This document shows, in pieces, positions 1-35,857 of a stretch of DNA of 35,857 nucleotides. Location: positions 1-35,857 of the forward strand of contig JAQTTQ010000010.1 in assembly GCA_028710685.1 (NCBI GenBank), given 5' to 3'. The DNA comes from Candidatus Omnitrophota bacterium (lineage in GTDB: Bacteria; Omnitrophota; Gorgyraeia; Gygaellales; Profunditerraquicolaceae). The notes under the pieces are model-generated. The model saw nothing but the letters and a program-made list of their open reading frames with translations, was not told where the DNA came from and did no database searches. The position numbers and the translations under genes were made by a program. Every line of letters begins with the position of its first letter. Position 1 is the first letter of the stretch.

Positions 1-20
1 TACTTATAAACTTTTTATGT

Positions 21-26
21 TATAAT
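21..26 (+). promoter_or_regulatory. Possible -10 box for tRNA-fMet
   Basis: A perfect TATAAT lies 26 bases before the first base of the tRNA gene, a reasonable position for a sigma-70 type -10 box with a leader of about 20 nt. No -35 box can be judged, because at normal spacing it would fall at or beyond the window edge. Confidence 0.4.
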
Positions 27-52
27 AAATTTCGATCTTATTATAAAGATTT

Positions 53-126
53 CGCGGGGTGGAGCAGCCTGGTAGCTCGCAAGGCTCATAACCTTGAGGT
101 CCTGAGTTCAAATCTCAGCCCCGCAA
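53..126 (+). tRNA. Initiator tRNA-fMet (anticodon CAT)
   Basis: The cloverleaf is complete. The acceptor arms are 53-59 and 119-125, the D stem is GAGC/GCTC, the anticodon loop is CTCATAA (CAT at 87-89), and the T arm is CTGAG-TTCAAAT-CTCAG. Two features mark it as the initiator: the first base C53 faces A125 (the C1:A72 mismatch), and the D stem carries A11:U24. Position 126 is the discriminator A. No CCA is encoded (TTG follows), so the 3' end must be added by the CCA enzyme coded at 18171. The anticodon stem is CAAGG/CCTTG, so only two of the three conserved G-C pairs are present; the third is A29:U41. Confidence 0.96.
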
Positions 127-139
127 TTGAACTCAAATA

Positions 140-165
140 TGGGCCGGCAATTAATTGCCGGCCCA
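140..165. other. Perfect palindrome / hairpin after tRNA
   Basis: The 24 bases at 141-164 are an exact palindrome (GGGCCGGCAATT and its reverse complement), extended by T140/A165. The GC-rich arms would form a strong hairpin in the tRNA precursor. What follows is ATTTAG rather than a T-run, so a simple Rho-independent terminator is not well supported. It may be a processing or transcript-end structure, or a repeat element. Confidence 0.7.
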
Positions 166-175
166 TTTAGTGAAA

Positions 176-200
176 TCCCGTGAGCGTAAGCGAAACGGGA
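176..200. other. Small inverted repeat
   Basis: TCCCGT at 176-181 pairs exactly with ACGGGA at 195-200 around a 13-base loop. No T-run follows. It sits between the palindrome at 140-165 and the terminator at 210-235 and may be a copy of a dispersed hairpin repeat. I cannot test copy number. Confidence 0.45.
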
Positions 201-209
201 CCAACAGAT

Positions 210-235
210 AACCCGCTATAAGAGGCGGGTTTTTT
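210..235 (+). terminator. Rho-independent terminator of the tRNA unit
   Basis: AACCCGC at 210-216 pairs with GCGGGTT at 225-231 across an 8-base loop, followed at once by a run of T (230-235). This is a classic intrinsic terminator. It closes the tRNA transcription unit ahead of the promoter at 237-265. Confidence 0.85.
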
Positions 236-236
236 G

Positions 237-265
237 TTGTCTTGCAGTTGTTTCAGGGATATAAT
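237..265 (+). promoter_or_regulatory. Sigma-70 type promoter for the DoxX gene
   Basis: TTGTCT (237-242, 4 of 6 matches to the -35 consensus) and a perfect TATAAT (260-265) are 17 nt apart. The predicted start near 272 gives a leader of about 27 nt to the ATG at 299. It lies directly after a terminator, as expected for a new unit. Confidence 0.55.
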
Positions 266-298
266 TTATCTGGAGAGATATAAAAAAAGGAGGCTAAA

Positions 299-700
299 AT
301 GAGCATTAATGCGTGGGCAAGTATTCCGCTTAGGTTTAGTTTGGGGGTGATGTTTATTGCGCATGGGCTCCAGAAGGCATACGGTATGTTCGCAGGATCG
401 GGGATTAAGAATTTCTCCGATATGTTATCAAGCCTTGGTTTTACACCTCCCTTACTATGGGCATATCTGGCGGCATATTTAGAGCTTATCGGAGGTTCCT
501 GCCTCTTGATCGGCCTAGGGACCAGAATATTCTCCGGACTGCTTTTTATACTTATAGCTATTGCCGCAGTAACAGTGCATTTAAGAAATGGATTCTTCCT
601 TATGAACGGTGGCGTTGAGTATACCTTTATCATTGCCGCTATGTGCCTGAGCCTGGCTATATTAGGTAGCGGTAAGTTCGGTTTAAACAAAAAGCTATAA
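299..700 (+). CDS. DoxX family integral membrane protein
   Basis: A 133-residue protein with four predicted membrane segments (about 9-27, 52-73, 77-95 and 108-123). It opens with the DoxX-type motif PLRFSLGVMFIAHG, followed by a small loop and a Glu-Leu-Gly-Gly-rich second helix. Length and layout fit the DoxX/DoxD-like family (YphA/YqjF type). Members sit in the inner membrane and are linked to redox or thiol stress, but their activity is poorly defined. The ATG at 299 follows AAAGGAGG with good spacing. It stands alone between a terminator and the leader of the next gene. The family call is firm; no specific function can be given. Confidence 0.85.
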   Translation: MSINAWASIPLRFSLGVMFIAHGLQKAYGMFAGSGIKNFSDMLSSLGFTPPLLWAYLAAYLELIGGSCLLIGLGTRIFSGLLFILIAIAAVTVHLRNGFFLMNGGVEYTFIIAAMCLSLAILGSGKFGLNKKL

Positions 701-713
701 ATGCGTTATATTT

Positions 714-792
714 AAATCCTGGGGTAGGCCTGTTGATATTTTCTCAGCCTTGGAACCTTAAACAAAAGGGCTGTTAAAGGAGGCAGGTTTTT
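714..792 (+). other. Structured leader before the GH94 gene (candidate RNA element)
   Basis: The short gap before the GH94 gene contains nested inverted repeats. The outer arms are AAATCCTG (714-721) with CAGG plus a T-run (784-791), one mismatch included. The inner arms are CAGCC (745-749) with GGCTG (769-773). The Shine-Dalgarno AAAGGAGG (776-783) lies between inner and outer 3' arms, and TTTTT follows. This could be a small cis-regulatory element or a short non-coding RNA. I do not recognise a known family; the pairing is by eye only. Confidence 0.3.
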
Positions 793-793
793 A

Positions 794-3172
794 TTGCAAA
801 TAGCCCCTGGTTGTGGTAGGTTAAGCTCTATGAAAAAAATGTTTAAGTTTATTGACAGCGCGGCCAGCTTTAATTTTCCTCAGGCTAATAAGATAAGAAC
901 GCTTTATTTCCCGCTTTGTAACGAAAGGATATTCTCTTCGATTACCCCGTATCTGTGCGGGGATATCAAATCCGGGCAGGATTCTTTTTTGCTGCCGCCT
1001 GCCTCGCGTATTGATTTGGTTAATTCCAGGGCCTCGCGTAACTTCTGGGTTTATATTAATAAAGAAAAGGTCTGGTCGGCAACCGGAGTTTCTAAGGACC
1101 TTAAGTCCCTTCAAAAAGATAATTTTAATCTTGAGGCCGGCCTACTCTGGCATAAAATTACCAGGGAGAATAAAGGTATAGGGTTAAAAAGCGAGATCCT
1201 CTCCTTTGTCCCTTCTTCAAAAGAACCGGTAGAGTTAATGCAGGTAACCCTTACCAACACCTCTTCTAAGAAAATAAAATTTATTCCTACCGCAGCTATC
1301 CCTATATATGCAAGGGGGGCTAATAATATCCGCGACCACCGGCATGTAACTTCACTATTGCAGCGTATCATCCTGCATAAATTTGGGGTGATATCCAAGC
1401 CTACATTATCTTTCAATGAGGCAGGGCATAAGCCCAACAGGAACTATTATTTTGTATTAGGTTGGGATGAAAGAGGGGTTGCTCCAAAATATCTCTACCC
1501 GGTTCAGGAGATGTTTTGCGGAGAGGCAGGAGACCTTGAGGGGCCGGAGGCTATTTTAGAAAATAAATTTCCCGGGAAAAATAATATTCAGGGTAAAGAG
1601 GCTATGGGGGCTTTGCGTTTTAAGGCTCGAGAGTTAGGCCCGGGTAGATCTTGCGCTTATATTTTGGCGCTGGGTATTGCCCAAGAAAGCCGTGAAATCA
1701 CCGGTATAATTAAGAAATTCAGTAATATTAAGAAGGTAAGGCTGTCCCTTGAAGAGACTAAGGCCTTTTGGCTTAAGAAGGCGAATTCGGTTAATTCTCC
1801 TATCCGGGATAAGGATTTTAATAATTGGTTTAAGTGGGTTAGTATCCAGCCTCTTTTGAGGAAGTTCTTCGGATGTTCTTTTCTTCCGGATTTTGATTAC
1901 GGAAAGGGAGGCCGGGGCTGGCGCGACCTCTGGCAGGATTGCTTAGGGTTAATCTTAAGCGGCTCTAAGGAAGTGCGCGGGATGCTGATAAATAATTTTC
2001 AAGGTGTGCGCGTAGACGGTTCCAATGCTACTATTATAGGCAATAAACCGGGCGAATTTATTGCTGACCGCAATGATATTTCCAGGGTTTGGATGGACCA
2101 TGGGATATGGCCTTTACTGACAACAGAGTTTTATATAAATAAAACTAATGATACCGGTATTTTATTTGAGAAAACCGGCTATTTCAGCGATCAATTTGTT
2201 TTTCGTGCAGGAAAGAAAAATCGTGATTGGAAGCCGTGCAGTTATAAGGGTACGCTATTAGAACATTTAGTACTTGAGAATGTCTCCCAGTTTTATAACG
2301 TAGGCTCGCATAATCATATCCGCCTTGAAGGCGCTGATTGGAATGACGGGTTGGATATGGCTGTTGAACACGGGGAGAGTGTTGCCTTTAGCTGTATGTA
2401 TGCAAACAATCTCAAGAAACTTGCCCAACTTATCCGTATATCCGGCAGGAAAGAGATTGTCTTATTCTCTGAGATGGCAACGTTATTAGGTTCTTGCGAT
2501 TACGATAATATAAGGTTAAAACAAAAAAAGCTCTTTGAGTATTTTGCACGCGTTGAAAATGGCCTCAGCGGTAAAACCGTCTCCGTAAAATGCACCGCGC
2601 TTATTAAGGATTTAGAATCAAAGGCAAAGTGGATTTTTGAACATATACGCAGCAAAGAATGGCTGCCGCAGGGCTTTTTTAACGGTTACTACGATAATGA
2701 TAAAAAGAGGGTTGAGGGGAGGATAGGCGGCAGGATTCAGATGATGCTGGCCTCACAAACCTTTGCCGTGATGAGCGGGGCAGCTGAAGACTGGCAGGTT
2801 AAGAAAATTATTGCCAATGTTGATAAACACCTTTTTGATAAGAAGCTAAAGGGGTACCGTTTAAATACTGATTTTGGCGGCGAGCAGCATAATCTAGGCA
2901 GGGCTTTTTCATTTGCATACGGAGAAAAGGAGAACGGGGCAATATTCTCGCATATGGTGGTTATGTATGCTTATGCCTTGATCTCCCGTGGATTTGCCAA
3001 GGAAGGGCGCAAGGCCCTGCTCTCACTCTATGGGCTTGCAAGGAATAGCCTAAAGAGCAAGATTTATCCGTGTCTGCCTGAATATTTCGATGCGCAAGGC
3101 CGGGGGATGTATTCTTACCTTACCGGGTCCGCCAGCTGGTTTCTTTTTGTTTGCCAAAACCGCTTTTTCTGA
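794..3172 (+). CDS. GH94 family glycoside phosphorylase (old GT36)
   Basis: A 792-residue protein of the cellobiose / chitobiose phosphorylase-like family, enzymes that split a beta-glucoside with phosphate to give a sugar 1-phosphate. The N-terminal beta-sandwich contains FLLPPASRIDLVNSRASRNF and WSATGVS. The catalytic (alpha/alpha)6 barrel carries EGADWNDGLD near residues 513-521, the motif that holds the family's general-acid Asp. The C-terminus ends in PEYFDAQGRGMYSYLTGSAS, as in cellobiose phosphorylases. There is no signal peptide, so it is cytoplasmic. The TTG at 794 has AAAGGAGG 10 nt upstream; the ATG at 830 is an alternative that matches where the homology begins (MKKMFKFID), but it lacks a good ribosome site. 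Substrate is not deducible; cellobiose, laminaribiose, chitobiose or beta-1,2-glucan types are all possible. Confidence 0.88.
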   Translation: MQIAPGCGRLSSMKKMFKFIDSAASFNFPQANKIRTLYFPLCNERIFSSITPYLCGDIKSGQDSFLLPPASRIDLVNSRASRNFWVYINKEKVWSATGVSKDLKSLQKDNFNLEAGLLWHKITRENKGIGLKSEILSFVPSSKEPVELMQVTLTNTSSKKIKFIPTAAIPIYARGANNIRDHRHVTSLLQRIILHKFGVISKPTLSFNEAGHKPNRNYYFVLGWDERGVAPKYLYPVQEMFCGEAGDLEGPEAILENKFPGKNNIQGKEAMGALRFKARELGPGRSCAYILALGIAQESREITGIIKKFSNIKKVRLSLEETKAFWLKKANSVNSPIRDKDFNNWFKWVSIQPLLRKFFGCSFLPDFDYGKGGRGWRDLWQDCLGLILSGSKEVRGMLINNFQGVRVDGSNATIIGNKPGEFIADRNDISRVWMDHGIWPLLTTEFYINKTNDTGILFEKTGYFSDQFVFRAGKKNRDWKPCSYKGTLLEHLVLENVSQFYNVGSHNHIRLEGADWNDGLDMAVEHGESVAFSCMYANNLKKLAQLIRISGRKEIVLFSEMATLLGSCDYDNIRLKQKKLFEYFARVENGLSGKTVSVKCTALIKDLESKAKWIFEHIRSKEWLPQGFFNGYYDNDKKRVEGRIGGRIQMMLASQTFAVMSGAAEDWQVKKIIANVDKHLFDKKLKGYRLNTDFGGEQHNLGRAFSFAYGEKENGAIFSHMVVMYAYALISRGFAKEGRKALLSLYGLARNSLKSKIYPCLPEYFDAQGRGMYSYLTGSASWFLFVCQNRFF

Positions 3173-3178
3173 TATAAT
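3151..3178 (+). promoter_or_regulatory. Near-consensus promoter for the purine operon
   Basis: TTGCCA (3151-3156, 5 of 6 matches), a 16-nt spacer and a perfect TATAAT (3173-3178), with TG at 3170-3171 forming an extended -10. It overlaps the last codons of the GH94 gene. The expected start near 3185 gives a leader of about 29 nt to purB. No PUR box or guanine riboswitch was recognised in this short leader. Confidence 0.72.
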
Positions 3179-3213
3179 AATCTTCCTATAAACTTAAAGA
3201 GAGGGTATGTAAG

Positions 3214-4506
3214 ATGATTGAACGTTATAGCCTCCCAAAGATGTCTGCAATATGGCAGGATGAGTTTAAGTTTAAGACCATGCTTGCCATTGAGATACTT
3301 GCCTTAGAAGCCCTTGCTAAGCAAAAGAAAGTTCCTCTATCCGCAGTTAAAAGAATCAAAAACAAAGCCAGATTTAATTTATCAGCAATAAAGAAGATTG
3401 AAGAAGAGACACAACATGATGTGGTGGCCTTTGTCACCAATGTAGCCCAATATATAGGAAGCGATGCCAAGTACCTGCACCTTGGGCTTACTTCTTCCGA
3501 TATCCTTGATACGACACTTGGCGTGCAGTTGAAGGCAGCGGCAGAGGTTTTAGTTGATGATGTAAATAAATTATTGAAGGCCTTGGCCGGAAAGGCCAAG
3601 TTTTATAAAGATATTCCTTGTATGGGGCGTACCCATGGTGTTCACGCCGAGCCGACTACCTTTGGTTTAAAGCTTGCGCTGTGGTATGACGAAATGCAGC
3701 GTAACCTAGAACGCTTAAGGCTTGCAGGAGAAGAGGTTTCCGTAGGGAAGGTATCCGGTGCCGTAGGAACCTTTGCTAATGTTGATCCTTTTGTGGAAGG
3801 TTATATATGTAAAAAGCTCGGATTAAAACCGGCAAAGATTTCTACCCAGATAATCCAACGCGATATTTATGCGGTACTTATGGCAAGGATAGCGATTGTG
3901 GGTTCAAGTTTGGAGAAATTCGCTACCGAGATCAGGCATTTACAGCGTACCGAGGTTTTAGAAGCCGAAGAGCCTTTTGGCAAAGGGCAGAAGGGCTCTT
4001 CAGCTATGCCGCATAAGCGAAATCCGGTTATATGCGAGCGTATCTGCGGCCTGGCGAGGTTGTTGCGGGGAAATGCCTTGGCGTCAATGGAGAATATCGC
4101 CCTCTGGCATGAACGAGATATATCGCATTCTTCAGTTGAGCGGATAATTATCCCGGATTCCACCCTGGCCTTAGATTATATGCTCAATAAGTTTATCCAG
4201 GTTGTTGAGGGGTTAAATGTTTACCCCGAGCATATGATGGCGAATTTAATCAAAACAAAGGGTTTAATATTCTCTCAAAGAGTTCTTTTGGCGCTTATGG
4301 ATTGTGGTATGCCGCGCATGGAGGCCTATGATGTTGTACAGAGGGCTGCCATGCATACCTGGAGTAGCGGGGCAGATTTTAAGGATAACCTTTTGCTGGA
4401 GCCTAAGCTTACAAAATATTTGGGAGAGAAGGACCTCGATAAGATATTTGATTTGAATTTTTACCTGCGTAAGGTAGATATAATTTTTAGAAGAGTCGGA
4501 TTATAA
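3214..4506 (+). CDS. purB: Adenylosuccinate lyase
   Basis: A 430-residue enzyme of the fumarase/aspartase superfamily. It performs two beta-eliminations: SAICAR to AICAR plus fumarate in purine synthesis, and adenylosuccinate to AMP plus fumarate. Visible landmarks are GLTSSDILDT near 91-100, GRTHGVHAEPTTFG (catalytic His141) near 138-151, and the superfamily signature GSSAMPHKRNP at 261-271, which contains the flexible-loop catalytic Ser. Length is normal for bacterial PurB. It is first in the purine operon, 35 nt after the -10 box of the promoter at 3151, and 36 nt before purL. The ATG is preceded by a modest GAGAGGG ribosome site. Confidence 0.96.
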   Translation: MIERYSLPKMSAIWQDEFKFKTMLAIEILALEALAKQKKVPLSAVKRIKNKARFNLSAIKKIEEETQHDVVAFVTNVAQYIGSDAKYLHLGLTSSDILDTTLGVQLKAAAEVLVDDVNKLLKALAGKAKFYKDIPCMGRTHGVHAEPTTFGLKLALWYDEMQRNLERLRLAGEEVSVGKVSGAVGTFANVDPFVEGYICKKLGLKPAKISTQIIQRDIYAVLMARIAIVGSSLEKFATEIRHLQRTEVLEAEEPFGKGQKGSSAMPHKRNPVICERICGLARLLRGNALASMENIALWHERDISHSSVERIIIPDSTLALDYMLNKFIQVVEGLNVYPEHMMANLIKTKGLIFSQRVLLALMDCGMPRMEAYDVVQRAAMHTWSSGADFKDNLLLEPKLTKYLGEKDLDKIFDLNFYLRKVDIIFRRVGL

Positions 4507-4542
4507 TAATTTTACCCACCTAGTTTCTCATATTTTGTAACC

Positions 4543-7431
4543 ATGCTTTATAAGATTGAAATTCAGGATAAGCCCGGTATTTTTGATGCAGTCGGCGAAG
4601 GCGTCAAAAAGGGGATATTTGATTTGGGCATCAAGGCTGTTGGGAGCGTCCGTTTCATCCAGGTTTATAATATTGAAGCGGGCATATCAAAAAGTGACTG
4701 CGTTAGAATCTGCCGCGAGCTTCTCTGCGACCCTATCTGCCAGGATTTCTATTTAAACCGTACAATAAAAAACAAATCTAAAAACGAATTCATAGTTGAG
4801 ATAGCCTATAATCCGGGGGTGATGGATCCGGTTGAGGAGTCTACTTTAAAGGGGGTAAGGGATTTAGGCATTCAAGGGGTGGTTTCGGTAAAGACTGCCA
4901 AGAAATATATATTACGCGGCCATATCTCCCCGGGCGAGTTAAAGATTATTTCCGAGAAACTTCTCTATAACAAATTAATCCAGCATATAGCCGGTGAGGC
5001 AAGAGAGGTTTCTAGGGGCGGTTTTCAATATAAATTCAGCCTTAAGTATGTAGATATCCTTAGCGCAAATAGTAAGGGCCTCTTGGAAATTAGCAGAAAG
5101 GGCCAGCTCTTTCTTAATCTTTCGGAGATGGTTGCAATTAAGGAATATTTTAAGAAAATCGGCAGAAATCCGACAGACTGCGAATTAGAGACAATAGCCC
5201 AGACCTGGTCCGAGCATTGTTGGCATAAGACCTTTCGCGGGAAGATACGGTATTCGCAGGATGACCAAGCAGGGTTTAGGCGTATCCCTAATAAGATAGA
5301 TAATCTTTTGAAGTCTACGATAATGAAGGTTACTAAGGAACTAAATAAACCTTGGTGTGTTTCGGTTTTCAAGGATAATTCTGGCGTTATCAGGTTTGAT
5401 GATAAATATAATGTTTGTTTTAAGGTGGAAACGCATAACCATCCTTCAGCCCTTGAGCCTTTTGGCGGAGCCAATACCGGTATCGGAGGGGTGATTAGGG
5501 ATCCTATGGGCACCGGCTTAGGCGCCAAACCAATTTTAAATACCGATGTATTTTGTTTTGGGCTTTTAGATTCTCCTTTCAGCAGGATACCTCACGGGGC
5601 ATTGCATCCTAAACGTGTTATGAAAGGGGTAGTAAGCGGGGTGCAGGATTATGGTAATAAAATGGGAATTCCTACCGTAAACGGCGCCATATTATTTGAT
5701 GAAGGTTTTACCGGAAATCCGTTAGTTTATTGCGGCACCGTAGGGATTATGCCTAAGGATAAGTCTTTTAAAAAGACATATCCCGGAGATCTAGTGGTAG
5801 TAATCGGAGGCAGGACCGGAAGGGATGGCATACACGGGGCAACATTTTCTTCGGGCGAGCTGACCCATGAGTCTGAAACTATTTCCGGAGGGGCAGTACA
5901 GATTGGCAACCCGATCCAGGAGAAGAAGATGCTGGATACCATTCTTCAGGCAAGGGACCGTAATCTTTATAGCGCAATTACCGATTGCGGGGCGGGCGGG
6001 CTCTCAAGTGCAGTGGGAGAGATGGGTGCTGAATTAGGGGTTAAGGTAGACCTGGAGAAGGTCCCTCTTAAATACAGCGGATTATCTTATATGGAGATTT
6101 GGATATCCGAATCGCAGGAGAGGATGGTTGTTTCAGTGCCCCCTAAGAACTTAAAATCTTTATTGGATGTTTTCAACCAGGAGGATGTAGAGGCTACGGT
6201 AATAGGAGAGTTCACTGATACTAAGAAGCTGGAGCTTTTTTACCGGAATAATTTAGTCGGTGAACTTGATATGGGTTTTCTGCACGAAGGCCTACCCAGG
6301 ATAGAGAAAAAGGCAGTTTTTCTTAAGCCAAAACATAGAGAGCCCAAATTAAGTAACCCGAAAGACTTAGGCTTGGTATTATTAAAACTTCTTTCACGCT
6401 ACGATATCTGCTCTAAGGAATCGGTAATCAGAAGATACGACCATGAGGTTCAGGGGGGGTCGGTTTTAAAGCCCTTATGCGGCGTCTTAAATGACGGGCC
6501 TTCAGATGCGGCAATTGTTAAGCCTGTGCTCGGGTCAAAAAAGGCGGTTATTGTCTCAAACGGGATTAATTTCCGCTACGGTTTTATTGATCCTTATTGG
6601 ATGGCGGCTTCCTGTATTGATGAGGCCCTGCGCCAGATTATAAGCGTCGGAGGCTCTTTAAAAGAGGTGGCTATCTTAGATAATTTCTGTTGGGGTAATC
6701 CGGATAAGCCGGATAGATTAGGGGGTTTAGTGCGTGCCTCTTTTGGCTGTTACGATGCGGCCAAAGGTTTTCAAGTGCCTTTTATCTCAGGTAAGGACAG
6801 CCTTTATAACGAATATACTGCTTTCGGAAAATCCTTGAGTATCCCCGGGACTATACTTATTTCGGCTATTTCGGTTATGGATGATGCAGGCAAGGCTGTA
6901 TCGATGTATTTCAAGAACCAGGATAACCTGATTTATGTTTTAGGGGATACCTATGATGAATTAGGGGGTTCGCATTATTACGGGTTAAGCAAGGCAGTAG
7001 GCAATTCCGTCCCCAGGGTAAGGGTTACGCGGGCGAGAAAGCTGTTTAATGCCTTAAGTAAGGCTACCGATAAGAAATTAGTTAAGTCTGCGCATGACTG
7101 TTCTGAGGGTGGCTTAGGGGTAGCCTTGGCCGAGATGAGTTTTGCCGCAGGATTAGGCGCAGAGATTTTTTTGTCCCATGCCCCCTACCTTTCTGATAAT
7201 AAACGTAATGATTTTGTTTTATTCTCTGAATCCAACTCCAGATTTGTAGTTGAGGTAGAGAGGTCAAAGCAGAAGGATTTTGAAAGAACCTTAAAAGGGC
7301 TTCCTTTCGGCCTTATCGGTTGCGTAAGCAGCAATAAATACCTTAAGGTTTACGGATTAAATGGAGAGATTTGCGTTAATGCTGATATTGATCAATTAAA
7401 AGAAGCCTGGAGGTCTAAGCTAAAATGGTAA
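4543..7431 (+). CDS. purL: FGAM synthase: PurS-like tandem domain fused to PurL
   Basis: A 962-residue phosphoribosylformylglycinamidine synthase. It converts FGAR plus ATP plus ammonia (from PurQ) to FGAM. Residues 1-78 and 80-155 are two PurS-like repeats: IEIQDKPGIFDAVGEGVKKG and VEIAYNPGVMDPVEESTLKG are parallel openings, each followed by a LGI.AV.SV strand. The rest is a small-type PurL with the ETIAQTWSEHCWHKTFRGKI segment, VETHNHPSALEPFGGA and the two AIR-synthetase-like halves (SAHDCSEGGLGVALAEMS in the second). There is no C-terminal glutaminase domain; that is encoded separately as purQ. Its last codons (TGG TAA) overlap the next gene's start by 7 nt. The ATG lacks a strong ribosome site, which suggests coupling to purB. 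Confidence 0.95.
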   Translation: MLYKIEIQDKPGIFDAVGEGVKKGIFDLGIKAVGSVRFIQVYNIEAGISKSDCVRICRELLCDPICQDFYLNRTIKNKSKNEFIVEIAYNPGVMDPVEESTLKGVRDLGIQGVVSVKTAKKYILRGHISPGELKIISEKLLYNKLIQHIAGEAREVSRGGFQYKFSLKYVDILSANSKGLLEISRKGQLFLNLSEMVAIKEYFKKIGRNPTDCELETIAQTWSEHCWHKTFRGKIRYSQDDQAGFRRIPNKIDNLLKSTIMKVTKELNKPWCVSVFKDNSGVIRFDDKYNVCFKVETHNHPSALEPFGGANTGIGGVIRDPMGTGLGAKPILNTDVFCFGLLDSPFSRIPHGALHPKRVMKGVVSGVQDYGNKMGIPTVNGAILFDEGFTGNPLVYCGTVGIMPKDKSFKKTYPGDLVVVIGGRTGRDGIHGATFSSGELTHESETISGGAVQIGNPIQEKKMLDTILQARDRNLYSAITDCGAGGLSSAVGEMGAELGVKVDLEKVPLKYSGLSYMEIWISESQERMVVSVPPKNLKSLLDVFNQEDVEATVIGEFTDTKKLELFYRNNLVGELDMGFLHEGLPRIEKKAVFLKPKHREPKLSNPKDLGLVLLKLLSRYDICSKESVIRRYDHEVQGGSVLKPLCGVLNDGPSDAAIVKPVLGSKKAVIVSNGINFRYGFIDPYWMAASCIDEALRQIISVGGSLKEVAILDNFCWGNPDKPDRLGGLVRASFGCYDAAKGFQVPFISGKDSLYNEYTAFGKSLSIPGTILISAISVMDDAGKAVSMYFKNQDNLIYVLGDTYDELGGSHYYGLSKAVGNSVPRVRVTRARKLFNALSKATDKKLVKSAHDCSEGGLGVALAEMSFAAGLGAEIFLSHAPYLSDNKRNDFVLFSESNSRFVVEVERSKQKDFERTLKGLPFGLIGCVSSNKYLKVYGLNGEICVNADIDQLKEAWRSKLKW

Positions 7432-8099
7432 AGAAAAAGTTGAGCCCGGTCTATAACTTTCTTGATAAGGAAGATTTTACCAGGGAAGACCCCTGGAGGG
7501 TATTTAGGATCATGTCGGAGTTTGTCGAGGGTTTTGAGGTCCTCTCTAAGCTGGATAAGGCGGTATCTATTTTCGGTTCAGCGCGCACCAAACCGGGAAG
7601 CCCGCATTACAAATTAGGGGAAGAGGTGGCATATTATATAGCAAAGGCAGGCTATGCCGTGATTACGGGCAGCGGATCCGGGCTGATGGAAGCGGCTAAT
7701 AAGGGTGCAAAGCGAGCAGGCGGGCATTCAATAGGGTTAAATATCCATATACCTTCAGAGCAGAAGCCCAATAGGTATGTGGATACCCTTTTAGATTTCC
7801 GATATTTTTTTGTAAGAAAGGTTATGTTCGTAAAATATGCCAAGGCATTTATCATCTTGCCGGGAGGCTACGGTACCTTAGATGAGTTCTTCGAGGCAAT
7901 CACCCTGATACAGACGCAGCGCATACCTAAATTCCCGGTAGTTTTATTTAATAGCAGATATTGGCAGGGGCTTTTGGACTGGCTAAAGAAATCCCTGTTG
8001 AAGCATGGAAGTATAAGCAAGGACGATTTAGATATATTTACCTTGGTGGATAAACCCAGCGAAGCAGCGCAAGTGATTAAAAAATTTTATGAAGCCTAA
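7425..8099 (+). CDS. LOG-family (TIGR00730-type) nucleotide phosphoribohydrolase-like protein
   Basis: A 224-residue Rossmann-fold protein of the lysine-decarboxylase-like LOG family. It has the diagnostic PGGYGTLDE at 146-154, an RK pair at 131-132 (catalytic Arg in LOG enzymes), and TGSGSGLMEAANKGA at 81-95 in place of the commoner TGGGPGIMEAAN. Characterised relatives remove ribose 5-phosphate from AMP-type nucleotides (cytokinin activation); many bacterial members are uncharacterised. It lies inside the purine operon, overlapping purL by 7 nt and purQ by 11 nt, so it is surely co-translated. A role in handling purine nucleotides or damaged intermediates is plausible but only inferred from context. 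Confidence 0.88.
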   Translation: MVKKKLSPVYNFLDKEDFTREDPWRVFRIMSEFVEGFEVLSKLDKAVSIFGSARTKPGSPHYKLGEEVAYYIAKAGYAVITGSGSGLMEAANKGAKRAGGHSIGLNIHIPSEQKPNRYVDTLLDFRYFFVRKVMFVKYAKAFIILPGGYGTLDEFFEAITLIQTQRIPKFPVVLFNSRYWQGLLDWLKKSLLKHGSISKDDLDIFTLVDKPSEAAQVIKKFYEA

Positions 8100-8871
8100 A
8101 GTTTGCATATTAAGGACAGCTGGTACAAATTGCGATCAGGAGACTGCCTTTGCTTTTTCTTTGTGCGGGGCAGATGCCGAATTAGTGCACATTAACAAAT
8201 TAGCCGGTAATAAGGCAAGCCTTTTAGGTTACCACATACTTGCGTTACCCGGAGGTTTCAGTTATGGGGATGATATCGCATCCGGTAAGATATTTGCGAA
8301 TGAACTGAAATATAAATTAGGGCCGACCTTAAAGGAGTTTATCAGGGAGGGCAAGCTTATTATAGGTATCTGTAACGGTTTCCAGATACTCGTTAAAAGC
8401 GGTTTATTGCCGGGGAATAGCCTATTAGCCCAAGAGGTAAGCCTTATTATCAATGATTCGGGTAAATTTGAAGACAGATGGGTTTATTTAAGCTTGGGAT
8501 CTGATGAATCAAAGATAAAATGTGTATGGACAAAGGGGTTGCCTAAGGTTATCTATCTTCCGGTTGCCCACGGAGAGGGAAAGTTTATCGTTAAGGACAA
8601 GAAAATACTTTCGCGCATTAAGAAAAACGGCCAGGCAGTTTTTTATTATACGGATTCTTTAGGCAGGGCCTCGGGTTATCCGGCAAACCCTAATGGCTCA
8701 GTAGATAATATCGCAGGCATTTGTGACAGTACAGGCAGGATACTGGGCTTAATGCCGCATCCGGAGAGGCATATACTGCCGATTCAGCATCCCAGATGGG
8801 CTAAGAAGGACTGGGGTGAGGGGCTTAAGATATTTAAAAACGGAGTTGAGTATATAAAAAATAATTTCTAA
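8089..8871 (+). CDS. purQ: FGAM synthase glutaminase subunit
   Basis: A 260-residue class I glutamine amidotransferase that hydrolyses glutamine and passes ammonia to PurL. The triad is visible: the nucleophile Cys95 in GICNGFQIL, and His224/Glu226 in MPHPERH. The N-terminus shows LRTAGTNCDQETAFAF and LPGGFSYGDDIASGKI, typical of PurQ. At 260 residues it is a little longer than the roughly 225-residue Bacillus form. The start lies 11 nt inside the LOG gene with no good ribosome site, so translation is probably coupled. It is required as the partner of the glutaminase-free PurL encoded upstream. Confidence 0.95.
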   Translation: MKPKVCILRTAGTNCDQETAFAFSLCGADAELVHINKLAGNKASLLGYHILALPGGFSYGDDIASGKIFANELKYKLGPTLKEFIREGKLIIGICNGFQILVKSGLLPGNSLLAQEVSLIINDSGKFEDRWVYLSLGSDESKIKCVWTKGLPKVIYLPVAHGEGKFIVKDKKILSRIKKNGQAVFYYTDSLGRASGYPANPNGSVDNIAGICDSTGRILGLMPHPERHILPIQHPRWAKKDWGEGLKIFKNGVEYIKNNF

Positions 8872-8887
8872 TCGGGGGAGATTAGCT

Positions 8888-10282
8888 ATGAGCGGTATTT
8901 TCGGGGTAGTATCAAAGAAAGGGTGTAACGAGGATCTGTTTTACGGTACAGATTATCATTCCCATTTAGGCACGCAGTTTGCCGGATTAGCTGTTTTCGG
9001 GAAAGAGCTTAAGCGCAAAATTCATGATATACGCGGAAGCCAGTTTAAGGCAAAATTTTATGATGATTATAAGGATATGCAGGGGGAAATGGGTATCGGT
9101 GTAATCAGCGCAAGGGATGAGCAGCCGATAGTCATAAATTCAAGGCTTGGCCCCTTTGCCATAGTCACTAACGGGTTTATTGATAATGCGGACAAACTGG
9201 CTAAACAATTATTCAGGGATGGAAAGTCTTTCAGCGAGGTTACTAATGGCAAGATAAATTTTACCGAACTTGTCGCAAAGATAGTTATCAGCGGTAAAGA
9301 TATCGCCGCAGGGATTCAGAAGGCTTTCGGCAGGATTGAAGGGTCTTGTTCCCTGCTCTTGCTTAATAAAGAAGGAATTTATGCTGCGAGGGATAATTTA
9401 GGGATTACCCCTTTGGTCATCGGCAGGCGCGGGAGTGATTGGGCGGTAACCACTGAGAGCTCAGCCTTTTTAAATTTAGGGTACAAGATTATAAAATACC
9501 TTGAACCCGGGGAAATAGTTTTGTTGACCAAGTCTGGCCTGAAGACAAAGCGCAAAGGGTTAAAGGTAAATAGAATTTGTTCTTTTCTTTGGATCTATAC
9601 CGGTTTCCCTGCGTCTTATTACAGTAACGTTAATGTGGAGTCTGCCCGGGAGAGATGCGGCAGATGCCTAGCCAAGAGAGATAATATTGAAGCGGATATG
9701 GTTGCCGGGATACCGGATTCAGGGACTGCCCATGCGATAGGCTATAGCATGGAGTCAGGGGTGCCTCTGCGCCGGCCATTGGTTAAATATACCCCGGGAT
9801 TTGACCGCAGTTATACCCCGCCCTCGCAGGAGAAGCGCGATTTAATTGCAAAGATGAAGTTAATCCCTATACCGGAGATAATAAAGGGCAATCGCATTGT
9901 TTTCTGCGATGATTCTATTGTTCGGGGCACGCAGCTTAAGAATTATACGGTTAAGAAATTACGGCAGCACGGGGCGCGCCAGATCCATTTAAGGATTGCC
10001 TGCCCTCCGATAATGTTTCCTTGCAAGTTTAACTATTCTACCCGTTCAGTCCAGGAGCTGGCCGCACGCAAGGCGATAAAAGCGCTTGAAGGCTCGGACT
10101 CTAAGAATTTAAATAAATATATTAGTGAAGATAGTAAAGAATATAAGAAGATGGTAAACTGGATTGCCAGAGATTTAGGGGCAACAACATTAATATACCA
10201 GAACCTATCCGATATGGTTAAGGCTATTGGCTTACCTAAGGATAAGCTCTGTCTTTATTGTTGGACAGGGAGGCATCCGTGA
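8888..10282 (+). CDS. purF: PurF-type amidophosphoribosyltransferase lacking the Ntn nucleophile
   Basis: A 464-residue PurF homologue; the family makes phosphoribosylamine from PRPP and glutamine. The C-terminal PRTase half is intact in outline, with the PRPP loop VFCDDSIVRGTQ at 338-349. Four cysteines match the Fe-S ligands of Bacillus-type PurF: Cys231 (RICSF), Cys379 (FPCKF), Cys455 and Cys458 (CLYC). The N-terminal glutaminase half is odd. It starts MSGIFGVVSKKGC, so the residue that should be the Cys nucleophile is Ser. The usual GH.RYST glutamine-binding segment is replaced by MGIGVISARDEQP (68-80). The NG pair (95-96) remains. It may use free ammonia or a partner glutaminase. The ribosome site GGGGGAG precedes the ATG. 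It overlaps purM by 4 nt. Confidence 0.9.
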   Translation: MSGIFGVVSKKGCNEDLFYGTDYHSHLGTQFAGLAVFGKELKRKIHDIRGSQFKAKFYDDYKDMQGEMGIGVISARDEQPIVINSRLGPFAIVTNGFIDNADKLAKQLFRDGKSFSEVTNGKINFTELVAKIVISGKDIAAGIQKAFGRIEGSCSLLLLNKEGIYAARDNLGITPLVIGRRGSDWAVTTESSAFLNLGYKIIKYLEPGEIVLLTKSGLKTKRKGLKVNRICSFLWIYTGFPASYYSNVNVESARERCGRCLAKRDNIEADMVAGIPDSGTAHAIGYSMESGVPLRRPLVKYTPGFDRSYTPPSQEKRDLIAKMKLIPIPEIIKGNRIVFCDDSIVRGTQLKNYTVKKLRQHGARQIHLRIACPPIMFPCKFNYSTRSVQELAARKAIKALEGSDSKNLNKYISEDSKEYKKMVNWIARDLGATTLIYQNLSDMVKAIGLPKDKLCLYCWTGRHP

Positions 10283-11289
10283 AAAGGATAACTTATAAGA
10301 AGTCCGGCGTTGATATATCCGGCGCCAACGTATTCAAGTCTAAAATAAAAAACATAGTAAGGAAGTCATTCCGCAATGAGGTTTTGGCTGATATCGGAGG
10401 TTTCGGCAGTTTTTTTGAGCTGGATAAAAAAGGTTATAGAAACCCGGTTTTGGTTTCTTCAAGCGATGGGGTAGGGACAAAGCTTAAGATAGCCGGGTTA
10501 ATTAATAAGCATGATACTGTGGGTATTGACGCTGTGGCAATGAATGTTAACGATATACTTTGCACCGGAGCTAAGCCTTTATTTTTCCTGGATTATATTG
10601 CCTATAGCAAGGTTAAAGAAAATACCCTTATAGATGTAGTAAGGGGGATTAACCGGGGGTGTATTGAATCGGGCTGTTCTTTAATCGGCGGGGAAACCGC
10701 CCAAATGCCGGGAATGTACAGGGAGGGTGAATACGACATTGCCGGTTTCTGCGTAGGGGTGGTAGAAAAAGATGCGATCATCAATGGCTCAGGAATATCC
10801 TCAAAAGATCTAGTGATTGGGCTTGAATCAAGCGGATTGCATTCTAATGGTTATTCTTTGGTGAGGAAGGCATTGTCAGCGGGTGAATTAAGGCGCATGG
10901 GCAAGGAATTGATAAGGCCTACGCGAATCTATGTTAAGCCAATATTAAGCCTGTTGCAGCCCTCAGGCAGTAAGCCGGGTATTACCGGCATAGCCAATAT
11001 AACCGGCGGGGCATTCTATGATAAAATATCCCGTATCCTTCCGGATGGCTTAGATGTTGTTATTGATAAGAATTCATGGGTTGTACCGAGAATATTCCGT
11101 TTAATTCAGAATAAGGGAAATATTGAAGATAGGGAAATGTACCATACCCTTAACATGGGGATAGGGATGGTTATAATAGCAAGGCCTCAATCGGCGGCTA
11201 CTATAATTAGTAAGCTTTCCGCATCCGGGATAAGGTCTTGGGTTATCGGAGAGGTTAAGCCGGGGGGCAAATCGGTAGAGATAAAATAG
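10279..11289 (+). CDS. purM: Phosphoribosylformylglycinamidine cyclo-ligase (AIR synthetase)
   Basis: A protein of about 336 residues that closes the imidazole ring, FGAM plus ATP to AIR. Landmarks are SSDGVGTKLKIAG (ATP/Mg loop), GIDAVAMNVNDILCTGAKPL, LIGGETAQMPGMY and GLESSGLHSNGYSLVRK. All are standard for PurM. I chose the GTG at 10279 because AGGGAGG lies 5 nt upstream and the resulting GTGA overlaps purF's stop. The open frame extends upstream to a TTG at 10258, but that start has no ribosome site. An SPFH gene follows 9 nt after the stop. Confidence 0.94.
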   Translation: MKRITYKKSGVDISGANVFKSKIKNIVRKSFRNEVLADIGGFGSFFELDKKGYRNPVLVSSSDGVGTKLKIAGLINKHDTVGIDAVAMNVNDILCTGAKPLFFLDYIAYSKVKENTLIDVVRGINRGCIESGCSLIGGETAQMPGMYREGEYDIAGFCVGVVEKDAIINGSGISSKDLVIGLESSGLHSNGYSLVRKALSAGELRRMGKELIRPTRIYVKPILSLLQPSGSKPGITGIANITGGAFYDKISRILPDGLDVVIDKNSWVVPRIFRLIQNKGNIEDREMYHTLNMGIGMVIIARPQSAATIISKLSASGIRSWVIGEVKPGGKSVEIK

Positions 11290-11298
11290 GAGGTGGAT

Positions 11299-12174
11299 AT
11301 GGGTATATTTGGATTTCTAATTATTTTTTCGATAATTATTTTCTTTATGGGGATAAGAATTGTGCGTCCCACGCACAGGGGGTTAATTGAGAGATTAGGC
11401 AAATATAACCGTTTTGCCGAGGCAGGTTTTCACTGGATTATACCGATCATTGAGAATTTATACCAGGTGAATGTAACTGAGCAGATGGTTGATGCCGAAC
11501 CCCAGGAGATTATCACTAATGATAATTTGAACGCTAGGGTAGACGCACAGGTTTATTTTAAGGTCAAGTCGGATGAGGCAAGCGTTAAAAGCTCGCAATA
11601 CAATGTTAATAATTATCAGTGGCAGATTGTAAATTTGGCGCGTACAACCTTAAGGAATATTATCGGTACGCTTACTTTAAAATCTGCAAATAGCGAAAGA
11701 GGTAAGATTAATGCCGAACTGCATAGGACCTTGTGCGATGAAACTATAAGCTGGGGCTTAGAGATTGTTAGGACAGAGCTGAAAGAGATAGATCCTCCCA
11801 AAGATGTCCAGGAAACCATGAATAAGGTTGTAAAAGCGGAAAACGAAAAGATCTCCGCTATAGATTTTGCAACTGCCACCGAGACTGCCGCTGACGGGCA
11901 GAAGAGGGCCGAGATTAAGAAAGCCGAAGGTATTAAGCAGGCGCGTATTTTAGAGGCCCAGGGTGAGGCTGAGGCGATAAAGTTAGTTAATGAAGCTGCG
12001 GAAAAGTATTTTATCGGCAATGCCCAGGTTTTAAGAAAGCTTGAGGCGGTTGAGAAATCCCTGGTCAATAATGCCAAGATTGTGATTCCGGCTAATACTG
12101 AGTTAGTTAATGTAATCGGAGAAATGGCCGGTTTTTTACCGATAAAGAGCAGAGAAGATAAAACGGTTAAATAA
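11299..12174 (+). CDS. SPFH/band-7 membrane protein (stomatin/paraslipin-like)
   Basis: A 291-residue protein with one N-terminal membrane helix (about 2-20), then an SPFH domain (RPTHRGLIERLGKYNRFAEA and DAEPQEIITNDNLNARVDAQ). A charged Ala/Glu/Lys-rich helical region runs from about 175 to 235, and a short tail follows. Relatives (stomatin, paraslipin, QmcA) form ring-like membrane scaffolds that often regulate membrane proteases; an NfeD partner is not seen here. The ATG at 11299 is chosen because AGGAGG (11288-11293) sits 5 nt before it; the upstream in-frame GTG at 11293 overlaps that ribosome site. Its position between purM and purD is unusual and suggests shared expression, not necessarily shared function. 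Confidence 0.9.
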   Translation: MGIFGFLIIFSIIIFFMGIRIVRPTHRGLIERLGKYNRFAEAGFHWIIPIIENLYQVNVTEQMVDAEPQEIITNDNLNARVDAQVYFKVKSDEASVKSSQYNVNNYQWQIVNLARTTLRNIIGTLTLKSANSERGKINAELHRTLCDETISWGLEIVRTELKEIDPPKDVQETMNKVVKAENEKISAIDFATATETAADGQKRAEIKKAEGIKQARILEAQGEAEAIKLVNEAAEKYFIGNAQVLRKLEAVEKSLVNNAKIVIPANTELVNVIGEMAGFLPIKSREDKTVK

Positions 12175-12192
12175 ATTCTGCTGGTATTATCT

Positions 12193-13521
12193 ATGAATTC
12201 AACTATGCGGGTATTGGTTATAGGTTCTGGAGGCAGAGAGCATGCCCTCTGCTGGAAGATTGCGCAGTCGCCCTTAGTAGATAAAATATTCTGTGCCCCC
12301 GGTAACGGCGGAATAGCGCAGGTCGCAGAGTGCTTAGATATAAAGGCTGATGATGTAGCAGGCCTTCTTGATTTTGCAAAGAGGGAAAAGATCGATCTTA
12401 CGGTAGTCGGCCCTGAAGCTGCTCTCTCCTTAGGCATTGTCGATGAATTCTCAAAATACAAACTTAGGATATTTGGCCCTTCAAAAGCAGCAGCCCTTCT
12501 GGAGGCAAGCAAAGTTTTCTCAAAGAAGCTGATGGCTAAATATAATATTCCTACCGCATCATTTAAGGTTTTTGATAACCCTGGCGAAGCAAAAGAGTAT
12601 ATTAAAAATATAGGCGCACCTTGCGTTGTTAAGGCTGACGGGTTGGCAGCAGGCAAGGGTGTGGTGGTGGCTAAAACAATAGATGAGGCAGAGAAGGCGG
12701 TATCTTTGATGATGGAGGATAAAGTATTCAAGGATGCCGGCAGCAAAATAATTATTGAGGAATGTTTAGAAGGGGAGGAGGCCTCAATTTTGGTTATTAC
12801 CGATTCAAGGGATGTGGCTGTTTTGGCCTCTGCCCAGGACCATAAAAGAATTTTCGATAATGATGCGGGTCCGAATACGGGAGGAATGGGGGTTTATTCT
12901 CCGGCTTCCATTGTAACGCCCGGATTACTTAATGATGTCTTAGATAAGATTATTTATCCTGCTATTCGAGGTTTGCATAAGGAGGGCATTGACTATCGCG
13001 GGGTTTTGTATGCGGGAGTAATGATTACCAAAAGTGGCCCTAAGGCATTAGAGTTTAATGTGCGTTTTGGTGATCCCGAGACGCAGGCTATTCTGCCAAG
13101 ATTAAAATCAGATCTGGTTGAGGTAATGTTGGCCGTATCAGAAGGAAAGCTGGTAAAGGTAAAAAACCTAGATTGGGATAACCGTGCATGCGTATGCGTA
13201 GTCTTGGCTTCTAAGGGCTACCCCGGAGACTATGAAAAGGATAAGGAGATTTACGGGCTTGATGAAGCTGTACAAATTAAAGATATTGCTGTTTTTCATG
13301 CCGGAACAAAATTAAGGAAAATAAATGATATCGGACAAAAGGCAGAATTGGAATACCTTACTTCCGCAGGAAGGGTCCTTGGCGTTGTGGGATTGGGCGA
13401 TACCATAAAGGATGCCATTGATAATGTTTACCAGGCTGTTGAGAAGATAAGCTTTGAAGGCATGCATTACCGCAGGGATATAGGTAAAAGAGCATTGATA
13501 GCAGCAAGGAGGGGATTATGA
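12193..13521 (+). CDS. purD: Phosphoribosylamine-glycine ligase (GAR synthetase)
   Basis: A 442-residue ATP-grasp enzyme that joins glycine to phosphoribosylamine with ATP. The N-terminus has RVLVIGSGGREHALCWKI. The ATP-grasp core shows APCVVKADGLAAGKGVVVA, IIEECLEGEEASILVITD, DHKRIFDNDAGPNTGGMGVY and the metal-binding LEFNVRFGDPETQAILPRL. Length is normal. The ATG at 12193 is the first start; the ATG at 12205 (MRVLVIGSG) matches the usual family start equally well, and neither has a clear ribosome site. Its stop overlaps purE in an ATGA junction. Confidence 0.96.
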   Translation: MNSTMRVLVIGSGGREHALCWKIAQSPLVDKIFCAPGNGGIAQVAECLDIKADDVAGLLDFAKREKIDLTVVGPEAALSLGIVDEFSKYKLRIFGPSKAAALLEASKVFSKKLMAKYNIPTASFKVFDNPGEAKEYIKNIGAPCVVKADGLAAGKGVVVAKTIDEAEKAVSLMMEDKVFKDAGSKIIIEECLEGEEASILVITDSRDVAVLASAQDHKRIFDNDAGPNTGGMGVYSPASIVTPGLLNDVLDKIIYPAIRGLHKEGIDYRGVLYAGVMITKSGPKALEFNVRFGDPETQAILPRLKSDLVEVMLAVSEGKLVKVKNLDWDNRACVCVVLASKGYPGDYEKDKEIYGLDEAVQIKDIAVFHAGTKLRKINDIGQKAELEYLTSAGRVLGVVGLGDTIKDAIDNVYQAVEKISFEGMHYRRDIGKRALIAARRGL

Positions 13522-14000
13522 GTAAGGTCAGTATAATTATGGGCAGCCAATCGGACCTGGATACGGTTAATGAGGCGATAAGTGTGTTGAGACACTTTAA
13601 GGTCCCTTTTGAAGCAAAGGTTTTATCCGCCCACCGGACGCCAAAAGAATTATCGAAATATGTTGAGCAAGCACCTAAGAGGGGGATAAAGGTTTTTATT
13701 GCCGCTGCCGGTATGTCTGCGGCTTTACCCGGTGTTGTCGCAGCTCATACAATGCTTCCGGTAATCGGTATTCCGATTGAAAGCGGCAACCTTAAAGGCC
13801 TGGATGCGCTTTTGTCTATTGCGCAGATGCCTCCCGGGATCCCGGTAGGATGCATGAGTATAGGCAAGGCAGGCGCAAAAAATGCAGCTATTTTTGCAGT
13901 TACTATAATCGCCGTAAATGATAAAAAGGCGGCTAAGCGATTAAGCGATTACAGGTTGGATATGCGCCATAAGATAACCAATTCTAAGATTAAGTTATGA
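13518..14000 (+). CDS. purE: PurE: N5-CAIR mutase or AIR carboxylase
   Basis: A 160-residue PurE that forms CAIR, either from N5-CAIR (class I, needs PurK) or from AIR plus CO2 (class II). It has MGSQSDLD (8-15), SAHRTP with catalytic His39 (37-42), and a long class I-like stretch MPPGIPVGCMSIGKAG. At the position of E. coli His75 (AAHLPG) it has Ala69 (SAALPG), a substitution I associate with class II enzymes. No purK is present in the window. It overlaps purD and the next gene by 4 nt each. The overall sequence favours class I; the exact reaction is unsettled. Confidence 0.93.
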   Translation: MSKVSIIMGSQSDLDTVNEAISVLRHFKVPFEAKVLSAHRTPKELSKYVEQAPKRGIKVFIAAAGMSAALPGVVAAHTMLPVIGIPIESGNLKGLDALLSIAQMPPGIPVGCMSIGKAGAKNAAIFAVTIIAVNDKKAAKRLSDYRLDMRHKITNSKIKL

Positions 14001-15058
14001 GTGAAACAAAAATAGTAAGTATCTCTCCCGGACAGATAAAGGAAGATTGCATACGTGAGGCGGCGCATATTTTAAACTCCGGAGGATTGGTTATATTCCC
14101 TACCGAAACTGTTTATGGCGTTGGTGCTAGTTTATTTAACCAAAAGGCAGTGGAGAGGCTTTACGATATTAAGAAACGCCCTAAGGATAAACCATTTTCA
14201 ATTCATATAGCAAAAAAGGAAAAGGTTGATGAATTTGCCTTTGGTGTGCCGGTTGCCGCGTATAAGCTTATGGATAAGTTTTGGCCCGGGCCTTTAACCT
14301 TAGTCCTTAAGACGATTAAGGGTTCAACCGTTGGTTTACGCATGCCGGATAATGAAATTGCTTTAAAGATTATTTCCCAGACGAATGACCCTGTAGTTTT
14401 GCCCTCGGCCAACTTATCCGGGAGCCCAGCGCCGGTGGATTTTAAGCAGGCGATAAAGGATTTAGCTGGATTAGTGGATCTTGCAATTGATGCAGGAGAG
14501 ACTAGGCTTGGGGTGGAATCTTCGATCGTGGATTTTAGCAAGGGAAAGCCCGATTTTTTAAGGGCGGGTGCGATAAAAAAGGAAGATTTAGAGTCTACCA
14601 TAGCTAAGAAGAATGTGCTTTTTATATGTACTGGTAATTCCTGTCGTTCGGTTATGGCTGAGGCAGTATTGAAGAAAATAATTAAGGATAAGAAACGGGA
14701 TGATCTAGAGGCCTCTTCTGCGGGCATTATGATGTTATCCGGGCTTTTCGCATCTTCGGGTACACAGGAGGCCTTAGCTAAAGAAGGCATAGATGTCTCC
14801 GGGCATCTTTCCCGGAAGGTGACCAGGGATATGGCAAGGAGGTCTGATTTAATCCTGGTTATGGAAAGAATGCATGAGGAGGCTATCCTGCGAATTGCCC
14901 CGGAAGTTAAAAATAGGGTGTTTTTATTAAAGGAATTTGCTAAAATAAATAGCCGGTCTTTGGAGATCCCCGACCCAATAGGAAAATCTTTAGATTTTTA
15001 TGAAAAGACACTTGCCTCTATTAAAGAGGCTGTAGAAAGGGTGAGTAATCTTATATGA
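13997..15058 (+). CDS. TsaC/Sua5-like domain fused to low-molecular-weight phosphatase
   Basis: A 353-residue fusion. Residues 1-205 are a YrdC/TsaC/Sua5 domain that makes threonylcarbamoyl-AMP for the t6A tRNA modification: GLVIFPTETVYGVGAS, KRPKDKPFSIHIA, LPSANLSG, GVESSIVDF and LRAGAI. Residues 207-353 are a low-molecular-weight protein phosphatase with the P-loop CTGNSCRS starting at Cys211 and a DPIGKS general-acid segment. The P-loop has Ser where Bacillus YwlE has a Thr that selects phosphoarginine; ordinary Tyr phosphatases carry a hydrophobic residue there. In Bacillus the two activities are separate neighbouring genes (ywlC, ywlE) followed by rpiB and glyA, the same order as here. 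ATGA overlaps join it to both neighbours. A phosphoarginine target is inference. Confidence 0.93.
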   Translation: MSETKIVSISPGQIKEDCIREAAHILNSGGLVIFPTETVYGVGASLFNQKAVERLYDIKKRPKDKPFSIHIAKKEKVDEFAFGVPVAAYKLMDKFWPGPLTLVLKTIKGSTVGLRMPDNEIALKIISQTNDPVVLPSANLSGSPAPVDFKQAIKDLAGLVDLAIDAGETRLGVESSIVDFSKGKPDFLRAGAIKKEDLESTIAKKNVLFICTGNSCRSVMAEAVLKKIIKDKKRDDLEASSAGIMMLSGLFASSGTQEALAKEGIDVSGHLSRKVTRDMARRSDLILVMERMHEEAILRIAPEVKNRVFLLKEFAKINSRSLEIPDPIGKSLDFYEKTLASIKEAVERVSNLI

Positions 15059-15510
15059 AAGAGATACTTATTGCTTCTGACCATGGTGGTTTTGGTTTAA
15101 AGGAAGAGATAAAATGCTTCCTTGAGAGAAAGGGCTTAAGGGTTAAGGATTTAGGCCCCTATAGCGACGGGAGATGCGATTATACTAAGTATGCCGCTTA
15201 TCTTTCAAGTGAAATATCCACCGGGGCATTCAAAAGAGGCATCCTTATCTGCAAGAGCGGAATAGGAAATTCAATTGTTGCTAATAGGTTCCCTGCGGTT
15301 CGGGCGGCTTTATGCCATAATTTGAAGACAGCCAGGCTTTCCAGGGAGCACAATGATAGCAATGTCCTTGTATTGGGCTCTATGTTTGTTAAGCCGCTAC
15401 TTGCCAAGAAAATGGTTTATGCATGGTTAAATACTGAGTTTCAGGGCGGAAGGCATCAAAAAAGGCTGAATCAAATTAGAAATATCGAGAAAAGAATAAA
15501 GGAGAAATAA
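15055..15510 (+). CDS. rpiB: Ribose 5-phosphate isomerase B
   Basis: A 151-residue RpiB/LacAB-family sugar-phosphate isomerase that interconverts ribulose 5-phosphate and ribose 5-phosphate, the precursor of PRPP. It shows [12 protein letters not shown] (Asp9, His10) and [20 protein letters not shown] with the catalytic-base Cys66. The usual CGTGIG is CKSGIG here. [19 protein letters not shown] completes the phosphate-binding region. It starts in a 4-nt overlap with the upstream fusion gene and ends 2 nt before glyA. RpiB fits the operon because PRPP is the first purine precursor. LacA/LacB-type specificity is unlikely without a lactose/tagatose cluster. Confidence 0.92.
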
Positions 15511-15512
15511 AA

Positions 15513-16763
15513 GTGAAAGAGCTTAAAGTCGTTGACCCCCAGGTTTATTCTGCTATTAAGAAAGAGCTAAAAAGGCAAGAGGAGAATTTAGAGCTTATCG
15601 CTTCGGAAAATTTTACCTCTATAGCGGTACTTAAAGCGCAGGGTTCGGTTTTGACCAATAAGTATGCCGAAGGCTATCCTTCTCGGCGCTGGTACGGAGG
15701 ATGCGAACATGTAGATGAGGTTGAGAGCCTGGCTATCGAAAGGGTTAAAAAAATATTTAAGGCAGAATATGCCAATGTCCAGCCGCATTCAGGTTCGCAG
15801 GCGAATATGGCAGTTTATTTTACCCTTCTTTCCTTAGGGGATACTGTCTTGGCAATGGATTTATCTGCAGGAGGGCATTTAACTCACGGGCATGCGTTGA
15901 ATTTCTCGGGTATGTTTTATAAAATAATCGGTTACGGAGTCGACCCTAAAACCGAAATGTTAGATTATAATTTGATTAAGGATTTAGCCATAAAGCATAA
16001 GCCGAAGATGATCTTGGCCGGGGCCTCTGCCTACCCACGGGTTATCGATTTTAAGGCCTTCAGGGAGATCTGCGATAAGGTAGGCGCTTATCTGTTTGTA
16101 GATATGGCTCATATTGCCGGATTGGTGGCAGCGGGTATACATCCTTCTCCTGTGCCTTATGCAGACGTGGTCACTTCTACGACACACAAGACATTACGTG
16201 GCCCCAGGGGAGGATTTATATTATGCAGAAATGAATTTGCAAAAAAGATTGATTCGCGGATATTCCCCGGCATTCAAGGCGGGCCTCTGATGCATACTAT
16301 TGCAGCTAAGGCAGTGGCATTCAAAGAGGCAATGAGCCCTGGTTTTACATCTTATCAGAGGCAGATTGTCAAAAATGCAAAAGAGCTTGCCAGTGCGTTA
16401 TCAAAATATGATTTCCGCATAGTCTCAGGCGGGACTGATACGCATTTAATGCTTGTAGATTTAACAGCCAGAAATATTACCGGTAAAGAGGCCTCTTCTC
16501 TTTTAGGAGATGTGAATATAACGGTAAATAAAAACCTTATTCCTTTTGATAAATTGGCTGCAGGGATAACTAGCGGTATTAGGGTCGGTACGCCCGCGGT
16601 AACCACGCGCGGCTTCAAGGAGCCTCAAATGAGGAAAATAGCGCAGTTTATAAATGATGCGGTGGAATCCAAGGATGATGCAGCTAAGTTATTAAAGATT
16701 AAGAAAGAGGTAGTGGCTTTGGCAGGGAAATTTCCTTTATATAAAAAGGTTATAAAATGGTAA
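15513..16763 (+). CDS. glyA: Serine hydroxymethyltransferase
   Basis: A 416-residue PLP enzyme that converts serine and tetrahydrofolate to glycine and methylene-THF. Both products serve purine synthesis, glycine through PurD and one-carbon units for formyl-THF. Landmarks are [54 protein letters not shown] and [13 protein letters not shown] with the PLP Lys226. Length is normal. The GTG start at 15513 has AAAGGAG about 8 nt upstream. Its last codon and stop (TGG TAA) overlap the next gene's ATG. Confidence 0.97.
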
Positions 16764-17224
16764 ATACTAAGAATAAAAAGGCTATTATACGCCCTAGCTG
16801 GGATGAATATTTCATGGAGATGGCGAAGTTGGTGGCGAAAAGATCAACCTGCCTGCGCCGTAGCGTGGGCGCGGTTTTGGTAAAGGATAAAAGGATATTG
16901 GCAACCGGTTATAATGGCGCGCCAAGAGGCCTTAAGCACTGTATCGATATAGGGTGTATGCGCCAGAAATTAAGAATACCCTCCGGGCAGCGCCATGAAT
17001 TGTGCAGGGCCTTGCATGCAGAGCAGAATGCCTTAATTCAGGCTTCATTGTACGGTATAAGCGTTGAGGGGAGCCTGCTTTATGCTACAAATCAGCCTTG
17101 TGTTATTTGCGCAAAAATGTTGATTAATGCAGGTATCAAAGAGATCATTATCGGCGAAGGCTATCCCGATAAAATGGCCATGGATTTCTTGAGGCAGGCA
17201 GGAATAAGGGTGAGAAGAATATGA
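16757..17224 (+). CDS. comEB: Deoxycytidylate (dCMP) deaminase family protein
   Basis: A 155-residue zinc deaminase that likely converts dCMP to dUMP for thymidylate synthesis. The zinc ligands and catalytic Glu are present: HAEQNA (His87, Glu89) and PCVICAK (Cys115, Cys118). GYNGAPRG and a second Cys/His cluster ([10 protein letters not shown]) are typical of ComEB-type dCMP deaminases. It overlaps glyA by 7 nt and nrdR by 4 nt, so it sits in a deoxynucleotide-supply segment. The ComEB name reflects Bacillus gene naming and does not imply a role in DNA uptake. Confidence 0.92.
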
Positions 17225-17718
17225 AGTGCCCCTATTGCAGCTATAAAGAAGATAAGGTGGTTGATTCCAGGGGTACGGCTGAAGAGTCAGCGGTTAGGCG
17301 CAGGCGCGAGTGCTTAAAATGCGGAAAAAGATTTACTACCTATGAGTATATTGAAGAAGTTTCGCTGATGGTTATTAAGAAAGACGGCCGGCGGGAGCCC
17401 TTTGACCGTAAGAAAGTCTTAGCCGGGATAATCCGCGCTTGTGAAAAACGCCCTATAAGCATCGAAAAGATGGAGGAGATTGTTATCCAGGTGGAGCGTT
17501 CGATACAGAAGAAATCAGACCGCGAGGTATCTGCAAGCCGTATCGGAGAACTGGTTATGGAGAGGTTGAAAAGCTTGGATGATGTGGCTTATGTGCGCTT
17601 TGCTTCGGTATACCGTCAATTTAAAGATGTCGGTCAGTTTATGGTAGAACTGAAAGATATTTTAGGCAAAGACAAAAAGCCTCTTTCCCCTGCAAGCAGA
17701 AAGAGGCAGAGGGGTTAA
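17221..17718 (+). CDS. nrdR: Transcriptional repressor NrdR
   Basis: A 165-residue repressor of ribonucleotide reductase genes. A zinc ribbon at 1-46 uses Cys3/Cys6 and Cys31/Cys34 with the hallmark [20 protein letters not shown] (14-33), followed by FTTYEYIEE. An ATP-cone domain follows (about 49-139), which senses dATP/ATP. Length is normal. It sits next to dCMP deaminase in an ATGA overlap. No NrdR box or nrd gene is seen in the window, so its targets lie elsewhere. Confidence 0.96.
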
Positions 17719-17719
17719 T

Positions 17720-18124
17720 ATGGTTGAGATGGAGCTGAACAAAATCGTCATTGACGAAAAAAGGCACGATCAGCTTATTGTATTAAAAGAAAAAAACGGT
17801 GAAAGGACATTGCCTATTGTTATCGGTTTAGCAGAGGCCTCGGCGATAAAACTTAAAATCAGCGGTTTCCAGCCGCAAAGGCCCTTAACCCATGATCTCC
17901 TGCATGAAACCATTAAATACCTAGAAGCAAATATTGAGAAGATTATTATTGATAGGTTAGAGGAAAGTACTTTTCATGCAAAAATAGTCTTAAAAACTTC
18001 TCTGGGGGTTGAGAAGGTTATTGATGCCCGCCCATCGGACAGTGTTGCCCTGGCAGTAAGGGCCCAAGCGCCCATCTTTGTAGAAGATGATATCATTAAA
18101 CAGTCTGAGATATTTAATAAATAG
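17720..18124 (+). CDS. DUF151 / bifunctional nuclease family protein
   Basis: A 134-residue single-domain protein of the DUF151 (BFN) family, recognised from the pattern VLKEKNGERTLPIVIGLAEA near the start, TFHAKIVL in the middle, and DARPSDSVALAVRAQAPIFV near the end. Some plant and Thermotoga members have been described as nucleases; the bacterial role is unknown. It begins 1 nt after the nrdR stop. A 46-nt gap then follows, with no recognisable signal apart from a TTGCCA at 18146. It is probably the last gene of the long overlapping block. Confidence 0.85.
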   Translation: MVEMELNKIVIDEKRHDQLIVLKEKNGERTLPIVIGLAEASAIKLKISGFQPQRPLTHDLLHETIKYLEANIEKIIIDRLEESTFHAKIVLKTSLGVEKVIDARPSDSVALAVRAQAPIFVEDDIIKQSEIFNK

Positions 18125-18170
18125 GCAATTTTTATCCGTTTAGGCTTGCCAAAATCATTCCAATTGAATT

Positions 18171-19619
18171 ATGAGATTAAACCTTAAATTTATTCCTTAC
18201 GACAGAAGATTACTTAAGGCCATCTATTCTTTTTCCCAAGATAGAAAGTCAGACCTTTATTTAGTTGGAGGAGCCTTACGTGATTGTATATTGGCTAGAG
18301 ATAAGGATAATCCCGATTATGATTTTGCCATAAAGAAGAATGCGATAAGTTTTGGCAGGGCATTGGCAAAGAAACTCAAATGCGCCTTTGTGGTTTTAGA
18401 TAAAGAACACGGTTCCTGCCGTTTAGTTAAAAAATATAAAGATAAGATTTACACCTTTGATTTTACGGATTTTCGCGGTAAGGATATAGGAGATGATCTT
18501 AAACATCGTGATTTTACTATTAATGCGATAGCCCTGAATTTAAAGAATAGTTTAAGCGGCAGTGATTTTAGCTTTACCTTGATAGATCCGCAGGGAGGCG
18601 TCTTAGATATTAAGAATAAGCTGATTAGGATGGTAGGCAGTGAAGCATTTGCCGAGGATCCTTTAAGGATATTGCGTGCTTTTGTTTTTTCTTCATCATT
18701 GGGGTTTGCAATTGACAAAGGGACATTGAAAGCGGCAAAGTTAAACAAAGAAAAGCTTACTTTGGTGTCGGCAGAGCGTATTCGCGAAGAACTTTTTAAA
18801 ATATTTGCTACCCCCAGGGCTTATGATTGTCTTATTGCCTTAGATAAGATAAAAGCGTTGGATATCATATTTCCCGAAATCAAGAAAATGCGCAGGATAG
18901 GTCAGGGGCCTTACCACCATCTTGATGTTTGGCAGCATACCCTGGAAACAGTTAAGCAGCTGGAAGTTGTTTTTGAAGAAAACAAGGATGAGGATATTAA
19001 GGCTTATCTTGAGACTGCTATTTCTTCTGATAGGAGGCGTAAGGCGATTCTAAAATTCGGAGCATTTTTGCATGACTTCGGCAAGCCTAAAACTTTACGC
19101 AAAGATAAAGGCAGGACTACATTCCACGGACATGAACGTGTTGGCCTGAGGATTGCCGAGGAAATAGGCAGAAGAATTAAGCTCTCTAATGATGAATTGA
19201 ATTCTTTGCGTAAAATTGTCCTTTGGCATCTTCGCCCCGGATATCTGGCAGATTCCAAGAATCCTACGGCAAGGGCTAAATTCCGGTTTTTCCGCGATGC
19301 AGGGGTTGAGTCATTAGGAATACTTTTATTATCCCTGGCTGATCAGCGCTCAACTAAGGGCCCGTTCACTACATTTAAAACCCGGCAGCAGCATGAGAAG
19401 GTCGTGGCAAGCCTTATAAAAGAGCACCTGATGAAGGGTAAAGAAAAAAAGCAAGCGCGCCTGCTTAACGGCGATGAGGTAATGAAAAGGTTTAAATTAC
19501 CGCCTTCTCCTTTAGTCGGAAGGGTTTTATCTTTAATCGAAGAGCTGCAGGCAATCGGCAAGATTAAGAATAAAGAAGAAGCCTTTAAGTCCGCAGCAAA
19601 AGTTATCAGGGCCAAATGA
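18171..19619 (+). CDS. cca: CCA tRNA nucleotidyltransferase with HD domain
   Basis: A 482-residue class II CCA-adding enzyme or poly(A)-polymerase-like nucleotidyltransferase. The head has LYLVGGALRDC (29-39) and the metal-binding DYD at 49-51. HRDFTINAIALNL and RILRAF.FSS are further family motifs. An HD phosphohydrolase domain follows at about 295-370 (FGAFLHDFGKPKT and HGHERVG). The C-terminus (LPPSPLVGRVLSLIEELQ) is typical of the HD-containing CCA group. The tRNA gene in this window lacks CCA, so such activity is needed. Its stop overlaps the next gene in an ATGA. No clear ribosome site precedes the ATG. Confidence 0.9.
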   Translation: MRLNLKFIPYDRRLLKAIYSFSQDRKSDLYLVGGALRDCILARDKDNPDYDFAIKKNAISFGRALAKKLKCAFVVLDKEHGSCRLVKKYKDKIYTFDFTDFRGKDIGDDLKHRDFTINAIALNLKNSLSGSDFSFTLIDPQGGVLDIKNKLIRMVGSEAFAEDPLRILRAFVFSSSLGFAIDKGTLKAAKLNKEKLTLVSAERIREELFKIFATPRAYDCLIALDKIKALDIIFPEIKKMRRIGQGPYHHLDVWQHTLETVKQLEVVFEENKDEDIKAYLETAISSDRRRKAILKFGAFLHDFGKPKTLRKDKGRTTFHGHERVGLRIAEEIGRRIKLSNDELNSLRKIVLWHLRPGYLADSKNPTARAKFRFFRDAGVESLGILLLSLADQRSTKGPFTTFKTRQQHEKVVASLIKEHLMKGKEKKQARLLNGDEVMKRFKLPPSPLVGRVLSLIEELQAIGKIKNKEEAFKSAAKVIRAK

Positions 19620-22135
19620 AAAAAACAATACTTATTATTTTAGTCTGCCTCATTATATTATCTAGCGCAGGAATAATTTATCTTAATAATGTGGTCTTGC
19701 CCAGTACAGCCAAAAGCTTTATTATTAAGGCAATCGAAGACTCAACTCAGAAAAAAGCCAGTTTAAGTTCGGTAAAGATCAATATATTTAAAGGCATAGT
19801 CTTAAGAGATCTTATTATTTATGATCAAGAAGAGGAGCTCATAAATATTAAGGAGGCCTCATGTATATTTTGGTTTTGGGGCCTTATGCATAAGAAGATC
19901 GTAATTCCCTCCGTTACCCTTGACTCTGCGCGTTTATTGCTTAAGAGGCGCAATGACAATAGTTTTAATTTAACGGAATTATTCCTCGCCAAAAAGGACA
20001 ATCCTATTGTCCTAAAGCCGGGGGACCACCCGGCCACTAAAGATTATAAGGAAAGGCCTTCATCCGGTTTTACTTTGGAGGTTTATAAGATTAAAGTAAT
20101 AGACTCAGAAATAAACTTTAGGGATAACAGCTTTGTCGAGCCTTTTACGCAAGATCTGAATAACGTAGATATTGTAATTTATCTCTCATTCCCTAATTCT
20201 TTGAAGTTTAAGGCCTCTATGCAACTGCAGGGTAATTTAAAGCCCAACATCTATTTGAACGGGGAATTTAAGTTCCCTCAACAGGAACTAAAAGCAAATA
20301 TCCTGGCTAAGAATATCAAGCCGGGAGAATTTAATGTATATTTGCAGCCGGCAGGCGTTATCTTAGGGGGAGGGGTAGTAGATACATCTGTTTCTTTAGG
20401 CCTTAAGGACAGTATCATGAACTTTGATTGTCAGGCTAAGTTAGCTAAAATGGATTTGAGTAATGCTAAGGGATCAGTTAACTTTAATGCTCAGGTTAAT
20501 GCAAATATAAAATATTTAATCGAAGGGGGTAGGGTTGAATATTCAGGAAATTCATTATTCAGCGATACCGTATTATCGGTGACTGATTTTATAGAGCCAG
20601 TCAATATAGAAAAAGCTACAGTTTACTTTAACAATGAAGGCTTGTATTGCGATGATGTCCTTGCCAGGCTTTGGGACTTGCCGATAAAGGCAAGGATAAA
20701 GTTAGTTAATTTTAATAACCCGCAATTTAATATAGGCTTATTTTCGGATTTTGATCTGTCCCTTGCCCGCGATTTATTAAAGAGTAAGTTTAATCTTGCT
20801 CTTCCTTTTAAGGTAAAGGGCAAGGCCAGCCTGGCATTAGATATTTCAGCGGATAGCATAAATACTAAGCCGATTAATTTAGGCGGGTACCTGGATATTC
20901 AGGGCGCTTCCTTAAAACCGGATAATATGGAAGCTTCGGTTGAAGATATAGAAGGCAGGCTGGAATTCTCTTCTGATCAGGCCAGGGCGAAGGATTTGTT
21001 TTTTAAATACCAGTCTATCCCCTGTAAGTTATCATTTTTAGTAAATGATTTTAAGTCCCCGCGGGTAACCCTGGAGGCTGCTTCGGAAGAAATTCTGGTT
21101 AAATCCGATTTCAATGTAAACAAAACAATTATTCAGATTAACAGCCTATCCGGCAGGTACCTTAATTCAGAGCTTCAGGTTTTAGGCAGCTTTAATACCT
21201 TGAACTCTGAGGCGGATATTTCAGGCGCTTTAGCAATTAATCTCGAAGACCTAAATAAGCCGTTGGTAAAATTTAAAGATCAGTTAGATAAAATTAATCC
21301 TAAGGGAAAGGCGCAGGTTAAATTCAGCCTTAAAGGGGATACCAGGGATATTAAGGGCTGCGCAATAGAGGCCAGGCTTGTAAGCCCTCAGGTTGTCCTC
21401 TATGGGTTAAGGCAGGAGGAGGTTTCTGGTTATTACCGGCAGCAATACGGTGTAGGGGAGGTTCCGTTTTTAAATTTTTCTTTTTACTCAGGCGAGGTTA
21501 AATTTTCTGCCCGGGCTAATTTAAAATCTGACAACCTGCCTTACGCGCTTAATTTATCCCTGCAGGGGGTTAAGATTGAGGAGGTTAAATTAGATACCCC
21601 AGCCAGCAAGAAAGATATAGCCGGAATTATTAACTCAGAGGTGAAGATAAACGGTTTCTCTAGCGACCTATCTAAGATTACCGGCGTGGGATCGGTGGAT
21701 ATCACTAAGGGTAAGCTATGGGAGTTGGACCTCTTCAAGGGTATGGGCAAATTATTGTTTGCCAAGGATTTTGCCTATATAATCTTCCATGAAGGCTCTT
21801 GTGATTTTTCTGTGCAGGATAAGAATATTTTTACAAATAACCTCATGCTTAAGAGCAATATGGCTAATTTGTCCGGAAAGGCCAGGATAGGTTTTGATAG
21901 TTCTCTGGAGGCCTACTTAAACGTTGATATCATAGATGAGCTTGTGCCTTTAACCGGCAGCTTTAAGGATGTTACTACTGCCGTTATCGGAAGCTCCGGA
22001 AAGTTTGCTACTATTAACATAACCGGTACGCTTAAAGAGCCAAAATATAAATTTAAGCCAGTGGTTGAAAATATTATCAAAGGGATAACAGACACCCTAA
22101 AGCAGGTTATCCGTAAACGTCAGGATCTTAATTAA
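19616..22135 (+). CDS. AsmA-like/DUF748-type envelope protein
   Basis: An 839-residue protein with an N-terminal membrane anchor (about 4-24) and a long periplasmic region of repeating beta-strands. The first part has the AsmA-like pattern of a short KASLSSVKINIFKGIVLRDL segment and a helical membrane-near motif. The C-terminal part (DLFKGMGKLLFAKDFAYIIF, then FTNNLMLKSNMANLSGKARI and a GTLKEPKYKFKP ending) matches AsmA_2-type modules. Such proteins are thought to form lipid-transfer bridges or support outer-membrane assembly. It is followed 19 nt later by a probable outer-membrane barrel, consistent with envelope work. No substrate can be named. The link to the upstream CCA gene is by 4-nt overlap only. 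Confidence 0.82.
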   Translation: MKKTILIILVCLIILSSAGIIYLNNVVLPSTAKSFIIKAIEDSTQKKASLSSVKINIFKGIVLRDLIIYDQEEELINIKEASCIFWFWGLMHKKIVIPSVTLDSARLLLKRRNDNSFNLTELFLAKKDNPIVLKPGDHPATKDYKERPSSGFTLEVYKIKVIDSEINFRDNSFVEPFTQDLNNVDIVIYLSFPNSLKFKASMQLQGNLKPNIYLNGEFKFPQQELKANILAKNIKPGEFNVYLQPAGVILGGGVVDTSVSLGLKDSIMNFDCQAKLAKMDLSNAKGSVNFNAQVNANIKYLIEGGRVEYSGNSLFSDTVLSVTDFIEPVNIEKATVYFNNEGLYCDDVLARLWDLPIKARIKLVNFNNPQFNIGLFSDFDLSLARDLLKSKFNLALPFKVKGKASLALDISADSINTKPINLGGYLDIQGASLKPDNMEASVEDIEGRLEFSSDQARAKDLFFKYQSIPCKLSFLVNDFKSPRVTLEAASEEILVKSDFNVNKTIIQINSLSGRYLNSELQVLGSFNTLNSEADISGALAINLEDLNKPLVKFKDQLDKINPKGKAQVKFSLKGDTRDIKGCAIEARLVSPQVVLYGLRQEEVSGYYRQQYGVGEVPFLNFSFYSGEVKFSARANLKSDNLPYALNLSLQGVKIEEVKLDTPASKKDIAGIINSEVKINGFSSDLSKITGVGSVDITKGKLWELDLFKGMGKLLFAKDFAYIIFHEGSCDFSVQDKNIFTNNLMLKSNMANLSGKARIGFDSSLEAYLNVDIIDELVPLTGSFKDVTTAVIGSSGKFATINITGTLKEPKYKFKPVVENIIKGITDTLKQVIRKRQDLN

Positions 22136-22154
22136 CCTTTATTACAATTAATCT

Positions 22155-23090
22155 GTGGGAAAGACTAAAATAGCCTGTTTTTGTATATTCTGTTTTTTAA
22201 TTTATTCTTTTGTTTTTGCCGCCGATTATAAAAGAGGGGGTAACAAGGAAGATTTAATCCCTTCTTACCGCCAGAGGCTGGGTGAACTTGTTACTTATGA
22301 GGCAGAGGAAGAAGAATTCTTGAATGAATGGGATAGCTATATAAAGTATATGCCCTCACGGGGAGCTAAGGGAGTATCCGGGGGAGTAAGCATAACTCAG
22401 GCTGCATCAGAGTACAGTTATGATTTAAAGATAGGAGGCAAGTTACCTCTCCAGCTGGGGGTAGCCACTAAGTATACCGGAATAAATAATACAACCGCAG
22501 TAAAGCTTCCTTCCAGTCTAACCTTTGTTGTTTTTGGCGCGGAGGTCACCCTCCCGCTTTTTAATTTTAATAATAGCTATTTTCGCATCAATCTCGAGCC
22601 TTCTTTTTTCGGTTCAAAATGGAATTTCCGCAATTCAAATTTCCGTTTTCTTTCCCAGTATTTTATTATTTCCCAGCCTAATGAATTTCTTACCCTGCTT
22701 TTGGGTGTAGCGGTTTTCCCGGATTTCGAGGATGAGGTTTGCCCCATAATCGGCTTCATCTATAAACCGAATGATAAATTGAGTTTTAATATTGTTCCTA
22801 AGAATCCCAACATAACTTATTCCGTTAATAGCAAGCTAGATATCTTTATCGAAGGGGATATGGCCTTTGGTGAATATGAGGTAGATAAAGACAATTTAAA
22901 GAACGCAGTCTTAAAATATAAAGAGACCACGCTTGGCCTGGGATTCCAGTATAATATAAATAAAAACATGCAGTTTTTATTCTCGAGCGGAGGCGTATTT
23001 GACCGCTATATAAAATACCGGGATGATTCAGGAAAGGTGAGCATAAAAAACGGAGCTTATATAAATTGCCAGTTTCAGATAAAGATATAA
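22155..23090 (+). CDS. Putative outer-membrane beta-barrel protein
   Basis: A 311-residue protein with a signal peptide (about 1-23, cleavage after SFVFA). After an acidic linker rich in Glu (about 44-56), it consists of alternating hydrophobic/polar strands suited to a small barrel. The segment PNDKLSFNIVPKNPNITYSV followed by LDIFIEGDMAFGEYEV resembles DUF6268-type barrels; this likeness is from memory and tentative. The GTG start at 22155 lacks a good ribosome site, but the signal peptide begins right there. It follows the AsmA-like gene, so the pair may serve outer-membrane lipid or surface structure. Function unknown. Confidence 0.6.
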   Translation: MGKTKIACFCIFCFLIYSFVFAADYKRGGNKEDLIPSYRQRLGELVTYEAEEEEFLNEWDSYIKYMPSRGAKGVSGGVSITQAASEYSYDLKIGGKLPLQLGVATKYTGINNTTAVKLPSSLTFVVFGAEVTLPLFNFNNSYFRINLEPSFFGSKWNFRNSNFRFLSQYFIISQPNEFLTLLLGVAVFPDFEDEVCPIIGFIYKPNDKLSFNIVPKNPNITYSVNSKLDIFIEGDMAFGEYEVDKDNLKNAVLKYKETTLGLGFQYNINKNMQFLFSSGGVFDRYIKYRDDSGKVSIKNGAYINCQFQIKI

Positions 23091-23731
23091 TGGCCATTAA
23101 GGCGGTTGCCTTAATCCAAAAGCAGGCGCGCAAGTTCAGAGTCCCTTCGGTAACCCAAATCTCATTATTAAATAATCCTTATAAAGTTTTGATTTCTTGC
23201 ATCCTCTCTTTGCGTACCAAGGATAAAACTACCATTGAGGCTTCCAAGAGGTTATTTAGGGTTGCAGATGACCCTTGGGCTATGGTAAAATTGTCATCAG
23301 GAAGAATTGAAAAGGCTATATTCCCTGTGGGATTCTATCGCAATAAAGCAAAGGTTATTCTGGGGTTGAGCCGTAAGATTATTAATAATTTCCAAGGGAA
23401 GGTTCCTGAGAGGATTGAAGATTTACTAAGTTTTAAGGGGGTGGGCAGAAAGACTGCTAATTTGGTGCTGGGGTTAGGCTTCGGGATCCCTGCTATTTGT
23501 GTAGATACGCATGTGCATAGGATCTCTAACCGCCTGGGCTGGGTTAAAACAAATAAACCCGAGGAAACAGAGATGGCGCTTAGGGCAGTTTTCCCAGAAA
23601 GATTTTGGATAGGCCTAAATACTACATTAGTTGCTTTTGGGCAAAATTTATGCCTTCCGGTTTCTCCGCTATGCAGCATTTGCGATGCGGTTTGCCTTTG
23701 TAAGAGGTTAGGCGTAGAGAAATCCCGCTGA
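23090..23731 (+). CDS. nth: Endonuclease III (DNA glycosylase/AP lyase)
   Basis: A 213-residue base-excision repair enzyme that removes oxidised pyrimidines and nicks the AP site. The helix-hairpin-helix contains FKGVGRKTANLVLG with the catalytic Lys121, followed by VDTHVHRISNRLGW with Asp139. A complete [4Fe-4S] loop is present at Cys188, Cys195, Cys198 and Cys204 (spacing 6-2-5). The ATG at 23090 overlaps the stop of the barrel gene by one base (TAATG). The frame also opens from a TTG at 23066, preceded by GGAG; that alternative adds 8 residues and cannot be excluded. Confidence 0.94.
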   Translation: MAIKAVALIQKQARKFRVPSVTQISLLNNPYKVLISCILSLRTKDKTTIEASKRLFRVADDPWAMVKLSSGRIEKAIFPVGFYRNKAKVILGLSRKIINNFQGKVPERIEDLLSFKGVGRKTANLVLGLGFGIPAICVDTHVHRISNRLGWVKTNKPEETEMALRAVFPERFWIGLNTTLVAFGQNLCLPVSPLCSICDAVCLCKRLGVEKSR

Positions 23732-23745
23732 TAGAAAGGAAACTT

Positions 23746-25137
23746 ATGAAAGAGATCAAGATTGTTTTGAAGGAAAAAGATATGCCGCGAAAATGGTATA
23801 ATTTGGCAGCAGATTTGCCGGGGATAATCGAACCTGCGCTTGGCCCTGACGGCAAACCTCTTACCCCGGATATGCTGGCTAAGGTATTTCCGATGAATTT
23901 AATTGAGCAGGAGGCTTCTCTCAAGAGATGGATTGATATACCCGAAGAGATCCTTAAGATTTTACTACGCTGGAGGCCGGCGCCTTTGCGCCGGGCGGTT
24001 TATTTGGAGGAGTACCTAAAGACCCCGGCAAGGATTTATTATAAGGATGAATCTTTAAGCCCAGCCGGGTCGCATAAGCCTAATACTGCCGTTGCGCAAG
24101 CTTGGTACAACAAGCAGTTTGGCATAAAGAAACTTACTACGGAAACCGGGGCAGGGCAGTGGGGGAGTGCTTTGGCCTTTGCCTGCAATATCATTGGGCT
24201 TGAGTGTAAGGTTTACATGGTGCGTATCAGTTTTGACCAGAAACCGCTGCGTAAAATCATGATGCAGGTATGGGGCGCTAAGTGCGTGGCCAGCCCAAGC
24301 AATGAAACTTCTTGCGGCAGGGCAATATTAAGCAAGATGCCCAATACCCCGGGAAGTTTAGGTATGGCTATAAGTGAGGCTGTTGAAGAAGCGGTTAGGG
24401 ATAAAACCGGCAAGACCCGTTATTCTTTGGGAAGTGTTTTAAATCATGTTCTTTTGCATCAGACCATAATGGGGTTAGAATCCAAGAAGCAGTTAAGGCT
24501 GGCGGGAGAAAAGAAGCCCGACATTATTATCGGCTGTGTAGGAGGAGGAAGCAATTTTGCCGGGTTGGCTTTTCCTTTTCTTTATGATAAGATCCACGGA
24601 GATAAAATAAAAATTATTCCGGTTGAGCCTACGGCATGCCCAACGATGACAAGGGGGCCGTTTGCTTATGATTACGGAGATACCGCAGGAATGACTCCGC
24701 TCCTACCTATGTTTACCCTGGGGCATAATTTTGTCCCTGAGCCTATACATGCCGGAGGTTTACGATATCACGGCATGGCGCCTTTAGTAAGCCATGCCAT
24801 TAGAGAGGGCCTGCTTCAGCCGCGCGCTTATGATCAGGTGAAGTGCTATAATTCTGCTTTTATCTGGGCAAAGACAGAAGGTACTATACCTGCTCCTGAA
24901 ACTTCGCATGCTATTGCCTGCGTTATTGATGAAGCCCTTAAGGCTAAGAAAGAGGGGAAGAAGAAAGTTATACTTTTTAGTTATAGCGGGCATGGACTGA
25001 TGGACTTGATGGGTTACGAAAAGTTCTTAAGCGGTAAATTATCCAAATACCATCTTTCCGAGAGCGATTTAAAGGCGTCTTTAGAGTCAATAAAAAAATT
25101 CCCGAAAATCAAAATACGCAAAAAAACTCGACTATGA
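23746..25137 (+). CDS. TrpB2-type tryptophan synthase beta-like PLP enzyme
   Basis: A 463-residue PLP-dependent fold type II protein of the TrpB2 group (longer than the about 400-residue TrpB1). It has RPAPLRRAVYLEE and SPAGSHKPNTA with the PLP Lys111. TTETGAGQWGSALAFA, CVGGGSNFAGLAFPF and the C-terminal FSYSGHGLMDLMGY follow. TrpB2 enzymes make tryptophan from indole and serine and often act without TrpA, possibly salvaging indole. No trpA or other trp gene is near. GAAAGGA precedes the ATG. It overlaps the next gene by 4 nt. Confidence 0.92.
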   Translation: MKEIKIVLKEKDMPRKWYNLAADLPGIIEPALGPDGKPLTPDMLAKVFPMNLIEQEASLKRWIDIPEEILKILLRWRPAPLRRAVYLEEYLKTPARIYYKDESLSPAGSHKPNTAVAQAWYNKQFGIKKLTTETGAGQWGSALAFACNIIGLECKVYMVRISFDQKPLRKIMMQVWGAKCVASPSNETSCGRAILSKMPNTPGSLGMAISEAVEEAVRDKTGKTRYSLGSVLNHVLLHQTIMGLESKKQLRLAGEKKPDIIIGCVGGGSNFAGLAFPFLYDKIHGDKIKIIPVEPTACPTMTRGPFAYDYGDTAGMTPLLPMFTLGHNFVPEPIHAGGLRYHGMAPLVSHAIREGLLQPRAYDQVKCYNSAFIWAKTEGTIPAPETSHAIACVIDEALKAKKEGKKKVILFSYSGHGLMDLMGYEKFLSGKLSKYHLSESDLKASLESIKKFPKIKIRKKTRL

Positions 25138-25832
25138 AAATTATATTGCGGCTGTATTTTTTAGCGGTTTTCTTAAATTTATTTTTATCTTCTGCCAAGG
25201 CAGATATAATTAAGCTTAAAAGCGGAAGGAGCGTGGAGGGGATTATTAATAGTGAGGATGAACAGTTTGTGGGGCTTGAGATTGACGCGGGAGTAGTTAA
25301 ATTTGCAAAAAGCCAGATTTTGGATATCTTAAGGTCTTCTGCTGCTGAACGTAATTCTTTACGGGAAAATTGGCAGAGAAAAAAGGCAGATTTTAACAAG
25401 AAGTTGGTTAATAAAAAAAACGAGGAGGAAGGCAGGCCGAAGGAATTGGGTTTCTCCTATGATGCCAAGGGGATAATCGTAAGGGTGATATTGAATAATA
25501 AGGTTGAAACGACTATGGTGCTTGATACCGGCGCCTCGCTGATTCTTTTGACAAGGGGAGTTGCCAAGAATCTGGGTATTAATTTAGATAGGCTTAAGCC
25601 TGACACCAGGATAAGGGTAGCAGATGGCAGGACGGTTGAGGCCTCCCGCATTGTTTTAAATAATGTGAGGGTAGAAGGGTGTGAGGCTAATAATGTCGAT
25701 GCCGTTGTGCTTATGGCGGACAGGGGAGATTTTGGATTTCGAGACGGCCTCCTGGGTATGTCTTTTTTGAAGAATTTCAACTTTAAGATCGACCATAAAG
25801 AGAAAAAACTAATTTTGGAGAAAATAAAATGA
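25134..25832 (+). CDS. Secreted retropepsin-like aspartic protease
   Basis: A 232-residue protein with a signal peptide (about 1-23). A short N-terminal domain (24-70, [19 protein letters not shown]) resembles the small beta-sheet modules often found on envelope proteins. A charged helical linker covers 70-102. Residues 105-232 form a clan AA protease domain: catalytic LDTGAS with Asp131, a VADGRTVEA flap-like segment and the terminal [11 protein letters not shown]. One DTG per chain implies a homodimer, as in retroviral proteases. It is probably periplasmic. Linked by ATGA overlaps to trpB2 and yjbQ. Substrate unknown. Confidence 0.85.
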
Positions 25833-26245
25833 AAAGTTATACGGAGTATCTTATTTTTAATACCCTTAAGCGGCAGGAATTCCTTAATATTACCGAAGAT
25901 GTAGAAGGTGCAGTAAAGAAAAGCGGGATTAAAGATGGTTTATGCCTGGTTAATGCCATGCATATTACAGCTTCGGTTTTTATTAATGATGACGAAAGCG
26001 GATTGCATAAAGATTTTGCTGCCTGGGTTGAGAAACTAGCACCCTACGGAAAAGATAGGTATCAGCATAATTTAACCGGGGAGGACAATGGGGATGCGCA
26101 TTTAAAGAGGACCATCATGGGTAGGGAGGTAGTTTGCGCAGTCACCGGCGGTAAGCTGGATTTTGGTCCGTGGGAACAGGTATTCTACGGTGAATTTGAC
26201 GGCCAGCGCAAAAAAAGGGTGCTGGTTAAGATTATAGGCGATTAA
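25829..26245 (+). CDS. YjbQ/UPF0047 family protein
   Basis: A 138-residue member of the YjbQ (UPF0047) family. It shows the conserved [15 protein letters not shown] segment and a C-terminal [20 protein letters not shown] with the family's final beta strand ([10 protein letters not shown]). E. coli YjbQ has weak thiamine-phosphate synthase activity, but the true role is uncertain. The central [19 protein letters not shown] contains the His and Asp expected for the family's metal or phosphate site. It starts in a 4-nt overlap with the protease gene. Confidence 0.9.
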
Positions 26246-26267
26246 ATGTTAACGGCGAGGAATTATT

Positions 26268-27224
26268 ATGAAGATTAAAGATACTGAGATTAAGGTTATA
26301 GCTGGAGATATTACTGATTTTAAGGCTGATGCCATTGTTAATGCCGCAAATAATAAAGGTTTGATGGGAGGGGGCGTTGCGGGGGCGATAAAGAAAAAGG
26401 GCGGTGAGGCTATTGAAGATGAGGCGGTTAAAAAATGCCCCGTAAATATAGGGGAGGCGATCTTTACTTCCGCCGGAAGCCTAAGGGCTAAATATGTTAT
26501 TCATGCTGCAACTATGGGGATGGATTTTAAGACCGATGAGGTAAAAATACGCGATGCCTGCAGGAACTCTTTAAGGGTTGCTGATGAGCTGGGCGTTGAG
26601 TCGGTTGTCTTTCCGGCGCTTGGATGCGGGGTAGGAGGGTTTTCCTTATTGGCCTCGGCTAAAATAATGGCACAAGAGATTTGGCGCTATCTGAGAGAAG
26701 AAAGATCTAACCTTAAGGAAATATCCTTTTGTCTTTACAGCAAAGAGGCTTATGAGGTTTTTGATAAAGGGGTTATAAAATATCTTGAGCATATATTATA
26801 CAAGCTGCAAAACGGACCCTTTACTACGGTTGATGCTATTATTGAAGTTTCTGCCTCTTTGGCAGACAAGGGAGGCGGTATAGTTATAATCCAAAGAAGC
26901 AATCCTCCTTTTGGATGGGCCCTTCCCGGAGGATTTGTCGATTACGGCGAGAGCCTTGAAGCGGCGGTGGTAAGAGAGGCTAAGGAGGAGACCGGGCTGG
27001 ATATAGTTGATCTAAAACAATTGCATACTTATTCCAACCCTAAGCGGGATCCCCGCTTTCATACTATTGGCACGGTTTTCTCGGCTAAGGCAAAGGGAAG
27101 TCCAAAGGCGGGGGATGATGCAGCAGCCTTAAAGGTCATAAGCTTAAAAGATATTGAAGGATACGATTTTGCTTTTGATCATAAAGAAATTCTAATCGAT
27201 TATTTAAAATCTATTAAAGTTTAG
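26268..27224 (+). CDS. Macro domain-Nudix hydrolase fusion
   Basis: A 318-residue two-domain protein. Residues 1-170 are a macro domain, an ADP-ribose binding or hydrolysing module: AGDITDFKADAIVNAANN, GGGVAGAI and the phosphate loop FPALGCGVGGFS. Residues 185-315 are a Nudix hydrolase with an intact box, G222-x5-E228-x7-REAKEETGL (236-244). The HTYSNPKRDPRFHTIGTVF segment after the box resembles the ADP-ribose or NADH pyrophosphatase type. Together they could release ADP-ribose (or O-acetyl-ADP-ribose) and then split it to AMP and ribose 5-phosphate. GGCGAGGAA precedes the ATG, a moderate ribosome site. Its stop overlaps the stop of the opposing helicase gene. Confidence 0.93.
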   Translation: MKIKDTEIKVIAGDITDFKADAIVNAANNKGLMGGGVAGAIKKKGGEAIEDEAVKKCPVNIGEAIFTSAGSLRAKYVIHAATMGMDFKTDEVKIRDACRNSLRVADELGVESVVFPALGCGVGGFSLLASAKIMAQEIWRYLREERSNLKEISFCLYSKEAYEVFDKGVIKYLEHILYKLQNGPFTTVDAIIEVSASLADKGGGIVIIQRSNPPFGWALPGGFVDYGESLEAAVVREAKEETGLDIVDLKQLHTYSNPKRDPRFHTIGTVFSAKAKGSPKAGDDAAALKVISLKDIEGYDFAFDHKEILIDYLKSIKV

Positions 27225-29125
27225 CCTTCGCGCAGCTGCCTTTCGGCATCTATCACATCGCGGTTAATTACGCGTATGGTTTCCTTAATCTTATCCTTTA
27301 ATATGTAGGAGGCTACTTTTGCCTCAGAGATTTCCCGTAAGACCTGTACGCTCATCCTGAAATAGCGCACTACCTCGCCTTCATCAGTATCGCTAAAGCG
27401 TAGCATCTTGTCAAAGGTTGTCCCGCGAAGCCATGCCTCCATAGCGGTGCTTAAGTGGAAGTAGGGTATCTTGCTGAAAGGGTAAATACGGAAGCGCTGC
27501 TCCTTATTTTTAATCTTATCGTATATCTCTTCACAGATTTTCTTAGTCTGGCGGGTTGATTTTGAGAGGCTTGAAGGAATACGTTGATTCTTCCTCGGTT
27601 CGAATACTACGGCCGCGGCCACTACCCCCAATTCAAATTCATCCAGTTGTTCCAGGATCTGCTGATCATAAAGTTCGCTTAAAATTAATTCATACCCGTA
27701 AGCGGTCTTGGCAAATTGGCCCTTTTGGGTGATAGCCCCCTGGTCTATATGTCCCCAGTCTTTGAGGAGTTTTAACTTGGCCTCAATCAATCTTAAGGCC
27801 TCCTGCTGGTCATTTTTTCTGGATTGGTAGTAATGCAGGGATAAAGGGTATATTTTAAATAAATCCTCCTTATATTTCTCATATAGGTTAAGGATTGTGG
27901 CATAGGAAGTATTTAATTGGCTCTTTACTTCTTCCGGGGGGCCGTAAATAACTCTTTTAGCCTCCTCTATTCTCATCCTTTGCAGGTTAATGCGGGAATA
28001 AACAAACCCCTCTGTGTCTATCCCGCGCCTCCCGGCCCTCCCGGCCATCTGATAAAAGTCGCGGGTTTTCAAGTTACGCACATATTTTCCGTAAAATTTA
28101 CGCAGTCCGTCAAAGACAACCGAGCGCGAAGGCATATTTATCCCTAAGGCGAATGTTTCGGTAGTAAAGATTACCTTCAGCAGGCGGCTGGTGAAAAGCC
28201 TTTCTATAACTTCCTTTAATGTAGGAAGCATTCCTGCATGGTGGTAGGCAATACCTTTTTCTACGAGTTGGTATAAATTCTGGGCAGTCCGGTCGGATTT
28301 TAAACCGAATTTATCGCAAAGCGAGGCGTAGAGCTGCGTAATCTTTATTTTCTCATCCTTATTTAGGAAATTTAAACTAGCTAAATCTAAGGCGAGATCT
28401 TCGGCCCGTCTCCTTCCAAAAACAAAATATATACAGGGTAGTCCTTCCCGGTCGCGGATATAATTTATGAGTCCGAATAATTTATTAGGCTTGCCTGATC
28501 CTATTCTTTTAAGCCGGTCAATTTTATCCACTACTTCATTCCCGGATTGGAAATAGAAATGCAAAGGGACAGGGCGTTTTTCTTCGATTACGGTCTTAAC
28601 CGGCTTATTATGTATTGATTCTATCCAGGAGGCAAATTGTTTTATATTGGGTATAGTGGCGGAGAGGCCCAGTATATTCATCTGTTTGGGTAGGAATATA
28701 AGCGACTCTTCCCATACTGTCCCGCGTTCAGGGTTATCAATATAATGTATCTCATCAAATATCACCCAGGAGTATTTGTCTAATGAGGCTGGCTCATCGA
28801 GAATCTTATTACGCAATATCTCCGTGGTCATAATTAAAACCGGGGCAAAAGGATTTAAAGAAACATCCCCGGTTAATATCCCGATATTATCTTTAAACTG
28901 CCCCTGGAAATCCCTGAATTTTTGATTGGAGAGGGCTTTAATCGGAGCGGTATAAATTACCCCGATATCCTTTTCTAGGGCGGTTGAGATGACATGTTCG
29001 GCTATGGCGGTTTTCCCTGCGCCCGTAGGGGCAGAAACGATAACCGAATGACCCTGATTAATATGATTAATTGCTTCTTCCTGGAAATGATCGTAAACCA
29101 TAAAATCATTATAGTCTAAAATCAT
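27221..29125 (-). CDS. Ski2-like DExH RNA/DNA helicase
   Basis: A 634-residue superfamily 2 helicase. Motif I is APTGAGKTA (32-40), motif II DEIH (124-127), motif III SAT (155-157). The Ski2/Mtr4-type YHHAGMLPT lies at 294-302, followed by FATETLA-like TTETFALGIN (321-330), and motif VI is QMAGRAGRRGID (359-370). A helical C-terminal region follows. It lacks the large arch domain of Mtr4 and is much shorter than mycobacterial HelY. Bacterial Ski2-like proteins are believed to unwind RNA, but the substrate here is unknown. It is the only minus-strand gene. No clear ribosome site precedes the ATG at 29125; an in-frame ATG at 29101 is an alternative start. Confidence 0.9.
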   Translation of the reverse strand: MILDYNDFMVYDHFQEEAINHINQGHSVIVSAPTGAGKTAIAEHVISTALEKDIGVIYTAPIKALSNQKFRDFQGQFKDNIGILTGDVSLNPFAPVLIMTTEILRNKILDEPASLDKYSWVIFDEIHYIDNPERGTVWEESLIFLPKQMNILGLSATIPNIKQFASWIESIHNKPVKTVIEEKRPVPLHFYFQSGNEVVDKIDRLKRIGSGKPNKLFGLINYIRDREGLPCIYFVFGRRRAEDLALDLASLNFLNKDEKIKITQLYASLCDKFGLKSDRTAQNLYQLVEKGIAYHHAGMLPTLKEVIERLFTSRLLKVIFTTETFALGINMPSRSVVFDGLRKFYGKYVRNLKTRDFYQMAGRAGRRGIDTEGFVYSRINLQRMRIEEAKRVIYGPPEEVKSQLNTSYATILNLYEKYKEDLFKIYPLSLHYYQSRKNDQQEALRLIEAKLKLLKDWGHIDQGAITQKGQFAKTAYGYELILSELYDQQILEQLDEFELGVVAAAVVFEPRKNQRIPSSLSKSTRQTKKICEEIYDKIKNKEQRFRIYPFSKIPYFHLSTAMEAWLRGTTFDKMLRFSDTDEGEVVRYFRMSVQVLREISEAKVASYILKDKIKETIRVINRDVIDAERQLREG

Positions 29126-29152
29126 TGATTTATCTAATAAAAATAGTAAAAT
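29125..29152 (+). promoter_or_regulatory. Promoter for the nuclease-aroC unit
   Basis: TTGATT (29125-29130), a 16-nt spacer and TAAAAT (29147-29152, 5 of 6) lie in the short divergent gap. The expected start near 29159 gives a leader of about 30 nt to the ATG at 29189. The -35 box touches the helicase start codon on the other strand. Confidence 0.45.
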
Positions 29153-29188
29153 GAATAAATAGGCCTTTTACCCTAGAAAGGAGTTTAG

Positions 29189-29758
29189 ATGCGGAATCTG
29201 CTTTTTGTTTCTATTTTTGTTCTTGGGGTGTTCCTTTACCCAGGCTTTCTTCACGCAGGGGATTTGGATCCTAAGTATCACTCTAAAGAGGAATTCAGCC
29301 TCAAGATTCCTTTCGGCAGAAACTATAATTATACGAATATTTTAGTTAAAAGGGTAGTGGATGGCGACACGCTTCTTTTAGAGAGCGGGGAGAGGGTGCG
29401 TTTAATTGGGATTGATACTCCGGAGATGCATGATTCTGATAAATTAACCCGTGACTCTAAGCGTAGCGGAGTTAACGCCTCTAAGATCAGGGCTATGGGG
29501 CGCAAGTCTTATGAATTCACCAAGAAAATTCTGGAGGGTAAGAGGGTAAGCCTGGAATTTGATGTTGAGAAGTACGATAAATACAAGAGGCTGCTTGCCT
29601 ATGTTTATTTAGAAGACGGGACATTTGTAAATGCGCAAATAGTGAAAGAGGGGTACGCCTCTCTTATGACATACCCCCCGAATGTAAAATATGCGGATTT
29701 GTTGCTAGGATTATATCAGGAGGCCCGCCAGAACCAGCGCGGGTTATGGAAAGACTAA
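29189..29758 (+). CDS. Secreted staphylococcal-nuclease-like protein
   Basis: A 189-residue protein with a signal peptide (about 1-23, ending FLHAG). An SNase domain covers about 48-188. The core is VVDGDTLLLESGERVRLIGI (56-75) followed by DTPE (76-79), and later DKYKRLLAYVYLEDG and GYASLMTYPPN, which together hold the Arg, Asp and Glu residues expected of the calcium-dependent nuclease site. Likely an exported or periplasmic nuclease. AAAGGAG sits 5 nt before the ATG. It is followed 10 nt later by aroC, so the two are probably co-transcribed. Confidence 0.9.
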   Translation: MRNLLFVSIFVLGVFLYPGFLHAGDLDPKYHSKEEFSLKIPFGRNYNYTNILVKRVVDGDTLLLESGERVRLIGIDTPEMHDSDKLTRDSKRSGVNASKIRAMGRKSYEFTKKILEGKRVSLEFDVEKYDKYKRLLAYVYLEDGTFVNAQIVKEGYASLMTYPPNVKYADLLLGLYQEARQNQRGLWKD

Positions 29759-29768
29759 GGAGGGTATT

Positions 29769-30809
29769 ATGTTAAGATACTTAACTGCAGGCGAGTCGCA
29801 CGGCAGGGCCATCGTAGCTATATTAGAAGGCATGCCGGCAGGCCTGAGAATAGATTTAAAAGCGGTAAATAGCGAGCTTAGGCGCAGGCAGCAGGGTTTT
29901 GGCCGCGGAAAGCGTATGCAGATAGAAAATGATACTGCTGAATTGCTTTCCGGGGTTAAGAATAATCTTACATTAGGCAGTCCGCTAACCTTGCTGGTAA
30001 GGAATAAGGATTTTAGCATTGAGAAGTTACATAAGGTATTATGTCCAAGGCCCGGGCATGCGGATCTTGCGGGTCTTTTGAAGTACGGTTTTAATGATAT
30101 TCGTGAGGTTTTAGAACGCGCCTCAGCCAGGGGTACGGTTGCTTCCGTAGGCATAGGTGCTTTATGCAAGATTTTTTTAAGAGAGTTCAATATCGCTATA
30201 TCCAGCAGGGTGTTATCTGTTGCCGGAGATGATTCTTCCGTGGGCATGAAGGCGGTGATCAGCGAGGCTATAAAGTCTAAGGATACTGTGGGGGGGATAT
30301 TTGAGGTTAGGGCCTGCGGGGTTCCCGTAGGATTAGGCAGCTATGTCCAGCCTGATAAAAGGCTTGATGGGCGCCTGGCCCAGGCAATAATTTCTATTCC
30401 AGGCATTAAGGCCTTAGAATTCGGGTTGGGTTTTGGTTATGCGGTAAGTTTTGGGTCAAAGGTGCACGATCCGATATATAAGAATAAGAATAAGGGTTTC
30501 TTGCGCAAAAGTAATAATTCTGGGGGTATTGAAGGCGGGATATCAAACGGTGAAGATATAATCTTGCGCGCATGCATGAAACCGATTTGTACATTAATGA
30601 ATCCGCTTGATTCGGTAAACATAAAAACCAAAAAGGCATCTAAGGCAGCTGTCGAACGTACGGATACCTGCGTGGTAAGCGCTGCCGGGGTTGTGGCAGA
30701 ATCTGCCTGCGCCTATGTCCTGGTAGACCTTTTCCTGGATAAATTTGGGTCAGATTCCCTTGCGGATATAAAAAATAATTATAAAAATTACCTGAAAAGA
30801 ATTAGTTAG
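29769..30809 (+). CDS. aroC: Chorismate synthase
   Basis: A 346-residue FMN-dependent enzyme that turns 5-enolpyruvylshikimate 3-phosphate into chorismate. Landmarks are LTAGESHGRAIVAILEGMPAG at the start, GRGKRMQIENDTAELLSGV, RPGHADLAGLLKYGFNDIRE and the family signature ERASARGTVASVGIGAL. The usual SARETAAR is SARGTVAS here, which still fits the PROSITE-style pattern. GGIEGGISNGEDI and ERTDTCVVSAAGVVAE complete it. AAGGAGGG precedes the ATG at good distance. It pairs with aroK downstream as a split shikimate-pathway pair with spoVG between them. Confidence 0.95.
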   Translation: MLRYLTAGESHGRAIVAILEGMPAGLRIDLKAVNSELRRRQQGFGRGKRMQIENDTAELLSGVKNNLTLGSPLTLLVRNKDFSIEKLHKVLCPRPGHADLAGLLKYGFNDIREVLERASARGTVASVGIGALCKIFLREFNIAISSRVLSVAGDDSSVGMKAVISEAIKSKDTVGGIFEVRACGVPVGLGSYVQPDKRLDGRLAQAIISIPGIKALEFGLGFGYAVSFGSKVHDPIYKNKNKGFLRKSNNSGGIEGGISNGEDIILRACMKPICTLMNPLDSVNIKTKKASKAAVERTDTCVVSAAGVVAESACAYVLVDLFLDKFGSDSLADIKNNYKNYLKRIS

Positions 30810-30818
30810 ATTTTGCTT

Positions 30819-30847
30819 CCTCCTTCGTCTATTAGTACGGAAGGAGG
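30819..30847 (+). promoter_or_regulatory. Hairpin that sequesters the spoVG Shine-Dalgarno
   Basis: CCTCCTTC (30819-30826) is an exact complement of GAAGGAGG (30840-30847), with GT/AC adding two more pairs across one bulged G. The 3' arm is the spoVG ribosome site. AAGGAGGTGAT (30841-30851) would match the canonical 16S rRNA 3' end over 11 nt, while the 5' arm mimics that anti-Shine-Dalgarno. The stem should block initiation until opened. No T-run follows, so it is not a terminator. Confidence 0.65.
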
Positions 30848-30855
30848 TGATAGCG

Positions 30856-31113
30856 ATGTCTGAGGGGTTAAGTTTAAAGGTAGTTAGGCTTTACAGGTTG
30901 GGGGGAGATTCAAAGACTAAGGCCTTCTTGGATATAGCCTTAGGAGATTTTATCGTTAAGGGGCTGAAGATTATCCAAGGGCAAAAGGGGTTATTTCTGA
31001 GTATGCCTCAGGATAAGGCTAAAGACGGTAAGTGGTACAATGCCTTTTATCCTGTCACTAAAGAGGCACGGCAGGCCTTGACGGATATAGTCTTGGCTGC
31101 CTATCAAGAGTAA
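30856..31113 (+). CDS. spoVG: SpoVG family regulatory protein
   Basis: An 85-residue protein of the SpoVG family, recognised from the KVVRLYRLGGDSKTKAFLDI opening, the central FIVKGLKIIQGQKGLFLSMP and the closing YPVTKEARQALTDIVLAAY. Relatives bind DNA and RNA and act as global regulators in Firmicutes and spirochetes. There is no sporulation context here. The ATG at 30856 is chosen because AAGGAGG (30841-30847) lies 8 nt upstream; the in-frame GTG at 30847 overlaps that site. The ribosome site is held in a hairpin, so translation may be controlled. It sits between aroC and aroK. Confidence 0.9.
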   Translation: MSEGLSLKVVRLYRLGGDSKTKAFLDIALGDFIVKGLKIIQGQKGLFLSMPQDKAKDGKWYNAFYPVTKEARQALTDIVLAAYQE

Positions 31114-31124
31114 AATACAACAGT

Positions 31125-31160
31125 AGGTATAGGTAAGGGCGCCTGCCTTTGCCTATACCT
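31125..31160. other. 15-bp intergenic hairpin after spoVG
   Basis: Arms at 31125-31139 and 31146-31160 pair over 15 positions (two G-T wobbles) around a 6-base loop CGCCTG. It occupies most of the 73-nt gap between spoVG and aroK. TAATTAGG follows, not a T-run, so it is only a possible terminator; it could instead stabilise the spoVG transcript end. Confidence 0.6.
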
Positions 31161-31186
31161 TAATTAGGCAAAAGGGTATTGTAGCA

Positions 31187-31693
31187 ATGAATAATATTTA
31201 TCTGGTTGGTTTTATGGGGACCGGTAAGAGTGCGGTAGGATGTGAATTGGCCAAGAAAAAGAAATGGCGTTTTGTTGATTTAGATGAGTTGATTGAGTTG
31301 AGAGAAGGCAGATGCATAGCCGACATTTTCTCTAAGAAGGGAGAACCTTACTTCAGGCGCCTCGAGAAAAAAATATTGGCAGAGGTAGCCAAAGAAAATA
31401 AATTTATAGTCTCTTGCGGGGGCGGGGTTGTTACTAACGAAGATAATATAAGGGTGATGAAAGAGACCGGTTTTATTGTCTGCCTTAAGGCTACGCCTGC
31501 CGTTATCCTCAGGAGGACAAAGCAAATGGCTGGATGCCGGCCATTGCTTAATGTCAATAATCCAAAAGAAAGAATAGGGCTTTTGCTTAAATTACGGGCC
31601 CCTTATTATGCCAAAGCGCATAAATCAATAAATACATCCAGGCTTTCCGTTGCTGAAGTGGCGGATGAGGTTATAAAATTAATTAAAAGATGA
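31187..31693 (+). CDS. aroK: Shikimate kinase
   Basis: A 168-residue P-loop kinase that phosphorylates shikimate with ATP. The Walker A is GFMGTGKSAVG (8-18), followed by the shikimate-binding DLDELIE region and a CGGGVV motif near 77-82. The LID Arg is in the MAGCRPLL segment (about 113-120). Length is normal for the AroK/AroL family. An AAAAGGG ribosome site lies upstream. It overlaps dprA in an ATGA junction. Confidence 0.94.
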   Translation: MNNIYLVGFMGTGKSAVGCELAKKKKWRFVDLDELIELREGRCIADIFSKKGEPYFRRLEKKILAEVAKENKFIVSCGGGVVTNEDNIRVMKETGFIVCLKATPAVILRRTKQMAGCRPLLNVNNPKERIGLLLKLRAPYYAKAHKSINTSRLSVAEVADEVIKLIKR

Positions 31694-32778
31694 ACAAACT
31701 CGAAGCTTTGGTTGCCCTGAATAAGGTCGGCGGGATAGGCAGCGTTAAGCTTAATAAGCTGATTGAGTATTTTCAAAGCCCCGAGGGTGTTTTACGCGCC
31801 CCTTACGAAAGGCTCTCGTCGGTTCTTGGCATAAAAGATAGATCTGCCGAAAGAATTGTTTCTTTGGGTAAAGAAGGCGTAAAAGAAGAATTGCTCTCTG
31901 CCGAGAAGATGGGGCTTAAGATTCTGACGATTGAGGATAAGGATTTTCCCCGTAATCTTAAAAGTATACCTTCCTGCCCGCTTGTACTTTATGTAAAAGG
32001 TGAATTAAGGCCTGAGGATAATTTTTCTATTGGTATTGTAGGCTCACGCAGGGCTTCTTTTTACGGATTAACCCAGGCCCAGGAATTTGCCTTTGGTTTA
32101 GCTAACCAGGGATTTACCGTTATATCGGGTATGGCCCGCGGGATAGATACTTATAGCCACAGGGGGGCGTTAAAGGCGGGTAAACGCACCATTGCCGTAA
32201 TCGGAAGCGGTTTTAATTATTTATACCCTGAAGAGAATAGAAACTTAGCCCAGGAGATCTCTGAAAACGGGGCAGTAATCTCCGAGTTTCCCTTGGATGC
32301 CAAGCCCATGCCTCAGAATTTTCCCAGGCGTAACCGCCTTATAAGCGGAATGAGCCTGGGGGTTTTGGTGGTTGAGGCAGCTAAAAACAGCGGAGCCCTT
32401 ATAACTGCGGATTTCGCACTTGAACAGGGCAGGGAGGTATTTGCCATCCCGGGTAAAATTGATTCGGCAAATTCTTTTGGCACCAATGAGTTAATAAAAC
32501 AGGGGGCTAAGCTGGTTACTAACCTCAATGATGTATTAGAAGAATTTAACCTGCCTTCTTTATCTTTAGATAAGAAGCCATCCGAAGATAAATTTATCCC
32601 TAAGGCAGAAGAAGAGGATAAGGTATATGGTTTAATATCTAATCAGGCTGTTCAATTGGACGACCTTGTTGAGCTTACGGGTATGGATATTCCAAGTATC
32701 TCCGGTGTACTTTTTAAGCTTATGGTAAGAAAATTAGTTAGGGAGCTTCCGGGCAAACATTATATGAGGTATTCTTAA
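31690..32778 (+). CDS. dprA: DNA processing protein DprA (Smf)
   Basis: A 362-residue protein that loads RecA on incoming single-stranded DNA during transformation and is also found in non-competent bacteria. It has an N-terminal helix-hairpin-helix/SAM-like part (1-75, LNKVGGIGSVKLNKLIEYF). The Rossmann-like core shows GIVGSRRASFYG, SGMARGIDTYSHRGAL, IAVIGSGFNYLYPEEN and FPRRNRLISGMS. A C-terminal winged-helix domain (about 300-362) completes it. It overlaps aroK by 4 nt and topA by 1 nt. The order dprA-topA-xerC echoes the Bacillus arrangement. Confidence 0.95.
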   Translation: MNKLEALVALNKVGGIGSVKLNKLIEYFQSPEGVLRAPYERLSSVLGIKDRSAERIVSLGKEGVKEELLSAEKMGLKILTIEDKDFPRNLKSIPSCPLVLYVKGELRPEDNFSIGIVGSRRASFYGLTQAQEFAFGLANQGFTVISGMARGIDTYSHRGALKAGKRTIAVIGSGFNYLYPEENRNLAQEISENGAVISEFPLDAKPMPQNFPRRNRLISGMSLGVLVVEAAKNSGALITADFALEQGREVFAIPGKIDSANSFGTNELIKQGAKLVTNLNDVLEEFNLPSLSLDKKPSEDKFIPKAEEEDKVYGLISNQAVQLDDLVELTGMDIPSISGVLFKLMVRKLVRELPGKHYMRYS

Positions 32779-34757
32779 TGAAGAAAAAGAGTTTAGTGGT
32801 TGTAGAGTCGCCGACAAAGGCCAAGACTATCGGAAAGATACTGGGGGATAATTTTACTATAGTATCTTCCATGGGGCATATTATTGATTTGCCTTTAAAG
32901 AAATTGGGCGTTGATATTGAAAATGGGTTTGAGGCTGAATACGTAACTATACCTGGCAGGCAGAAGGTTTTAGCTGCGCTTAAGAAAGAGGCCAAGGGAA
33001 AAGAAGCTATCTATATTGCTACCGACCCTGACCGTGAGGGCGAGGCTATCGGCTGGCAGTTAAAGCAAAGAGTTTTTAAGAAGGGGGACAATGTCCTAAG
33101 GGTTACTTTCTACGAAATAACCCCGGCAGCGGTAAAAGAGGCGTTTACCCATGCGCGTGACTTTGATATTAATATGATTGAGGCTCAGGTTGGAAGACGG
33201 ATTTTAGACAGGGTAGTAGGTTATTTTCTAAGCCCTTTGCTTTGGAAAAAGATCGCCCGGGGATTAAGTGCGGGGAGGGTGCAGTCGGTAGCCTTAAGAT
33301 TGATTATTGAAAGGGAGAGGGAGATTCAGAAATTTATTTCTAAAGAATACTGGGAAGTTGAGGCGGAGCTTTTAAAAGGGGAAAGCAAATTCTCGGCCAA
33401 GCTTGATAAAAAGAATAATGTAAAGGTTGAAATAAATAATAATATAGAAGCAGAGAATATTTGTAACGACCTAAAAGATGAGGAGTTTAAGGTATCCGAG
33501 GTTAAGGTTTCGCAGAAGAAGCGCTACCCCAGTCCTCCTTTTATTACCAGCACTATGCAGCAGGAGGCTTTTAATAAATTAAGATTTAGCGCCAATAAGA
33601 CTATGTCTGTGGCGCAAGGGCTCTATGAAGGCATTGATATAGGGCAGGATAATCCGGTTGGCTTAATTACCTATATGCGTACAGATTCCCCGCGTGTAGC
33701 CCCGGAGGCAATTTCCGAGGTGCGTGATTATATAGCGATGAATTTTGGTAAGGAGCATCTTCCTGAGAAGCCAAATTACTATAAGGTAAAGAAATCAGCG
33801 CAGGAAGCGCATGAGGCGATAAGGCCTACCTTTATATCGCGTCACCCCGAAAGCCTTAAAGATTTCTTAACCCCTGATCAGATTAAGTTATATACGCTTA
33901 TTTATAATCGTTTTGTGGCCAGCCAGATGAAACCGGCAATTTATAAGGTTACATCCTTAAGTATAGAGGCAGGGGAGTATCAATTCAGTGCTTCTGGGAG
34001 CACGCTTTCTTTTGCCGGATTTACAGCCGCGTATAATGATAATACTGAGGATGATGAGCAGGATAAGGATAAGCCCGTGAAGAATGCGGTCCCTCTTTTG
34101 TCTAAGGGCGATATTCTAGAGCTCTTAAAACTCTTGCCTTCGCAGCATTTTACCAAGCCTTTGGGAAGGTATTCCGACAGCTCATTAATAAAGGCGCTGG
34201 AAGAAGACGGTATCGGCAGGCCGTCTACTTATGCCCCGATAATTTATACCTTGATCATGCGTGATTATGTGCGCAGGGTTAAGGGTTACTTTAACCCTAC
34301 GGAATTAGGTTTTAAGGTCTGCGATTTACTGGTTGAGTATTTCCCGAAAATCCTGGATATCGGATTTACCGCGCTTATGGAAGAGGAGTTGGATGAAGTT
34401 GAGGAGGGTAGGCTTGACAAGCTTAAGGTCTTGCAAGCTTTTTATGAGCCGTTTAAGGCCAGCCTTGATTTTGCGCAGGCAAATGTAAAAAAGGAGATTA
34501 TTACTACTGACCAGTTTTGTGATAAGTGCGGTAAGCCCTTAATCGTCAAATGGGGCAGGCGCGGAAAGTTTTTAAGTTGTTCGGATTTCCCTACCTGCAA
34601 GAATTCTAAATCTATAACCTCCGGAGTTAAGTGCCCTCAAGAGGGCTGCGGCGGAGAGTTAATTGAGCGCCGCTCAAAGCGGGGTTTTTTCTACGGCTGT
34701 TCAAATTTTCCCAAATGCAGGTTTGTTTCCCGTACTTTACCGCAGGATAAAGAATAA
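32778..34757 (+). CDS. topA: DNA topoisomerase I
   Basis: A 659-residue type IA topoisomerase that relaxes negative supercoils. The TOPRIM domain has VVVESPTKAKTIGKIL near the start and ATDPDREGEAIGWQL. The active-site Tyr299 lies in LITYMRTDSPRV. EDGIGRPSTYAPII is also present. Two C-terminal zinc-ribbon repeats are visible: CDKCGKPLIVKWGRRGKF with C..FPTC, and CPQEGCGGELIERR with C..FPKC. Slightly shorter than the enterobacterial enzyme (fewer zinc repeats). It starts one base inside dprA's stop (TAATG). Confidence 0.97.
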   Translation: MKKKSLVVVESPTKAKTIGKILGDNFTIVSSMGHIIDLPLKKLGVDIENGFEAEYVTIPGRQKVLAALKKEAKGKEAIYIATDPDREGEAIGWQLKQRVFKKGDNVLRVTFYEITPAAVKEAFTHARDFDINMIEAQVGRRILDRVVGYFLSPLLWKKIARGLSAGRVQSVALRLIIEREREIQKFISKEYWEVEAELLKGESKFSAKLDKKNNVKVEINNNIEAENICNDLKDEEFKVSEVKVSQKKRYPSPPFITSTMQQEAFNKLRFSANKTMSVAQGLYEGIDIGQDNPVGLITYMRTDSPRVAPEAISEVRDYIAMNFGKEHLPEKPNYYKVKKSAQEAHEAIRPTFISRHPESLKDFLTPDQIKLYTLIYNRFVASQMKPAIYKVTSLSIEAGEYQFSASGSTLSFAGFTAAYNDNTEDDEQDKDKPVKNAVPLLSKGDILELLKLLPSQHFTKPLGRYSDSSLIKALEEDGIGRPSTYAPIIYTLIMRDYVRRVKGYFNPTELGFKVCDLLVEYFPKILDIGFTALMEEELDEVEEGRLDKLKVLQAFYEPFKASLDFAQANVKKEIITTDQFCDKCGKPLIVKWGRRGKFLSCSDFPTCKNSKSITSGVKCPQEGCGGELIERRSKRGFFYGCSNFPKCRFVSRTLPQDKE

Positions 34758-34774
34758 GTCAGGTTTTATTACGT

Positions 34775-35644
34775 ATGGATAAATATATCGAGAAATTCAT
34801 CCGTTATCTGGAGATTGAAAAGAATTATTCGCCGCACACTATATTAAATTATAAGTTAGATCTTAGTGATTTTAAGAAGTTTTGCGGAGAGGTTGAGCTA
34901 GAAAAAATAGATTACCTGTATTTAAGGAAGTATCTTGCGGTTTTGAAAGAAAAAAACTTAGGGAATAGGAGCGTAGGGCGGCATCTCTCTACCCTGCGCA
35001 GCTTCTTCAGGTTTTTAACCCGCGAAAATTACCTTAAAACCAATCCTATCCTTATGCTCTCAAGCCCTAAATTGGATAAGCACCTGCCGCTTTTTATGAC
35101 CGAGGCAGAGGTAGCAAAACTTATAGAATCAGCATTTGCTAAAGATGATAAAGATGAAAGGGTGCTGCGTGATCGGGCAATCCTGGAAACTTTTTATTCA
35201 AGCGGGCTGCGTATCTCTGAACTGGTAGCTATGGACTCAAGTAATGTGGATTTTATAAGCGGCATAATCAAGGTTATGGGAAAAGGAAAAAAGGAGAGGA
35301 TTGTCCCTTTGGGCGATATTGCTATAAGGGCGTTAAGGAGATATCTTGAAGGAAGAAAGAGAAAAAGCGATATTATTTTCTTGAATAAAAACGGCAAGCG
35401 GATTACTACCCGCGGGGTCAGGGATATCGTATGCAAGTATTTAAAGGTAGCCGGAATGAACAGGGGGATTTCTCCCCATACCCTAAGGCATTCTTTTGCT
35501 ACCCACCTGTTAAATCGGGGGGCAGATTTACGGACGGTGCAGGAATTGTTGGGTCATGCCAACCTTTCTACTACGCAGATTTATACTCATCTAACTACGG
35601 ATAAATTAAAGAGTGTTTATAATAAGGCGCATCCGCACGCGTAG
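34775..35644 (+). CDS. xerC: Tyrosine recombinase XerC/XerD
   Basis: A 289-residue site-specific recombinase. The N-terminal core-binding domain is complete (about 1-95). All catalytic residues are present: Arg146 (SSGLRISEL), Lys170 (MGKGKKERIVP), His235/Arg238 (SPHTLRHSFATH), His261 (LLGHANLSTTQIYTH) and the nucleophile Tyr270. Length is exactly that of chromosomal Xer proteins that resolve dimers at dif. I use xerC because of the topA neighbour, as in the Bacillus topA-codV region. A mobile-element integrase is less likely, since no other phage gene is nearby. Confidence 0.93.
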   Translation: MDKYIEKFIRYLEIEKNYSPHTILNYKLDLSDFKKFCGEVELEKIDYLYLRKYLAVLKEKNLGNRSVGRHLSTLRSFFRFLTRENYLKTNPILMLSSPKLDKHLPLFMTEAEVAKLIESAFAKDDKDERVLRDRAILETFYSSGLRISELVAMDSSNVDFISGIIKVMGKGKKERIVPLGDIAIRALRRYLEGRKRKSDIIFLNKNGKRITTRGVRDIVCKYLKVAGMNRGISPHTLRHSFATHLLNRGADLRTVQELLGHANLSTTQIYTHLTTDKLKSVYNKAHPHA

Positions 35645-35650
35645 AAAAGC

Positions 35651-35678
35651 AGTATGCAGTATATAGTATGTAGTATAT
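35651..35678. repeat. Four degenerate 7-bp tandem repeats
   Basis: AGTATGC, AGTATAT, AGTATGT and AGTATAT follow each other in the 49-nt gap between xerC and waaA. The unit is AGTATRY-like. It is too short and regular to be a CRISPR or a dif site. It could be a slippage-prone microsatellite. Confidence 0.7.
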
Positions 35679-35693
35679 AGGTAGAAAATAAAA

Positions 35694-35857
35694 ATGTGTA
35701 TTGTTTATGATCTAATATTTATTTTGTTTATGCTCGTAAGCCTCCCGGCCTATTTATTTAAGGGTAAGTTTCACCGCGGGTTTATGAGAAGGTTTGGGGT
35801 TATACCCAAGGGTGTAGATTTTTCCCGCCCTATCTGGATTCACGCGGTAAGCGTAGG
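35694..35857 (+). CDS. waaA: Kdo transferase (WaaA/KdtA), cut off by the window edge
   Basis: Only the first 54 codons are present. The frame starts with an N-terminal membrane segment (MCIVYDLIFILFMLVSLPAY), then RRFGV, a short linker and RPIWIHAVSVG, the classic start of the first Rossmann domain of 3-deoxy-D-manno-octulosonic acid transferase. The enzyme adds Kdo to lipid A precursors at the inner membrane. Its presence implies an LPS outer membrane. No strong ribosome site is seen (the leader is AGAAAATAAAA). Gene continues beyond the window. Confidence 0.88.
   Translation, partial: MCIVYDLIFILFMLVSLPAYLFKGKFHRGFMRRFGVIPKGVDFSRPIWIHAVSV

Follow-up and report, generated by a model that had tools for sequence, protein, structure and literature searches.

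Genes and hairpin at the spoVG locus

The window analysed here, a whole stretch of 35,857 nt, is contig C35 of an Omnitrophota genome of 1.24 Mb in 84 contigs. On its plus strand lie aroC, encoding chorismate synthase (29769–30809; PF01264, 343 bits), the co-directional spoVG downstream of it, encoding a protein of 85 amino acids (30856–31113, with the ATG at 30856–30858; PF04026, 74 bits at a cut-off of 29.6), aroK, encoding shikimate kinase (31187–31693; PF01202), and dprA, encoding a DNA-uptake recombination mediator (31690–32778; PF02481), followed by a further long ORF. The aroC gene is presumed to be the source of read-through RNA that reaches spoVG, and dprA is possibly co-transcribed with spoVG and aroK. 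Between positions 30700 and 31400, zero sigma-70 sites were found on both strands, and a terminator scan called none on the plus strand. An inverted repeat, GGTATAGG...CCTATACC, is located at 31126–31159 in the gap between spoVG and aroK, where the plus-strand scan called no terminator; inverted repeats were seen by eye in this gap in several relatives too.

The spoVG gene is preceded by the 11-nt Shine-Dalgarno (SD) sequence AAGGAGGTGAT at 30841–30851 on the plus strand, its single exact occurrence in the window. The 5' arm CCTCCTTC (30819–30826), an anti-SD sequence that begins 10 nt past the aroC stop, pairs with the 3' arm GAAGGAGG (30840–30847), which holds the SD core, to form a stem of 8 bp with no mismatch and a loop of 13 nt. 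Folding of 121 nt predicted exactly this stem, with a minimum free energy of −31.5 kcal/mol and a z-score of −2.0 (5 of 200 shuffles were equally good). The energy needed to open the spoVG SD, 10.2 kcal/mol, was the highest among the 25 SD-bearing genes of the window, the runner-up requiring 6.9 kcal/mol. The original prediction had described an 11-nt SD at spoVG, an exact 8-bp stem with a preceding anti-SD sequence and a tight lock on this gene, and all three parts of that description hold. The 16S tail is absent from the genome's own assembly; a search of 31 genomes recovered the tail GGCTGGATCACCTCC from 10, two of them congeneric, with the own genome not among them. In an Rfam search of the window a tRNA was the sole match, with no riboswitch or other RNA family at the hairpin. 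A pseudoknot (UAGA:UCUA) that seemed by eye to join the 5' flank to the loop was dropped, as both pieces are promoter elements that are retained in copies without a stem.

The hairpin overlaps a promoter motif

Comparisons among relatives showed that the loop and the 5' flank of the spoVG hairpin vary less than its arms. Upstream of the short spoVG paralogue the order was GTTAGA or GTGAGA, 15 bases, CGTCTATT, a few bases and the SD. The same loop and flank letters recur before unrelated genes, and the loop is the same where the stem is absent, as at comM and zinc-finger genes. The fixed 15-base distance, together with the constant flank and loop, indicates a promoter and not a hairpin loop. 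In the window, the putative −35 element GTTAGA occupies 30805–30810 on the plus strand, with the aroC stop TAG (30807–30809) inside it; the 15-nt spacer, at 30811–30825, carries the anti-SD arm; and the −10 element CGTCTATT, at 30826–30833, is also the start of the hairpin loop. From the usual distance between a −10 element and the first transcribed base, transcription is predicted to start at 30836–30839. Since the 5' arm sits in the spacer between −35 and −10, it would be missing from mRNA initiated at this promoter.

The bipartite motif GTTAGA-N(14–16)-CGTCTA has seven exact copies in the own genome, every one with a 15-nt spacer; no copy of GTTAGA-N15-CGTCTATT with one mismatch was found there. 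Spacers of 15 nt were also seen in 141 of the 150 family matches listed, in a search that permitted 10 to 20 nt. Among 193 genomes sampled across the phylum, all 32 of the family carry the strict motif, with 219 copies between them; beyond the family it was found in three sister-family genomes of the order (G038, G042 and G043) and in six others. The backward motif, used as a control, gave one copy in the 32 family genomes and 14 in all 193. Where a gene was recognised behind the promoter (143 cases), its start codon lies at a median of 22 nt past the −10 hexamer. A typical ECF promoter has a −35 element with AAC and a −10 element with CGT (PMC3426412). CGTCTA in every strict copy agrees with the latter, and GTTAGA takes the place of the former; as the −35 lacks AAC, we call this promoter ECF-type by resemblance and position only.

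Some spoVG copies depart from this arrangement. About 195 nt separate the promoter from the gene in L020, and in L026, L032 and L041 an altered promoter that still has a stem was seen by eye. Of 59 related genomes, 54 gave a SpoVG match when both paralogues were counted; the second, longer paralogue in L001 (G000:C43:92469-92831) has neither promoter nor hairpin directly upstream.

The promoter precedes DNA-uptake genes

In the own genome, copies of the motif precede recA, comEA-comEC, comM, spoVG(-aroK-dprA), ORF6N, BNR-repeat and zinc-finger genes, the zinc-finger gene being followed by a CHAT gene. The promoter is thus common to comEA(-comEC), recA, comM and spoVG-aroK-dprA, a gene set of natural transformation, and dprA of the relative G006 has a promoter copy of its own (L370). 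Its promoter suggests that spoVG belongs to an ECF-type DNA-uptake regulon, and we infer from the gene content that this regulon serves natural transformation.

Several members have peculiarities. In the own genome, the ORF6N gene that follows the promoter (L050) seems frameshifted near its start. In several recA copies (L046 and others), an SD-like stretch of the AAGGAGGTGA type follows the promoter with no start codon nearby; the recA start lies 91–190 nt further on and in several copies is preceded by a sigma-70-like TTGACA stretch. Y1/IS200-like transposase genes (L109, L127, L135 and similar loci; labelled RAYT, Pfam call Y1_Tnp) also carry the regulon promoter, and have the SD-covering stem when co-directional with the upstream gene; a link between their transposition and the state of DNA uptake is possible. 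In G213:C35 and G008:C16, which belong to different families, two promoter copies agree in every letter and in their spacing of 988 nt, pointing to a shared mobile element or to mis-binning.

A candidate sigma factor is located at the promoter

One motif copy in the own genome (L052) overlaps an ORF of 199 aa at its end; this ORF matches the ECF sigma-70 family TIGR02937 with 54.2 bits (cut-off 42.9). Sigma2 and sigma4 domains were found for this ORF through its aligned relatives, of which 11 of 13 match PF04542, 2 of 13 PF04545 and 2 of 13 PF08281; the own ORF gave zero Pfam matches at 0.001, those to r4 and r2 being sub-threshold. Scanning named genomes with the sigma alignment returned 67 loci, 66 of them titled Omnitrophota or Omnitrophica and one 'bacterium isolate WY5.bin157', nearly all from metagenome assemblies. 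The promoter was located between −15 and +120 nt from the sigma end in 62 of the 66 usable loci (57 perfect), compared with 132 of 6700 random windows from the same loci. Because of this position at the end of the sigma gene, the motif is most likely bound by the L052-type sigma factor.

The zinc-finger gene behind the sigma gene, a candidate for a co-encoded anti-sigma factor, matches zf-HC2 (24.7 bits, cut-off 22.2) and, weakly, RsrA; its equivalent in G060 (L107) has no Pfam match at 0.001. The sigma factor was not found in 6 of 36 family genomes, where a profile search found nothing in five and weak ECF-like matches in the sixth. It was undetected in G033 (94% complete, 10 promoters), though two congeners have it, and in G038 of the sister family (94% complete, seven promoters). 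The region L052:546-2667 contains, in sequence, the ECF-like sigma gene, the promoter, the zinc-finger gene and a CHAT-domain gene, and in G010, G013 and G060 the zinc-finger promoter is followed on its own strand, at a distance of about 3 kb, by a BNR-repeat gene with the same promoter. Several genomes of family f6, and f9, encode weak relatives of the sigma factor about 0.6–0.8 kb ahead of spoVG and in its orientation.

Arm and Shine-Dalgarno sequence co-vary

The two arms of the spoVG hairpin change in step among relatives, CCCCTTTC occurring with GAAAGGGG and CCCCCTTT with AAAGGGGG (L014 and L025). We quantified this by exchanging spacers only among copies of one gene, which leaves base composition and SD strength unchanged; gene classes in this and the following energy comparisons were assigned by short sequence motifs and checked against Pfam in 10 + 9 examples. 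From 41 spoVG loci, seven with a promoter scoring below 8/12 within 150 nt and three further loci scoring 8–9 were left out. The mean duplex energy of the remaining 31 promoters was −18.0 kcal/mol with their own spacers and −15.4 kcal/mol with swapped ones, and none of 1000 exchanges was as good as the observed pairing. Compensatory changes in the gap between aroC and spoVG, which had been named as a check on the original prediction, are therefore present.

Locks of the spoVG design were also found on comEA, BNR-repeat, Y1-transposase and ORF6N genes. Exchanges were as good as the observed pairing in 1 of 1000 cases for BNR genes (12 promoters), and for genes co-directional with their upstream neighbour in 1 of 1000 for comEA (16), 0 of 1000 for Y1 transposases (8) and 14 of 1000 for ORF6N (8). 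For divergent promoters the figures were 677 of 1000 for comEA (6), 533 of 1000 for Y1 transposases (9) and 98 of 1000 for comM (8), in which pairing was not clearly lost. Zinc-finger genes (19) gave 756 of 1000.

Lock strength tends to vary with the orientation of the upstream gene

A first comparison of duplexes by gene class showed strong locks on spoVG and BNR genes, weaker ones on comEA and none on comM and zinc-finger genes, the last of which do have SDs but form weaker stems than swapped spacers would give. These differences led to the idea that the direction of the neighbouring gene matters. The same 125 promoters compared by duplex energy (69 co-directional vs 35 divergent) gave p = 7.7e-5, a result not independent of the idea.

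We then considered the cost of opening the SD. For spoVG in the window, freeing six bases takes 10.2 kcal/mol in the read-through RNA and 1.6 kcal/mol in promoter-born RNA, taken to start at 30837. Among 219 distinct promoters, 143 were kept and 76 without an SD and a start codon within range were dropped; 126 had a usable gene and direction, and a stricter direction rule altered two of the 143. The mean extra cost in read-through RNA was 5.1 kcal/mol for 92 co-directional promoters and 2.7 kcal/mol for 34 divergent ones (p = 0.0016), in a pooled comparison that, like those that follow from it, includes the discovery set and genomes that are related and hence non-independent. The difference was 6.1 vs 2.7 kcal/mol without zinc-finger genes (p = 7e-6) and 5.0 vs 2.7 kcal/mol when zinc-finger, spoVG and BNR genes were all removed (p = 0.0007). 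Within single gene classes, it was 5.6 (8 co-directional) vs 2.1 kcal/mol (9 divergent) for Y1 transposases (p = 0.004) and 5.3 (16) vs 1.65 kcal/mol (6) for comEA (p = 0.024). Exceptions were frequent: 42 of the 92 co-directional promoters stayed below 4 kcal/mol and 9 of the 34 divergent ones reached it. The zinc-finger gene, co-directional behind the sigma gene, had a mean extra cost of 1.3 kcal/mol (19 copies), and such a near-absent lock would be expected if this gene must be made whenever the sigma factor is.

Two hold-out sets gave differences in duplex energy in the expected direction, and neither was significant. The comEA set of 50 loci, four of which were dropped for want of a recognisable promoter, had 35 new co-directional and 5 new divergent copies (p = 0.17); one 'divergent' outlier, L329, has a minus-strand frame that runs across the promoter into the gene and was probably misassigned. 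The second set of 59 loci, with two promoter copies shared with the first set dropped, had 40 co-directional and 14 divergent promoters (p = 0.14); spacer exchange in this set was as good as observed in 0 of 500 trials for the co-directional and 185 of 500 for the divergent group. As the hold-outs were non-significant by duplex energy, we regard the direction rule as graded: that lock strength follows the direction of the neighbour is a tendency, not a law.

A promoter that probably also shields against read-through translation

Taken together, we consider it likely that 30805–30858 is an ECF-type promoter combined with a shield against read-through translation, and that its sigma factor switches on a DNA-uptake regulon. 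The L052-type sigma would recognise GTTAGA and CGTCTATT and turn on comEA-comEC, comM, recA, spoVG-aroK-dprA and others. RNA begun near 30837 would lack the anti-SD arm, leaving the spoVG SD free and SpoVG translated. With the sigma factor off, RNA entering from aroC would carry both arms and fold, so that SpoVG would stay untranslated, and this RNA could still serve for the translation of aroK and other genes further down.

The original prediction had instead proposed a translational switch in the leader of the main spoVG mRNA, opened by SpoVG itself, by temperature or by a small RNA. The hairpin is indeed stable and conserved, and SpoVG of Listeria is an RNA-binding protein (PMC4959528). But the conserved parts, loop and flank, are promoter elements common to unrelated genes, and the loop letters are unchanged at comM and zinc-finger genes, where the stem is absent. 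The 5' arm sits between −35 and −10, upstream of the inferred start site, and similarly built locks at other genes tend to track the orientation of the neighbour, being weaker or absent on average when it is divergent. The switch thus finds no support in these data, and we judge it quite improbable. Translational coupling, in which a ribosome that terminates at the stop codon of aroC opens the stem and spoVG expression follows aroC translation, would suit the closeness of that stop to the 5' arm and its overlap with GTTAGA in many relatives. The stem is nevertheless retained in relatives whose stop lies anywhere from within GTTAGA to tens of nucleotides upstream, and in some that have another gene upstream of spoVG; coupling would also leave the promoter and the locks on other genes unexplained, and it appears very improbable.

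The pairing might also be a by-product of a real promoter, with pyrimidine-rich spacers happening to face purine-rich SDs. Many spacers are rich in pyrimidines and a strong stem is missing at some co-directional promoters; against this explanation, spacers pair better with their own SD than with SDs of the same gene elsewhere, in co-directional classes only, and zinc-finger genes have SDs yet show weaker stems than swapped spacers give. We judge it improbable as well. The arms on both sides of the −10 element would fit a DNA operator, an inverted repeat bound by a repressor or activator. A protein site would not be expected to vary by gene and genome with both arms changing in step, many divergent copies have no repeat, and among the family promoter copies compared no conserved arm common to all genes of one genome was seen. 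An operator is accordingly the least credible of these explanations, and we give it hardly any weight.

The read-through shield accommodates these observations, and a broader form of it seems reasonably probable to us, at somewhat lower confidence: that the whole regulon gained anti-SD spacers promoter by promoter, where co-directional neighbours could leak, under an undescribed competence sigma factor of Omnitrophota whose partner gene was left unshielded for co-production with the sigma. If so, promoter and translational insulation would share the same 15 bases, suggesting a way to silence inducible genes in compact genomes that have much read-through and no terminators, by placing an anti-SD sequence in an otherwise free spacer. 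The rule makes predictions from sequence alone, as the direction of the neighbour shifts the odds of a stem. The analysis also provides Omnitrophota, known almost entirely through metagenome assemblies, with a candidate sigma factor, a promoter and a DNA-uptake gene set, and it places SpoVG, a regulator, among DNA-uptake genes. The design could be used for leak-free expression cassettes.

Comparison with known systems

In IS10 and IS50, read-through RNA folds and hides the transposase start, whereas here Y1 transposase genes would obtain the shield via a promoter common to chromosomal genes. ECF sigma factors are generally autoregulated and co-transcribed with an anti-sigma factor (PMC3426412). 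The present system shares with them the CGT of the −10 element, a promoter at the sigma operon and a zinc-finger partner gene; unlike typical cases, its −35 lacks AAC and the promoter is found between the sigma and the partner gene. Known competence sigma factors are SigX/ComX in streptococci and SigH in staphylococci and lactobacilli (PMC7665891, PMC3486894, PMC3364868). As in those, one alternative sigma would turn on DNA-uptake genes here, but it is ECF-type, has a zinc-finger partner, uses a different promoter and belongs to Omnitrophota. No ECF or competence regulon for Omnitrophota was found in the literature searched, a coverage with most subscription journals outside it.

The closest parallels are in phage T4, where ribosome-binding sites are hidden by RNA structure on transcripts from upstream promoters for I-TevI, I-TevII, I-TevIII, segB, soc, e, 39, 25 and 26, as also for mobE of Aeh1; for I-TevI a late promoter lies just upstream, and its RNA has too little 5' sequence to form the structure (PMC2988022). 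For Bacillus subtilis sigG, the proposal is that a hairpin keeps read-through RNA of the upstream spoIIG operon from being translated; transcripts that begin at the promoter of sigG itself are unable to fold it (PMC5942855). The same logic would apply here, with the ribosome-binding site pairing with sequence upstream of the gene's own predicted start and thereby expected to be hidden only on RNA initiated upstream. The T4 cases concern phage genes and late promoters, and sigG is one gene with a hairpin of 20+ bp, whereas here short stems occur on many chromosomal genes of one ECF-type promoter class, with the anti-SD sequence in a fixed spacer between −35 and −10 and a tendency to follow the direction of the neighbour. 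Given these precedents, the logic of read-through hairpins was already known, one gene at a time; what is new, as far as the literature was searched, is the regulon, its candidate sigma factor and a proposed shield spread over many promoters of one class.
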